In this document: in pieces, positions 1 to 50,131 of the stretch
How the letters are laid out: each line of letters opens with the position of its first letter
Position numbering within the stretch: the first letter of the stretch is position 1
Source of the DNA: Candidatus Latescibacter sp.
GTDB lineage: Bacteria; Latescibacterota; Latescibacteria; Latescibacterales; Latescibacteraceae
Reading direction: 5' to 3'
Assembly: GCA_030692375.1 (NCBI GenBank)
Contig: JAUYCD010000063.1
Span: 1-50,131, forward strand
DNA length: 50,131 nt
Notes under the pieces: generated by a model
Seen by the model: only the letters and a program-made list of their open reading frames with translations
What the model was told of the DNA's origin: nothing
Databases searched by the model: none
Program-made: the position numbers and the translations under genes

Positions 1-20
1 GTTTCTGAACAATCATTTTA

Positions 21-202
21 ACATGACGACTTATTTTATTGCGTTTCTTTTCAAAATAGATGCCGAAACGGTTGTTAAAAGATGCGCTGCGCTTTCATCG
101 TTCCCGCGAAGCGGCAACAAGTTCGGCATGACACGTGTCATCCTGAACTCGTTTCAGGATCTAAACACTCAAAACATGCGCAATTATTTATGTCGTCATG
201 TA
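21..202. mobile_element. Family A MITE-like element, full-length copy
   Basis: Non-coding element with imperfect terminal inverted repeats: ACATGACGACTTATTTTATT on the left and, read from the right edge inward, TACATGACGACATAAATAAT. The core is modular: a hairpin (GATGCCGAA / TTCGGCAT), a perfect 14-bp palindrome ATGACACGTGTCAT, and a second hairpin (ATCCTGAA / TTTCAGGAT). In this copy the first hairpin is interrupted by about 48 bp (GGTTGTTAAAAG to GAAGCGGCAA). It ends 12 bp past the pyrG stop codon. Related copies lie near 5100, 6147, 9356, 12885, 18204, 33282, 35049, 37650 and 47425. No transposase is encoded, so any mobility would need one in trans. Confidence 0.8.
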
Positions 203-214
203 TAATTCACCGAG

Positions 215-1954
215 TTATTTCTTTCTCTCCCCCGCCGCTTTTACAAAGCACAGGAACATCGGATTCGGCTCGGTGAGCCGCGAGGTGAATTCCGGGTGCG
301 CCTGGGTGCCGATAAAACAGGGATGCCCGGGAAGCTCGATATACTCCATGAGCACAGTGCCGTCCTCACGGATATGGCGCCCGCTGAATACCAGCCCCTT
401 TTCGGTAAGGATGTCCACATACGCCGGGTTGACCTCGTACCGGTGACGGTGACGCTCGACCACCGCTGCTTCGCCTTCGCCGATCCTGCCGAGACGGAAA
501 GCCTGGCTGAGATCGGAGCGGTATTTCTCCAGGCGCTGACTGTCGGCTGCGATGCGGCCGGATTCCTCGTAAGCGCGGTAGATGAAGGTTCCCGGTTCGA
601 TCACCGCCGCATACCCTCCCAGGCGCATCGTACCGCCATAGCCGTCACGGGCAAGCGCGTCTTTCTGCGATTCGATGATGGAAATGACCGGATGAGGCGT
701 ATCGGGGTGATTCTCTGTGGTGGAGGCGCCCTCCAGGCCGCAGACGTTACGGGCGAATTCTGATACCGCGATCTGCATGCCGTAGCAGAGACCCAGGTAG
801 GGCACGTTATTCTCGCGGGCGTACCTGACGGTCTTTATCATACCTTCGACGCCCTGTTTCCCGAAACCGCCGGGAATGAGGATTCCGTCGAATGCGGATA
901 GAACGGATGCGGGATCGGCGGCCTGTTCGATGGAGTTGGCGTCCACCCAGTGAATTTCCACCCCCGTATTGAGCGCGGCGCCAGCGTGCACCAGAGACTG
1001 GCTGACGCTGATGAAACAGTCGGCCAGTTTGAACGAGCCGGTGACGACATACTTGTTCACAATGGCGATTTTCACTGTCTTTTTCGGCTTGTCGATACGT
1101 TTGACATAATCCTTCCAGAGCGCCCAGTTAGGCCGCTTCCTGCTCTTGAGCCCAAGCTTCTTGAGAATCTTGCGGCCTATAAACTCTTTCTCGAAATTAA
1201 GCGGAATCGCATACAGGTTGTTAGAGTCCGGAGCGCTGATGACGTATTCCGAGGAAATATTGGCATAGGTCTGGATCTTTTTCTTACGGATCATGTCGAG
1301 CGGCTTGCCTGCGCGGCAGAGGATAATATCCGGGAAGATGGCGTTTTCCGAGAGAAGTTTGATCGCCTGCTGGGTCGGTTTTGTCTTCATCTCCTCGATG
1401 TGGGAAGGCACCGGCAGGTAGGTGATGAGCACGTAGATCATGTTCTCCATGCCGATTTCCATCTGGAGGCTTTTCATGGCGAACAGGAATGGCACATTCT
1501 GGTATTCGCCCATGGTTCCGCCGATCTCCACCATGCAGAAGTCATACCCCTTTGAAGCGGCCTTAATCCGGCTCTTGATCTCATCGGTGATGTGCGGGAT
1601 GAATTCCACTGTGGCACCAAGGTATTCTCCCCTGCGCTCACGGTCGATCACCGCCTTGTATACCTGGCCGGTGGTGATGTTGTTGCACCGCGGGATGTCC
1701 TTGTAGAGGAAACGCTCATAGTTTCCCAGGTCCTGATCTATCTCGCCCCCGTCATCGGTGACCCAGACCTCGCCATGCTCTGTCGGACGAAACAGCCCCG
1801 CATCCATGGAAATATAGGGATCGATCTTTACCGCGGTGACCGAAAACCCGTTTTCGTACAGAATTTTCCCGATCGCCGAAGTCGCCAGGCCTTTCCCCAC
1901 GCCGCTCATCACCCCGCCTGCTACCACGATGTATCGGGGACCTTTGTATTTCAC
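215..1954 (-). CDS. pyrG: CTP synthase (glutamine-hydrolysing), divergent form
   Basis: Makes CTP from UTP, ATP and glutamine in the cytoplasm, the last step of pyrimidine nucleotide synthesis. The N-terminal synthetase domain (about 1-270) carries a P-loop reading GGVMSGVGKG, where most family members have GGVVSSLGKG, followed by KIDPYISMDAG and HGEVWVTDDGGEIDQDLG. The C-terminal class I glutamine amidotransferase domain has GGFGKQGVEG, the nucleophile Cys390 in LGLCYGMQ (usually LGICLGMQ), and a terminal AHPEF. At 579 aa it is somewhat longer than the usual 530-550. It lies downstream of kdsB, which consumes CTP, but a palindromic repeat separates the two. The catalytic set is present, so function is very likely despite the divergence. 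Confidence 0.95.
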   Translation of the reverse strand: MKYKGPRYIVVAGGVMSGVGKGLATSAIGKILYENGFSVTAVKIDPYISMDAGLFRPTEHGEVWVTDDGGEIDQDLGNYERFLYKDIPRCNNITTGQVYKAVIDRERRGEYLGATVEFIPHITDEIKSRIKAASKGYDFCMVEIGGTMGEYQNVPFLFAMKSLQMEIGMENMIYVLITYLPVPSHIEEMKTKPTQQAIKLLSENAIFPDIILCRAGKPLDMIRKKKIQTYANISSEYVISAPDSNNLYAIPLNFEKEFIGRKILKKLGLKSRKRPNWALWKDYVKRIDKPKKTVKIAIVNKYVVTGSFKLADCFISVSQSLVHAGAALNTGVEIHWVDANSIEQAADPASVLSAFDGILIPGGFGKQGVEGMIKTVRYARENNVPYLGLCYGMQIAVSEFARNVCGLEGASTTENHPDTPHPVISIIESQKDALARDGYGGTMRLGGYAAVIEPGTFIYRAYEESGRIAADSQRLEKYRSDLSQAFRLGRIGEGEAAVVERHRHRYEVNPAYVDILTEKGLVFSGRHIREDGTVLMEYIELPGHPCFIGTQAHPEFTSRLTEPNPMFLCFVKAAGERKK

Positions 1955-2041
1955 CGTGTTCCTCCCGGGTATCTATCAATAAGAGTTATCATTATTCAAA
2001 TTAACTACCTCTCAACATACTGTAGAGTATCTAACCTATTT

Positions 2042-2147
2042 ACCTCACCCGCCCTTTGGGCACCCTCTCCTATACAGGAGAGGGAAATGACGATACAGGT
2101 GATGAGTCACCCCTCTCCTGGATAGGAGAGGGGACGGGGGTGAGGTT
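2042..2147. repeat. Family B palindromic intergenic repeat
   Basis: Long imperfect palindrome bounded by ACCTCACCC and GGGTGAGGT, with two inner hairpins (CCCTCTCC..GGAGAGGG and CCCCTCTCC..GGAGAGGGG). It occupies the pyrG-kdsB gap and could fold in the transcript. Related copies are at 4261, 9436 (one half), 28368, 31849 and 42722. Confidence 0.8.
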
Positions 2148-2202
2148 ATAAACTTATCACGGCACAAAGAGCTTTTTTAAATTTCTCATGCCGGCAAAGA
2201 AG

Positions 2203-2940
2203 TTACCCCAAATTTTCATTCCGTATCATTCTCCGCACTAACTCCAAATCCTCGGGGGTATCGACTCCGATGGAGACATGACCAGTAATCACTACACCGA
2301 TGGAGTAACCGTGCTCGAGCATGCGCAACTGTTCGAGTTTTTCCGCCTGCTCGAGGGGAGTTGGCTCAAGCGTGGTGAAAATGGCAAGAAACTCCCGCCT
2401 GAAACAGTAAATCCCCGCATGCAGGTATGCGCCGCCGAAAACGCCGTCACGGTAGAACGGCAGCGGAGACCGTGAAAAATAGAGCGCCCTCCCCTGCAGG
2501 TCCAGCGCCACTTTCACCGCGTTCGGGTCGCGGTAAACCGCTTCATCGGTGATCGGGGATGCGGCAGTCGAGCAGGAAATGCCGGCGTCTTCCCGGAGTT
2601 TTTCGATCACCCGGTCGATTACAAGCGGATCGATGAGCGGTTCGTCTCCCTGGACATTTACAATGATTTCTCCGCCGGTTTTCAGCGCCGCTTCAGCCGC
2701 ACGGTCGGTTCCGGTTTTGTGCTCCGGCGAGGTCATCACCGCCTCGCCGCCGAAAGAGGTTATCGCGCGAGCAATCCGAGGATCATCGGTCGCCACAACC
2801 ACCCGTGAAACCAGCGACGCCCCGGATACCCGTTCATACACCCGTCGAATGAGCGGCTTACCCTCGATATCGATGAGCGCTTTTCCCGGCAGCCTGGTGG
2901 AACCGTACCGCGCGGGAATTATGGCAACCGCTGTTTCCAT
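2203..2940 (-). CDS. kdsB: 3-deoxy-manno-octulosonate cytidylyltransferase
   Basis: Activates KDO with CTP to give CMP-KDO, the donor used by WaaA to build the inner core of lipopolysaccharide. The 245-aa length is normal. The N-terminal nucleotide-binding motif IIPARYGSTRLPGKAL is intact, followed by VVVATDD, the HKTGTDRAAEA segment and NVQGDEPLID, all typical of KdsB. The gene follows the larA-like gene on the same strand with a 12-bp gap and is probably cotranscribed with it. WaaA and LpxK are encoded on the other strand about 4 kb away, so the window holds several steps of the same pathway. Confidence 0.96.
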   Translation of the reverse strand: METAVAIIPARYGSTRLPGKALIDIEGKPLIRRVYERVSGASLVSRVVVATDDPRIARAITSFGGEAVMTSPEHKTGTDRAAEAALKTGGEIIVNVQGDEPLIDPLVIDRVIEKLREDAGISCSTAASPITDEAVYRDPNAVKVALDLQGRALYFSRSPLPFYRDGVFGGAYLHAGIYCFRREFLAIFTTLEPTPLEQAEKLEQLRMLEHGYSIGVVITGHVSIGVDTPEDLELVRRMIRNENLG

Positions 2941-2952
2941 AAAACCTCTGAC

Positions 2953-4230
2953 TTATTTTTTCAACGCCGCATACACATAAGGCCCTTCGGGGATAACCGC
3001 GATCCGGGCGTTCTCACCGAATCGGGCTTTCACACGGGCGATACCTTCCTCGACACTCTCCATCGGAGTGACAAAAAGCTTTTTCTGGGTCTCAAGGTCG
3101 ATGCCGTCCGAATAGAGCCATACCTCGTGTTTTTCCAGGACAGAACAGAGTTTCTGGAGCTGCCACTGGTCGAGAGTATATACTCCCGGTTTACGGATGT
3201 CCGCAAGGAATCCTTCGCAGCTCTCGGTTTCCAGGATGAGACGGGTAAATTCCGGGCTGCCGATGCCTTCCGCGCACCGTGAGGCGATGATGACGACGCC
3301 TCTCTCGCGCAGTATCCCGGCCGCTGCTGTCATACCCTTTACCGTCTGGTAGAACGTGAGGTCAAGCGGGAAACCGGCCGCAGAAGTAATGACCGCATCC
3401 ACCGGCGCATCCATTTCGCTCCGGCACTGAGCGCTCATGAATCGGACCCCCTCATCGTGGGCTTCTTCCAGGTCGCCGGCAAACACTCCGGTGATCTGGC
3501 GGCGCTCGTTCAGGGTGACATTCACGATGAAATCCACCCGCACCTTTTTCGCCACATGGAGCGCTTCACTGTGCACCGGATTGCCTTCAATGACACATTC
3601 CACCGCCTTTTTATGAGCCATCGGTTCGGGTCCATGAAGCACTTTTATCGACTCAAAGGCGCAGATTCCCGGGAAAACCGCTTTCCTTCCCCCGGAATAT
3701 CCGGCCATGAAGTGCGGCTCGATCAGTCCGGTTGCAATGCGGAGATCGGCTTTGATAAACTCACGGTCCACATAGATCGGCGCGTTGTACAGAGGGGTTT
3801 CGCCAAGGTATTCATGGGAAGCCAGATCGCGGCCACGGTGATTCACAATCCGGTATGCTTTCGGGATATCCGGCCCGAGCAGGGTGACCAGCTCCTCGCC
3901 TTCATTGGGACGGTGCAGTCCGGTGGCTACCAGAATGGTGATCTTATCACGGGGTATCCCGGATTTTTCCAGCGTTTCCAGAACCGGCGTCAGAATAACC
4001 CGGTTGGGTACCGGACGGGTGATGTCGCTTATCACGATGCAGGCAGAGCGCTTTCCTGCCGCCATCTCGCTGAGCGGCTGACAGCCGGTGGGGGCGTCGA
4101 TCTTTTTCTGAACATCGGCCTCAGGGTTCGCTATAACCGGATTTTCCGCCATCCGGAGAACCTTTACCAGATTCCGGTCGGGGACTTCTATGGGTAATCC
4201 TTCTTTGCCGTAGGAAAGAGTGATCTTCAT
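2953..4230 (-). CDS. larA: LarA-type nickel-pincer racemase (DUF2088 family)
   Basis: Homologue of lactate racemase LarA, which uses a covalently bound nickel-pincer nucleotide to racemise 2-hydroxyacids. The family residues fall at the expected spacing: His106 in ATGLHRPNE, His173 and Lys183 in EPHFMAGYSGGRKAVFPG, and His199 in KVLHGPEP. These match His108, His174, Lys184 and His200 of the Lactiplantibacillus enzyme almost number for number. At 425 aa the protein is family length. Cofactor-synthesis genes larB, larC and larE are not in the window. The family is substrate-diverse, so D/L-lactate is not assured. It is the first gene of the probable larA-kdsB unit. Confidence 0.88.
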   Translation of the reverse strand: MKITLSYGKEGLPIEVPDRNLVKVLRMAENPVIANPEADVQKKIDAPTGCQPLSEMAAGKRSACIVISDITRPVPNRVILTPVLETLEKSGIPRDKITILVATGLHRPNEGEELVTLLGPDIPKAYRIVNHRGRDLASHEYLGETPLYNAPIYVDREFIKADLRIATGLIEPHFMAGYSGGRKAVFPGICAFESIKVLHGPEPMAHKKAVECVIEGNPVHSEALHVAKKVRVDFIVNVTLNERRQITGVFAGDLEEAHDEGVRFMSAQCRSEMDAPVDAVITSAAGFPLDLTFYQTVKGMTAAAGILRERGVVIIASRCAEGIGSPEFTRLILETESCEGFLADIRKPGVYTLDQWQLQKLCSVLEKHEVWLYSDGIDLETQKKLFVTPMESVEEGIARVKARFGENARIAVIPEGPYVYAALKK

Positions 4231-4260
4231 TGGCCTGTCTCCTTTTTTCCTTCAAATATT

Positions 4261-4392
4261 AACTCACCCCATAATCCCCTCTCTTGCAAGCAAAAGAGGG
4301 GAAACCCCCTCTTTGCCTCATAACAAATGGCTTGAGAAAGGCCATAAGGGTTTCCCCCTCATTTATAAGAGAGGGGGTCAGGGGGTGAGTTT
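4261..4392. repeat. Family B-like palindromic repeat
   Basis: Bounded by AACTCACCCC and GGGGTGAGTT, with inner complementary blocks CCCCTCTCTTGC.. and ..AAGAGAGGGGG. It lies between the start of the larA-like gene and the C element at 4495. Same architecture as the copy at 2042 but with a diverged inner sequence. Confidence 0.7.
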
Positions 4393-4494
4393 ATAAGATA
4401 ATTAATAACAATAAGATAGTATCATGAAAATGTGTTTGTGCATAATCCTAGAAAAAAATTCATGAATAGATCGGGTTAAATATACTTACAACTT

Positions 4495-4672
4495 ATTTTT
4501 AAACAAATACTTATAACATCATTTGGAAGGCAGCCCCCTAAATCCCCCGAAGGGGGACTTTTACTGGGTAAGGATAAAACATGTTTTTTTTTTTAAAGCA
4601 TCTATTTATGTGATGTCTTGCAGTCTTTTAGGTCCCCCTTCGGGGGATTTAGGGGGCTGTAGTTTAAACGTA
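4495..4672 (+). mobile_element. Family C MITE-like element, copy 1
   Basis: Core inverted repeat CAGCCCCCTAAATCCCCC (4531 on) and GGGGGATTTAGGGGGCTG (to 4659). The left flank TTAAACAAATACTTAT and right flank AGTTTAAAC recur, in opposite orientation, around the copy at 14172-14353, so the unit extends beyond the hairpin. The rest of the gap to rpmB (4673-4810) is AT-rich with no convincing gene. Confidence 0.75.
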
Positions 4673-4810
4673 CATAGAAATATTATTCCACTTATATGCA
4701 TAATTCGTGTTGGAATCCTTATATTATACACCGTTTCTAAAATAATGGATAAACGGACATAAAAAAAGAGCAAAACCTGATTTTACATTAGATAAAACCG
4801 TTTCTTAAGT

Positions 4811-4857
4811 AAAAAAACGGCTCTTTCTTCCCTCCGGAAAAGGAAAAAAAAGAGCCG
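4811..4857 (-). terminator. Intrinsic terminator of rpmB
   Basis: Read on the minus strand, a 9-bp stem CGGCTCTTT/AAAGAGCCG (4849-4857 with 4818-4826) encloses a further partly paired interior. A run of seven T (complement of 4811-4817) follows. It begins 33 bp past the rpmB stop codon. Confidence 0.85.
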
Positions 4858-4890
4858 CTGAAACTTACGAAAAGAGAGAACTTACACAAA

Positions 4891-5079
4891 TCAGGCCTTT
4901 ACGATCCGCCCGCTCCGCAGGCAGCGGGTACACAATTTCACCCGCTGGGTTCTGCCGCCGATCTTGGCGCGCACGGTGACCAGGTTCGGTCTGAACTCGC
5001 GAACCGATTTATTGTTCGCATGACTGACATTGTGTCCGAGCATGCGTTTTTTTCCACAAATTTCACATTGCCGCGACAT
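4891..5079 (-). CDS. rpmB: 50S ribosomal protein L28
   Basis: Large-subunit ribosomal protein of 62 aa, normal for L28. The N-terminus [11 protein letters not shown] and the C-terminal [13 protein letters not shown] provide two CxxC pairs (Cys5, Cys8, Cys50, Cys53), the zinc-ribbon version of L28. [15 protein letters not shown] is the conserved family segment. A good ribosome binding site (GGGGAGG) lies upstream of the ATG. The gene is single, without the frequent rpmG partner, and ends in its own terminator. The zinc-binding form is often replaced by a zinc-free paralogue under zinc limitation in other bacteria; no such paralogue is in this window. Confidence 0.95.
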
Positions 5080-5099
5080 ACTCTATCATCCTCCCCAAA

Positions 5100-5245
5100 T
5101 ACATGACAACATATTTTATTACGTTTCTTTTCAAGATAGATGCCGAAACGGTTGCTAAAAGATGCGCTGCGCTTTCATCGTTCCCGCGAAGCGGCAACAA
5201 GTTTGGCATGACACGTGTCATCCTGAACTCGTTTCAGGATCTAAT
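5100..5245. mobile_element. Family A MITE-like element, truncated copy
   Basis: Left terminal repeat TACATGACAACATATTTTATT, then the interrupted first hairpin carrying the same internal insert as the copy at 21-202, the palindrome ATGACACGTGTCAT and the ATCCTGAA/TTTCAGGAT hairpin. The right terminal repeat is absent. It lies just upstream of rpmB, on the far side of its ribosome binding site. Confidence 0.78.
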
Positions 5246-5412
5246 GTAAACTTGACATCCGATATTTGTTAAGACGCCATATTTTATACAAGAAAGCAAA
5301 ATATAAAATAAATTTTGCCGCATGTAAAGAAGTTTTTTCCAAAGAATCCGTTAGCTTCTCCTTAAAAAATTGAATATATTAACACTCTTACATAAGCTTT
5401 GAGGTTATGCTG

Positions 5413-6126
5413 ATGAAAAGAAAAATGTTCGGGCTTTCCGTTCTGTTATTCTGTGTGCTCTTTTTTTCCTGTGTGAATGAGGATTACCTTAAATTCCAGA
5501 ATAAGGTCAAATCGCTTGAGGGGAAGAAAGAGGTTACCATCGTTATTTTCGGCGATACCATATCGAGCGCTGAAAATTCTGTCACCGGATCAACGTACGC
5601 CTCGTTTCTGAAACCAAAGCTGGAAAAACTCCTCAACACCCGAATCAGCATGATAAATTCCAGCAAGCCGGAAGAAACAGTAGAAAAAGCCACCCGCCGT
5701 ATCCAGGAGGATATTCAGTCCTTTCGTCCGGATGTGGTATTTATTATGCTCGGCATGGTGGAGGCAAACCAGCCGGGATTATATGAACCGGTATACGAGA
5801 ATATTGCCGCAAATTTTTTCCGGATTCTCCAAAGGGAAGAAGTGTTCGCGGTTGTGCTCTCCTCGACCGGTTACCGGGACTGGGTGACTGATAATGATGA
5901 CCTTCTCGTTCGTATCGGGGAGTTCAACGATATTACCCTCTTTCAGGCCAGACTGGCGCATTTACCGATAATCGACCTGGCCGCTTACATGGAGAAGCTG
6001 AGAAGGACAAAACCGGATGAATACCGCTCGATGTTCCAGGATAATTTCCGCCTGAACGAGAAAGGCCAGATGTATGTGGCTGATTTCCTTTGCGATCAGG
6101 TTCGGCGCGCACTTGAAAGTAAATAA
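5413..6126 (+). CDS. Lipoprotein with degenerate SGNH/GDSL-like fold
   Basis: Predicted lipoprotein of 237 aa. The signal peptide ends in a lipobox (LFFSC, Cys20), so the mature protein is probably membrane-anchored. The body has SGNH-hydrolase spacing: IVIFGDTIS at block I (residues 44-51), a middle block ending MLGMVEAN, and a C-terminal DNFRLNEKGQ before the last helix. The usual catalytic Ser of block I is Thr, and the Asp-x-x-His of block V reads D-N-F-R, so the triad looks lost. A binding or inactive-enzyme role is inferred. The ATG at 5413 is preferred over the one at 5407 because GAGG at 5401-5404 is 8 bp from it and only 2 bp from the earlier one. Monocistronic. Confidence 0.65.
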   Translation: MKRKMFGLSVLLFCVLFFSCVNEDYLKFQNKVKSLEGKKEVTIVIFGDTISSAENSVTGSTYASFLKPKLEKLLNTRISMINSSKPEETVEKATRRIQEDIQSFRPDVVFIMLGMVEANQPGLYEPVYENIAANFFRILQREEVFAVVLSSTGYRDWVTDNDDLLVRIGEFNDITLFQARLAHLPIIDLAAYMEKLRRTKPDEYRSMFQDNFRLNEKGQMYVADFLCDQVRRALESK

Positions 6127-6146
6127 TGGTTATCGATTAATCCTGT

Positions 6147-6242
6147 AGATCCTGAAACGAGTTCAGGATGACACATGTCATGCCGAACTTGTTTCGGCAT
6201 CTGAATATTCATCATGTCATGCCGAACTTGTTTCGGCATCTG
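6147..6242. repeat. Family A hairpins, partial copy with a duplicated arm
   Basis: Holds the ATCCTGAAACGAGTTCAGGAT hairpin, then two consecutive copies of CATGTCATGCCGAACTTG followed by TTTCGGCATCTG. Terminal repeats are missing. It sits directly in front of the lipid A acyltransferase operon. Confidence 0.75.
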
Positions 6243-6291
6243 CTTACCTTATCAAATTGCATACTCAGATTAAACAATGTATGAGTAATTC

Positions 6292-6948
6292 ATGAATTTA
6301 GCTTCACCGAAATCCCTGGGGAAACTGGCCTGGTTCACCGTTAAAGCCATCGGGGAAACCCTCTCCATCGAAGAAAACGGCTGCCGTGAGGATTTCTACC
6401 GTGAGGGGGGCCGCCAGGTGATTTTTGCCCTTTGGCATGGAAGGCTGTTTTTCCCCATGTTCTGCCGCCGTGAACTGGGTATTTACGTGCTCGTGTCGGA
6501 GCACCGTGACGGCCAGATCATCACTTCCTCGCTGGATGCGGCCGGATTCAGAACCATCCGGGGATCAACCACCCGGGGAGGTGCGCGGGCGCTCGTCCGT
6601 CTTATCGAGCTGGCCGGGCAGGGCGCCAGGATCGCATTCACTCCCGATGGCCCGCGCGGTCCACGCTGGCAGTTCCAGCCGGGCGCCGTGTATCTGGCTG
6701 CGAAAACCGGGCTGCCGGTGGTGCCGATAACCGGGAGCTCAAGCTGTGCCTTTTATTTCAAAAGCTGGGACTCCTTTCAGTTCCCCTTACCGTTTTCCCG
6801 CGGAGTGCTCAACATCGGGGAGCCGTATGAGGTGACCGGCGGACTGGATGCGGAAAACCTGGAATTTCACCGCGCCGAGCTGGAAAAGAGGCTGATTGCC
6901 CTCGCCTGCGAAGCCGACCGTATTGTGGGAGCGCCGGAAGGCCGATGA
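6292..6948 (+). CDS. Lysophospholipid acyltransferase-like protein (DUF374)
   Basis: Member of the DUF374 family, relatives of the LPLAT acyltransferases, often found beside lipid A genes and presumed to act in lipid A or phospholipid acylation at the inner membrane. Characteristic motifs are FALWHGRLFFPMF (about 46-58, including the catalytic-type His), VSEHRDGQIIT, RGSTTRGGARA and FTPDGPRGPRW. The 218 aa match the family. Its stop overlaps the waaA start as ATGA, giving the operon DUF374-waaA-lpxK. A role as the lipid A secondary acyltransferase of this organism, replacing LpxL/LpxM, is plausible but inferred. Confidence 0.85.
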   Translation: MNLASPKSLGKLAWFTVKAIGETLSIEENGCREDFYREGGRQVIFALWHGRLFFPMFCRRELGIYVLVSEHRDGQIITSSLDAAGFRTIRGSTTRGGARALVRLIELAGQGARIAFTPDGPRGPRWQFQPGAVYLAAKTGLPVVPITGSSSCAFYFKSWDSFQFPLPFSRGVLNIGEPYEVTGGLDAENLEFHRAELEKRLIALACEADRIVGAPEGR

Positions 6949-8219
6949 GTACTCTGTATACCCTGGTGATGACTTTCGCGCTGGCGGTGGTTTATCCCCT
7001 AAGCCTTCTTCTGGCGCTGTTTGGAAAGTCCTCGCTCCGTGCACGGCTTACTCCTCCTCAAAGCCTGTCCGGGGAAGGCGCACCGAGAGTCTGGATTCAC
7101 GCTGCTTCCGTAGGCGAGGCCGGAATAGCCTTTTCCATGGCGGCGGAAATTCGAAAGAAGAAGCAGGGCAGTTTTATCTGCATATCCACCACGACCTCCA
7201 CAGGACTTGACCGGATTCGGTATCTGCAGAAATCCAATGAAAGAATGGTGGACTGCTCTTTCCTGGCCCCGTTCGATCACCCCTTTATCGCCCGCCGGTT
7301 CATAGAGAAGATAAATCCTTCCACATTCATCCTGGTGGAAACTGAAATCTGGCCGGCGCTCATCGCAGCCATCCAGCGCCGGGGTGTTCCGGTAACCATC
7401 ATAAACGGGAAACTGGGGCCGCGCTCATTCCGGCGCTACAACCTGTTCCGCTTCGCAATTCAAACGCTTTTGAGCAACATTTCCCTGGTTTGTGTACAGT
7501 CGCGGTCGTTTGCACGAAGATTTCACTGGCTGGGCGTTCCCCGCGAGAGAATCGAGGTCCTGGGAAACATAAAATTCGACAGCATGCCCGACTCCTCGCA
7601 GTTTGACTGCCCGTCGGTCAGGAGGAACCTGGGCCTGCCGGAAAAGGCCGAAGTATTTGTGGCCGGAAGCACGAGACCAGGGGAAGAAGAAATTCTCATC
7701 CGCTCTTTCAGAACGGTGCTCGAACACCATCCCGGCGCAGTCATGGTTCTTGTCCCGCGGCATCTGAACCGTGTATCCGATGTCGAAAAGATACTGAGCG
7801 GCGCGGGATTGTCTTATGCACGGAGGAGCGCGGGCGAGAAGCTTGACGAAGGAAACCGTCCGGTGCTCCTTCTCGATACCATGGGCGAGCTGCTTTCGGC
7901 GTTCGCCTGCGCCGATGCGGCGTTTGTGGGCGGCAGCCTCCGCGATTACGGCGGTCACAATCCCATGGAACCCGCAGCGCTGGGAATCCCTGTTCTGTTC
8001 GGGCCTTACATGGAACAGACCGGAGCGAAGGAGCTTCTTTCAGGCGGCGCGGCGATTCTCGTCCACGATGAGACGGAGCTGGCAGAAGCCCTGGATTCCA
8101 TTCTGAGCGACAGTGAAATGAGCCGCCGTATGGCTGAAGCCGGCCCGAAGGTCATCAGGAAATTCAGAGGGATCCTTGCCCGCACCTATAAGGCCATGGA
8201 GAGCAGGGGGGTGTTGTGA
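6945..8219 (+). CDS. waaA: 3-deoxy-D-manno-octulosonic acid transferase
   Basis: Glycosyltransferase family 30 enzyme moving KDO from CMP-KDO to lipid IVA at the inner membrane. An N-terminal membrane anchor (about 5-25) is followed by WIHAASVGEAG with the catalytic-type Glu58, ETEIWP (132-137), NGKLGPRSF, the C-terminal Rossmann domain with VAGSTRPGEE and VPRHLNR, and YGGHNPMEPAALG (about 335-347). At 424 aa it is normal length. It overlaps the upstream acyltransferase by ATGA and lpxK by GTGA, so translation is probably coupled. Whether it adds one or two KDO residues cannot be read from sequence. Confidence 0.95.
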   Translation: MSTLYTLVMTFALAVVYPLSLLLALFGKSSLRARLTPPQSLSGEGAPRVWIHAASVGEAGIAFSMAAEIRKKKQGSFICISTTTSTGLDRIRYLQKSNERMVDCSFLAPFDHPFIARRFIEKINPSTFILVETEIWPALIAAIQRRGVPVTIINGKLGPRSFRRYNLFRFAIQTLLSNISLVCVQSRSFARRFHWLGVPRERIEVLGNIKFDSMPDSSQFDCPSVRRNLGLPEKAEVFVAGSTRPGEEEILIRSFRTVLEHHPGAVMVLVPRHLNRVSDVEKILSGAGLSYARRSAGEKLDEGNRPVLLLDTMGELLSAFACADAAFVGGSLRDYGGHNPMEPAALGIPVLFGPYMEQTGAKELLSGGAAILVHDETELAEALDSILSDSEMSRRMAEAGPKVIRKFRGILARTYKAMESRGVL

Positions 8220-9307
8220 GAAAGAGTATCGAAGACATCCTGTATAACCGTCGGCATGACCCGGCCACTCTCCCCCTGCGGGCGGCGTTGAGAATTGTTT
8301 CCCTGTTTTATGGAGCGGGAATACGGCTGCGGAACATGCTTTTTGATCGGAAATGGCTGAAAACGTATGGAATTCCCTGCCGGGTGATCAGTATCGGGAA
8401 TATCACGGCCGGAGGAACAGGCAAGACCCCGGTGACCATCATGACCGCCCGTCTGCTCGTCTCGGCGGGGTACCTGGTAGCGGTGGTCTCACGGGGGTAT
8501 GGCAGAAAAAGCCAGGGTATACACTTCGTTTCCGATGCATCCGGCGCCCTGGCTTCTCCGGCTGAAGCGGGGGATGAGCCGCACCTGATCGCGTCCTCGC
8601 TACCCGGCGTTCCGGTGGTGGTTGGCAAAGACCGGTCTGCGGCGGCCATAACTGCTTTCCTCCGGTTCGAGCCGGACATCATCCTTTTGGATGACGCCTT
8701 CCAGCACCGCCGGCTCCGCCGTGATGCGGACATTGTCACCCTCGACGCGGAAAATCCTTTCGGCAGCGGACGCCTTCTCCCACGGGGAATCCTGCGGGAA
8801 TCTCCAAAGGCGCTCTCACGGGCGCAGGCGGTGATAGTCACCCGGTGCAGCGACGACCTTCAGTACGCAGATACAGAGCGAATGGTGCGCGCATATAATC
8901 CGGGCATCGCCGTTTTCCGGAGCAGGCATGTATCCCGCTCCCTCCGGAAGCCCTGGAGCAGGGAAAAACTGGAATTATCCATCATAGCCGGTCAGAAGGC
9001 TGCCGCGCTCTCCAATATTGGTAATCCGGCTTCTTTTCACCGGACACTTGAATCACTTGGCGCGGGAATTGTGCTGAAGCGTTCAATGAGTGATCATCAT
9101 CGGTATCAATCCGGTACTGTGGAGAGAATCCGGGAGGAGGCTCTGCGCTCCGGCGCAGATTTTCTTGTCATGACCGCCAAGGACGAGCGGAACCTTCCAG
9201 AAGACTACCGGCCTTCCGGTCGGATACCCGAGTATGTGCTCGACATCGAGGCGGTTCTGGAAGGTGATGAGGAAAAGTATTTAGGGGTGGTCTTGATGCG
9301 CCGGTAA
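8216..9307 (+). CDS. lpxK: Tetraacyldisaccharide 4'-kinase
   Basis: Phosphorylates the 4' position of the lipid A disaccharide, producing lipid IVA for WaaA. The P-loop is SIGNITAGGTGKTP (59-72), preceded by an N-terminal amphipathic/membrane segment. It is followed by VVSRGYGRKSQG and LLDDAFQHRRLRRD, where the family usually has DDGFQHRR. The 363 aa are normal. The start is GTG, inside the GTGA overlap with waaA. The order waaA-lpxK is common in Gram-negative genomes and confirms the assignment. It is the last gene of the operon; palindromic repeats follow. Confidence 0.95.
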   Translation: MRKSIEDILYNRRHDPATLPLRAALRIVSLFYGAGIRLRNMLFDRKWLKTYGIPCRVISIGNITAGGTGKTPVTIMTARLLVSAGYLVAVVSRGYGRKSQGIHFVSDASGALASPAEAGDEPHLIASSLPGVPVVVGKDRSAAAITAFLRFEPDIILLDDAFQHRRLRRDADIVTLDAENPFGSGRLLPRGILRESPKALSRAQAVIVTRCSDDLQYADTERMVRAYNPGIAVFRSRHVSRSLRKPWSREKLELSIIAGQKAAALSNIGNPASFHRTLESLGAGIVLKRSMSDHHRYQSGTVERIREEALRSGADFLVMTAKDERNLPEDYRPSGRIPEYVLDIEAVLEGDEEKYLGVVLMRR

Positions 9308-9355
9308 TAGAAGTTATGACTCTGGTGATTAAGCATATGAACGCATTATTAATAA

Positions 9356-9480
9356 TAGATGCCGAAACAAGTTCGGCATGACGAATTCCAACAGCTTTGT
9401 TTACCGGAACGATAATGATTTGATTTCCTATTCCTTGCCCCCTCTCCTGCTTGCGGGAGAGGGGGTAGGGGGTGAGGGCA
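9356..9480. repeat. Family A hairpin joined to half of a family B repeat
   Basis: 9356-9383 is the single A hairpin GATGCCGAAACAAGTTCGGC. After a spacer, 9438-9477 is one half of a B element (CCCCCTCTCC..GGGAGAGGGGG then GGGGTGAGG). The right edge of the B half runs into the nadA translation start and contains its probable ribosome binding site. Confidence 0.75.
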
Positions 9481-9482
9481 CC

Positions 9483-10436
9483 ATGGAACTGGAAGAATAT
9501 AAAAAACTCTCCGAAAAAGAGCTTGTCGCCCGTATACATAAAGCAAAGAAAGAGAAAAACGCCCTGATTCTCGCCCATAATTACCAGCGGCTCGAAGTAC
9601 AGCATATCGCCGACTACCTGGGAGATTCGCTGGGGCTTTCACGGATCGCCGCACAAACCGATGCCGATCTTGTGGTCTTCTGCGGGGTGGATTTCATGGC
9701 GGAGAGCGCCAAGATTCTTTCCCCGGAAAAGAAGGTTCTCCTGCCGGAGATCAGCGCCACCTGCCCCATGGCGCGCATGGTGTCTCCGGAAGCCCTTGAG
9801 GAAGCCAAAAAAGCCCATCCGGACGCCGTGGTGGTGGCCTATGTGAACACCACCGCACGGGTCAAGGTGCTGACCGATATCTGCTGCACTTCCGCAAACG
9901 CTGTGGAGGTAGTGAAATCGGTGGGAGACCGGGAGATTCTCTTCGTCCCGGACCGGAATCTGGCCGATTATGCAGAGCGCGCCACCGGAGCGCGAATAAC
10001 ACCCTGGGACGGTTACTGCTATGTCCATAACTTCTTCACCGTGGATGATGTCCTGCGCGCCCGTCTCAAACACCCGGATGCAGTCCTCCTCGTCCATCCT
10101 GAAGCGCCGCCCGAAGTAGTAAAACTGGCCGACCGGGTACTTTCCACCACCGGAATGGCCGATTTTACGGCTGCGCTCAAGTCCGACGAGGAAAAGCGCC
10201 GGGGGGTGATCATCGGCACCGAGACCGGCCTCGTGCTGCAGCTCCGTGAGAACTATCCGGACACCGGCATCTGGGCGCTCAACGATTTCGCGGTGTGCGG
10301 CACCATGAAAATGACTACCCTGCCCAAGGTCTGCTGGTCGATCGAAACGGGGAACTACGAAATAATACTGCCGGAAGACATCATCGAAAAAGCCCGCAGG
10401 CCGCTGGAGAGGATGCTTGAGATAAAGAAAAGATAG
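9483..10436 (+). CDS. nadA: Quinolinate synthase A
   Basis: Condenses iminoaspartate with dihydroxyacetone phosphate to quinolinate in de novo NAD synthesis, using a [4Fe-4S] cluster. The 317 aa carry three conserved cysteines at family positions: Cys67 in VVFCGVDFMAES, Cys179 in DGYCYVHNF, and Cys272 in VCGTMKMTTL. AHNYQ near residue 31 and TSANA are also typical. The start is placed at 9483 (MELEEYKK) because the open frame upstream is repeat sequence and GAGG at 9474-9477 is 5 bp from this ATG. nadB and nadC are not nearby. Two further Cys in DICCTSANA are an extra feature of some subfamilies. Confidence 0.95.
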   Translation: MELEEYKKLSEKELVARIHKAKKEKNALILAHNYQRLEVQHIADYLGDSLGLSRIAAQTDADLVVFCGVDFMAESAKILSPEKKVLLPEISATCPMARMVSPEALEEAKKAHPDAVVVAYVNTTARVKVLTDICCTSANAVEVVKSVGDREILFVPDRNLADYAERATGARITPWDGYCYVHNFFTVDDVLRARLKHPDAVLLVHPEAPPEVVKLADRVLSTTGMADFTAALKSDEEKRRGVIIGTETGLVLQLRENYPDTGIWALNDFAVCGTMKMTTLPKVCWSIETGNYEIILPEDIIEKARRPLERMLEIKKR

Positions 10437-10458
10437 TTTCACGCAGAGACGCAGAGAA

Positions 10459-10589
10459 AGTCTGAACCATGATTTTCATGATTCAAAGATTGGCCCGATT
10501 TTCATAATTAATTCATTATGACCATCTTTGAGTCTATATCTTTTCATCATCTTTTATCATGCGAATCACACGAATCAGTGGTTCAGACG
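10459..10589. mobile_element. Family D inverted pair
   Basis: Left arm AGTCTGAACCATGATT and right arm AATCAGTGGTTCAGAC face each other. The right arm is preceded by CTTTTCATCATCTTTTATCA. It fills the gap between the convergent nadA and Omp85-like genes, after TTTCACGCAGAGACGCAGAG just past the nadA stop. Confidence 0.75.
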
Positions 10590-10603
10590 GTCTTTTTTCC
10601 TTT

Positions 10604-12841
10604 TCAATACGCCCTTATGAAATTCACCGTCCAGCGGGCTTTATGTTCCTCGGGGCCGACTGGTACAGCGCAGTTCACCCGGAATCCAGCTTTGATGTCG
10701 CCATCACCGACCGAAGTGAAAAAGTCGCTGCCGAGCGCTATTCCAATCCCCAGATCGCGCCGTAACCCACCGGCGGTCGCCGCTTCGTTATGTTTCCACA
10801 CGCCGCCTATATCGCCGAAAAAGATCAGGGAAATGCCCTGGCCGTAGAAATAGTCGATATTGGCCATGACCATCCTGTCCCCTCCGCCCTGGTAGGTGAA
10901 ACCGGTATTGCCGGAAGGCGGGGCAGGCACTGAGCCTGGATCAAACCCCCGAAGGGTGTTTACGCCGCCGAGGCGGAACGCTCTCTGATCCGGCAGACTG
11001 CTTTTCGAGTATCCTCCGGCCAGCCGGAATTTGACCAGGCTCCCGTACCAGTACAGCATCTGCCAGGCAGCGGAACCGAAAAACCGGGTGTATCCCGGAA
11101 GGTCCCCGGCACGGCTTTTGTACGTGTTCTCCATTTCTGTCACTATCCGGTAGTTGGAGACTGTATCTTCGTTATGAAAATCGAGGATAAACCGTGAGCC
11201 GGAGATTCCGCCGACAGAACCTGCGCCCAGGGGAGGATTCTCCTCCTTTATGCGGCCCTGTTTGAAAAGAGACCAGTTGGCGGCTTTATCGACCGAGCTG
11301 TAATTGTCCTCGAAGTATTCGAACCTGCCGCGGAAATGGTCTCCCATCGACTGGGAGATGTATCCCCTGCCCCCTTCCACATGGTAATAATTCACCAGCT
11401 CATGGCCCAAAAGAAAAGCGTTCAGATACGCTTCTAGAGGCGGCACCGCCCAATCCATGTTCGATGCGAAATCGTACCGGTAGCCGCCGCCGATACGGAG
11501 CTTGTTGGCAGTGAAGAACTGTTTGAATCCGCCGGCCTCCCAGGTCCAGTCTTTATTACCCCAATGGTACTGGGCTTTGCCGTAGACCTCCGAGAGAGGA
11601 GCCACCGTGCTATTTATCTTCATCACAGGTCCAAGACCGAAGCCTCCCACCCGTGTATAAGAAGTGAAAAGGTCAAATTTTTTCGTGAAAGGCTCGATTT
11701 CATATATATGAATCCGCAGGTTCCCCTGAGCATCGATAACAAAACTGGTATATTCAACAATTTTGTCATCTTCCAGCGCTTTTACCGCTTGAGCCACCTC
11801 TTCCCTGGTATGCACTTCTCCTTCCTTGATAGTCAATTTATTCAGGATATAGGATGAAGAGCGCAGATGAGCCCCGTAAATGTGAACCGATCGGATCACT
11901 CCCTTTTCGAATTCCTGAGCGGAAGGAGTTTTCTCAGCAGGAGACTGGGGGACAGTTTTCCCCTCCGCCAGGTCATAGGCAACAGCCTCGTACTGTTTCA
12001 AATTATCTTTCACCCGGATGTCTCCGAAATCAGAATGCAGCGCAATACTAGGACCGCCGCCATTCAAAATTCTCTGGTTCCCTGTCCCGGAGGTCATTCG
12101 CCCGCTGGTGTTGAAACGGATGCCGCTGAAGCCCTTTTGAACAGAGAAAACAGCGCCGGTATTCCTGGGCAGCCCGATCTCGGTTCCGCCGAAAGAGGAT
12201 GTCACCCTGGAATCGTTCGAAAGCCTTGAAAGCATGAGGACAATATGACTGAAGCTGGAATTAATATCGAAAGCGCCGTTGATCTCATCGCCGTTAAGAG
12301 AGCTGAAATCGGCATTCACCTGGAGTTCCCCTGTGTGTCGTGTAACCGTGGAAGTGGTGAAATCGGTGGACAGAGAGAGGCTCCCTGCCGTGGAAATAGT
12401 CTGAAAAGTGGAAAAATCGGTGTGCGCATCAATATTTATCTGAGACGGACCGGAAATTTCGATGACCGCGTGCCATTTCCCGTCACGGTTGAACCAGTGG
12501 TCGAGTATGCCGGTGTTTCCCTGACGGGGGGCTGTCAGCTTGATATCGAGATTGCCGCCCACGGCCTTGGTATCCAGGCTGATCTCGGAAAAGAGATTTT
12601 CGGCGTCGTTTTCATTTGATTCATTCACACGGCGTTCAAACCTGATCTTAAAATTCTCCCCCGATTCCGATCCCCGGTAAACGAGATCGGTGAACTGAAT
12701 ATTCATAAACCGGATTTGTTTTATACCTTCCGAGCTGATCGTTTTTTCTTCCGCCCGGGTGAAAGTTCTGGCGCTTGCTGCGCCGGCAAAGAGAAATGCT
12801 GTGATCAAGATTGTCAACGGCAACCAAATCCTCTTTAACAT
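10604..12841 (-). CDS. DUF4097-like domain fused to Omp85-type outer-membrane barrel
   Basis: 745-aa exported protein with a signal peptide (cleavage near ASA, residue 24). Residues about 30-290 are a repetitive Ser/Thr/Asp-rich beta region resembling the DUF4097 solenoid, with steps such as HTDFSTFQTIST and VNADFSSLNGDE. About 313-380 is a POTRA-like module (VIRSVHIYGAHLRSS..). The rest is a transmembrane beta-barrel of the Omp85/BamA family, with the loop-6 signature LGGVNTLRGFDPGS near 620-633 and a C-terminal aromatic-ended strand. Omp85 proteins insert or secrete outer-membrane proteins. A DUF4097-like front end instead of several POTRA domains is unusual. Monocistronic, convergent with nadA. 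The barrel is assigned with good confidence; the N-terminal family name is tentative. Confidence 0.75.
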   Translation of the reverse strand: MLKRIWLPLTILITAFLFAGAASARTFTRAEEKTISSEGIKQIRFMNIQFTDLVYRGSESGENFKIRFERRVNESNENDAENLFSEISLDTKAVGGNLDIKLTAPRQGNTGILDHWFNRDGKWHAVIEISGPSQINIDAHTDFSTFQTISTAGSLSLSTDFTTSTVTRHTGELQVNADFSSLNGDEINGAFDINSSFSHIVLMLSRLSNDSRVTSSFGGTEIGLPRNTGAVFSVQKGFSGIRFNTSGRMTSGTGNQRILNGGGPSIALHSDFGDIRVKDNLKQYEAVAYDLAEGKTVPQSPAEKTPSAQEFEKGVIRSVHIYGAHLRSSSYILNKLTIKEGEVHTREEVAQAVKALEDDKIVEYTSFVIDAQGNLRIHIYEIEPFTKKFDLFTSYTRVGGFGLGPVMKINSTVAPLSEVYGKAQYHWGNKDWTWEAGGFKQFFTANKLRIGGGYRYDFASNMDWAVPPLEAYLNAFLLGHELVNYYHVEGGRGYISQSMGDHFRGRFEYFEDNYSSVDKAANWSLFKQGRIKEENPPLGAGSVGGISGSRFILDFHNEDTVSNYRIVTEMENTYKSRAGDLPGYTRFFGSAAWQMLYWYGSLVKFRLAGGYSKSSLPDQRAFRLGGVNTLRGFDPGSVPAPPSGNTGFTYQGGGDRMVMANIDYFYGQGISLIFFGDIGGVWKHNEAATAGGLRRDLGIGIALGSDFFTSVGDGDIKAGFRVNCAVPVGPEEHKARWTVNFIRAY

Positions 12842-12884
12842 TCAAAGCCTCCGCTGTTATATACCATATTCCGAGAATGCAGTT

Positions 12885-13021
12885 ATACATGACGACATAA
12901 ATAATTGTGCATGTTTTGAATGGTTAGATGCCGAAACAAGTTCGGCATGACACGTGTCATCCTGAACTCGTTTCAGGATCTATTTTGAAAAGAAAAGCAA
13001 TAAAATATATCGTCATATATA
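12885..13021. mobile_element. Family A MITE-like element, both ends present
   Basis: ATACATGACGACATAAATAA on the left, and TATATATGACGATATATTTT read inward from the right edge. The core is the two hairpins and ATGACACGTGTCAT without the 48-bp insert, giving the simplest form of the element (about 137 bp). It lies between two minus-strand envelope genes. Confidence 0.82.
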
Positions 13022-13033
13022 AATAATGACAGC

Positions 13034-13999
13034 TTATTGAGCTTGATATTGCTGCGCACCCATGCGGCTTAGTATAACACTTCCAAGCGAAACAGTCACC
13101 AGGAGAATCCATACAAGAAGCCCGACACCGGGAACAAGCCGCAAAAGACTTATTGCCAGGACGCCGATTATGGTATTCATCATATCCGACCGGGATGACG
13201 CTTTCGGGAATAGCCTCCCTGCCCAGAGCGCAACCCCAACCGAACCGTAGAGATAGATGAGGAACAGGCAGGCGGCCGCCAGAGGAATAAACGGTATGCC
13301 GAGGATGGTAACGAGCATGAAGAGGAAAAAGAACGGCATAACCACCATGATGAGCAGTCCCATGAGGAAGGACATTCCGAATTTACCGCCGGTGAAACGT
13401 GCCAGACGGTTTACCTGTTCAGGAAAAAACAGTACAGCCAGAATGGCTACCGCGAGCAACAGGAGCAAACGCATCATGAAAAAGAAAACCAGTAAAAATG
13501 CTCCGAGTATCCCTCCCACCCCTATCAGGGGGCCAAAAACAATGACCTTAAGGAAAGAATTCCAGGCGTCGGACATGGGATTTTGATATTTCCAGTGTTC
13601 GCGCCAGCTTCGGGAAAATCCACTCCATTTCTCTTGGATTTTCACTACCTGGCCGCTGATGATCCCGGAAGGCGACACATCAACAGTGCCCCCGAGGGAA
13701 ACTGCGTCACGTCCGATGGAACCGTTGTCATTCACCCGGATACTGCCGCCGATGGAGACAGCATCACCCAGAATCTTCCCCCCGTTTTCCACAACCACAT
13801 CGCTGCCGAATGAAACAGCCGCGTCGGTCACAGTGCCATAAACCTGCACGTCATCTCCGAAACTAACCGCGCTTTCCACCGTTGTTCCGGCTTTGACCAC
13901 AACGCCTTTCCCCACCATGACGTTTTCTGCTCCGATCACTACGGGGAAGAGTAACAGCAGGCAGAATACGGAACCGGATAATCCCTGAGCCAGTTTCAT
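13034..13999 (-). CDS. Polymer-forming/bactofilin-like membrane protein
   Basis: 321-aa protein with a cleavable signal (ends near GAEN), then about 100 residues of short regular beta repeats (VESAVSFGDDVQVYG, DAAVSFGSDVVVENG, DAVSIGGSIRVNDNG, DAVSLGGTVDVSPSG). This is a right-handed solenoid of the type seen in bactofilins and other polymer-forming proteins. Residues about 150-315 hold four or five hydrophobic segments. The repeat domain is therefore predicted outside the cytoplasm, with a membrane-bound C-terminus. Genes of this design often cluster with DUF4097 and DUF6249 genes, and both types flank it here. No enzymatic motif is visible; an envelope-scaffold role is inferred. Confidence 0.7.
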   Translation of the reverse strand: MKLAQGLSGSVFCLLLLFPVVIGAENVMVGKGVVVKAGTTVESAVSFGDDVQVYGTVTDAAVSFGSDVVVENGGKILGDAVSIGGSIRVNDNGSIGRDAVSLGGTVDVSPSGIISGQVVKIQEKWSGFSRSWREHWKYQNPMSDAWNSFLKVIVFGPLIGVGGILGAFLLVFFFMMRLLLLLAVAILAVLFFPEQVNRLARFTGGKFGMSFLMGLLIMVVMPFFFLFMLVTILGIPFIPLAAACLFLIYLYGSVGVALWAGRLFPKASSRSDMMNTIIGVLAISLLRLVPGVGLLVWILLVTVSLGSVILSRMGAQQYQAQ

Positions 14000-14114
14000 T
14001 TGACGCCTCCGCTTTTTTAAATATAATTTTTACGTCATATTTAATTAGACGAAAAAGCAGAGCCGGGGAGTTTCAAAAATTTCTTCCATGTTGAACCCGC
14101 CACCACGCTATCCA

Positions 14115-14141
14115 CCCCACAGGTGCTTCGCACCAGTGGGG
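14115..14141. repeat. Short perfect-looking hairpin
   Basis: CCCCACAGGTGC, loop TTC, GCACCAGTGGGG: 11 paired bases with one A-A mismatch. It lies in the 505-bp divergent gap between the polymer-forming gene and the DUF6249-like gene. The rest of that gap is AT-rich apart from the C element at 14172. Confidence 0.6.
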
Positions 14142-14171
14142 ACCCCGGAGTCAAGGGATTTTAGTCTCTGT

Positions 14172-14353
14172 GAGCGTTAAAACTACAGCCCCCTAAATCC
14201 CCCAAAGGGGGACTTAAAAAACTGCAAAACAAGGCATAATCGGTTTATTAAAAAAGTTACATTTTTGCATTTTCATCTTTACCACGAAAAGTCCCCCCTC
14301 GGGGGATTTAGGGGGTTGCTTTCCAGAATTAATAATAAGTATTTGTTTAAAAA
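14172..14353 (-). mobile_element. Family C MITE-like element, copy 2 (inverted)
   Basis: ACTACAGCCCCCTAAATCCC and GGGGGATTTAGGGGGTTG form the long inverted repeat. The right flank ATAAGTATTTGTTTAA is the reverse complement of the left flank of the copy at 4495. The two elements are therefore the same unit in opposite orientation. Confidence 0.75.
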
Positions 14354-14504
14354 AGAGTTAAGAAAATGTTACAGTAAGTTTTTGAATAATTCGGGTTGAA
14401 TGTTTTTTTTAATCTGCCTGAAAGTTTCTCCTTACATCCTGCGTCCAATATATCAGAAATAGAGCAAACAGAAAAATTTACCCATAAAACAAGGAGAAGA
14501 AACC

Positions 14505-14906
14505 ATGTTGCATGCAATTGGAAACGAACTCATCCCGATATTGTCAATTATCCTTGCATTCGGCGTTCCGGCAACGATTATCATACTTGTGGCCCGGATG
14601 CGGCACCAGCAGAAGCTTGAGCTTATACGCCGGGGGATGAATCCTAATATTCTGGAGCTTAACTATCCCGGGAAGAGAGCGCTTTTCTGGGGGATATTGC
14701 TCACAGCGCTGGGTATCGCCGGATGCGTCGGAGCGGTTGTGCTGGAGGCGCCCCCTCTGGGGAATACAAGCCTCCTGGTTCTGGCCGCCGGTATCGCTGT
14801 GCTCATATACTGGAAACTGACCGCCCGTGAGCGTGAGCGGGAAAAAAAGCTCTACGAAAAATTCTTCACCCCGACGAGTGGTATGAAGCAGACGCAGGCG
14901 GAATAA
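14505..14906 (+). CDS. Small membrane protein, DUF6249-like
   Basis: 133-aa integral membrane protein. Segment 1 (about 9-29) is followed by a basic cytoplasmic stretch with ELIRRGMNP, the signature I associate with DUF6249-type proteins. Two further hydrophobic segments (about 59-82 and 87-103) precede a charged tail (TAREREREKKLYEK). AAGGAG lies 8 bp before the ATG. It is transcribed away from the polymer-forming and Omp85-like genes and ends in a clear terminator. Function unknown. In other genomes similar proteins occur beside DUF4097 and polymer-forming proteins and are thought of as envelope-stress associated, so the neighbourhood agrees. Confidence 0.65.
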   Translation: MLHAIGNELIPILSIILAFGVPATIIILVARMRHQQKLELIRRGMNPNILELNYPGKRALFWGILLTALGIAGCVGAVVLEAPPLGNTSLLVLAAGIAVLIYWKLTAREREREKKLYEKFFTPTSGMKQTQAE

Positions 14907-14954
14907 TGATTTTTCAAGACTTTTCGTAACAACTACATTTACATTTACATAAAG

Positions 14955-14982
14955 AAAGGCGTCGAAAACCGGCGCCTTTTTT
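14955..14982 (+). terminator. Intrinsic terminator of the DUF6249-like gene
   Basis: Ten-pair stem AAAGGCGTCG / CGGCGCCTTT (one G-T pair) around the loop AAAAC, running into six T. It lies 48 bp past the stop codon. The next gene is convergent, so this may act from the plus side only. Confidence 0.88.
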
Positions 14983-14989
14983 CATTTCA

Positions 14990-15198
14990 TCATTGCTTTT
15001 TCCTTGACTTTTTTTCTTTGGGCGGAAGCGACCGGGCATACTGCCAGGAGCGCTCCAGCCAGTCGTGCAGCGCCTCACGGTCGGCAACCACCGGTTCGGG
15101 GAGCGCCATGTACTCTACATGGTACCCTGGTTCCATTTCCACAATACTTCCTCCGGCGCGGAGATCATGGGGCAGGAGGAAGCCGGAGGCGCGTTGAA
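14990..15198 (-). pseudogene. Displaced C-terminal part of the cupin gene
   Basis: In the frame one base back from the upstream cupin, sequence continues as ASGFLLPHDLRAGGSIVEME, then residues of normal composition (HVEYMALPEP, ALHDWLERSWQYARSLPP), and stops at 14990-14992. It reads as the true end of the cupin protein, putting the full product near 172 aa. A single-base deletion around 15180-15200 (GCGCCTCCGG region) would explain the break. It could be a real mutation, an assembly error, or a -1 frameshift. Confidence 0.65.
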
Positions 15199-15510
15199 AG
15201 CATAGTAGCGGAGCGGCTCTGCGCCGATTACCCTAAGGGCGTGCGGTGTCCCGATGGGGGCGATGAGCACATCTCCTGTGGAAACTTCGGTTATGGTGTC
15301 CCCGGCCATGGCGACAGCCCTTCCGGTGAGGAATATATATACTTCCACCCGATTGTGGATATGCGGTTTCACCTCTCCGCCGGGGGGCAGTTCTATATAG
15401 CTCACACTGGCTTCCGGAATGCTGTCGGTTTTTCCATCCGGGCCAGCGGACAGGGACACCGAGCCTTTTTGGAGGTTCTTGGTGAATTCACCGATTTTTC
15501 TGATGGGCAT
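15115..15510 (-). CDS. Cupin-domain protein, frameshifted near its end
   Basis: Single-domain cupin of 131 aa as read. Motif 1 is ELPPGGEVKPHIHNRVEVYIFLTG (written here as its key residues His52, His54 and Glu58, approximate numbering) and motif 2 is GDVLIAPIGTPHALRVIG. These give the usual His-His-Glu/His metal-binding set of small sugar- or carboxylate-binding cupins. The final 20 residues in this frame (SSCPMISAPEEV..) look unnatural, and the family-like continuation lies in another frame (see 14990-15198). The gene is convergent with the DUF6249-like gene and follows the PP-loop operon on the same strand after about 117 bp. Substrate unknown. Confidence 0.72.
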   Translation of the reverse strand: MPIRKIGEFTKNLQKGSVSLSAGPDGKTDSIPEASVSYIELPPGGEVKPHIHNRVEVYIFLTGRAVAMAGDTITEVSTGDVLIAPIGTPHALRVIGAEPLRYYAFNAPPASSCPMISAPEEVLWKWNQGTM

Positions 15511-15555
15511 GGGTGCAAACCTTTCTTTATAAAGTAGTTACATGATTATTTTATA

Positions 15556-15590
15556 ATCTTGTCAATCCTGTTAATCCTGTCAAATTTTCT
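15556..15590. repeat. Family E oligonucleotide repeat
   Basis: TCTTGTCAATCCTGTTAATC and a third CCTGTC step form a short tandem of TCAATCCTG-type units. An inverted counterpart (GACAGGATTGACAAGATT) lies at 18334-18366, at the other end of the tsaB operon. Confidence 0.5.
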
Positions 15591-15627
15591 TCTTTTTATT
15601 TCAATCCGTGTCCGTGTAATCTGCGGC

Positions 15628-16692
15628 CTACAGTTTTTCCCTGATCATCAGCGGCTCGATCTCTTCATGCAGGGCTGGGCGCACCGTCAACTCCTGTATG
15701 GTTTCACCGCGCCGCACAGTCACAGCCACCTGTTCCTGATCATTCCCCTTGCCGTAGCGGGCGGCGATAGCGGCAATTCGTAAAAAATCCCCTTCTACCA
15801 TGTCGTCGGGGGCAAACACCGAGGCGCCGGGAAAATCACGGGCCTCGAATATCCAGCTTTCGCTCACGAAAAGCTCTGCGAGGTAGTTGTTCTCGCGTTC
15901 GTTTCGGCCAACGATCACCTTGATCCCGCCCGGAAGCCGGAGGTGACGGCCCGCCTTGAGGGAATTCATATCGCGCATGGTCAGCCTGCCGCTGTCGAGG
16001 TGGGCATAGAGGTCCAGCGCCCTTGCCCCGAACCCGGGATCGGTGAGTAGGCATCCTCCGCCGGACTGGGGATACTTCTCGATGCCGAGAGCGGCTGCCA
16101 GTGCTTTTTGCGGCTTCCTCGAACGGCCGTGAAAGCTGTGAAGATTCTCACGGTTCACACTCCCATCTTTTTCCGGGATGGTGGGTTCCAGGAGCCGGGC
16201 GGAAAGGGGTCGCAGGAGCCTGCCCTCAAGCCCGCTCTTTTTCATCACCAGCTCCATCGCCGGTTTGTTCTGAGACATGGGGCGCTGTCCGAGGACTTCG
16301 CCGGTGAACACGAGGATGGCGCCCTCTTTTTCCATGATTTCCCGCGCCCTTGCGAGCAGAAACGCGCGGCAGTCTATGCACGGGTTGGCCGCGCTCCCGT
16401 AACCGTAGCGCGGATTGGCCAGCATGTCCAGGTATTCGTTCCCGCTGACATCCACCGGCCTCAGGGTCACGCCGACCGTCTGCGCCGCCTCAACCACCTC
16501 GGGAGCAGGTTCCCATTTCCAGAAAGGGCCGTTTTCCACCTCACGGGAAAGAAGGCCGCTGAAACCGGTGTAGAAATGCAGGGCGATGACCTCGAAACCT
16601 TCTAGAGCCATAATTTTCGCGGCGAGGATGGAGTCCAGGCCGCCGGAAAACATGCCAATTACCTTCTTTTGGTCACTCTTTTTATTGTTCAA
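15628..16692 (-). CDS. PP-loop tRNA thiolase-like protein with NFACT-R-like C-terminus
   Basis: 354-aa member of the MnmA/ThiI-like PP-loop ATPases, which adenylate a substrate (usually tRNA) before sulfur transfer. The PP-loop is FSGGLDS (15-21). Two cysteines in NPCIDCRAF (Cys105, Cys108) and one in GGCLLTDPGF (Cys214) occupy conserved family sites for sulfur relay or metal binding. GEVLGQRPMSQ is a further signature. The last hundred residues, with KVIVGRNERENNYL and a helix like DFLRIAAIAARYGKG, resemble the RNA-binding NFACT-R (DUF814) domain. It overlaps the DUF116 gene by 11 bp. The tRNA position modified is not known for this family. Confidence 0.78.
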   Translation of the reverse strand: MNNKKSDQKKVIGMFSGGLDSILAAKIMALEGFEVIALHFYTGFSGLLSREVENGPFWKWEPAPEVVEAAQTVGVTLRPVDVSGNEYLDMLANPRYGYGSAANPCIDCRAFLLARAREIMEKEGAILVFTGEVLGQRPMSQNKPAMELVMKKSGLEGRLLRPLSARLLEPTIPEKDGSVNRENLHSFHGRSRKPQKALAAALGIEKYPQSGGGCLLTDPGFGARALDLYAHLDSGRLTMRDMNSLKAGRHLRLPGGIKVIVGRNERENNYLAELFVSESWIFEARDFPGASVFAPDDMVEGDFLRIAAIAARYGKGNDQEQVAVTVRRGETIQELTVRPALHEEIEPLMIREKL

Positions 16693-17479
16693 ATTTTACT
16701 CCGGTCAGGGTCTCAATGGCTTTTTTTAGATCGTCGAGATTGATGAGAGTGTTCTTACAGGGGCCTTCGGGGCGTTTGTTGCAGATACCCATGGCAGGAA
16801 TCGTGGAAGCCACATCGCTGATACCGCTGATGAGATCGCGCTCGCAGGCCACACCGATAACCGCCGAGGGCCTCTCCTGACGGATTACCTGGCGGGCCTC
16901 GCCGCCGCCGGTAGCGATGAATACGCCAACCCCGGCGCGGTTCCCCAGTTCCTGTACTTCTTTCCGCATCTCAGCTTTGAGACATCGCGGGATGAGGATG
17001 ATGGTTTTGCCAGCGCCCGGCTTATGGCTGGCTTTGACCAGAGCGTTGGAGAATATGACAAAGGAATTGCCGAGCCTGTCGCGGGAGATTCCCAGGCGGC
17101 GGGCGATGGTGAGCGCAAGCGGAAGTATGCGCGAGGCCGCCACCTGCCCGAGGCGGCTGTGGAAAAAGAGATTCCTGCCGGTGAACGCACTTACGATCAC
17201 CATCGTTCCCAGCCCGGCAATCACGAGAATTAAGAGCACAGTAATCGTCTGCGCCGCAAACACGAATACCGGATTAATCAGATGAAGACGCGGCTCTATC
17301 ATATAGAGCACGAGACCGAGACAGGCGAGAATTAAGAGAAGCGCCAGACTGCCATACAGAATAAAGAGGCTGGCAGTCTCCTCATAGGAGATGCTCTCAT
17401 CAAGGTCGCCGGTCCAATCTTCCCATTCATCACCGAGCTTGCGGTCCGGTTTAGACGAATCCTGTGTTTTCTGCTCCAT
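16682..17479 (-). CDS. DUF116 membrane protein
   Basis: 265-aa protein with an acidic N-terminus, two transmembrane helices (about 38-61 and 73-98) and a cytoplasmic DUF116 domain. The domain carries conserved cysteines in IPRCLKAEMR, GVACERDL and MGICNKRPEGPCKNT, a pattern suggesting a metal or iron-sulfur site. The family has no established biochemical function. Its frequent neighbours are translation and tRNA-modification genes. Here it lies between tsaB (13-bp gap) and the PP-loop thiolase (11-bp overlap), which fits a link to tRNA modification or sulfur handling; that link is an inference from context. Confidence 0.8.
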   Translation of the reverse strand: MEQKTQDSSKPDRKLGDEWEDWTGDLDESISYEETASLFILYGSLALLLILACLGLVLYMIEPRLHLINPVFVFAAQTITVLLILVIAGLGTMVIVSAFTGRNLFFHSRLGQVAASRILPLALTIARRLGISRDRLGNSFVIFSNALVKASHKPGAGKTIILIPRCLKAEMRKEVQELGNRAGVGVFIATGGGEARQVIRQERPSAVIGVACERDLISGISDVASTIPAMGICNKRPEGPCKNTLINLDDLKKAIETLTGVKFEQ

Positions 17480-17492
17480 GGTGTCCTCCGTC

Positions 17493-18203
17493 CTATTCCG
17501 GAAAAATTGAACTTTTCTTTTTTGCCAGCTCGGCGTCCGACCTGCGGAGATACACCGGTTTCAGTTCGGCAGGGCTGGCGCCTCCCCCGGCTTTGAATAC
17601 GAGGAGTCCCAGATTTGCGACAACAGCCGCAGATGGTTTCGCCGATTCAGGGGCGATGAATGTCAACTGTGGTCCTCCGGCTTTTTCCAAAATAGAACGG
17701 AATTTCTCGGCGCCCGGACCGGTTATGGTTATCGGCTCCTGCTTACCCGCGAGCAGTGCGGCAAGTTCGGTTAACGGTATGGCCGACGGCTCAATGATTG
17801 TTTGGGGAAACCCCTCACCGGTACGGTAGAGGGCGGCGTACGCCTCGGACCGTTTGGCATCGATAAGCGGACAGACCAGCGCGCCAGGTATTCTGACATT
17901 CCAGGCCAGGGCGGTAAGCGTGTGGATGCCGCAGGTTTCCACCCCCAGCCCGAACGCCAGTCCCATGGCGGTGGCTATGCCGATCCGGAGGCCGGTGAAA
18001 CTTCCCGGCCCGATGGAGACGGCGACGCCGTCTATTTCCGGCAGCCCGATACCGGCTTCCTCGGCCAGTTCGGCGATGAATTTAGCCAGGAGCTCGCAGT
18101 GCGAGGACTGCGAATCCTCATGCCGCTCGAAAACGGCGGAGTCTTCGAGAAGCAGGGCGGCGCTGAGCCGTTCGGTAGCGGTTTCGATTCCCAGGATGAT
18201 CAT
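17493..18203 (-). CDS. tsaB: tRNA threonylcarbamoyladenosine synthesis protein TsaB
   Basis: Inactive ASKHA-fold partner of TsaD, needed with TsaD and TsaE to place threonylcarbamoyl on A37 of ANN-decoding tRNAs. Motifs: LGIETATE at the N-terminus, SQSSHCELL, and the family hallmark SIGPGSFTGLRIG (63-75). The product is 236 aa from the ATG at 18203, the expected length. The open frame continues upstream into repeat DNA, so longer starts are rejected. No clear ribosome binding site precedes the ATG, which directly abuts a family A hairpin. It is the first gene of the tsaB-DUF116-PP-loop operon. Confidence 0.92.
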   Translation of the reverse strand: MIILGIETATERLSAALLLEDSAVFERHEDSQSSHCELLAKFIAELAEEAGIGLPEIDGVAVSIGPGSFTGLRIGIATAMGLAFGLGVETCGIHTLTALAWNVRIPGALVCPLIDAKRSEAYAALYRTGEGFPQTIIEPSAIPLTELAALLAGKQEPITITGPGAEKFRSILEKAGGPQLTFIAPESAKPSAAVVANLGLLVFKAGGGASPAELKPVYLRRSDAELAKKKSSIFPE

Positions 18204-18329
18204 GTCATTACGAACTTGTTTCAGCATCAATAGATGACGACATAAATAATTGCGCATGTTTTTTAAGTGTTTAGATCCTGAAACGAGTTCAGGATGACAC
18301 GTGTCATGCCGAACTTGTTGCCGCATCTA
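18204..18329. mobile_element. Family A element, rearranged copy at the tsaB start
   Basis: A diverged first hairpin (GTCATTACGAACTTGTTTCAGC) abuts the tsaB start codon. It is followed by ATGACGACATAAATAATTGC, the ATCCTGAAACGAGTTCAGGAT hairpin, ATGACACGTGTCAT and a partial TGCCGAACTTG arm. It looks like two overlapping or rearranged copies. Confidence 0.7.
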
Positions 18330-18333
18330 ATAT

Positions 18334-18366
18334 TTTGACAGGATTGACAAGATTTAACAAGATTTT
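18334..18366. repeat. Family E oligonucleotide repeat, inverted copy
   Basis: TTGACAGGATTGACAAGATT followed by TAACAAGATT is the reverse complement type of the repeat at 15556-15590. Together they bracket the tsaB operon and the divergent gap before the radical SAM gene. Confidence 0.5.
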
Positions 18367-18464
18367 TTTTCTGTTTTTATTCTGTCTTTTGTCTTCTGTC
18401 TACCTGTTTCTTTCTTTTATTGATTAAAGCCTTTTTCCCTAATATATTTCTTACGGAGGCGACA

Positions 18465-19394
18465 ATGAAATATATTTTCGGGCCGGTTCCTTCCCGTCGG
18501 CTGGGTATCTCGCTCGGGATCGATATCATCCCTTTCAAAACCTGCACCCTCTCCTGCATCTACTGCCAGATAGGGAATACTCCCCAAACTACCCTGGAGC
18601 GAAAGGAATACACTCCGGTATCCGGAGTCCTCGCTGAAATCAGCGGCTTTCTCGCTCATCACCCGCGGCCAGACTGGATCACCTTCTCCGGCTCAGGGGA
18701 ACCGACCCTTCATTCCGGACTCGGCAGGCTTATCCGGGGAGTAAAAGCAATAACAAATATCCCAACCTGTGTCATCACAAACGGGACGCTTTTCTTCGAC
18801 CCCGCAGTGCGCCGTGATGTTCTCGAAGCCGATGCGGTCATGCCTTCCCTTGACAGCGCCCGTGAGGAAACCTTCCGCGTCATCTGCCAGAATCATCCCG
18901 GTCTCCATGTTTCCGAGATCATCCGCGGGCTCGCCGATTTCCGCCGTGAATACCACGGCAAAATCTGGCTGGAAATCATGCTGGTCGATGGAATGAACGA
19001 TACTCCGGAAGATCTCTCCGCGCTTCGCGATGCAGTGCAATTAATTCAGCCCGATGCAATTCACCTTAATACCGTTGTGCGGCCGCCCGCCGACAGGGCT
19101 GCGAAATCGCTTTCCCCGGAGCGGATGGAAGAGATACGGAAATTCTTCGGAGAAAAGGCGGAGGTCATCGCGTCGTTCACAAAGGAAAAGAGCGCGGAGA
19201 CGGGAAAAACGCAGGAAGATATTCTGGAGTATATCAAGCGGCGCCCGGGAAGCGCGGAGGATTTGAGCGCGGCGCTGGGAATAGAGAAGGAAGAAGTGGA
19301 AAAGATGCTGGAAGAATTGAAGGCGCGTGGGGAAGTGAGAGAAGTTGAGCATTGGGGGAAGAAGTGGTGGGAGTGGACGGGGGAAAGGAAATGA
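18465..19394 (+). CDS. Radical SAM protein (COG0731-like) with winged-helix C-terminus
   Basis: 309-aa radical SAM enzyme. The cluster motif is CTLSCIYC (Cys27, Cys31, Cys34), preceded by FGPVPSRRLGISLGID, the typical opening of the COG0731/UPF0026 group related to wyosine-type tRNA enzymes. TFSGSGEPTLH binds SAM as in the GGEP motif. Residues about 240-305 (EDILEYIKRRPGSAEDLSAA..) form a helix-rich domain like a winged helix, found in many members. GGAGG lies 5 bp before the ATG at 18465. The reaction is unknown. The last four bases overlap the start of the zinc-finger gene (ATGA). Confidence 0.83.
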   Translation: MKYIFGPVPSRRLGISLGIDIIPFKTCTLSCIYCQIGNTPQTTLERKEYTPVSGVLAEISGFLAHHPRPDWITFSGSGEPTLHSGLGRLIRGVKAITNIPTCVITNGTLFFDPAVRRDVLEADAVMPSLDSAREETFRVICQNHPGLHVSEIIRGLADFRREYHGKIWLEIMLVDGMNDTPEDLSALRDAVQLIQPDAIHLNTVVRPPADRAAKSLSPERMEEIRKFFGEKAEVIASFTKEKSAETGKTQEDILEYIKRRPGSAEDLSAALGIEKEEVEKMLEELKARGEVREVEHWGKKWWEWTGERK

Positions 19395-19648
19395 TACTTG
19401 AAAATGTTGGGAATAGCGCTATGGTATGTGATATATGCGGAAAAGAAGGCGCACGAATTCGCCGTATGTCCCGCAGTTACGGTAAAGGAGCGAACCTTCT
19501 GGTAATCGAGAATGTGCCGATTATCAGTTGCCCTCACTGCGGCGAAAGTTATCTCGCTGCGGAAACCCTTCTTGAGATCGAGCGCATCAAACTTCACAGA
19601 AAGAGTTTCGCGGAGACTCGCTGCATATCGGTCGCAGAATTTGTTTAG
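19391..19648 (+). CDS. YgiT-type zinc-finger protein (MqsA-like antitoxin N-domain)
   Basis: 85-aa protein with two CxxC pairs (Cys13/Cys16 and Cys47/Cys50) around NLLVIENVPIISCPHCGESY, which is the YgiT/MqsA-type zinc finger found at the N-terminus of many antitoxins. The usual partner, a small DUF4258 or MqsR-like toxin immediately upstream, is absent. The upstream gene is the radical SAM enzyme, overlapped by ATGA. No C-terminal DNA-binding helix-turn-helix is present, as in the short family form. It may be an orphan antitoxin, or a protein recruited to the radical SAM gene. An alternative start at 19421 would begin at MVCDICG. Confidence 0.75.
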   Translation: MILENVGNSAMVCDICGKEGARIRRMSRSYGKGANLLVIENVPIISCPHCGESYLAAETLLEIERIKLHRKSFAETRCISVAEFV

Positions 19649-19695
19649 AATAGGCTTGGAGGAAATCCAAGCGTCTTTTGCGGAAACTTTTGTGC

Positions 19696-19725
19696 TTGAC
19701 TTTTTCGAAATAAAAAGTATATATT
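19696..19725 (+). promoter_or_regulatory. Strong sigma-70-like promoter
   Basis: TTGACT (19696-19701) with TATATA (19718-19723, 16-bp spacer) or TATATT (19720-19725, 18-bp spacer). It would start transcription near 19732, just before the structured RNA and the DUF3800 gene. Confidence 0.65.
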
Positions 19726-19736
19726 AACATTCGCGT

Positions 19737-19799
19737 CTGGGATGAGTCGTCAAACGTCTCTTCTTAGGGCTTATAGCCCTAAACCCAGTCGCTTTTTTT
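19737..19799 (+). ncRNA. Candidate structured RNA upstream of DUF3800
   Basis: An outer stem CTGGG (19737-19741) / CCCAG (19784-19788) encloses 22 unpaired bases and an inner perfect stem TTAGGGC / GCCCTAA around the loop TTATA (19764-19782). TCGC and seven T follow. Families of conserved RNA motifs (named DUF3800-I onward) have been described upstream of DUF3800 genes. Position and architecture fit that idea, but I cannot assign a specific motif class. It could instead be a simple terminator-type hairpin. Confidence 0.5.
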
Positions 19800-19822
19800 G
19801 TTACCTATCTGAAAGTAAAACC

Positions 19823-20023
19823 ATGTACTTATGCTACATTGATGAGTCGGGAACTCCTGATATACCGGGTAATACATCTCACTATATTCTCGCTGGAGTG
19901 TCTATTCCCGTTCAATATTGGAAAGATTGTGATAATGATATCGAAAATATCAAATCAAAATATGGATGTTGTTGTAGGTGTTCGGCATTTCACGAATTCA
20001 TCGTGCTCTTGCAAGATATGTAA
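19823..20023 (+). pseudogene. DUF3800 protein, N-terminal remnant
   Basis: Begins MYLCYIDESGTPDIPGN, the highly recognisable DUF3800 opening with the acidic Asp-Glu-Ser-Gly site, and remains family-like to about ENIKSKYG (residue 48). It then runs into unrelated sequence and stops at residue 66. Full proteins are usually above 200 aa. No clear continuation was found in other frames downstream, so most of the gene appears lost. DUF3800 is a predicted RNase H-like domain common in mobile and defence-like contexts. It sits behind its own promoter and structured RNA. Confidence 0.7.
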
Positions 20024-20540
20024 TGCACATAGAAGGGCATAGAACAAGCATTTACCTGTGGCTGTCACCGCCTGGCAACAACATACAATCCATAAAATTT
20101 TGACTTTTATCCTTTGTTCTATTTTGTATTATCATAAATTAACTATTTACCAATATTTTCCGCTTTTTTCATTTTCCCTTGTCTTTCCCCCTCCCCCTTT
20201 GTAATTTCATGTTTATATAGTGAACTCAAGAATGAGCAGCACTATACAAAATATACCATATCGATTGTTCCGCCGAAGTATCTGTATGACAGCTTGAATA
20301 AACACGAACAGAATACATTTAACGCTTGCATTCATTGTTTTTTTTATGTTGATTATCAAACTTTCTCCGAGAAGGAGACAGGATGAAGGAAAAAATCACG
20401 ATGTAATTTTCCATATTCCTGATTTTATTACACTTACAGCCGATGGTCTGTATTCTGTCGAATAGGATACAGTGCGCTGTCGCTCCATTCCAGGGGGTTC
20501 AAAACAAAAAAGTAACTGAGAAGTTGCTCTTTCCATAGTG
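20024..20540. other. 517-bp AT-rich gap, probable gene remains
   Basis: No convincing gene. It holds a small hairpin TCTCC-GAGAA-GGAGA (20364-20378), a seven-codon frame with a good ribosome binding site at 20383-20406, and an inverted repeat CTGTAT/ATACAG (about 20449-20473). The AT content is much higher than in neighbouring genes. This is consistent with decay following the broken DUF3800 gene. Confidence 0.5.
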
Positions 20541-20554
20541 TGAGGAGATCATCG

Positions 20555-21103
20555 ATGCAGAGTTACGTTCCGCGAGAGGTTTTCTTAACCCGAGGGGTTG
20601 GTGTTCATAAGTTTCGGTTGAGCTCTTTTGAGGATGCGCTCAGGAACGCCGGAGTTGCCAACCAGAACCTCGTATCGGTGTCCTCGATCCTGCCGCCCGG
20701 CTGCAAGATTATTTCCAGGGATGAAGGTCTCGCCAAACTGGCGCCGGGCGCCATCCGATATACCGTCATTTCACGGATTGATACCACCGAACATGGGAGA
20801 AGGATCGCCGCATCCATCGGCATCGCACAGCCCAAGGAAAAATCGAACTGGGGATACCTGAGCGAAGTGCACGAATTCGGTTTCACCCACCGTAAAGCAG
20901 CCGACATGGCGGAGGATCTGGCGGCCTCCATGCTGGGCACCACTCTCGGCATCGAGATCGATCCTGACAAGGCGTGGATAGAGCGAGAGCAGCTCTACAA
21001 GGCCACAGGTCTTATCATCCATACGAGCAATATCACCCAGACAGCCAGCGGGAATACAGGCTTGTGGACAACCGCAGTGGCCCTTGCGGTGTTCATCACC
21101 TGA
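20555..21103 (+). CDS. pdaD: Pyruvoyl-dependent arginine decarboxylase
   Basis: Converts arginine to agmatine using a self-made pyruvoyl group, so no PLP is needed. The 182 aa match the archaeal-type family. The proenzyme should cleave itself inside NLVSVSSILPPGCK between Ser43 and Ser44, leaving a pyruvoyl-blocked beta... alpha chain pair. GAIRYTVISR and the EVHEFGFTHRKAADMAEDLA segment are family-typical. ATG at 20555 is chosen because GAGGAG at 20542-20547 is 7 bp upstream. Eleven bases separate it from the agmatinase gene and the products act in sequence, so it is the first gene of the polyamine operon. The family is best known from archaea and chlamydiae. Confidence 0.92.
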   Translation: MQSYVPREVFLTRGVGVHKFRLSSFEDALRNAGVANQNLVSVSSILPPGCKIISRDEGLAKLAPGAIRYTVISRIDTTEHGRRIAASIGIAQPKEKSNWGYLSEVHEFGFTHRKAADMAEDLAASMLGTTLGIEIDPDKAWIEREQLYKATGLIIHTSNITQTASGNTGLWTTAVALAVFIT

Positions 21104-21114
21104 ACGGAGCGATC

Positions 21115-21975
21115 ATGCCTTCTGCCGGAATCTTTTTCAAGCCGCAGGTCCCACTCAGGGAGGCGGATGTCGCCATTATCGGGCTCCCCTGGGATGGAAC
21201 TGCGTCCAATCGTCCCGGAGCGCGGTTCGGGCCGGAAGCCATCCGTTCCGCCACTCTCGGGATAGAGGATTATTCCCCCTATCTCGACGGTGACATTTCC
21301 CGGCTGAAAATCCATGACGCCGGCGACCTCGAGCTTCCTCTCGGCGATACTGCTGCCGCTCTGGATAAAATTTATAAAGAATATGTACATCTCTCCGGGC
21401 AAAAGATGGTGGCTCTTGGCGGCGAACACCTGGTGAGCTGGCCGCTCGTGCAGGTGATGCATAAGCAGTACGGCGATGATCTTTTTGTCATTCAATTTGA
21501 TGCACATGCCGATCTACGGGAGCAGTACCTTTGGGTAAAGCTCAGCCACGCCACAGTCATGAACCTGATAACCGGTCTTTTGGGCAGGGAGAACACAGCG
21601 GCGGTCGGAATACGGTCCGGCGCTTCCGAGGAGTGGAATATCCTCAGCCGCCATCCCCACTATTTCGGGGGAGTTTCCGGAAAGCCGCTCGATACCTTTC
21701 CGGCTTTCGCCGCCGGTTCGCTCAAGGGCAGAAAAGTCTATCTGTCCCTTGACCTGGATATTTTCGATCCCGGGATCATGCCGGGAACAGGTGCGCCCGA
21801 GCCGGGAGGCATTTCCTTTTCTGAGTTTATCCCCCTCCTTAAGTCGCTTGAAAACGTTGAAATTGTGGGGGCGGACATCGTGGAGCTTGCCCCGGTGTAC
21901 GATCATTCGGGGATTTCACAGGCCCTGGCGGGGACTGTCCTCCGTGAGATACTCCTTCTCATGGTGAAACCGTGA
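21115..21975 (+). CDS. speB: Agmatinase (ureohydrolase family)
   Basis: Hydrolyses agmatine to putrescine and urea with a two-manganese centre. Ligand motifs are complete: GGEHLVS (His105), FDAHADLR (Asp129, His131, Asp133) and SLDLDIFDP (Asp213, Asp215). Family segments GLPWDGTASNRPGARFGP and GADIVELAP are present, and 286 aa is normal. GGAG at 21106-21109 supports the start. Arginase or another guanidino-hydrolase activity cannot be excluded from sequence alone. The adjacent arginine decarboxylase makes agmatine the likely substrate. Its stop overlaps the next gene start as GTGA. Confidence 0.92.
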   Translation: MPSAGIFFKPQVPLREADVAIIGLPWDGTASNRPGARFGPEAIRSATLGIEDYSPYLDGDISRLKIHDAGDLELPLGDTAAALDKIYKEYVHLSGQKMVALGGEHLVSWPLVQVMHKQYGDDLFVIQFDAHADLREQYLWVKLSHATVMNLITGLLGRENTAAVGIRSGASEEWNILSRHPHYFGGVSGKPLDTFPAFAAGSLKGRKVYLSLDLDIFDPGIMPGTGAPEPGGISFSEFIPLLKSLENVEIVGADIVELAPVYDHSGISQALAGTVLREILLLMVKP

Positions 21976-23054
21976 AAAAACATCTGGACTGTTTCAAGCG
22001 AATCGCGCCCGAACCGGTCACCGGTGGAGAAATCCGCCAGTTGATCGAAGGCGCATTCCTTGCGTATAACAGCGCCCGGCTACGGGAAGCCTGCCTTATA
22101 TTTCAGAGCAAGTTTGCAGTCCCGGGTGTGACTGTCGCATTGTCTGCCGCAGGGGCGCTCACCCCGGCGGGTCTGGGCGGATCCTGCCTGGTTCCTCTCA
22201 TGAAAGCGGGCCTGATCGACTGGATGGTGCTGACCGGCGCAAATCTCTATCACGATCTTCACTTCGCCCTCGAACAGCCCCTGCACATGGGCAATCCCCT
22301 GCTCGATGACCGTGAGCTGCGGTCGGCCGGGGTTGTGAGGATTTACGATATCCTTTTCAAAAGCGACATCTTGTTCGAGGCCGACTCCTATGTCCGTGAT
22401 TTCTGCGAATCCCTCGGCGACCGGGGGAGGATAGGATCAGCCGAATTCCACCACCTTCTCGGGAAAAAACTTCTCCGGGAAAAACCCGAAAACGCCAGCC
22501 GGTCGCTCCTTGCGACCGCAGCCGAACTCGGCATTCCGCTCTTTACCTCCTCTCCCGGAGATTCCACCCTCGGCATGAATATGGCCGCGCTCGCCCTTGA
22601 CGGCGTCAATCTCGATTTTGATGTCGTTCTCGATGTCAACCAGACCGCCGCCATAGTCCATTCGGCGAAAAAGGCTGGCGGACTATCAGGCGTTCTCCTG
22701 CTCGGCGGAGGGTCGCCCAAGAATTTCATCATGCAGACCGAACCCTATATCCGGGAAATCCTCATGCTCCCGGACACCGGGCATGATTATTTCATCCAGT
22801 TCACCGACGCCCGCCCGGACACCGGCGGACTCTCCGGTGCAACCCCTTCCGAAGCGGTCTCCTGGGGCAAGATCAACCCGGACATGCTCCCCGATACCGT
22901 CGTCTGCTACGGCGACACCACGGTTTACCTCCCCCTGCTCACTGCATACATGATGGAATCCGGCATCGCGCGCCCCCAGAAACGACTCTATGACCGCCTC
23001 AATGCCATGCTCGCGGAATTACGGGCGGATTGGCGGGAACACAGGAAGGAGTGA
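21972..23054 (+). CDS. Deoxyhypusine synthase-like protein, probable homospermidine/aminobutyl transferase
   Basis: 360-aa member of the deoxyhypusine synthase family. The catalytic lysine equivalent is Lys300 in SEAVSWGKINPD, and NAD-binding glycine-rich parts such as GALTPAG and LLGGGSPKNF are intact. VLTGANLYHDLHFAL holds the conserved His of the family. The eukaryotic enzyme moves aminobutyl from spermidine to eIF5A. Bacteria lack eIF5A, and related enzymes (such as plant homospermidine synthase) use putrescine as acceptor. Following arginine decarboxylase and agmatinase in one operon, it is best read as making homospermidine or a related polyamine from putrescine. The start is GTG in a GTGA overlap. 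Confidence 0.82.
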   Translation: MKKHLDCFKRIAPEPVTGGEIRQLIEGAFLAYNSARLREACLIFQSKFAVPGVTVALSAAGALTPAGLGGSCLVPLMKAGLIDWMVLTGANLYHDLHFALEQPLHMGNPLLDDRELRSAGVVRIYDILFKSDILFEADSYVRDFCESLGDRGRIGSAEFHHLLGKKLLREKPENASRSLLATAAELGIPLFTSSPGDSTLGMNMAALALDGVNLDFDVVLDVNQTAAIVHSAKKAGGLSGVLLLGGGSPKNFIMQTEPYIREILMLPDTGHDYFIQFTDARPDTGGLSGATPSEAVSWGKINPDMLPDTVVCYGDTTVYLPLLTAYMMESGIARPQKRLYDRLNAMLAELRADWREHRKE

Positions 23055-23064
23055 GAGTTTGTTT

Positions 23065-23090
23065 TCCTTTCGAAAAAGGACGAGTTTTTT
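23065..23090 (+). terminator. Possible terminator of the polyamine operon
   Basis: Six-pair stem TCCTTT/AAAGGA with loop CGAA, followed by CGAG and six T, begins 11 bp after the operon stop. The stem is short and AT-weighted and the U-tract is offset by four bases, so it is a weak call. Confidence 0.5.
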
Positions 23091-23287
23091 GGAATCCTTA
23101 TTCCTTTCTTTCCCTTGCCTCTGTGCGGTTACGATAAAACCGTTAACCTCGACTTTTGTAAAAGCTAATATTTTTCTTGCTTTTAATACGCCGAAAATAT
23201 TTATTTACAATATGGGTATAGTATTATAGTTAGCTTAACTTTGAATAACACTTGCTAAGCTGTTACAGTCTAAAATTGGAGGTTTAT

Positions 23288-23533
23288 ATGATATGTAAAG
23301 TCCCATTAGTTCTTGCACCGCAACCTGAGGGTGGGTATACCGTTACCTCGCCTCTTCTGCCTGAATTGGTGACTGAAGGGGACACCATTGAAGAGGCTCT
23401 GGAAAACGTTCGAGATGCTCTTGAAGCTACTATTGAAGCGTATCATGATCTTGGACGAGTTTTGCCCAAGAATGTTCAGATTTCCGATACAACAAGCCCT
23501 GTCTGGCTTGAAGCTATAGTTGCGATCCCATGA
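23288..23533 (+). CDS. hicB: HicB-like antitoxin
   Basis: 81-aa HicB-family protein: a partial RNase H-like fold with GGYTVTSPLLPELVTEGDTIEEALENV at the N-terminus (the segment between residues 15 and 42), ending in a short tail after TSPVWLEAIVAIP. HicB proteins neutralise HicA mRNA interferases. GGAGG lies 5 bp before the ATG at 23288. The gene overlaps hicA by ATGA in the order hicB-hicA. An inverted repeat AGTTA-GCT-TAACT (23228-23240) lies upstream and may be an operator. The C-terminal DNA-binding module found in some HicB forms is absent. Confidence 0.85.
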   Translation: MICKVPLVLAPQPEGGYTVTSPLLPELVTEGDTIEEALENVRDALEATIEAYHDLGRVLPKNVQISDTTSPVWLEAIVAIP

Positions 23534-23741
23534 CTTATCGCGAGATTAACCGAAAACTTATTACCATCGGATGCCAGGAACTGCCTCGAAGGGGCAGGGG
23601 TTCTCACCGGAAATGGTTCAACCCCAAGAGTCAGCGTGTTTCAATTCTATCCGATTGGGTAGCAGGGATCTTAAGATAGGGACTGTCAAGGCTGCTGTAA
23701 AACAATTGGGAATTGAATGGGATGATTTTTCCGAAGTATGA
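23530..23741 (+). pseudogene. hicA: HicA-like mRNA interferase, frameshifted
   Basis: Reads MTYREINRKL..GCQELPRRGRGSHRKWFNP, with the dsRBD-like HicA fold and the catalytic His in GSHRKWF. The frame breaks after SILSDW at a run of three G (23657-23659) and hits a stop. In the next frame the expected end continues as DLKIGTVKAAVKQLGIEWDD to a stop at 23739-23741. One extra G restores a full 70-residue HicA (DWGSRDLKIGTV). The ORF is therefore one base short in a homopolymer. This is either a sequencing/assembly error or an inactivated toxin. Confidence 0.78.
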
Positions 23742-23778
23742 ATGTACAAATAATATATTGGTAGACGATACGACCACA

Positions 23779-23859
23779 GCCGAACTCGGCATCCGCCTCG
23801 ACGCCATGCTCGCGGAATTGGGGGTGGATTACAGGGAGAAAAAAAAGGAAATTGTATGA
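23779..23859 (+). pseudogene. Fragment of a second deoxyhypusine-synthase-like gene (3' end)
   Basis: Frame reading AELGIRLDAMLAELGVDYRE resembles the C-terminus of the gene ending at 23054 (RLYDRLNAMLAELRADWREH). Nucleotides 23794-23858 are clearly related to 22997-23051. Only the last 25 or so codons are present. The fragment ends in an ATGA overlap with the following small gene. It is a relic of a tandem duplication or of an insertion between copies. Confidence 0.6.
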
Positions 23860-24083
23860 AGAAGGTTGACCCAGTTGCAAACGATCTACGTCCTGAGTAC
23901 CACCGAGAGGACTTTGGTGTGATGGTTCGCGGTAAATATTCATCGCGGATGAAAGAATCCTCCAATGTAATAGTACTCGATCCGGACATTGCTGAGGCTT
24001 TTCCAAACGCAAAGACTGTCAATCAGGCTTTGCGTGGTCTGATAGAACTCGCTAAAGGCAGTGTGCATGCAGCTTCACAATGA
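23856..24083 (+). CDS. Small putative antitoxin-like protein
   Basis: 75-aa protein of a widespread uncharacterised family: LRPEYHREDFGVMVRGKYSS near the N-terminus, then VIVLDPDIAEAFPNAKTVNQAL, an RHH-like helix pattern. Similar proteins often precede small toxin genes, so an antitoxin role is plausible, but no partner follows; the next gene is on the other strand. AAGGAA lies about 6 bp before the ATG. The start codon overlaps the stop of the deoxyhypusine-synthase fragment, so the gene seems to have been captured behind it. Assignment by family resemblance only. Confidence 0.6.
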   Translation: MKKVDPVANDLRPEYHREDFGVMVRGKYSSRMKESSNVIVLDPDIAEAFPNAKTVNQALRGLIELAKGSVHAASQ

Positions 24084-24174
24084 GTTTGGTGACCCATACT
24101 TTTTTTCACGTTCTCCCATTCTATCATAACGCCAGTAACGCCCATGCGTCTTTGGCGATATGCCTCCGTTTTTT

Positions 24175-26136
24175 TTACGGCCGGTTTCTCGTTCTCGGCC
24201 CGTAGACCTCGTCCGGGGCGCCGACCTCGAGTGCGCCGAGATCGGGAGCTTTCCCGGTGAAGTCGTCGTTGATGTTGGGAAGTATGCACCCGGCGTCAAC
24301 CGCCTTCGCGTCCGGCTTGAGGCGGAAATCGAAATCCTTCGGATCGTAGATCGTGTTTGGTTTTTCAAAATCGGCTTTCGTCACATTCCGGAAGATATCG
24401 TAATCGACCAGGATGCCGTGTTCTTCACGGCCGGTCGCCTTGAAGAATTCTTCGGGGGTTTTGAACGAACCGGTGAGCGGATTTTTCAGCTCGTAGTCGA
24501 TGGTTTTTCCCTCGCCGGGCGAGCGCCATACGAACTGGACCTCCACATCTTTGGTGGGGCGGTAGCCGTCGTAATCGAACGTCGTTGAGCTTGTATAGGT
24601 TGTCACCCGGAGAATGGGGCGTTTGGGAGCGTCCTCGCCGAGGAAGAGATTATTCCGGAGCGTGACATTCTGGAAGGGGCTGCTCGTCGTCCATTCCGAG
24701 CAAAGCGTGTTGTGGAAGGTCAATATGCCGACCGGGTAGATGTTGTATTTGAATGCGCCGCCGGTAGGCACATGGTATGCGATATTACGGATGAAATACG
24801 CCGGGCCGCCGTAGATGGGCTGCGCGGAGTAGGCGTGAGTACCCGCGTTGAACCCGCGGTTTTTGAAGACCCGGATGTTATGCGCCGCGCAGTCGGCCTC
24901 CACGAAATCGTCGGACATCATATAAAAGTCATTGTTGTAAAAGTCGATGGAACATACTTTCCAATCCTCGTTTTCCGGCGGGCCCTGTTCGGTGATATCT
25001 AGGGCATCGTGGAAATAGGCGAGGTAATTGTGGCAAACCACATGCCCCTGGCCATTGATATCGATGCCGATGAAAGAAACAAGCGGTGCGCCTAGCCTCT
25101 GTTCCGCCCATGTCTCTTTCCAGCCGGGAAGGCTGATCTTTTTCCCCAGGATAACATTGTCGGCAATATAGAAATTCTTTGAACCGCCGTACTGGGCGTT
25201 GATCCCGCATCCCACATTTTCCATGCGGCAGTTGCGCACCACCAGCCCCTGGCAGCCATGGGCAAACCGTAGCCCCGCCATGATAGCCACATCGCAGTTT
25301 TTGATGGTGATGTTCTCGATAAAGGTGTAATCGGCGTATGTGACATCGAACATCCGGTATACACCGTCTGCGTCGAATATCGCCTCGCCGTCGCCAGCGC
25401 CGCGAATGACAATGGGCTTATCCGGAGTACCGCTCTTGGTCAGAACATAGGCGCCGTGGAAATGCATCCAGAGCGGCTCGTAATATTTCTTCCGATCGGA
25501 TTTGTATAATCCGGCATGGACGAGGATGATGTCTCCGGGGCGGGCGGCGAATTCTCCTCCGGTGCCCCAGAGGCTTTTCCCCGGTCCGTAATAGGCATCC
25601 ATTACGCCTACATAGGAGGGCTCCTGCTTCGGGCCTTTGTAATCGGGCGGGTAGACATGGCGCACCCGGCCTCCCTCGAACGCTTTCGGCTCCGGGCGGG
25701 TGGTCACGGTGACCAATTGTGTAGCTTGACCTTTCACTCCGTCAGGGTCTTTCATGACAAACCGGCACTCGTACGTCCCGCCCGGCTCAAGGTTGAAGAT
25801 GCTCCCCGCGAACCTGTTCGGAGCGGTGAAGTCCATGCCCACCACCTTATGAATGATCTTCTCGCCGTTCATACGCAGGAGAGGAAGCGCCTGCTTCCAT
25901 GAGGTTGTTCCTTTCTTACGGTAGGTTACCTCAACAGATGAGTTCCGGTTGTCGTCGCCCTGGATATTCCATTCGAATCCGGCGCAGAGGAGCGTGGGCG
26001 GCTCCACCTCAAACTTTCCGGGTGTGACCGCATTCGCAGGCTTTGCTGGAGCGGCGGTTTGTGGCGCGGCCTGTGCGGAATGAGCAAGCACAAACAGGGA
26101 CACCAGCACGGTCAATATCATTTGGTATTGTTTCAT
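24175..26136 (-). CDS. Secreted right-handed beta-helix protein, paralogue 1
   Basis: 653-aa exported protein. The signal peptide ends near HSAQA (residue 23). Residues about 35-145 look like a fibronectin III-type module (FEVEPPTLLCAGFEW.. to VTVTTRPEPKAF). From about 210 to 480 are parallel beta-helix rungs with CDVAIMAGLRFAHGCQGLVV and Asn-rich turns, the layout of polysaccharide lyase- or pectate-lyase-like enzymes. A catalytic set was not identified. The C-terminus holds GKAPDLGALEVGAP, a common closing sequence of such helices. GGAGGAG precedes the ATG at 26136; longer starts lack such a site. It shares most of its length with the neighbouring gene at 26219-28156. Confidence 0.75.
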   Translation of the reverse strand: MKQYQMILTVLVSLFVLAHSAQAAPQTAAPAKPANAVTPGKFEVEPPTLLCAGFEWNIQGDDNRNSSVEVTYRKKGTTSWKQALPLLRMNGEKIIHKVVGMDFTAPNRFAGSIFNLEPGGTYECRFVMKDPDGVKGQATQLVTVTTRPEPKAFEGGRVRHVYPPDYKGPKQEPSYVGVMDAYYGPGKSLWGTGGEFAARPGDIILVHAGLYKSDRKKYYEPLWMHFHGAYVLTKSGTPDKPIVIRGAGDGEAIFDADGVYRMFDVTYADYTFIENITIKNCDVAIMAGLRFAHGCQGLVVRNCRMENVGCGINAQYGGSKNFYIADNVILGKKISLPGWKETWAEQRLGAPLVSFIGIDINGQGHVVCHNYLAYFHDALDITEQGPPENEDWKVCSIDFYNNDFYMMSDDFVEADCAAHNIRVFKNRGFNAGTHAYSAQPIYGGPAYFIRNIAYHVPTGGAFKYNIYPVGILTFHNTLCSEWTTSSPFQNVTLRNNLFLGEDAPKRPILRVTTYTSSTTFDYDGYRPTKDVEVQFVWRSPGEGKTIDYELKNPLTGSFKTPEEFFKATGREEHGILVDYDIFRNVTKADFEKPNTIYDPKDFDFRLKPDAKAVDAGCILPNINDDFTGKAPDLGALEVGAPDEVYGPRTRNRP

Positions 26137-26218
26137 TTGTCTCCTCCAATTTACGCAAAAGCGCATCAGGGTTGGGAAATGAATGGTTACCACTCGCACA
26201 CTTTATGGGGGTGAGGGC

Positions 26219-28156
26219 TTACGGCTTTAATCCCGTCCGCGGCCCGTACACCTCTTCCGGGGCGCCGACCTCGAGTGCGCCGAGATCGGGAGCTTTCCCG
26301 GTGAAACCGTCGTTTATGTTGGGCAGTATGCAACCGGCGTCAACCGCCTTCGCGTCCGGCTTGAGACTGAAATCAAAGTCCTTCGCGAAGAAAACCTGAC
26401 CGGGGTTGTCCGGGTCGGCCTTCGGTACCTTCCGGAAGATATCGTAGTCAACTGTAATCCCATGCTGCTCCTGGCCTGTGGCCTTGGTGAATTCCTCCAG
26501 GGTCTTGTATGACCCGGAGAAGGCGTCCTTGCCGAGGGCATAATCCATGGTTTTGCCCGGGCCGGGAGATCTCCAGCGGAACTGGAACTCCACTTCCTTG
26601 TTGGGACGGTAGCCGTCGTAATCGAACGAGGTGTAGCTCGTATAAGTGCTGACGCTGAGAATCGGCCTTTTGGGGTAGTCTTCTCCGAGGAAGAGATTGT
26701 TCCGGAGGTGCACATTGGAGAAAGGCGGGCTGGTTGTCCACTCCGAACAGAACGTGTTGTGATAAAGGAGGACTCCTGCAGGATAGATATTGAACTTTAA
26801 CGCTCCTCCGGACGGTATGTGATAAGCGATATTACGGATGAAATAGGCAGGACCGCCGAAGATGGGCTGGGCCGAATACGCGTGCTGCCCGGCATTGAGC
26901 CCCCGGTTACGGAATATCCGCATGTTGTGCACGCTGCTGTCGCCCTCGATGAAATCATCCGCCATCATATGCAGGTCATTGTTGTAAAAGTCGAAGGAGA
27001 CGGCTTTCCATTCCTCCTTTTCCGGCTGGCCCTGCTCGGTGCAATCGATGGCATCGTGGAAGTAGGCGATATAGTTGTGGCAGACCACGTGTCCCTGGCC
27101 GTTGATATCGACCGCGATAAAGGACTTGAGGTCGGACAATGGGCCGTATTTTCCCCAGTTCCCCGTCCAGCCGTGCAGGCGGTTCTGGTCTTCACGGCCC
27201 AGGATCACGTTGTCGGCGATGTAGAAATTCCGGCTTCCGCCATACTGGGCGTTGACCCCGCATCCCACATTTTCCATCCGGCAGTTGCGGACTACCAGTC
27301 CATTGCAGCCGTGGGTGTAGCGCAGTCCTGCATACACTGCAACCTCGCAGTTTCTGATGGTCAGCCCCTCGATATAGTTGTAATCTGCGAACATGACATC
27401 GAACATCCGGTACACTCCGCCGCCGTCAATGATCGCCTCGCCATCGCCTGCGCCGCGGATGACTATTGGTTTTTCCGGTGTACCGCTTTTGGAGAGCTGA
27501 TATGCGCCGTGGAAATGAAGGCCCAGAGGCTCATAGTATCTGATGCGCTCTGACTTGTACAGCCCTGCGTGAACAAGGATAATGTCGCCGGGCTGTATAT
27601 TCGCGCTGCGCCAGAGACCTTTTCCCGGCCCGTAATAGGCTTCCATGATGCTGACAAAGGAAGGCTCCTCCTTTTTGCCCTTGAAATCCGGAGGATAAAC
27701 GTGGAGCGTACGGCCGCCGGAGAAAGCTTTCGGCTCCGGACGGGTAGTTACGGAGACAATCCTTGTCGCATTCCCTTTGACTCCATCGGGGTCGGACAGC
27801 ACAAACCGGCATTCATACGCCGTTCCCGGTTCGAGGTCGAAAATGCTCCCCGCAAACATGTTTGGCGCGGTGTAGTCCATTTCCACCGCCTTGTATACGA
27901 CTTTCTCGCCATGGAGACGCATGAGCGGGAGCGCTTTTTCCCATTCGGCGGCGCCCTTTTTATGGTAGCTGACTTCCACCGAGGCGTTACTGTTGTCGTC
28001 GCCCTGCATGAGCCATTCAAACCCGGCGCAGATAAGAGTCGGCGGCTCCACTGTGAATTTTCCGGGAGTGATCGCATTGATCGCGGCGAAAGAGAAGGTG
28101 GGGGAGAGGATGGCGACGAGGGAGAGAACAAGGATGACGGATGTTATACGGTTCAT
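26219..28156 (-). CDS. Secreted right-handed beta-helix protein, paralogue 2
   Basis: 645-aa exported protein, close paralogue of the preceding gene. A signal peptide (to about SFAA, residue 25) is followed by the same fibronectin-like module (FTVEPPTLICAGFEW), the heme-free beta-helix core with RNCRMENVGCGVNAQYGGS (a 19-residue run shared with its neighbour apart from one position), and the GKAPDLGALEVGAP ending. The 82-bp gap to the next gene suggests one transcript with paralogue 1. The two differ mostly at the start and in the helix loops, where substrate contacts usually lie, so they may attack related parts of one glycan. Polysaccharide lyase activity is inferred, not shown. Confidence 0.75.
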   Translation of the reverse strand: MNRITSVILVLSLVAILSPTFSFAAINAITPGKFTVEPPTLICAGFEWLMQGDDNSNASVEVSYHKKGAAEWEKALPLMRLHGEKVVYKAVEMDYTAPNMFAGSIFDLEPGTAYECRFVLSDPDGVKGNATRIVSVTTRPEPKAFSGGRTLHVYPPDFKGKKEEPSFVSIMEAYYGPGKGLWRSANIQPGDIILVHAGLYKSERIRYYEPLGLHFHGAYQLSKSGTPEKPIVIRGAGDGEAIIDGGGVYRMFDVMFADYNYIEGLTIRNCEVAVYAGLRYTHGCNGLVVRNCRMENVGCGVNAQYGGSRNFYIADNVILGREDQNRLHGWTGNWGKYGPLSDLKSFIAVDINGQGHVVCHNYIAYFHDAIDCTEQGQPEKEEWKAVSFDFYNNDLHMMADDFIEGDSSVHNMRIFRNRGLNAGQHAYSAQPIFGGPAYFIRNIAYHIPSGGALKFNIYPAGVLLYHNTFCSEWTTSPPFSNVHLRNNLFLGEDYPKRPILSVSTYTSYTSFDYDGYRPNKEVEFQFRWRSPGPGKTMDYALGKDAFSGSYKTLEEFTKATGQEQHGITVDYDIFRKVPKADPDNPGQVFFAKDFDFSLKPDAKAVDAGCILPNINDGFTGKAPDLGALEVGAPEEVYGPRTGLKP

Positions 28157-28367
28157 GGTCGGCCTCCGTAAATGTGTCGTTCAGATCGTCTATTATTAAA
28201 ACCAAAATAATCTGGAGGTAAAAGATTATCAAGACAAATATATAAATGAAAAGGCATTATTCATCCCAATGATGCAGTATCATTGGTTGTTAAAATGTAT
28301 ATAAAAAATGTTATAATTCCAATTGTTTTTCAAGTAGACACTATCAAATATTCTTGCATTTTGAAAA

Positions 28368-28469
28368 CCTCACCCACCCTTCGGGCACCCTCTCCTGGTC
28401 AGGAGAGGGAAAAGATGGCCAGTTGAGAGTCACCCCTCTCCTGACTAGGAGAGGGGATGGGGGTGAGGT
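28368..28469. repeat. Family B palindromic repeat
   Basis: CCTCACCCACCCTTCGGGCA and, at the far end, GGATGGGGGTGAGG, with hairpins CCCTCTCCTGGTCAGGAGAG and CCCTCTCCTGACTAGGAGAG. Very similar to the copy at 2042-2147. It lies in the 509-bp divergent gap; the rest is AT-rich, with a promoter at its right end. Confidence 0.8.
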
Positions 28470-28540
28470 AATGAACCTCAAATTCATGTCATCATGAATG
28501 CAATATGGAATAAAACAAAATATATATACATATAAACTTC

Positions 28541-28568
28541 TTGACAGACCGGTAGTTATATATATATT
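28541..28568 (+). promoter_or_regulatory. Sigma-70-like promoter of the secreted LolA-like gene
   Basis: Perfect TTGACA (28541-28546) with TATATT (28563-28568, 16 bp) or TATTAT (28565-28570, 18 bp). It predicts a start near 28575 and a leader of about 90 bases before the ATG at 28666. Confidence 0.65.
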
Positions 28569-28665
28569 ATGAAAAGATGCATTATATCGATAGGAATCTG
28601 TGCTGAATTATCTGGCGTACCCCAACGAATTGTTCTAAAAAACACATCTCCAAAGGAGAACTATC

Positions 28666-29607
28666 ATGAAATGGGTTATCATGGTAATGACAGGTGCATT
28701 TTTGCTCTGGGGAGCGGTATCTGATTTTGTTTTCGCTGAAGGCGCATATCCTTCTGAAGTAAATATACTGCTTAAAAATATTGCGCAGTGTGATTCCCTG
28801 ATTGTGAGCGGAAAGGGGAGTATAACATACGAATTTTTTTCCCAACTTCAAAAAAGATCTTCAACTGTTGAAAACCCGAAGATGCCCGCTCCTCCCGATT
28901 ATCAGAAAGTAGACATTGTGTATTCATTTCAGGGATCAAAGATGAGGTGTGACGAAAAACTCCTTATGCAGATGCCTGACGGAAAGAGTCATCCCGCCGA
29001 GTTTCATCGGGCGTGGAATGGAGAAAAGACAGATAATCTCACAAAAGAGGCTATCGGCCCGAACGGCTCATTTGTCTCTGCAGGGTCCGTGGGCAAAAAG
29101 AATGATGTCCCGTATGGAAAGTGTGACCCGAGATTCAACTGCATTAATATCAACGGTGAGCCGATTGCGGTTTATATCAATAAAAACCTCTCAAAACTTC
29201 AATTGATTGGCGACGAAACAATTGAAAATATTCCCTGCAAGGTATTGCAAGGCACACGGGTAATGCAAAATAACATGGAAGTGACAAATAAGATATGGAT
29301 CGCGCCGAGTAGAATGTACCGGATAATGCGCTGGGAAAGATCATCAAATCTTGGAAAAATACAAACAGTGAATAATACATTACGGAAAATTAAGGATGAT
29401 ATTTGGTTTACGGAAAAACAACAGATCGATACATACCGGAACGATGATACAACGAAGGAAATGAAATACTGGGGGAAAACGGTTCTTTCGGTGAGCAAGG
29501 ATTTTACGATAAACATCACCCTACCGGACAAAGAATTTGAAATCAAGTTTCCCACAGGCCTGAGCATCCGTGACGAGAGAACGAACAGCTCTTTTATCGC
29601 AAAGTGA
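28666..29607 (+). CDS. Secreted LolA/RseB-like protein of unknown function
   Basis: 313-aa exported protein: signal peptide to about VFAEG (residue 25), then a long antiparallel beta arrangement reminiscent of outer-membrane lipoprotein-sorting (LolA) and RseB-like folds (DIVYSFQGSKMRCDEKL, CKVLQGTRVMQNNMEV, NKIWIAPSRMYRIMRWE). Such proteins bind lipids or lipoproteins. Three or four cysteines suggest disulfides outside the cytoplasm. It is AT-richer than its neighbours, monocistronic, with a strong promoter and the ribosome binding site AAAGGAG. Family assignment is from fold-like features only, so it should be treated as a hypothetical secreted protein. Confidence 0.55.
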   Translation: MKWVIMVMTGAFLLWGAVSDFVFAEGAYPSEVNILLKNIAQCDSLIVSGKGSITYEFFSQLQKRSSTVENPKMPAPPDYQKVDIVYSFQGSKMRCDEKLLMQMPDGKSHPAEFHRAWNGEKTDNLTKEAIGPNGSFVSAGSVGKKNDVPYGKCDPRFNCININGEPIAVYINKNLSKLQLIGDETIENIPCKVLQGTRVMQNNMEVTNKIWIAPSRMYRIMRWERSSNLGKIQTVNNTLRKIKDDIWFTEKQQIDTYRNDDTTKEMKYWGKTVLSVSKDFTINITLPDKEFEIKFPTGLSIRDERTNSSFIAK

Positions 29608-29656
29608 GGATATTAATCAGAGCGGAATCTTGTTCCTCACGCACCTTTCCTCCCTG

Positions 29657-31825
29657 TCATTTCCCCAGCCCCGCATCGGCGTGATTCACCACGAACACCG
29701 AAGGCTTCCCTTTCGCCCCCAGTTTATTCACCGCCCGTACCAGAAGGGAATTCTTCCCCGACTGGAGGAGCCATGTCCAGCGCTCGCCCACCTGCTTCCA
29801 GCCGGTGTCGTCCGCATTCACCTCGAAATGGCTGAAATTGGGAGTGTAGGTCTCGAAGCGCAGGAACAGGCGGTCGTTGCCGAATCCCTGCGTTGCGTCC
29901 ACATGGACTTTGTTGAGATCGGGCCACATGTCGCGGGGACGGTCGGTGTGCCAGCGGTAGTGACGTTTGGGCGGGGTTTTTCCGTCATACCAGTTGACGA
30001 AACCCTGGAGCGGCCAGTCCATGCTGCTCCCATCGGTAACCGGCCTGGGCAGGGGTTGTTCAAACCAGTTGTTGCGGGTCACAAAACGCACGAAAACCCC
30101 GTTGAGGAAACCGGTGAGATGAGTTCCCTGGTAATTGCTGTTGGAGCCGCGTTTTACTGGAGGCTCTTTGCCCTCGATGAGCTTGTACTCGAAACTGCTG
30201 TCTTTCCCCCATTCGATGGGGCGATCCGGAAAGTAGTAGTCGAGAAATTTTTCATGAAGCTCCAGGAGGCTCTGCGGTTCCACGGTTTCTTTGTCATAAT
30301 CATAGCAGTTGCCCCATGTATAGGCGTCCATGAATATCCATTTCCCGAACTCGTCGTTCCAGACCTCCATGATCGCATGACCGCCGCCGTTCACCTGCCG
30401 CGCCTCCCAGCCGTAGGACTGGAACATGGCGCTGAGGAGCAGATTGAACTGGGTGCAGTATCCCCCGGCGCCGGCGCGGTCGATACGGTCGAGGATGGAA
30501 AGCCCGTCCCAGGCCGGATACCCGGGAAAAGCGTCGCTCTGGTGCCACCGTTTGGTCACATAATCGAGAAGTTTCACCTGGGCGTCGAATTCCGTGCGGC
30601 TGCCGCCGATTACCTCATCGAGGTTTTCCCTTCGGCGCAGTTCCCTGAATTCCGGGCGGTCCCAGGGTTCCCATGTAAAATCGATGGAGGAATATTTGAT
30701 GAAAGGATTCTCCTGTTTGACCACATGGATATTAGGGTGCAGGGGAACGCGCTGCTCCAGCTCCGCGGTGACCGCGGCTGATTTGATTATGGGACTCCGG
30801 AGCGGATTGACGGTGGATAAAACAGCCTTGAACTGGACATAGCGGCGGAGGGGCCCCCGGTGCTGCGAAGCAGTATCCGGGGTAACATTGAGGTCGGCGC
30901 CTCCGGTTTCGAAATCGAGCGAGGGTTCGTTTCCAATCGCCCGGTACGATTCCCATTCCGGCGAGAACGGCTGCGGATTGGCGCCTTTCCTGAGGAAGTA
31001 TTCTATTTTTGTTCCTTCCGGAGTTTCCGCCCGGATGGCGAGCCTCATCTTCTTTATCTCGCGGAGGGGGACGATAAAATCCTGCGAATCGCCCTTCCAC
31101 AGGTCTATGACCGGGCTTGCCAGCCAGCCGGACTGCTCATACCGGTCGAGGCTGAGCCGTACCGTATACTCGGCTCTGGTCTTTCCGTCGGGGCCGAAAG
31201 GACTTTCTTTCCATGTCTTGCCATCGTCGAAGGACTTCCAGGATGTTTCTCCGGCATGGGAAGGGTCGCCGCCGCCCTGCGGGAAATCATCCGCCCTTGG
31301 GGTGAAAATGAGCCAGCCTTCATCCTCCGTTTTTGCATCAAGGCAGGCAAAGTCGATGGTGTTCTTCCCCTTCTGGAGCCATTTAGCGGGGAATTCCAGC
31401 CAGCGGTAGTAGTCGATTGTCTGTTTGGTTTCCGGGTGGTCATACTCGGTCTCGTGCCCGTTGATAAAGAACTTCAGGGGGTGCTTCAACGGTTTCCCAT
31501 AGGCGGGCATGATCACAATCCACGCGGAGAAAGCGCGGGGATCTTCGAGGAAGAAGATTTTTCTTCCCCGGTTTTTCCCCCAGACAGCATCCAGGTTGGG
31601 GCCTTTTTCACTGACCCCCACCCCCGGGCTGTCATTCTCGATGAGCGTACGGTTGAACAGGCTCACCCCTCCCGAAGGGTGTTTCATGAGCGTCTGCATG
31701 AAACCGGCGTCATAGACCATTTCCGCACCTCCGCCCCAGGAAGTTTTCACCGTTTCGGAGAGTGCAGGGGAGGTGATGAGAAATGATAGGACGATGAAAA
31801 GCGTCTTTTTCCAATAAGCATTCAT
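29657..31825 (-). CDS. Secreted transglutaminase-like protein, paralogue 1
   Basis: 722-aa exported protein (signal to about ALSET). The N-terminal half holds two beta-rich blocks: a carbohydrate-binding-like part with KWLQKGKNTIDFAC and a second part beginning near WLASPVIDLWKGDSQDF. The transglutaminase-like core is around residues 420-520: Cys457 in AGGYCTQFNLLL, His in GGHAIMEVWND and Asp in WIFMDAY, the Cys-His-Asp triad. The C-terminal beta domain ends in RFETYTPNFSHFEVNADDT. Bacterial transglutaminase-like folds are often peptidases or ligases. Substrate unknown. ATG at 31825 gives the cleaner signal peptide; an upstream GTG lies inside repeat DNA. Paralogue at 35213-37354. Confidence 0.72.
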   Translation of the reverse strand: MNAYWKKTLFIVLSFLITSPALSETVKTSWGGGAEMVYDAGFMQTLMKHPSGGVSLFNRTLIENDSPGVGVSEKGPNLDAVWGKNRGRKIFFLEDPRAFSAWIVIMPAYGKPLKHPLKFFINGHETEYDHPETKQTIDYYRWLEFPAKWLQKGKNTIDFACLDAKTEDEGWLIFTPRADDFPQGGGDPSHAGETSWKSFDDGKTWKESPFGPDGKTRAEYTVRLSLDRYEQSGWLASPVIDLWKGDSQDFIVPLREIKKMRLAIRAETPEGTKIEYFLRKGANPQPFSPEWESYRAIGNEPSLDFETGGADLNVTPDTASQHRGPLRRYVQFKAVLSTVNPLRSPIIKSAAVTAELEQRVPLHPNIHVVKQENPFIKYSSIDFTWEPWDRPEFRELRRRENLDEVIGGSRTEFDAQVKLLDYVTKRWHQSDAFPGYPAWDGLSILDRIDRAGAGGYCTQFNLLLSAMFQSYGWEARQVNGGGHAIMEVWNDEFGKWIFMDAYTWGNCYDYDKETVEPQSLLELHEKFLDYYFPDRPIEWGKDSSFEYKLIEGKEPPVKRGSNSNYQGTHLTGFLNGVFVRFVTRNNWFEQPLPRPVTDGSSMDWPLQGFVNWYDGKTPPKRHYRWHTDRPRDMWPDLNKVHVDATQGFGNDRLFLRFETYTPNFSHFEVNADDTGWKQVGERWTWLLQSGKNSLLVRAVNKLGAKGKPSVFVVNHADAGLGK

Positions 31826-31848
31826 AATGGCATGATTTCCATTTTTTA

Positions 31849-31904
31849 ACCTCACCCCGACCCTCTCCTAATTAGGAGAGGGTGCCCGAAGGGCAGGTGA
31901 GGTT
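31849..31904. repeat. Family B repeat, short copy
   Basis: ACCTCACCCCGACCCTCTCC and GGAGAGGGTGCCC..GGTGAGGT, a single-hairpin version of the family. It lies between the transglutaminase-like gene and the glycosidase-like gene on the minus strand. Confidence 0.75.
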
Positions 31905-31911
31905 TCCATTC

Positions 31912-33240
31912 CTATTTTCTCGGATCCGGTATATCCTGGCCGTCCTTGAAGATCACCCGGACAAGCTCCCCGTCTCCCGGCGCCAGGGTGAACGATACCG
32001 CCTGATAGGGGGGACGGTAGGTATGGTACAGCTCGAAGAAGCTGAGCTCCTTCGGGGTCAGGGCTTTGCGATTATAGGTTATATACTGCTTAACATCCGG
32101 GGGGATAGTGTCGATGTTATAAATCTTTTTATGATCCCGGGTATCTTTTCCTTCGCTCAGCGGAAGAGTTTTCCATTCCCCGGTTTGCTTATCGAGCATC
32201 TCGACTGAATTGACCTCCTGCAGGAACAACCGAAACTGCAGGGTTGCTTTCCGGGCAGTTTTCCAATCCTTGTTGACAGCCAGGACATATTCTTTCTTAT
32301 CCTTATCCCGGAATGTACCCATCATCAGGCCTTTTTCCATAAGCTGCACCCAATGGTCGGGAGTGGTCTGCCGCGAACCTTTGGGTACGGGAGGTGTATG
32401 GAAAACGCCGGTCGAGGTAAGGGGGAAAAGAACCGGCCCCAGCCGTTTCAACTCATGGTTGATCCCGGCGACCTGCCTGCCGGTTTCGTTCATCTCCCCC
32501 GTCTGTTTGTCGAAGAGGAGCGGGCTGAAAAACCAGAGGATTCCTTTTGCGCCGTAGGCGAGTGTGGCATAGATGTTCAGGCGGATTTTCTTTTCGTTGT
32601 CCGGCGGAGTGATCCAGTTGCGGTCCATGGAGCCGGGCACGTTTCTCTGGGTATTCACCTCGCGCCAGACAGTGAGCGGGAGGCCTGCGGCGATGGCTTC
32701 GTCACGGTGCTGTTCGAGTTTCACATACAGGGGATCCTCGACCGAGAACCACCTGTATATGCCGCCGTACCACCACGGGTACTCGTCGTAGCTGAGAAAA
32801 TCGGGCTGCACGGTGTCGATGAAAAGCCTGATCCAGTGCCCGGCTTTCTGGTTTAGGTTCACGAAGGTCAGATGGGTCGGGTCCGCCGCGTGGTATGCCT
32901 TAACCGAGTCTGCGGCTTCATACAGTTGTTTCAGGGAGATTGGCTCGTCCATGATGTCGTATCCCCAGACATCCGGGTCGCCCTTAAGCCGCGCGGCTGT
33001 CTCGAAACCGGGATGAGGAATCATGAGCTTGACTCCATACTTTTTGCAAAGGGCGAGCTTGTCGGCGGGACCGTGGAGCGTATTGAAATCTGCCTCCGCG
33101 AGCTGTTTCACCATGTTCTCGGTCAGGGCGGCAGGTGAACTATCCCCGTAGGTGAAGATCATGAACTCCGGGAGATCCTTCGCCTGTGCGGTGGCAGCTA
33201 TTATGAACGTAATAAGAATAAATAGAGCTATTTTCCGCAT
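31912..33240 (-). CDS. Secreted TIM-barrel glycoside-hydrolase-like protein
   Basis: 442-aa exported protein (signal to about AQAKD, residue 21). Residues about 25-300 have (beta/alpha)8 barrel features with VWGYDIMDEP (93-100, Glu99), which matches the acid/base position of clan A glycoside hydrolases, and LSYDEYPWW (about 148-156). The second half (LAVNKDWKTARKATLQF..) is a beta-sandwich that often caps such barrels. A nucleophile near WREVNTQRN is possible but unproven. It may be a glycosidase acting on fragments released by the neighbouring beta-helix proteins. It is on the same strand as the transglutaminase-like gene with one repeat between them. Confidence 0.65.
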   Translation of the reverse strand: MRKIALFILITFIIAATAQAKDLPEFMIFTYGDSSPAALTENMVKQLAEADFNTLHGPADKLALCKKYGVKLMIPHPGFETAARLKGDPDVWGYDIMDEPISLKQLYEAADSVKAYHAADPTHLTFVNLNQKAGHWIRLFIDTVQPDFLSYDEYPWWYGGIYRWFSVEDPLYVKLEQHRDEAIAAGLPLTVWREVNTQRNVPGSMDRNWITPPDNEKKIRLNIYATLAYGAKGILWFFSPLLFDKQTGEMNETGRQVAGINHELKRLGPVLFPLTSTGVFHTPPVPKGSRQTTPDHWVQLMEKGLMMGTFRDKDKKEYVLAVNKDWKTARKATLQFRLFLQEVNSVEMLDKQTGEWKTLPLSEGKDTRDHKKIYNIDTIPPDVKQYITYNRKALTPKELSFFELYHTYRPPYQAVSFTLAPGDGELVRVIFKDGQDIPDPRK

Positions 33241-33281
33241 GTGTTTCCTCCTTTCTTTGCTTTCCCTTTTATGCCTTTATA

Positions 33282-33480
33282 CTTGAGACATATTTTATTG
33301 GGTTTCTTTCAAATATAGATGCCGAAACAAGTTCAAAACCAGCGCATGACACGTGCACTTCGACAAGCTCAGTGCTCGGTCAGCGGACTCTGAGCTTGTC
33401 GAAGAGTCTGCTATATCCTGAACTCGTTTCAGGATCTTAACACTCAAAACATTCGCAATTATTTATGTCGTCATGTATAG
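33282..33480. mobile_element. Family A element carrying a nested second hairpin
   Basis: Left end ACTTGAGACATATTTTATTG, damaged first hairpin (GATGCCGAAACAAGTTC), then at ATGACACGTG the palindrome is broken by an insert holding CTTCGACAAGCTCAGTG and CTGAGCTTGTCGAAG, a different repeat. After it come TCCTGAACTCGTTTCAGGAT and the right end to TTATGTCGTCATGTA. It shows one palindromic repeat inserted into another. Confidence 0.75.
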
Positions 33481-33499
33481 AACCCGCGATACTATGCCC

Positions 33500-34951
33500 T
33501 CATTCTCTTCTCTCGGATTCAGGGATATGGAACCGGAACATCGAAGGGCGTATGAACCGGGGATTTTTACGGTCTCCCGAGAATCCGCCGCCGACATAGA
33601 AGAAGATAGACTCCCCTTTCTCATCCATCTCAAGGCCGTAGGGCGCTCCGGCATTATACCCGTATTTCTGGAGGTAGAAGGCGTTCAGGAAGCCGAGTAC
33701 CTTCTTTTTCCCGGTCTGTGTGTCGTACTGGACTACCGGCGTCCCGAAATCCATGGCCCGCGAGCCGACTCCGGGCATATAGTAGATATAGCGCAGTTTC
33801 GGGCTCTGGCACATGTTCGCCGTGTAGAGACCCTCGCGCCCCCAGTTGGGGCCGATAAGCTCCGTGCGGTCCTCCGCCGGCCAGAACTTGAAAAACGCGC
33901 CGTTCTCGCTGAAACACCAGAAAGCGCCCCCAGCGGTTTTGTATTCCGTATGCGAGCGGATGGGATTGGGCCTGCCGTTTGCGGGGTTGGCCGGCGCCTT
34001 CGCCTTCATTTTCGTGAACACATTGTTCCGCTGCGTGTAGCTCACGAAATACTGCTCGCCGCGATACCGCTCGCCGCTGGGATACGTCACCGTATCCGTA
34101 GAGTAGAAGATGCCGGTGTTCTTGTCGAGCATGGTGCAGCGGCGGTGCCAGGAGATTCCGTGTTTGGGCGCTCCGGCGTAAAGAGTCCGGCGGTTTTTCG
34201 TGTCGTAGACGAACACCACGCCGTCTTCTTCGGCCACTGCGAAGAATATTCCCCGTTTCCAGTCATAGTTATAGTACGGCCATGAGGAGCCCTCAAGCGG
34301 GATGCCGAGGTTCTCCAGCTTTCCACTGAACACGTTGTAATGAAACAGATAGCTTCCCTTGTATATTGTATCCCACTCCTCCTTCGTTGGGAAAGGGCCA
34401 AAGTACGACAAAAACCACATGTTCCCCTGCGGGTCGATGTCCAGGTCGCCGTGTATCTTGGAGTCGGGGTAATCCTTCGGGGTCCACTTCATGGTCTTAC
34501 GGAGATCCACCACCATACGGTGGGTTTTCGTCCCGGGGTCGTAGCGGACGATGTAGGCGTTCCCGTTGTAAGCACGATGGTCGCCGATTGAGAAGTAGAA
34601 GCAGCCGTCCGGCCCACGCGTTACATCGCCATATCCCTCCCATATGCCGCCAACTCTGGAGTTGTCGCTGTAGAGAACCGGAAGGTACCACGGCTCGTAG
34701 CCCCGGATGATGCCGAAATCCACAATCGGCGCGGCAGTCGCTACCTCGAAATCGCGAAGTAAGGGGTAGTCAGCGGGAACGGCAAGGAAATCCGGAGAGG
34801 AGTCGGTGTACATCTTTCCGGTCAGGCGGATGTTCTGTTTGTCGTACTGTGTCTCCCATTGTTTCCATTCCCCGGCGCGGTTCGGAGTCTGAGAAAAGAC
34901 GGCTGCCGAGAGGGAAAACAGGAGGGCGGAAATGAATATTTTCTTGTACAT
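33500..34951 (-). CDS. Secreted beta-propeller protein
   Basis: 483-aa exported protein (signal to about AVFSQ). It is built of repeated blade-like units such as GYGDVTRGPDGCFYFSIGDH, DLDIDPQGNMWFLSY, FAVAEEDGVVFVYDTKN and YGLEMDEKGESIFFYVGGG, about seven in number. Such propellers occur in oligogalacturonate lyase-like proteins, in sugar dehydrogenases and in binding proteins; I see no decisive catalytic motif. GGAGG precedes the ATG at 34951, and the frame upstream is D-repeat DNA and was excluded. Its place among secreted enzymes suggests a glycan role. Function remains open. Confidence 0.68.
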   Translation of the reverse strand: MYKKIFISALLFSLSAAVFSQTPNRAGEWKQWETQYDKQNIRLTGKMYTDSSPDFLAVPADYPLLRDFEVATAAPIVDFGIIRGYEPWYLPVLYSDNSRVGGIWEGYGDVTRGPDGCFYFSIGDHRAYNGNAYIVRYDPGTKTHRMVVDLRKTMKWTPKDYPDSKIHGDLDIDPQGNMWFLSYFGPFPTKEEWDTIYKGSYLFHYNVFSGKLENLGIPLEGSSWPYYNYDWKRGIFFAVAEEDGVVFVYDTKNRRTLYAGAPKHGISWHRRCTMLDKNTGIFYSTDTVTYPSGERYRGEQYFVSYTQRNNVFTKMKAKAPANPANGRPNPIRSHTEYKTAGGAFWCFSENGAFFKFWPAEDRTELIGPNWGREGLYTANMCQSPKLRYIYYMPGVGSRAMDFGTPVVQYDTQTGKKKVLGFLNAFYLQKYGYNAGAPYGLEMDEKGESIFFYVGGGFSGDRKNPRFIRPSMFRFHIPESERRE

Positions 34952-34973
34952 GCAGGTAATTCCTCCTGAAAAT

Positions 34974-35205
34974 GACTGTCTGAACCAGTGATTCGCATGA
35001 TGTAAATGATACAAGATGATAAAAGCAATATCAACAGTAATTGCTCAATCAGATCCTGAAACGAGTTCAGGATGACACGTGTCATGCCGAACTTGTTTCG
35101 GCATCTATCTCCAAACATCAACTTCTTAATTGAATACTCTCAAGCTTGTTATCTTTTCATCATCTTTTATCATTTTAATCACACAAATCAGTGGTTCAGA
35201 CAATC
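34974..35205. mobile_element. Composite D-A-D element
   Basis: Left D arm (GTCTGAACCAGTGATTCGCA, then GATGTAAATGATACAAGATG) and right inverted D arm (CTTTTCATCATCTTTTATCA to AATCAGTGGTTCAGAC) enclose an A core: ATCCTGAAACGAGTTCAGGAT, ATGACACGTGTCAT and TGCCGAACTTGTTTCGGCAT at 35052-35106. Confidence 0.78.
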
Positions 35206-35212
35206 CTTCTTT

Positions 35213-37354
35213 TTATTCCCCGAACGGAGCATCGGCATGGTTCAGCACGAACGAGGACGGTTTCCCCTTCACCCCCAGCTTGCTGACCGCCCGAACCTTC
35301 AGGGTGTTCCTCCCTGACTGGAGGAGCCATGTCCAGCGTTCACCGGTCTGTTTCCAGCCGGTGTCATCCGCATTCACCTCGAAATGGCTGAAATTCGGCG
35401 TGTAGGTCTCGAATCGGAGGAACAGGCGGTCGTTGCCGAATCCCTGGGTTGCATCCACGTGCACAAGGTTCAAATCGGGCCACATGTCCTGCGGACGGTC
35501 TGTATGCCAGGCGTACTGGCGTTTTGGGGGCGTACGGTCGTCGTACCAGTTAATGTAGCCGTCCCAGGGCCACCAGGTATTGCCGTGGGTGAGAGGGCGG
35601 GGAGTGGATTTTTCATACCAGTTGTTCCGCGGTATGAGCCGCATGAATGCAGCGTTGGCAAATCCGCTCGTAATGACCTTTCCGAAATGACTTATGAGGA
35701 TCTTATCATTCGGGGTGGCGATGCCGCGCCTGACAGGCAGCGGTTTACCCGGAAGAGTATTTCTCCAGGGAATCATGTCGTTCATCCAGTCGATCGTGTG
35801 GTTTGGGAAATAGTAGTCCAAATAGAGTTTATGGAGCTCGAGCATGTCGAGGGGTTCGGCGGTGGCGGGGTCGTAGTTGTAATGGTCGAAAAACTCAGCA
35901 TCGAAGAAAATCCATTTCCCGTACTCATCGTTCCAAACTTCGATGACCTCATGGCCGATACAGTTAATCAGCCGCGCCTGCCACCCGTACGCCATACACA
36001 TCCCACCGAGGACGTTGGCGAACTGGATGCACATGCCGCCTCCGCCGCTGGTATCTATGCGTCTGAGAATGGAGAGGGCATCCCATCCGGGATATTCCGG
36101 AAGCGTCCCGCCGGGATACCAGCGCTTGAATACATAGTGCAGGAGCTTCACCTGGGCGTCGAACTCCGTGCGGCTGCCGGCGATGACCTCATCGAGGTTT
36201 TCACGTTTCCGCAGCTCGGAGAATTCGGGCCGGTCCCATTTTTCCCATTCCCAGGGGAGCGAGGAGTACGAAATCGGGGGATTGTCAGCTTCGACCACAC
36301 GTATGTTTTGGTGAAGCGGGACGCGCTGGTTGAGCTCGGCGGTGAGCTGCATCGACTTGATTACGGGGCTTTTGAGCGGGTTCTTCGTTGAGAGCACCAT
36401 GCGGAACTGCACATACCGCCGGTTGAGCGCCGCGCCGCCGGTCTCATAATCGACCGCCGCCCCCTGGCCGATGAACTGGTAGGGTTCCCATTCCGATGAG
36501 AACGGATCGGGATCGCTTCCTCTCCGGATAAAGCATTCCACCGTCGTTTCTTCCGGCGCCTCGGAACGCAGGGAGAATTTCAGCTTCCGAATCTCGCGCT
36601 GGGGGACGATTGTATCCTTCGCATCCCCCTTCCAGAGGTCTATGACCGGACTTGCGAGCCATCCGGTTTTCACAGAGCGGTCGAGGCTGAGACGGATTGA
36701 ATACTCTGCCGCTGTCTGCCCGAGGGGGCCGAAAGGGCTTCGTTTCCATGTTTCTCCGCCGTCCAGGGATTTAAACGAGGTTTCCCCCACATGCGCGGGA
36801 TCGCCGCCGCCGTCCTCGAATTCATCCGCGCGGGAAAGGTACACCTGCCATCCATCCTGCTCCGATGAGGCTTCCGGGCAGGAGAGGTCGATAGTGTTCT
36901 TCCCTTTCACCAGCCATTCCGCGGGGAACTCGTTCCAACGGTACATCTCACGGTTTTTTTTCTCATCCCAGGAATCGATCCGGGTGGGTTTGCCGTTCAC
37001 TTTCAGGGAAAGCGGGAATTTCCCCTTGCGGGAGACGAAGTAAACGAGCCATGCCTTGCGGGCGCGGGGATCCTCGAGGAAGAAAAGTTTCCTCGCCTGC
37101 TGCTTTCCCCATATGACATCGTTCGAGATTCCCTTTTCGCTCGCCCCGGAACCCGGGGAATCATTTTCCACAAGCTCCATGTTGAAAAGCTGGACTCCGC
37201 CTCCCGGCGCTTTCATAACCATGTGCATGAAGCCGGTTTCATAGACCTTGAGGGCATCGCCGCCCCAGGAGGTGGTGACCTTTTCCTGAGCGGGAGCGGA
37301 ACCACCTGAAAGGGAAAGCGCGATGACGATGGCCGTGTTCAGAAGGTATTTCAT
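35213..37354 (-). CDS. Secreted transglutaminase-like protein, paralogue 2
   Basis: 713-aa exported protein (signal to about SAPAQ, residue 23). Architecture as in the paralogue at 29657: N-terminal binding-like beta block with WLVKGKNTIDLSC, middle block with WLASPVIDLWKGDAKD, transglutaminase-like core with Cys442 in GGGMCIQFANV, His in CIGHEVIEVWND and Asp in WIFFDAE, and the shared end RFETYTPNFSHFEVNADDT. C-terminal regions of the two genes are near-identical in protein and very similar in DNA, the middle less so. The start at 37354 follows AAAAAAGGACACGGA. A D arm ends a few bases after the stop codon. Confidence 0.72.
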   Translation of the reverse strand: MKYLLNTAIVIALSLSGGSAPAQEKVTTSWGGDALKVYETGFMHMVMKAPGGGVQLFNMELVENDSPGSGASEKGISNDVIWGKQQARKLFFLEDPRARKAWLVYFVSRKGKFPLSLKVNGKPTRIDSWDEKKNREMYRWNEFPAEWLVKGKNTIDLSCPEASSEQDGWQVYLSRADEFEDGGGDPAHVGETSFKSLDGGETWKRSPFGPLGQTAAEYSIRLSLDRSVKTGWLASPVIDLWKGDAKDTIVPQREIRKLKFSLRSEAPEETTVECFIRRGSDPDPFSSEWEPYQFIGQGAAVDYETGGAALNRRYVQFRMVLSTKNPLKSPVIKSMQLTAELNQRVPLHQNIRVVEADNPPISYSSLPWEWEKWDRPEFSELRKRENLDEVIAGSRTEFDAQVKLLHYVFKRWYPGGTLPEYPGWDALSILRRIDTSGGGGMCIQFANVLGGMCMAYGWQARLINCIGHEVIEVWNDEYGKWIFFDAEFFDHYNYDPATAEPLDMLELHKLYLDYYFPNHTIDWMNDMIPWRNTLPGKPLPVRRGIATPNDKILISHFGKVITSGFANAAFMRLIPRNNWYEKSTPRPLTHGNTWWPWDGYINWYDDRTPPKRQYAWHTDRPQDMWPDLNLVHVDATQGFGNDRLFLRFETYTPNFSHFEVNADDTGWKQTGERWTWLLQSGRNTLKVRAVSKLGVKGKPSSFVLNHADAPFGE

Positions 37355-37410
37355 TCCGTGTCCTTTTTTTAGTGAAGTTATATATTGCCCTGTTCCCGGT
37401 TGAACCGTAT

Positions 37411-37800
37411 GTCTGAACCGCGGATGATCAGGATGAATGGATGACCGGGATGAAAGATTGCTTTTCGAAAAGATACAAAGATAGTCTGAACCACTGATTC
37501 GCATGATGTAAATGATAAAAGATGATACTTCTCCGATAAACAATTCAAGAATGTATTGTCATCGACAAATGCCTAATCAAGTTCGGAATGATGTATTCCA
37601 GGAGCACAGGATTATTGCTCCGGCGAATAAATATTGATTCCAATACTTGGAATAGATGCCGAAACAAGTTCGGCATGACGTCATCCGATGTCACTCTTTA
37701 ATTACCGGAGCAATATCGAGGCTTATACAAAACACTCATTCCTTAATTTTTCATCATCTTTAATCATATTTATCATACACATCAGTGGTTCAGACAATCC
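37411..37800. mobile_element. Composite D-A-D element with an extra D remnant
   Basis: A degenerate D unit (TGTCTGAACCGCGGATGATC) starts at 37411. The full left D arm runs from 37482 (AGTCTGAACCACTGATTCGC), and the inverted right D arm ends at 37800 (CATCAGTGGTTCAGACAATC). Between them are a degraded A hairpin near 37565 and a clear one at 37655-37680 (GATGCCGAAACAAGTTCGGC). The 476-bp gap holds no gene. Confidence 0.75.
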
Positions 37801-37830
37801 TTTATCCCTTCATTCTTCATCCATTTCTTT

Positions 37831-38748
37831 TTACTCTTTCGTCCTCTTTATTTTATCATTCTTCTCCCAATCCTCACGGACCGCGAAATAGAGGAATTTC
37901 ACCGGCTTGTCCGTATGGTTGATGTTGGAATGGGTGCAGTCGCCGTAAGGCGGGCAGAGGTAGGCGGTTCCGGGAGACTGCATGCGGATTTGTTTCCCCA
38001 GAAAGAGGATGCTCGTTCCCTCAAGGCTTGTCCAGACCTCCTCGCAGCCCTCAAGGTGCGCATGGGGATGCCCGATGGTCATGGGATCGAACACGATGGC
38101 GTTCACATACTCGATAATGGATAGTTCCTTCCCGATATTGAATGCGGTTTTGATTATCATTGACCAGTGGCCGTTGGAAGAGGAGATGGGCAGGGTGTTC
38201 TCGTCTACAGTGAGCATTTCTTTTGGCGGCTTGAACGAAGAACTGACAATCGGCTCTGCAATGAGATACATGGTCAGGGGCTCATCACCGGTATTGGTCA
38301 TCTGGAAGGAGCACTTGTCGGGAATGAACACGAAAATTCCCTCGCGGAGGTCGGCGGTCTTCTGTCCGGACTTGATTACCCCTTTCCCGGAGAGAAAGTA
38401 AAGAATCACCTGTTCCCCGGAGAGCGCCGTCGGAGTGGTCGAGGCGCGGGCGTAGAGGCTCGCATGGCTGAAACGGTTCACAAACTTGAGCACTGCCCCT
38501 TTACGGGTGGGGTGCGCCGGGTCTCCCCTGGTTAGGACATCGCGCTCCACCAGGGAACCGTAGGTGTGACGGGGCTGCGAATCGCGCCAGTTGCTGATGT
38601 AGAGGTCGATATCGGGATCCTTTCCCGGAGTATAGGGAGAGGAGTCGAGTCTCCGCACCTCGACCGGCCCGGCGGCGCTCTGGGAAAATGAAACTGCGGG
38701 CAGAGTGAACATAAAAAAAAGCATCAAAGAAAGAAATCTTGCTGACAT
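37831..38748 (-). CDS. Secreted bicupin protein
   Basis: 305-aa exported protein (signal to about SFSQS, residue 24) with two cupin-like folds. The first (about 85-170: ILYFLSGKGVIKSG, GIFVFIPDKCSFQM) has few metal ligands. The second (about 215-295) has HPHAHLEGCEEVW, a His-rich metal site, and PPYGDCTHSNINHTDKPV. Bicupins of this kind occur as sugar-acid or uronate-converting proteins, but others only bind. GGAGG lies 9 bp before the ATG. It stands between the second transglutaminase-like gene and the membrane acyltransferase. Substrate unknown. Confidence 0.68.
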   Translation of the reverse strand: MSARFLSLMLFFMFTLPAVSFSQSAAGPVEVRRLDSSPYTPGKDPDIDLYISNWRDSQPRHTYGSLVERDVLTRGDPAHPTRKGAVLKFVNRFSHASLYARASTTPTALSGEQVILYFLSGKGVIKSGQKTADLREGIFVFIPDKCSFQMTNTGDEPLTMYLIAEPIVSSSFKPPKEMLTVDENTLPISSSNGHWSMIIKTAFNIGKELSIIEYVNAIVFDPMTIGHPHAHLEGCEEVWTSLEGTSILFLGKQIRMQSPGTAYLCPPYGDCTHSNINHTDKPVKFLYFAVREDWEKNDKIKRTKE

Positions 38749-38929
38749 GGCAGAATCCCTCCTGAAACAGTACAGAATACAAAAATAGGGAAAGGCTTTC
38801 TGCGAATGTACAATAACCGTTGGGACGGGTCAAGCTATTTGTCCGCAACTTTTTTATTGACAAGTGTGATACAGTTCCGTTGTTTTAAGGAAAACCGAAC
38901 CTTTCCTTTGCCTCGAAGGAATTATATTC

Positions 38930-40021
38930 ATGAGCGGCGAACAGAAACTTCTCTCCCAAAAGGGCCGTCTGGAATCTCTCGATGCTTTCCGTGGACTGAC
39001 CATGATCCTCCTGGTCTCGGGCGGATTCGGCCTTTCCTATCTGAAAGATTACCCGTTTTGGGGATTCTTTGCGCAGCAGGTCACCCACCATCCCTGGCAC
39101 GGCATGTATTTCTGGGACCTGATCCAGCCCTTTTTCATGTTCATCGTCGGGGTGGCCATGCCATTTTCCTTTGCCCGAAGGTGGGAGCGCGGCGAAACCT
39201 GGGGGAAAAGCCTCCTCCATGTTCTCAAGCGGTCGGTCATCCTGTTTTTTCTGGGAGTTATGCTCCACTGCTACTACAGCGGGAAACCGGTCTGGGAATT
39301 GTGGAATGTCCTGACCCAGCTTTCGTTCACCTATCTCATCGCCTTTCTCCTCATGCGGAAGCAAATCCGCACCCAGATCGTCGTCTCTTTCGCCATTCTC
39401 TTCCTCGATTACCTCGCCTACCGGTTCATTCCGCTTCCGGGGGTGACCGATCCCTGGGCGAAAGACAGTAACCTGGGGGCTTACATGGATCAAATCCTCA
39501 TGGGCAAGATCAATCCGGGAGGCGGCTGGGTGGCCATCAATTTTATCGGCTCCACCGCGCACACGATGTGGGGGGTCATCGCCGGGCTGGTTCTCATGAG
39601 CGGCCGTCCAGCCCTGCGGAAAGTCTGGCTCCTCGCAGCAGCGGGTGTCACAGGCGTCCTTCTCGGTCTGGCGCTGGACCCGGTTATCCCTATTGTGAAG
39701 CGCATCTGCACCGCCTCGTTCATCATCGAGAGCGGCGGATGGTGTCTCCTGGTTCTATCCCTCTTCTATTGGCTTGTCGATGTCCGGGGATACCGGAAAT
39801 GGGCAACTGTGCTGGTCATCGCCGGGATGAACCCAATTTTCCTCTACCTTTTCGACGAGCTCCTGGGGAGATGGACGAATAACTTCCTGGCAATCTTTAC
39901 CATGCCGTTTCTCCGTTACCTCGGAGATGCCGGAAAGGTTATGCAGAGGAACATCGTGCTCCTGGCGATCTGGTACCTGGCGTACTGGCTGTATAAACGG
40001 AAGATTGTGTTGAGGATATGA
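38930..40021 (+). CDS. HGSNAT/DUF5009-like membrane acyltransferase
   Basis: 363-aa integral membrane protein with about ten hydrophobic helices. RLESLDAFRGLTMILLV (13-29) and FWDLIQPFFMFIVGVAMPFS are hallmarks of the family that includes human heparan-alpha-glucosaminide N-acetyltransferase and bacterial DUF5009/DUF1624 proteins. GSTAHTMWGVIAG (about 209-221) carries the conserved His thought to be acetylated. These enzymes are thought to move acetyl from cytoplasmic acetyl-CoA to sugars outside. The gene is divergent from the secreted bicupin. It may modify the same glycan, which is an inference. Confidence 0.8.
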   Translation: MSGEQKLLSQKGRLESLDAFRGLTMILLVSGGFGLSYLKDYPFWGFFAQQVTHHPWHGMYFWDLIQPFFMFIVGVAMPFSFARRWERGETWGKSLLHVLKRSVILFFLGVMLHCYYSGKPVWELWNVLTQLSFTYLIAFLLMRKQIRTQIVVSFAILFLDYLAYRFIPLPGVTDPWAKDSNLGAYMDQILMGKINPGGGWVAINFIGSTAHTMWGVIAGLVLMSGRPALRKVWLLAAAGVTGVLLGLALDPVIPIVKRICTASFIIESGGWCLLVLSLFYWLVDVRGYRKWATVLVIAGMNPIFLYLFDELLGRWTNNFLAIFTMPFLRYLGDAGKVMQRNIVLLAIWYLAYWLYKRKIVLRI

Positions 40022-40055
40022 TGTCATCCCCGGCGCGCTGGTTCGTTAAAAACGC

Positions 40056-40098
40056 TTTAGTTTTATAAATACCTTGCTATATTATGTTCATAATATAG
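40056..40098 (+). promoter_or_regulatory. Promoter with a perfect inverted repeat, likely HicB operator
   Basis: TTTAGT (40056-40061), 16-bp spacer, TATATT (40078-40083). The perfect 10-bp arms CTATATTATG / CATAATATAG with TT between (40077-40098) cover the -10 region and probable start site, so a bound repressor would block transcription. It lies 51 bp before the hicB start. Confidence 0.6.
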
Positions 40099-40149
40099 AA
40101 CGGAGCAATCAAAGTCATTGAAATGTTTTACTCTATGAAAGAGATTCTC

Positions 40150-40341
40150 ATGAAACAAAAATTGCAAATGGTTTACTGGAAAAGCGATCATTTCTGGCTC
40201 GGGAAACTTCTCGAACATCCTGAAATCATGACCCAGGGCGAAACTCTTGAGGAGTTGGAGGAAAATCTGAAAGAAGCCTACTTTCTTATGGTGATGGAAG
40301 ATGTACCTCAAAAACATCAAACCAAAGAAATCATCCTGTGA
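40150..40341 (+). CDS. hicB: HicB-like antitoxin, second copy
   Basis: 63-aa short HicB: MVYWKSDHFWLGKLLEHPEI (7-26), GETLEELEENLKEAYFLM and a charged end. It is the minimal RNase H-like fold without a separate DNA-binding tail. Upstream in-frame ATGs (40123, 40135) are possible, but family alignment and the nearby AAAGAG favour 40150. It overlaps hicA by GTGA. The strong inverted repeat in its promoter suggests autoregulation. It is distinct in sequence from the HicB at 23288, so the window has two unrelated HicBA modules. Confidence 0.8.
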   Translation: MKQKLQMVYWKSDHFWLGKLLEHPEIMTQGETLEELEENLKEAYFLMVMEDVPQKHQTKEIIL

Positions 40342-40520
40342 AACGAAGTGATTTAATCAGACAGCTTAAGGAACAGGGTTGCATCCTACACAGACATGGA
40401 AGCCGGCATGACATCTATCTCAATCCCTCCACCGGCCAGAAGCAGCCTGTACCCCGCCATAATGAAATCGACGATGTCCTGGCAAAGCATATCATGAAAT
40501 ACCTTGGGCTTATGCTATGA
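40338..40520 (+). CDS. hicA: HicA-like mRNA interferase toxin
   Basis: 60-aa HicA with complete dsRBD-like fold: MKRSDLIRQLKEQGCILHRH, then GSRHDIYLNP with the catalytic-type His and QPVPRHNEIDDVLAKHI before the last helix. HicA cleaves mRNA when free of HicB. The start is GTG, within a GTGA overlap with hicB. The frame is intact, in contrast to the damaged hicA at 23530. Length and the terminal KYLGL fit the family. Confidence 0.85.
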   Translation: MKRSDLIRQLKEQGCILHRHGSRHDIYLNPSTGQKQPVPRHNEIDDVLAKHIMKYLGLML

Positions 40521-40580
40521 GAGGTATCATTTCCGAACCGGCGATGCCTTTTTTTATCCTCAGGGGAAAATGCAGCGAAC

Positions 40581-40856
40581 ATGAAAGCAAAATACGTCCA
40601 CACCAACCTTATCGCCGAGGACTGGCGGAAACTCGCGGATTTTTATACACGCGTATTCGGCTGCATCGTTGTCCCGCCTGAGAGGGATTTCGCCGGTGAA
40701 ACACTCGATGCGGGCACAGGTCTTGTCCATGCGCATCTGCGCGGCGTTCATCTCCGGCTACCCGGCTGGGGTGAAGATGCTCCGACCATCGAGATTTTCG
40801 GTTATGACAGATGGCATGAACAAGAAAGCATTCCGCATTGTATGGGGAGAACATGA
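40581..40856 (+). pseudogene. VOC-superfamily protein, C-terminally truncated
   Basis: Starts MKAKYVHTNLIAEDWRKLADFY, a clear glyoxalase/bleomycin-resistance (VOC) opening, and stays family-like to HLRLPGWGEDAPTIEIFGYD (residues 57-76). The remaining 15 residues are unrelated, and the product ends at 91 aa instead of about 130-140. The second beta-alpha-beta-beta-beta unit, with its conserved Glu, is missing. The tail runs into the promoter-proximal sequence of the next gene and its stop overlaps that gene's start (ATGA). It is probably a deletion remnant; function should be lost. Confidence 0.68.
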
Positions 40857-41626
40857 AAAAGATACTGATCCTGCTGAGTCTTTCAGCGATATGTGCTGCC
40901 TCCCTCTATGCCGCAGATGAAGAACCCGGGCGCCCGGAGTACACGATCAAGCGATGCACGGGAAAGATTGTCATTGACGGTATTTTAGATGATCCGGACT
41001 GGGCGGCCGCCGAATCTCTTGGCGATTTAAAGTTCCCGTGGTATAACTATGAAAAACATGAAGAAACCAAGAAAGCCGAACTCGAGAAAACAGAAGTTAA
41101 AATGCTCTGGGATGATGACTTTTTATACGTGTACTATACATGTGAAGATAAACATATCTGGGCCGACCACTATAATTCCAACTCGCAGACTTACAAAGAC
41201 GACTGTGTTGAGTTTTTCTGGAATCCGAATCCCGGCGACGGCAATGCATATAACATGTTCGAAATCAACTGCATCGGCAACCGGCTGAGCATGTATAACG
41301 ACCCTGACAGGAGGGGCGCCAGGGGCGGCGGACGATTTACCATGCCGCCACATATAGGGCATGTGATAAAAGGGACTTTAAACAATGATGAGGATATCGA
41401 CGAAGGTTGGATCATCGAGATGGCGATCAGATTCGAGGATTATCCTGAACTGCTCAAAGAAAAGCCCAAAGATGGAACATTGTGGCGCGCCGGTGTAAAC
41501 CGCTGCGGCGGCATGACAAATTGGCAGGACAGTATGTGGTCGCCGGAGTGGGGAAAAACAGTTGGCAGCTTTCATTTATATTCATTTTTCGGGAAATTGT
41601 ATTTTAGCGATAAACCTGTAAAATAA
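40853..41626 (+). CDS. Secreted CBM9-like protein
   Basis: 257-aa exported protein: signal peptide to about SLYAAD (residue 21), then a single CBM9-like (DOMON-type beta sandwich) domain. Landmarks: GKIVIDGILDDPDWAAAESL (37-56), EVKMLWDDDFLYVYYTCED, DDCVEFFWNPNPGDGNAYNM and GWIIEMAIRFEDY. Such domains bind reducing ends of sugars or act as whole secreted proteins. GGGGAG lies just before the ATG at 40853, which overlaps the truncated VOC frame. The next gene (the oxidoreductase) starts 19 bp later, so the two form one operon. Confidence 0.82.
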   Translation: MKKILILLSLSAICAASLYAADEEPGRPEYTIKRCTGKIVIDGILDDPDWAAAESLGDLKFPWYNYEKHEETKKAELEKTEVKMLWDDDFLYVYYTCEDKHIWADHYNSNSQTYKDDCVEFFWNPNPGDGNAYNMFEINCIGNRLSMYNDPDRRGARGGGRFTMPPHIGHVIKGTLNNDEDIDEGWIIEMAIRFEDYPELLKEKPKDGTLWRAGVNRCGGMTNWQDSMWSPEWGKTVGSFHLYSFFGKLYFSDKPVK

Positions 41627-41645
41627 CTGAGGAATGAGGAAAATT

Positions 41646-42719
41646 ATGGAAACTCGTCGTTCGTTCATCGGGAAAGCGGCGCTGGCGGGTATTGCCGGGA
41701 TTGTGGCGTCCAGGACCGCGCCGGCTTTCGCGCAGAATATGGGAATGATCAAAATCGGTCATCTGGGGCTCGGCTCGCACAATTTTCTCGGGTCGTTCAA
41801 CAATCCGCCCGCCGACATGAAAGGCAAGGTGAAAGCCCGCCCGTACGCTGTCTGGGATGATGTCCCCGCGGTGGCTGAGAAGCTGAAACAATCTCAGGGA
41901 TTCGAGAAGGTGATGACCGACCCGGTGCAGCTCGCGAAGGAATCGGATGCGGTGCATGTCGAGCACGCCGATTACCGCCGTGCGCTGGAGCTTGCCCGCC
42001 CGGCGCTGGAGATGGGAAAGCCGGTGTTCATAAACCGCCCGTTCACCTATACCATCGCCGACGCCGAGGAGACAGTCCGCCTGGCAAAGGCATACAAAGC
42101 CCCGCTCATGAGCGCCTCCTCGCTGGAGTTCCAGCCGGAAGTGGCGGACATGCAGCAATTCGCCAAAGAAAAGGGGCCGATACGGGCGTACGAGGCATAC
42201 TGCCCGGAACAGCATTTCACCTGGATGTTCCCCCATGTGATCAACTACGCCCACGCGGCATTCGGCGGCGGAATAGATACGGCGTATTTCACGGGAACCT
42301 ATAATATGGATCTGGGGAAATGGATCGACGAGCACCTGCCCTTTGGGACCTCGCTCTGCGTCCTGACCTGGAAATCCCGAAACGGCCAGCCGCCCATGAT
42401 CGGCATGAACACCATCGGCAATTATCCAGGCGCCTTCCATATCAACGCCTATGGGGTAGGTGAGAACAAGACTTTCACCGCCGGGCCGAAGCTGTTCGAA
42501 TACATGTTCCGCGCCCTGCATGCGTTTTATACCGAGCGAACGATTCCCCGGCCCTACGAGGCCATCCTCGAAGAGCACCGTGCGCTCGCGGCGGCTAATG
42601 TGTCGCGCCTTTCCGGCCGGGCGGTGAGTCTGGACTCCCTGGGCGGCAGCGACGCGGTTCCCTATTCGGAGGACATCCGCTGGTGGGTGGTAAGGAATTA
42701 TCTGAAGGCGAAGGGCTGA
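41646..42719 (+). CDS. Tat-exported Gfo/Idh/MocA-family oxidoreductase
   Basis: 357-aa protein with a twin-arginine signal (TRRSFIGKAALAGIAG, residues 3-18) and cleavage near AFAQ, so it is predicted to fold in the cytoplasm with its nicotinamide cofactor before export. The Rossmann domain begins IKIGHLGLGSHN, but the usual GxGxxG is relaxed. EMGKPVFINRPFTY contains the place of the EKP motif, with Asn-Arg-Pro instead, which suggests altered or lost dehydrogenase chemistry. GAGGA lies 5 bp before the ATG at 41646. Exported members of this superfamily are common in polysaccharide-degrading bacteria. It is cotranscribed with the CBM9-like gene. Confidence 0.8.
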   Translation: METRRSFIGKAALAGIAGIVASRTAPAFAQNMGMIKIGHLGLGSHNFLGSFNNPPADMKGKVKARPYAVWDDVPAVAEKLKQSQGFEKVMTDPVQLAKESDAVHVEHADYRRALELARPALEMGKPVFINRPFTYTIADAEETVRLAKAYKAPLMSASSLEFQPEVADMQQFAKEKGPIRAYEAYCPEQHFTWMFPHVINYAHAAFGGGIDTAYFTGTYNMDLGKWIDEHLPFGTSLCVLTWKSRNGQPPMIGMNTIGNYPGAFHINAYGVGENKTFTAGPKLFEYMFRALHAFYTERTIPRPYEAILEEHRALAAANVSRLSGRAVSLDSLGGSDAVPYSEDIRWWVVRNYLKAKG

Positions 42720-42721
42720 TG

Positions 42722-42892
42722 AAACTCACCCCCTGACCCCCTCTCTAATAGAGGGGGAAACAGAAGGCTCGCAACGAGTTATCTCCTCTCTATTATAGAG
42801 AGGAGACCAAGAGGTGAGTTTAGAAAAAGCGGGATTTCATTCAATAAAGTGTTTTTCAGAAGCCTTTCAAATCCCATGAATCACGGTTCAGA
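42722..42892. repeat. Family B-like repeat followed by a D arm
   Basis: ACTCACCCCCTGACCCCCTC and GAGGTGAGTTT bound two hairpins (CTCTCTAATAGAGGG and TCTCTATTATAGAGAG). A solitary right D arm (TCACGGTTCAGAC) ends at 42892. It fills the convergent gap between the oxidoreductase and the ceramidase-like gene. Confidence 0.65.
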
Positions 42893-42909
42893 CTTTCTTT
42901 CCTTTTGGA

Positions 42910-44334
42910 CTATTTTTCCACTATCCCGATCAGCTCTTCCGAAGAGTCGATTATCCCCTGTTCGGCTTTGGGGGAGAAAGGGCTGATGAGCGCTGCATAG
43001 CCGTCCTCCAGGAACTCGTCGGCGGTCGGCAGATATCCGCCCATGGCGCCGGCCAAACCGACTACGAAGGTCTTTTTCACCGGCGACTGCTGCTTCACTT
43101 TCAACCCGATCTCGGAGAATACCTCGCAGGGGAATGTTACTATAGCGGTGTCGCCTATCCGGAACGCCTGCTGGTAAATGGTGATGGATTTGGCGCGGTT
43201 GGGATTGGCGACCCGTTTGGCGGCTTGCAGTCTCAACCCGGCCAGATAATTCTCCACCCGGAAGGAATCGAGCCTCCGTTTCCCGATATTGGCGGAATTC
43301 TCTTCCATCTTCTTGAGCGTTGCGGCGGCTTCATCAGCCTGTTTCTGAGCCTCTTCCACAGTCAGGTAGAAACTCTCGCGGGCCGGGAGGACAGTTGATT
43401 TCTGAGTAGCCTTCACCTCCACATTCTGCGCGGTTATTATAGCGGGGAGCGCTTTCAGTACCGCATCGCTCATCTGGTTTCCCTTCAATTCAGCATATTC
43501 GAAGGTGCGGAGGGGAACTGCCGCCCCGATGGCTGAAAGCTCGGCGGAATAGCCTACTTTGATGTCTCCCTGCGCCGACTGATAGAAGGCAACCCAGACA
43601 TCATTTCCTACTTTTTTCTTTATTCCCTCGATGGCATAGTACGGCCAGTCTTCCGTGAACTTGTAGCTGTGGAGATCGAGTGTGGAAGGATGGCAGCCGT
43701 AATTGAATGCCACTCCGAGAAGCTTGCCCTTGGCATCCTCCACTTTTATAAGCCCCACTGTCGGGTCAGGGTGCACACCGCCGTAGAGCATGCGGCGGTC
43801 GTTGCGCCCCAATTCAAACACCCTGGTGATGTCGGTGCCGATCCGGCCGGGAACACGCTTCTTCCAGGCATCCACCGCGCTTGAGATGGAGCGCTCCACG
43901 AGGAGTTTGGAGTAGGCATCCTCCGGTCCTTGAATCGCCGGACCGGAATGGGTGTGGGTACAGCTTACCATGATGTTTTCAACCGGGATACCGGTCTCTT
44001 TGTTAACGCCATTGCGAACCTGGTCGAAGAGATTCCGTGAAATGTTCACTATCGCCACGGTCATGAACACAACGGTTGTTCCGTCTGATCCCTCGATCAC
44101 CAGGCTGCGGGCATGAAGCTCGTCATGGATGCCGTCGGAAGGTTTCGTGCGGGCATATCCGGCCATGGCTGTGCCGATAGGAGCTGTGATGATGGTTTCA
44201 CCCACCCCTACTTTAACCTCTGCGGATTTTGCACCAGCGGCCTGGGGAGCAGAAAATCCCAGACCGCAATAAACCAGAAAAAGAACTGCCGCCGCGCCGT
44301 AGACAAAAAAATACCTCGTCCAGCCGTTTCTCAT
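42910..44334 (-). CDS. Neutral/alkaline ceramidase-like secreted hydrolase
   Basis: 474-aa exported protein (hydrophobic signal to about GLGFSAP). The family hallmarks are at VSCTHTHSGPA (123-133, the zinc-site His residues) and FNYGCHPSTLDL. The N-terminus VGVGETIITAPIGTAMAGYA is the typical start of the ceramidase-like domain, and PCEVFSEIG is near the end. Related proteins in environmental bacteria are often not ceramidases, so an amide- or ester-hydrolase role on lipids or sugars is open. AAGGAGG precedes the ATG at 44334. It is on the minus strand, convergent with the oxidoreductase operon. Confidence 0.8.
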   Translation of the reverse strand: MRNGWTRYFFVYGAAAVLFLVYCGLGFSAPQAAGAKSAEVKVGVGETIITAPIGTAMAGYARTKPSDGIHDELHARSLVIEGSDGTTVVFMTVAIVNISRNLFDQVRNGVNKETGIPVENIMVSCTHTHSGPAIQGPEDAYSKLLVERSISSAVDAWKKRVPGRIGTDITRVFELGRNDRRMLYGGVHPDPTVGLIKVEDAKGKLLGVAFNYGCHPSTLDLHSYKFTEDWPYYAIEGIKKKVGNDVWVAFYQSAQGDIKVGYSAELSAIGAAVPLRTFEYAELKGNQMSDAVLKALPAIITAQNVEVKATQKSTVLPARESFYLTVEEAQKQADEAAATLKKMEENSANIGKRRLDSFRVENYLAGLRLQAAKRVANPNRAKSITIYQQAFRIGDTAIVTFPCEVFSEIGLKVKQQSPVKKTFVVGLAGAMGGYLPTADEFLEDGYAALISPFSPKAEQGIIDSSEELIGIVEK

Positions 44335-44404
44335 GGTACTGACCTCCTTGTGTAAGATGTTAAAGCACAGTAAGAAAAAAAAACGCATAACCCTTTGCTG
44401 CGGG

Positions 44405-44523
44405 GTAGAATCCCCCCTGTCCTTTATTAAGGGGGGCAACCGATACCATCGGCGGTAGAATGGTTTTTCTATTTTATCTCCCTTAGTAAGGGGGATGTCA
44501 CCGTAGGTGACAGGGGGATCATC
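44405..44523. repeat. GC-rich palindromic repeat, C-like
   Basis: AATCCCCCCTGTCCTTTATT and GTGACAGGGGGATC form the outer pair, with GATGTCACCGTAGGTGACA inside. It is like the C family in style but different in sequence. It lies between the ceramidase-like and MFS genes, both on the minus strand. Confidence 0.6.
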
Positions 44524-44595
44524 TTTGGAGACCTCGCAACTTGCTGCGAGGAAGTTTTTTCAACGCGGAAATATATAGGGTATTACAGTATTTCC

Positions 44596-45753
44596 CTACT
44601 TTTTTTTCACAAAAAGCAGGATGCCTGCCGCAGTGAAAGCCAGTCCAGCGCCGGTCAGAAAAGCGGCGAACTGTCCGAACTCGTGCCAGAGCAGGCCGAA
44701 CCCCGCGCTGGCCGGTAGCAGGGCGAACCCTTTTGCCGCGTTGTAGACCCCGTACGCAGAGCTCCGCCGTTCACGGGTGGAGAGCGCCGCCACCCATGCC
44801 CCCTCCGCCGGCTCGATCATGCCGATAGAAAGTCCGTATAGAATGAAAACGAGAATGAGCAGTATGTTCGAGTTGAAAGTCCCGAACGCAAGATAAATGA
44901 TCGCATACAGGCCAAGCCCCGCCAGATAGACCGGTTTGGCGCTGAAACGGTCGGTGCTCTTTCCACCCGCCCAGGCGCCGGTTATTTTCATCGTGTGGTG
45001 GAACGCCCAGAGGAGAGCGATAAAGGGAGTGGACACCCCCACATCATGGAGTCTCAGGATCAGGAAAGCGTCGGATGAATTCCCCAGGGTGAACACGAAC
45101 ACCGCGGCGAGAAGGAGCCGGAAATCCCGGCTTAATTTCAAAGGGGCCGGTTTGGAAGGCAGAGTGTCTTTTTCGCTGTCGGAAAGCGGCGGTTCCCGCA
45201 GGGTAAACAGGATGATGAGAAGAACAATAGAGGGAATGGCCGCGCAGAGAATCACCTGTTTGATGGAGAATCCGAGGGAAGAGATAAGGAGAGCGGCGCA
45301 CAGCGGCCCGATGACCGCTCCCGTGTGATCCATCATGCGCTGGAAGCCGAATGCAGTTCCGCGCCTCTCCGGAACGGTGGAATCGGCGATCATGGCGTCA
45401 CGGGGCGCGCCGCGCATCCCTTTGCCCACCCGGTCGGAAAACCGGAGAAAGAGTACCATAGGCCACACGGTCGCCAGGGCGATCAGGGGGCGGGTAATTC
45501 CGGCCAGGGCATATCCGAATATCACGAACGGAGTTCTTCTCCGGATACGGTCCGACCAGAAACCACTCGCCAGTTTCAGAAACATGCCGGTGGTTTCCGC
45601 GACCCCTTCGATGATGCCGATAACCATCGGCCCTCCGCCGGGCAGGGCAGCGAGAAAAAGGGGAAGGAGCGGGAACACCATCTCGCTCGAGATGTCGTTC
45701 AGAAGGCTCAGAATTCCGAGCTTAATGACAATCTGGGGGATAGCTTTTTTCAT
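44596..45753 (-). CDS. Major facilitator superfamily transporter
   Basis: 385-aa inner-membrane protein with about twelve hydrophobic helices. GFWSDRIRRRTPFVIFGY (near residue 68) is the conserved loop 2-3 signature of the superfamily, and DRVGKGMRGAPRDAMIAD (about 112-129) is typical of a subgroup annotated as drug or sugar exporters. NDISSEMVFPLLPLFL at the N-terminus is shared by that subgroup. The start is placed at 45753; the upstream frame is unsupported and no good ribosome binding site is visible. Substrate unknown. It may carry sugar products of the nearby secreted enzymes, or be unrelated. Confidence 0.88.
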   Translation of the reverse strand: MKKAIPQIVIKLGILSLLNDISSEMVFPLLPLFLAALPGGGPMVIGIIEGVAETTGMFLKLASGFWSDRIRRRTPFVIFGYALAGITRPLIALATVWPMVLFLRFSDRVGKGMRGAPRDAMIADSTVPERRGTAFGFQRMMDHTGAVIGPLCAALLISSLGFSIKQVILCAAIPSIVLLIILFTLREPPLSDSEKDTLPSKPAPLKLSRDFRLLLAAVFVFTLGNSSDAFLILRLHDVGVSTPFIALLWAFHHTMKITGAWAGGKSTDRFSAKPVYLAGLGLYAIIYLAFGTFNSNILLILVFILYGLSIGMIEPAEGAWVAALSTRERRSSAYGVYNAAKGFALLPASAGFGLLWHEFGQFAAFLTGAGLAFTAAGILLFVKKK

Positions 45754-45902
45754 GGAGAACGTTTCAGAGAAATGGAAAATAAGATGACGCCGGATACCGT
45801 GAACAGTCAACATAATATAAAGCGGCGGATTTTCCATACGCATATTTTTGAAAATTATAGTTCAAATAAATCTGGTATTCCGGGGGGGAACCCTTTAGAT
45901 TA

Positions 45903-46284
45903 AAAGTCTGAACCATGATTCATGGGATGAAAGGATTGCCTTGATTGAAAGATTGTCTGAACCATGATTCGTAGGATTAAAGGATTACCTTGATTGAAAC
46001 GAAAAAAATCAGGATAATCTTGAGCCAATTGCAAAAGTCATATTATTTTACGAAGCCCCCTTACTGTCCTTTGGACATCCTTCCCCCTGAAGGGGGCAGG
46101 ACACGGCTTCATCGTGCCTGCGAAGCAGCAAAGACTGTGGAGCATCGACTTCCCTTGCCCCCCATTGGGGGGAAAGGGACTGAGGGTTAGGGGGCTAAAG
46201 TTAACAATTTGCCTTTTTTTAGTATAAAAACGACTTTTGCAATTGGCTCTCTTGTAATCATGTAAATCAAGGTTCAGACAATAT
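45903..46284. mobile_element. Composite D-C-D element with 18-bp perfect terminal repeats
   Basis: Two direct D units (AGTCTGAACCATGATTCATG.. and TGTCTGAACCATGATTCGTA.., 45905 and 45955) lead into an inner element with perfect 18-bp ends GAGCCAATTGCAAAAGTC (46022-46039) and GACTTTTGCAATTGGCTC (46232-46249). Its core is GCCCCCTTACTGTCC.. and ..GGACTGAGGGTTAGGGGGC. An inverted D arm (AAATCAAGGTTCAGACAA) closes it. No protein is encoded. The inner element is 228 bp, MITE size. Confidence 0.82.
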
Positions 46285-46322
46285 GAGCAAACAAGACTAT
46301 TGACTTCTTTCCGAAAATCGAT

Positions 46323-47432
46323 ATGAATGATACATTAAAAATCCTGCATATCAATTCTCAAACCTCCTGGGGAGGCGGCGAGAGTCAGACTCTGGCGCTT
46401 GTCCGGGGGCTTATGGAATGCGGACAGGAGAATATCCTCTTCTGCAAATCTTCCGGAGAGCTGGCACTGCGGGCGGGAAAAACAGGCATACCCGCCGTGC
46501 ACCTTCCTTTTAGGGGCGAATTCGATATATATTCCGCCCTAAGACTCCGCGCCTATGTTAAAAGACGGGGGGTGAATATCGTGCACGCCCACGAGGCGCA
46601 TGCCCACACGACTGCTTTCCTGGCGCTATTGGGGCTGGATTCATGCCGCCTGGTCGTTTCACGGAGGGTGGCTTTCCCGCTCCGCTCCCGGTTCAGCCGG
46701 AAAATCAAATACTCGAACGTGGTGAAAAAGATCATCGCCGTGTCAGACGCTGTGCGAAACAGTCTTATCGCGGAAGGTATCGAACCGGAGAGGATTGTCG
46801 TCATCCGGGACGGATTCTCGCCGGTGAATCTCGAAATGTCGGGAACTATCGCCGAACCGAGGCAAGCGTTCGGACTGACCGGTGAGCAGGTGGTGATCTC
46901 AACCGTGGGATCGCTCACCTCCAACAAGGCGCACCTCGTTCTCCTTCATGCGGCGCACATCCTGGTAAAGAAACACCCGGAAGCTATTTTTCTGTTTGCC
47001 GGAGAAGGGGAAATGCGTCCGCGGATAGAGAGTGAAATCCGCCGCCTCAGGTTGGAAAAACATGTCAGGCTCCTGGGATTCCGGGAAGATATTGCAACCG
47101 TGTACCGTGCCTCGGATATATATGCTGTATCCTCACGGGAAGAAGGCCTGTGCTCTTCCATCCTGGAAGCGATGTATTTCAGACTCCCTGTGGCGGCAAC
47201 CAATACCGGCGGCATCCCGGAACTGGTTCGTCACGGGGTAAACGGATACCTGTCGCCGGTAAATGATCCCGAAACTCTGGCGGAATACTTGCTGACCCTG
47301 ATCGAAAACCCGGAAAAAAGGCGGGAGATGGGAGAGCAGTCGGCAGTCCTGGCAGAACAGAATCGAATGGAAAACACGGTCGAAAAAACACTTGCTGTAT
47401 ACCGGAGCCTCCTTGAGGATTACTATGAATGA
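46323..47432 (+). CDS. Glycosyltransferase family 4 protein
   Basis: 369-aa cytoplasmic glycosyltransferase of the GT-B fold. The N-terminal domain begins LHINSQTSWGGGESQTLALV (9-28) and the nucleotide-sugar domain has VGSLTSNKAHLVLLHAA, FAGEGEMRPRIE and SREEGLCSSILEAM (the EX7E motif) followed by GGIPELVRHGVNGYL. It probably builds envelope polysaccharide or lipopolysaccharide outer chain; the donor sugar cannot be told. No clear ribosome binding site lies upstream. Its stop codon TGA (47430-47432) lies inside the left terminal repeat of a family A element, so the C-terminal residues may have been set by that insertion. Confidence 0.9.
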   Translation: MNDTLKILHINSQTSWGGGESQTLALVRGLMECGQENILFCKSSGELALRAGKTGIPAVHLPFRGEFDIYSALRLRAYVKRRGVNIVHAHEAHAHTTAFLALLGLDSCRLVVSRRVAFPLRSRFSRKIKYSNVVKKIIAVSDAVRNSLIAEGIEPERIVVIRDGFSPVNLEMSGTIAEPRQAFGLTGEQVVISTVGSLTSNKAHLVLLHAAHILVKKHPEAIFLFAGEGEMRPRIESEIRRLRLEKHVRLLGFREDIATVYRASDIYAVSSREEGLCSSILEAMYFRLPVAATNTGGIPELVRHGVNGYLSPVNDPETLAEYLLTLIENPEKRREMGEQSAVLAEQNRMENTVEKTLAVYRSLLEDYYE

Positions 47433-47542
47433 CGACATATTATATTGTATTTTTTCAAAATAGATGCCGAAACTGTTTCATCGTTCCCGCGAAGCGGCAA
47501 CAAGTTCGGCATGACACGTGTCATCCTGAACTTGTTTCAGGA
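47425..47542. mobile_element. Family A element overlapping the glycosyltransferase stop codon
   Basis: Left end ATGAATGACGACATATTATA, the first hairpin with a shortened version of the internal insert (TTTCATCGTTCCCGCGAAGC), ATGACACGTGTCAT and ATCCTGAACTTGTTTCAGGAT. The right end is lost. The TGA that ends the upstream gene is part of ATGACGAC in the terminal repeat. Confidence 0.75.
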
Positions 47543-47599
47543 TCTTGATTCCGGATTATTTCTTTTCGAACTTTTTAAAAAATATTTTTAGGTAACTCC

Positions 47600-49048
47600 A
47601 TGCCGCGGCATCTTTTGGGAATCGATCTGGGTACATCTAGCGTGCGGGCCGGGATATTTCGCGAGGACGGCGCCCGTATTGCCATAGCCGCGCGAGCCTA
47701 TCCCATCGAGACTCCGGTTCCAGGGGCCTCACTGCAGGACCCCGAGCTCTGGTGGCGCCGCACCGGGGAAGCTATCGCCGAAGCCCTGGCGCTCTCGAGC
47801 CTGAAGGGTTCTGACATTTCAGGAATATCCTTTTGCGGGCAGATGCACGGCGCCGTTCTCCTTGACAGCGGCAATGCCCCGGTCGGCTGTGCCGTCATAT
47901 GGGCCGATTCCCGGAGCGCCGCGGAGTGTGAAGAAATCACGGAGATGCTGGGCAGTGATGTCCTCCGGGATACCCTCATGAACCGTATTTTCCCCGGAAC
48001 TCAGGCGGCAATTATCCCCTGGCTGCGGAAACATGAACCGGAAGTCTGGAGAAAGGTGCGCCGGATTCTCCTTCCGAAGGATTACCTGCGATTCCGCATG
48101 TGCGGCCTCTTCAACAGCGAACCCTCCGATGCCTCTGCCACTCTCCTTTTCGACCAGAACCAGCGCGACTGGTCGACAGAGGTTTTGAAAAAACTCAGCA
48201 TCCCGATAGAATTTCTTCCCTTCATCGTCGCCTCCGACCAGGTAATCGCAGAAACCGAGGGCATTGAAGAACAAACCGGAATCCCGGACGGCGTTCCCCT
48301 GGTGCTCGGCGGGGCCGACCAGGCGGCGGCGGCTCTCGGAAACGCGGTGCTCGATGAGGGCGTCATGTTCATTGCGGTGGGGACCGGCGGGCAGATTGTC
48401 ACCCCGCTCCGCTCACCCCGCATATCCCCCGGTCTCTGTCTCAACACCTTCTGCCACCTCCCGGAGTCACGGTGGTACCTGATGGGCGCAACCCTGGCGG
48501 CCGGTTTGAGCCTGCGGTGGTTCCGCGATACCTTTGCCCCGCAGGCATCGTTCTCCGAGCTGGATCATGAAGCCGCCGCGGTTTCCCCCGGGTGCGAGGG
48601 CCTGCGGTTCGCTCCCTATATCGCGGGGAAACGCTCTCCGATGCTGGACCCTTCCGCCGCTGGAAGTTTCACCGGCATCCGTCTCAACCACACCCGGGGA
48701 TATTTCGCCCGGGCGGTGCTGGAGGGGGTGGCGTTTGAACTGCGGGACTCTCTTGATGTCATCGGACAGATGGGAATCCGTCCGCATACGGTCATTCTTT
48801 CCGGCGGCGGGGCAAAAAGCCCGCTCTGGCCGAAAATACTTGCGGATGTGTTCGATCTCCCCCTCGCTCTTTCGGCAAGCGAAGAGGCGGCCTGTTTCGG
48901 GACGGCGCTTTTGGCCGGTGTGGGTGTCGGCGCTTACGGCGACTACTGGAAGGCGGCGGAGCTTGTCCCGAAACCGTCCCAGGTGATCGAACCCAAAAGC
49001 GACAATGTATCGCGATATGAGGAGATATACCGTGGGCGGGAACAGTGA
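47600..49048 (+). CDS. xylB: Xylulokinase
   Basis: FGGY-family sugar kinase of 482 aa, the normal xylulokinase length. LGIDLGTSSVRAGIF (6-20) binds phosphate, ISFCGQMHGAVLLD (near 75) is a xylulokinase-type substrate motif, and VLGGADQAAAALGNAV holds the catalytic Asp (about residue 239). VILSGGGAKSPLWPKILADV is the second adenosine motif. It phosphorylates D-xylulose with ATP for entry to the pentose phosphate pathway. A xylose isomerase is not in the window, so a different ketose is conceivable. Monocistronic. AGGTAA precedes the ATG. Confidence 0.92.
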   Translation: MPRHLLGIDLGTSSVRAGIFREDGARIAIAARAYPIETPVPGASLQDPELWWRRTGEAIAEALALSSLKGSDISGISFCGQMHGAVLLDSGNAPVGCAVIWADSRSAAECEEITEMLGSDVLRDTLMNRIFPGTQAAIIPWLRKHEPEVWRKVRRILLPKDYLRFRMCGLFNSEPSDASATLLFDQNQRDWSTEVLKKLSIPIEFLPFIVASDQVIAETEGIEEQTGIPDGVPLVLGGADQAAAALGNAVLDEGVMFIAVGTGGQIVTPLRSPRISPGLCLNTFCHLPESRWYLMGATLAAGLSLRWFRDTFAPQASFSELDHEAAAVSPGCEGLRFAPYIAGKRSPMLDPSAAGSFTGIRLNHTRGYFARAVLEGVAFELRDSLDVIGQMGIRPHTVILSGGGAKSPLWPKILADVFDLPLALSASEEAACFGTALLAGVGVGAYGDYWKAAELVPKPSQVIEPKSDNVSRYEEIYRGREQ

Positions 49049-49050
49049 AA

Positions 49051-49140
49051 AGATTGTCTGAACCACTGATTCGTGTGATTAAAATGATAAAAGATGATGA
49101 AAAGATAGTCTGAATCTCTGATTCGTGTGATTATATTGAT
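49051..49140. repeat. Tandem direct D arms
   Basis: Two direct copies of the D arm: GTCTGAACCACTGATTCGTG and GTCTGAATCTCTGATTCGTG, each followed by an AT-rich GATTAAAATGATAAAAGATG-like tail. No core element or inverted partner is seen before the next gene. Confidence 0.7.
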
Positions 49141-49176
49141 AAAAAATGAAAAAAACTTGTCAGGCGAAACATTGAG

Positions 49177-50131
49177 ATGAATAAAAAAACTGTTTTCACA
49201 AATTACATCGAAAAACTTTCTGATGTCGCATTACGCGGCGATGCAAGGGAAGAAAGCTTTTATCAGACATTAGCGGAAATGGTTGGGGAAGTCGCGCTGT
49301 CAACCGGACATGCAAATGTACATATCACCACGCTGCCAAAACCAACCGATGTGGGAAATCCCGACTTTCGGCTCTGGAATGGCGCCGATCGCATTATCGG
49401 CTACATCGAAGCAAAGAAACCTTCCGAAGAGCGGCTTGACCTCATTGAGGAATCAGAACAGCTTCACCGCTACCGCTCTACGTTTCCCAATCTTATTCTG
49501 ACTAACTTCCTTGAATTCCGGCTTTACCGTGATGGCAAGTGCGTGCAGACGGTTCTATCAGCTCGTCCGCTGGTACTGAACCGGTTGCGCACAGTCCCGC
49601 CCGTCGAGAAACCTGACGAACTTTCAGCTCTCCTTGACCGCTTTTTCAGCTTTTCTCTGCCAAGGGTGTTCACCGCCGAAACGCTTGCCATCGAACTGGC
49701 CAAACGCACCCGCTTCATGCGCGATGTCGTGGCTCAGCAACTCGTCGAAGAGCGCGCCGAACCCGGAATGCTCTCCGGCTTCTTCGAGGCCTTCCAGACC
49801 TTCCTTATAGGTTCACTCACCATCGAAGATTTTGCAGATCTCTTCGCCCAGACAATTGCCTACGGAATGTTCGCCGCCCGCACTCGGGCCGGGGAAGTCT
49901 TCAGCCGGCGCTCTGCCTTCGACAACATTCCGCACACTATCGGAGTTCTGCGCGACCTGTTCCGCTTCATCTCCCTCGGCGACCTTCCCGAACAGCTTGC
50001 ATGGTGTGTTGACGATATCGCTGAAGTCCTCGCAGTAGCCGATGCTTCCGGCATCCTCGACCGTTACTATCACGAAGGCCAGGGCAGCGACCCCATTGTA
50101 CACTTTTATGAGACCTTTCTTGCACAATACG
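49177..50131 (+). CDS. Type IIG-like restriction-modification enzyme, N-terminal part (cut by window edge)
   Basis: Open frame without stop to the window end, 318 residues visible. The N-terminal nuclease-like part shows PD-(D/E)XK spacing: NPDFRLW (Asp63) and IIGYIEAKKP (Glu78, Lys80), followed by LILTNFLEFRLYRDG. A helical region (about 200-300) ends DPIVHFYETFLAQY, which in related single-chain restriction-methylase proteins leads directly into the adenine-methylase domain (expected next: a YYTPEPVV-type stretch). Such enzymes join cleavage and methylation in one polypeptide of about 900-1100 aa. ATG at 49177 has a weak ribosome binding site. The methylase and specificity parts lie beyond the window. 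Confidence 0.8.
   Translation, partial: MNKKTVFTNYIEKLSDVALRGDAREESFYQTLAEMVGEVALSTGHANVHITTLPKPTDVGNPDFRLWNGADRIIGYIEAKKPSEERLDLIEESEQLHRYRSTFPNLILTNFLEFRLYRDGKCVQTVLSARPLVLNRLRTVPPVEKPDELSALLDRFFSFSLPRVFTAETLAIELAKRTRFMRDVVAQQLVEERAEPGMLSGFFEAFQTFLIGSLTIEDFADLFAQTIAYGMFAARTRAGEVFSRRSAFDNIPHTIGVLRDLFRFISLGDLPEQLAWCVDDIAEVLAVADASGILDRYYHEGQGSDPIVHFYETFLAQY

Follow-up and report, generated by a model that had tools for sequence, protein, structure and literature searches.

D arms in the window and across the genome

The 50,131-nucleotide stretch of DNA analysed here (the window), one of the 273 contigs of a 3.91 Mb genome, carries four units in which two copies of a short repeat, the D arm, converge on one another. 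Unit 1 (34978..35201) consists of convergent ACTGAT/AGTGAT-type arms with outer ends of about 50 nt and a loop, and nested within it is an A composite hairpin (35051..35107), while the convergent arms of unit 2 (37484..37795) enclose one intact A half-element (37651..37680, + strand) and one degenerate copy (37564-37593). Unit 3 (45955..46279), with arms of the ATGATT/TTGATT type, holds an E-C-E element (46022..46249) composed of inverted GAGCCAATTGCAAAAGTC arms and a GC-rich C core, and an extra tandem D arm of the ATGATT subtype lies at 45906..45950 (+ strand). Unit 4 (10460..10588) pairs mixed arm subtypes around neither an A nor an E core and is abutted by CACGCAGAGACGCAGAGAAA (10440..10459, + strand), which resembles the arm of another subfamily of GxxExxY, the protein family discussed below. 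The units, the A hairpin and the E-C-E element are listed without a strand. Arms of the ACTGAT type lie at 34978 and 37484 and those of the ATGATT type at 45906 and 45955. The remaining arms, all on the + strand, are a solo arm of the GCGGAT/CAGGAT subtype (37411..37459), which is the type found at the GxxExxY gene G000:C214, and a tandem pair (49056..49099 and 49108..49151) for whose first member no convergent partner was found. All four units fold more strongly as RNA than shuffled sequence, with z scores of -10.9 for unit 1 (34972-35207), -10.2 for unit 2, -9.4 for unit 3 (45948-46286) and -5.0 for unit 4.

The sequence-only reading of this DNA had D arms bracketing A hairpins twice, a C element once and an unrelated centre once. 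All four are indeed present as exact convergent pairs; the C block inside unit 3, however, is central to a separate E-C-E element and is not a core of D. The window also contains large paralogous genes at 24175-28156 and 29657-37543 (repeat families D3-D10, D16 and D17). The paralogs at 29657-31855 and 35213-37543 were considered as an internal empty site and rejected as their flanks could not be aligned.

Across the genome the motif GTCTGAACCANTGATT, with up to two mismatches allowed, has 123 matches (62 forward, 61 reverse) against none for the reversed pattern. Arms were then called in a 1.16 Mb sample of 81 pieces which were mostly picked for D motifs and are biased accordingly, giving 229 D arms compared with three for the reversed sequence. 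Neighbouring arms less than 600 bp apart were convergent in 46 cases, divergent in one and tandem in 32 (binomial p 7e-13), and the excess of convergent over divergent neighbours indicates that D-D is a unit. Approximately 40% of units are only 86-117 bp long, which leaves hardly any space for a core, and count as core-free D-D. That inverted arms had come to lie around other repeats by chance was rightly judged unlikely, and the D-core-D arrangement is discrete with core-free counterparts as had been proposed. The opposite picture, of arms that are solitary and randomly oriented, holds halfway by count since 133 of the 229 arms lie outside any detected convergent pair within 1.5 kb, but clearly not by orientation. 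Within units of this genome the left and right arms resemble each other only slightly more than expected (0.607 vs 0.566), an excess which is not convincing given a maximum of 0.643 over 5000 permutations.

Nested A and E-C-E elements

In the A element two halves in inverted orientation, GATCCTGAAACAAGTTCAGGATGACA and GATGCCGAAACAAGTTCGGCATGACA, make up a composite hairpin, with copies in the window at 35051-35107, 12925-12981 and 6146-6201; the 1.16 Mb sample contains 262 half-matches forming 102 close inverted pairs. E-C-E is likewise a discrete element, of approximately 150-240 bp with its own inverted arms, and its copies (window 46022-46249, L014, L160, L163, L189, L196 and L201) occur both alone and within D units. 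No gene was found consistently inside A or E-C-E units in this genome.

A lies inside 12 of 46 D-D units and in none of 92 outer flanks of equal length (Fisher p 6e-7), and E lies inside four units. A reading of D as a composite transposon with A and C as its cargo could draw on this enrichment, however at most 16 of the 46 units hold A or E, core-free D-D exists, 242 of the 262 A matches lie outside D-D in the 1.16 Mb and E-C-E stands without D in five other places of the genome. We consider this reading scarcely tenable, and D as a carrier of A and C was rejected on these counts and is largely refuted. The earlier suggestion that D is a composite unit holds in so far as other elements are found within D more often than in its outer flanks, but carrying or targeting A and C is not the main role of D. 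Since only 20 of 262 A matches fall within D-D and E-C-E occurs without D, the nests reflect independent repeats inserted into each other, and the A and E-C-E cores are nested independent insertions and not D's own parts.

The GxxExxY gene between converging arms

The genome of the window has four GxxExxY genes (PF13366/TIGR04256) and all four lie between converging D-type arms whose subtype differs from gene to gene: TGTCTGAACC(A/G)GTGATGCGCGTGATT at L032, GTCTGAACCGCGGAT...CAGGAT at L030, TGTCTGAACACGATT...GGATT at L031, where an E-C-E element separates the gene from one arm by insertion, and GACATGATTTACATGATT/AATCCTGTCTAA arrays, which have diverged further, at L029. In order to score such flanks elsewhere we took the best local alignment of the upstream flank with the reverse complement of the downstream flank, with a threshold of at least 30. 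Among 46 GxxExxY loci sampled through Pfam from genomes of the window's phylum and Bacteroidota, 78% reached this score, compared with 0% of control intervals, 0% of shuffles and 2.6% of cross-locus pairings. A second set of 74 loci, found by similarity to proteins close to L031 and spanning Bacteroidota, Chloroflexota, Cyanobacteria, Nitrospirota, Calditrichota, Fibrobacterota, Parcubacteria and others, gave 62% against 2%, 0% and 17% respectively; the TGTCTGAAC ends shared within this set reflect the choice of queries close to L031. At a score threshold of 26, arms were missing at approximately 15-23% of loci in the two sets. Arm-flanked genes are also present in isolate genomes (Runella zeae, Spirosoma oryzae, Flavobacterium sp. 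11, Mucilaginibacter gossypiicola and M. galii) and in plasmid records of Sphingomonas parapaucimobilis (between fabD and fabG), Bernardetia and Bacteroides finegoldii. Arms were not clearly seen around GxxExxY in Prevotella, Treponema and Fusobacteria records, phage records contained no GxxExxY relatives, and several of the eight relatives in plasmid records had no clear inverted arms. Inverted arms thus flank the GxxExxY gene across phyla, and in the full units examined it is the only gene between them.

Some GxxExxY elements sit within operons (L112, L093, L100 and L342), where neighbours include apparent type I restriction genes in Flavobacterium, Runella and Thermophagus and the fabD and fabG genes in Sphingomonas. 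On a Gemmatirosa plasmid (L341) the flanks differ from other arms, the GxxExxY gene lying between long inverted blocks that contain GGACTGAAGAAGGACTGAAG units.

Profile scores clearly place the gene of the full-length element in the TIGR04256/PF13366 PDDEXK_3 family, with 141-143 bits against a curated cut-off of 35 and 138-143 against 22. Residues D69, E79, K81, Q93 and Y97 are invariant in 40 sequences, forming the motif D...ExK...QxxxY, as are G27xxE30xxY33. The D...ExK...QxxxY pattern is that of RecB/Cas4 nucleases. No credible relative was found in the PDB by sequence, and the best structural match to an AlphaFold2 model (pLDDT 94) is 4ic1, the SSO0001 structure (TMq 0.56, E 4.5e-4), followed at lower rank by lambda-exonuclease, MGME1 and AdnAB nuclease domains. 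Motif and predicted fold together suggest that GxxExxY is a RecB/Cas4-like PD-(D/E)XK nuclease. We know of no biochemistry of GxxExxY and found none in the literature searched.

Each arm consists of an end motif, of the TGTCTGAAC type in D's family and the AACCAC type in others, followed by two to five copies of a unit of approximately 9-10 nt. Of 70 arms, 81% have their best self-match at 8-11 nt compared with 34% when shuffled, and the spacing of GAT in arms of the window's own genome peaks at 9. The arm unit covaries with the GxxExxY protein (Mantel rho 0.54, with none of 2000 permutations as high; 0.51 without close pairs), a relationship that could arise in part without direct recognition, through the common inheritance of gene and flank. 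Copy number of arms also tracks the cognate gene. The G001-type arm has 16 matches in G001 and none in G000, and the G003-type arm has 35 in G003 against six weak, three-mismatch matches in G000; among 64 genomes of the phylum, high counts of the TGTCTGAACC type occur only in G000 and G002, both of which have a cognate GxxExxY gene (L031 and L038).

These observations bear on whether a RAYT (Y1 transposase) could be mobilising the arms as REP/REPIN sequences, with GxxExxY as a passenger. D-D hairpin doublets do resemble REPINs (PMC3116915) and a PF01797 gene is present in nine of nine genomes checked, including that of the window, so that co-absence cannot be used as a test. However, the flanks of seven PF01797 loci in six genomes lack any D-like motif and their inverted flanks, where present, are other REP-type palindromes, while D arms are tandem 9-10 nt units rather than a REP hairpin and vary with the GxxExxY protein. 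Because the REPs at PF01797 loci are of other kinds and D is absent there, RAYT was rejected as the driver, and we regard this explanation as decidedly improbable.

Mobility and relation to known systems

A Fibrimonadaceae genome contains two full elements (L116 and L120; 463 and 466 bp) which are 94.6% identical within unrelated flanks, the identity ending exactly at ATTGTCAGAACC and GGTTCTGACAA. Matches to the element number 80 in the same genome and fall almost entirely on the arms; as the arms are inverted copies of one another, many places match on both strands. Between ruvX and OMT in Mucilaginibacter a single site is, depending on the species, empty (1-120 bp), arms-only (L247), gene-bearing in either orientation (approximately 500-650 bp or more) or decayed (L235), and two protein/arm subfamilies occupy it. 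In the nearest occupied and empty pairs, L242/L084 (ruvX identity 92%) and L269/L256, the native spacer is replaced and not simply interrupted. Target-site duplications, which had been put forward as support for insertion as a unit, were sought at the outer D edges and none were found, with edge direct repeats overall not above shuffled pairings. Such a lack would also fit the REPIN/RAYT class. Movement of the element as a unit is well supported by these comparisons, although no excision or insertion event was observed directly.

At another Mucilaginibacter spacer L288 carries a GxxExxY element where a sister species (L292/L294) carries an unrelated ATTGCGAGGTACGAAGCAATC-type palindrome. In Fibrimonadaceae (L301, at approximately 1500 and 1963) the element seems to split a reading frame, which continues to its left and right (...HLINY / NYITAKDAAM...), and AACTAT stands at either side. 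This direct repeat was rejected as a duplication, being seen once and absent from the sister copy L120.

The main alternative left is a selfish or homing-type nuclease gene spread by host recombination at the flanking genes, in which the arms would be binding or protection sites and the gene-less units decay products rather than transposed copies. Replaced spacers without target-site duplications are in its favour, as is the single Mucilaginibacter site that two protein/arm subfamilies have repeatedly occupied, however L116 and L120 have unrelated flanks in one genome and more than 100 gene-less arms at many loci are too many for the decay of four genes, making this account unlikely. A further possibility is that the arms are host functional sites in intergenic space (terminators, operators or RNA hairpins) and that their association with the gene is regulatory. 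Although the hairpins are strong and arms occur directly after stop codons and inside operons, the lineage-restricted copy number, the presence and absence at one site, the nesting of other elements inside units and the duplication of a unit with sharp ends all argue against it and we give it very little credence.

We conclude that D is probably a REPIN-like miniature mobile element family whose helper is the Cas4/RecB-like PD-(D/E)XK nuclease GxxExxY, which we infer to drive movement. The D arms would be the terminal inverted repeats of elements whose full-length form, of about 460-650 bp, is an arm, the GxxExxY gene and an inverted arm, and most genomic copies would be non-autonomous, namely gene-less D-D hairpins, solo arms and units invaded by A or E-C-E. 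The protein may bind the repeated arm units, each of which at approximately 9-10 nt would span about one helical turn, and cut or process the ends as a duplex or hairpin; repair would then copy the element to a new intergenic site, leaving no target duplication and replacing the local spacer. The D-core-D units of the window would be copies lacking the gene, into which other repeats could insert without harm. The balance tips slightly towards a broader reading in which GxxExxY proteins are the helpers of an unrecognised multi-phylum class of mobile elements that rely on a stand-alone RecB/Cas4-like PD-(D/E)XK nuclease and no transposase and recognise arrays of ~10-bp units, and in which many anonymous intergenic repeats of bacteria (the AACCACAGAT..ACACAGAT, CGCAAAG, CACGAAG and TGTCTGAACCATGATT types) would be its ends and gene-less copies.

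No earlier account seems to connect repeats this common with the GxxExxY gene. The literature searched, which left most subscription journals and bioRxiv outside, showed no such link, so that priority is uncertain; it returned nothing relevant for the arm strings and only incidental use of the names GxxExxY and PF13366. The TIGR04256/PF13366 family has so far been annotated by motif and superfamily only, and our reading offers a concrete role and a ready test for a widespread family known only by its motif name, while tracing a set of anonymous repeats in bacteria to a single kind of element. Should the nuclease drive movement, this would be a mobile-element strategy without a known transposase, and the variety of arm units would amount to many matched protein-DNA pairs showing how a small nuclease reads a repeated site.

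Among known systems, GxxExxY shares with Cas4/RecB (SSO0001, 4ic1) the D...ExK...QxxxY motif and the predicted fold, but is only approximately 130 aa long with the GxxExxY helix motif ahead of the core, and at the loci examined its gene lies between inverted repeats and not in a CRISPR or RecBCD setting. Like the MITEs of DDE insertion sequences, D units are short and non-autonomous with terminal inverted repeats, and D-D corresponds to internal deletions of a gene-bearing parent; in contrast to MITEs they have neither a DDE transposase, none being present in the full units examined, nor target-site duplications, and the parent gene encodes a nuclease-fold protein of approximately 130 aa. Closest in working is REPIN/RAYT, in which short extragenic repeats form inverted doublets (Bertels and Rainey 2011, PMC3116915). 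D also forms inverted hairpin doublets at high copy (46 convergent vs 1 divergent; z -5 to -11 for the four window units) with a cognate gene near or between the repeats. The gene bracketed by D is GxxExxY and not a RAYT, no D-like motif having been found near the seven PF01797 loci. D is nevertheless not a member of REPIN/RAYT because its cognate gene encodes a different enzyme, by motif and predicted fold a PD-(D/E)XK RecB/Cas4-like nuclease and not a Y1 tyrosine transposase, and its arms are tandem 9-10 nt units that vary with the GxxExxY protein.
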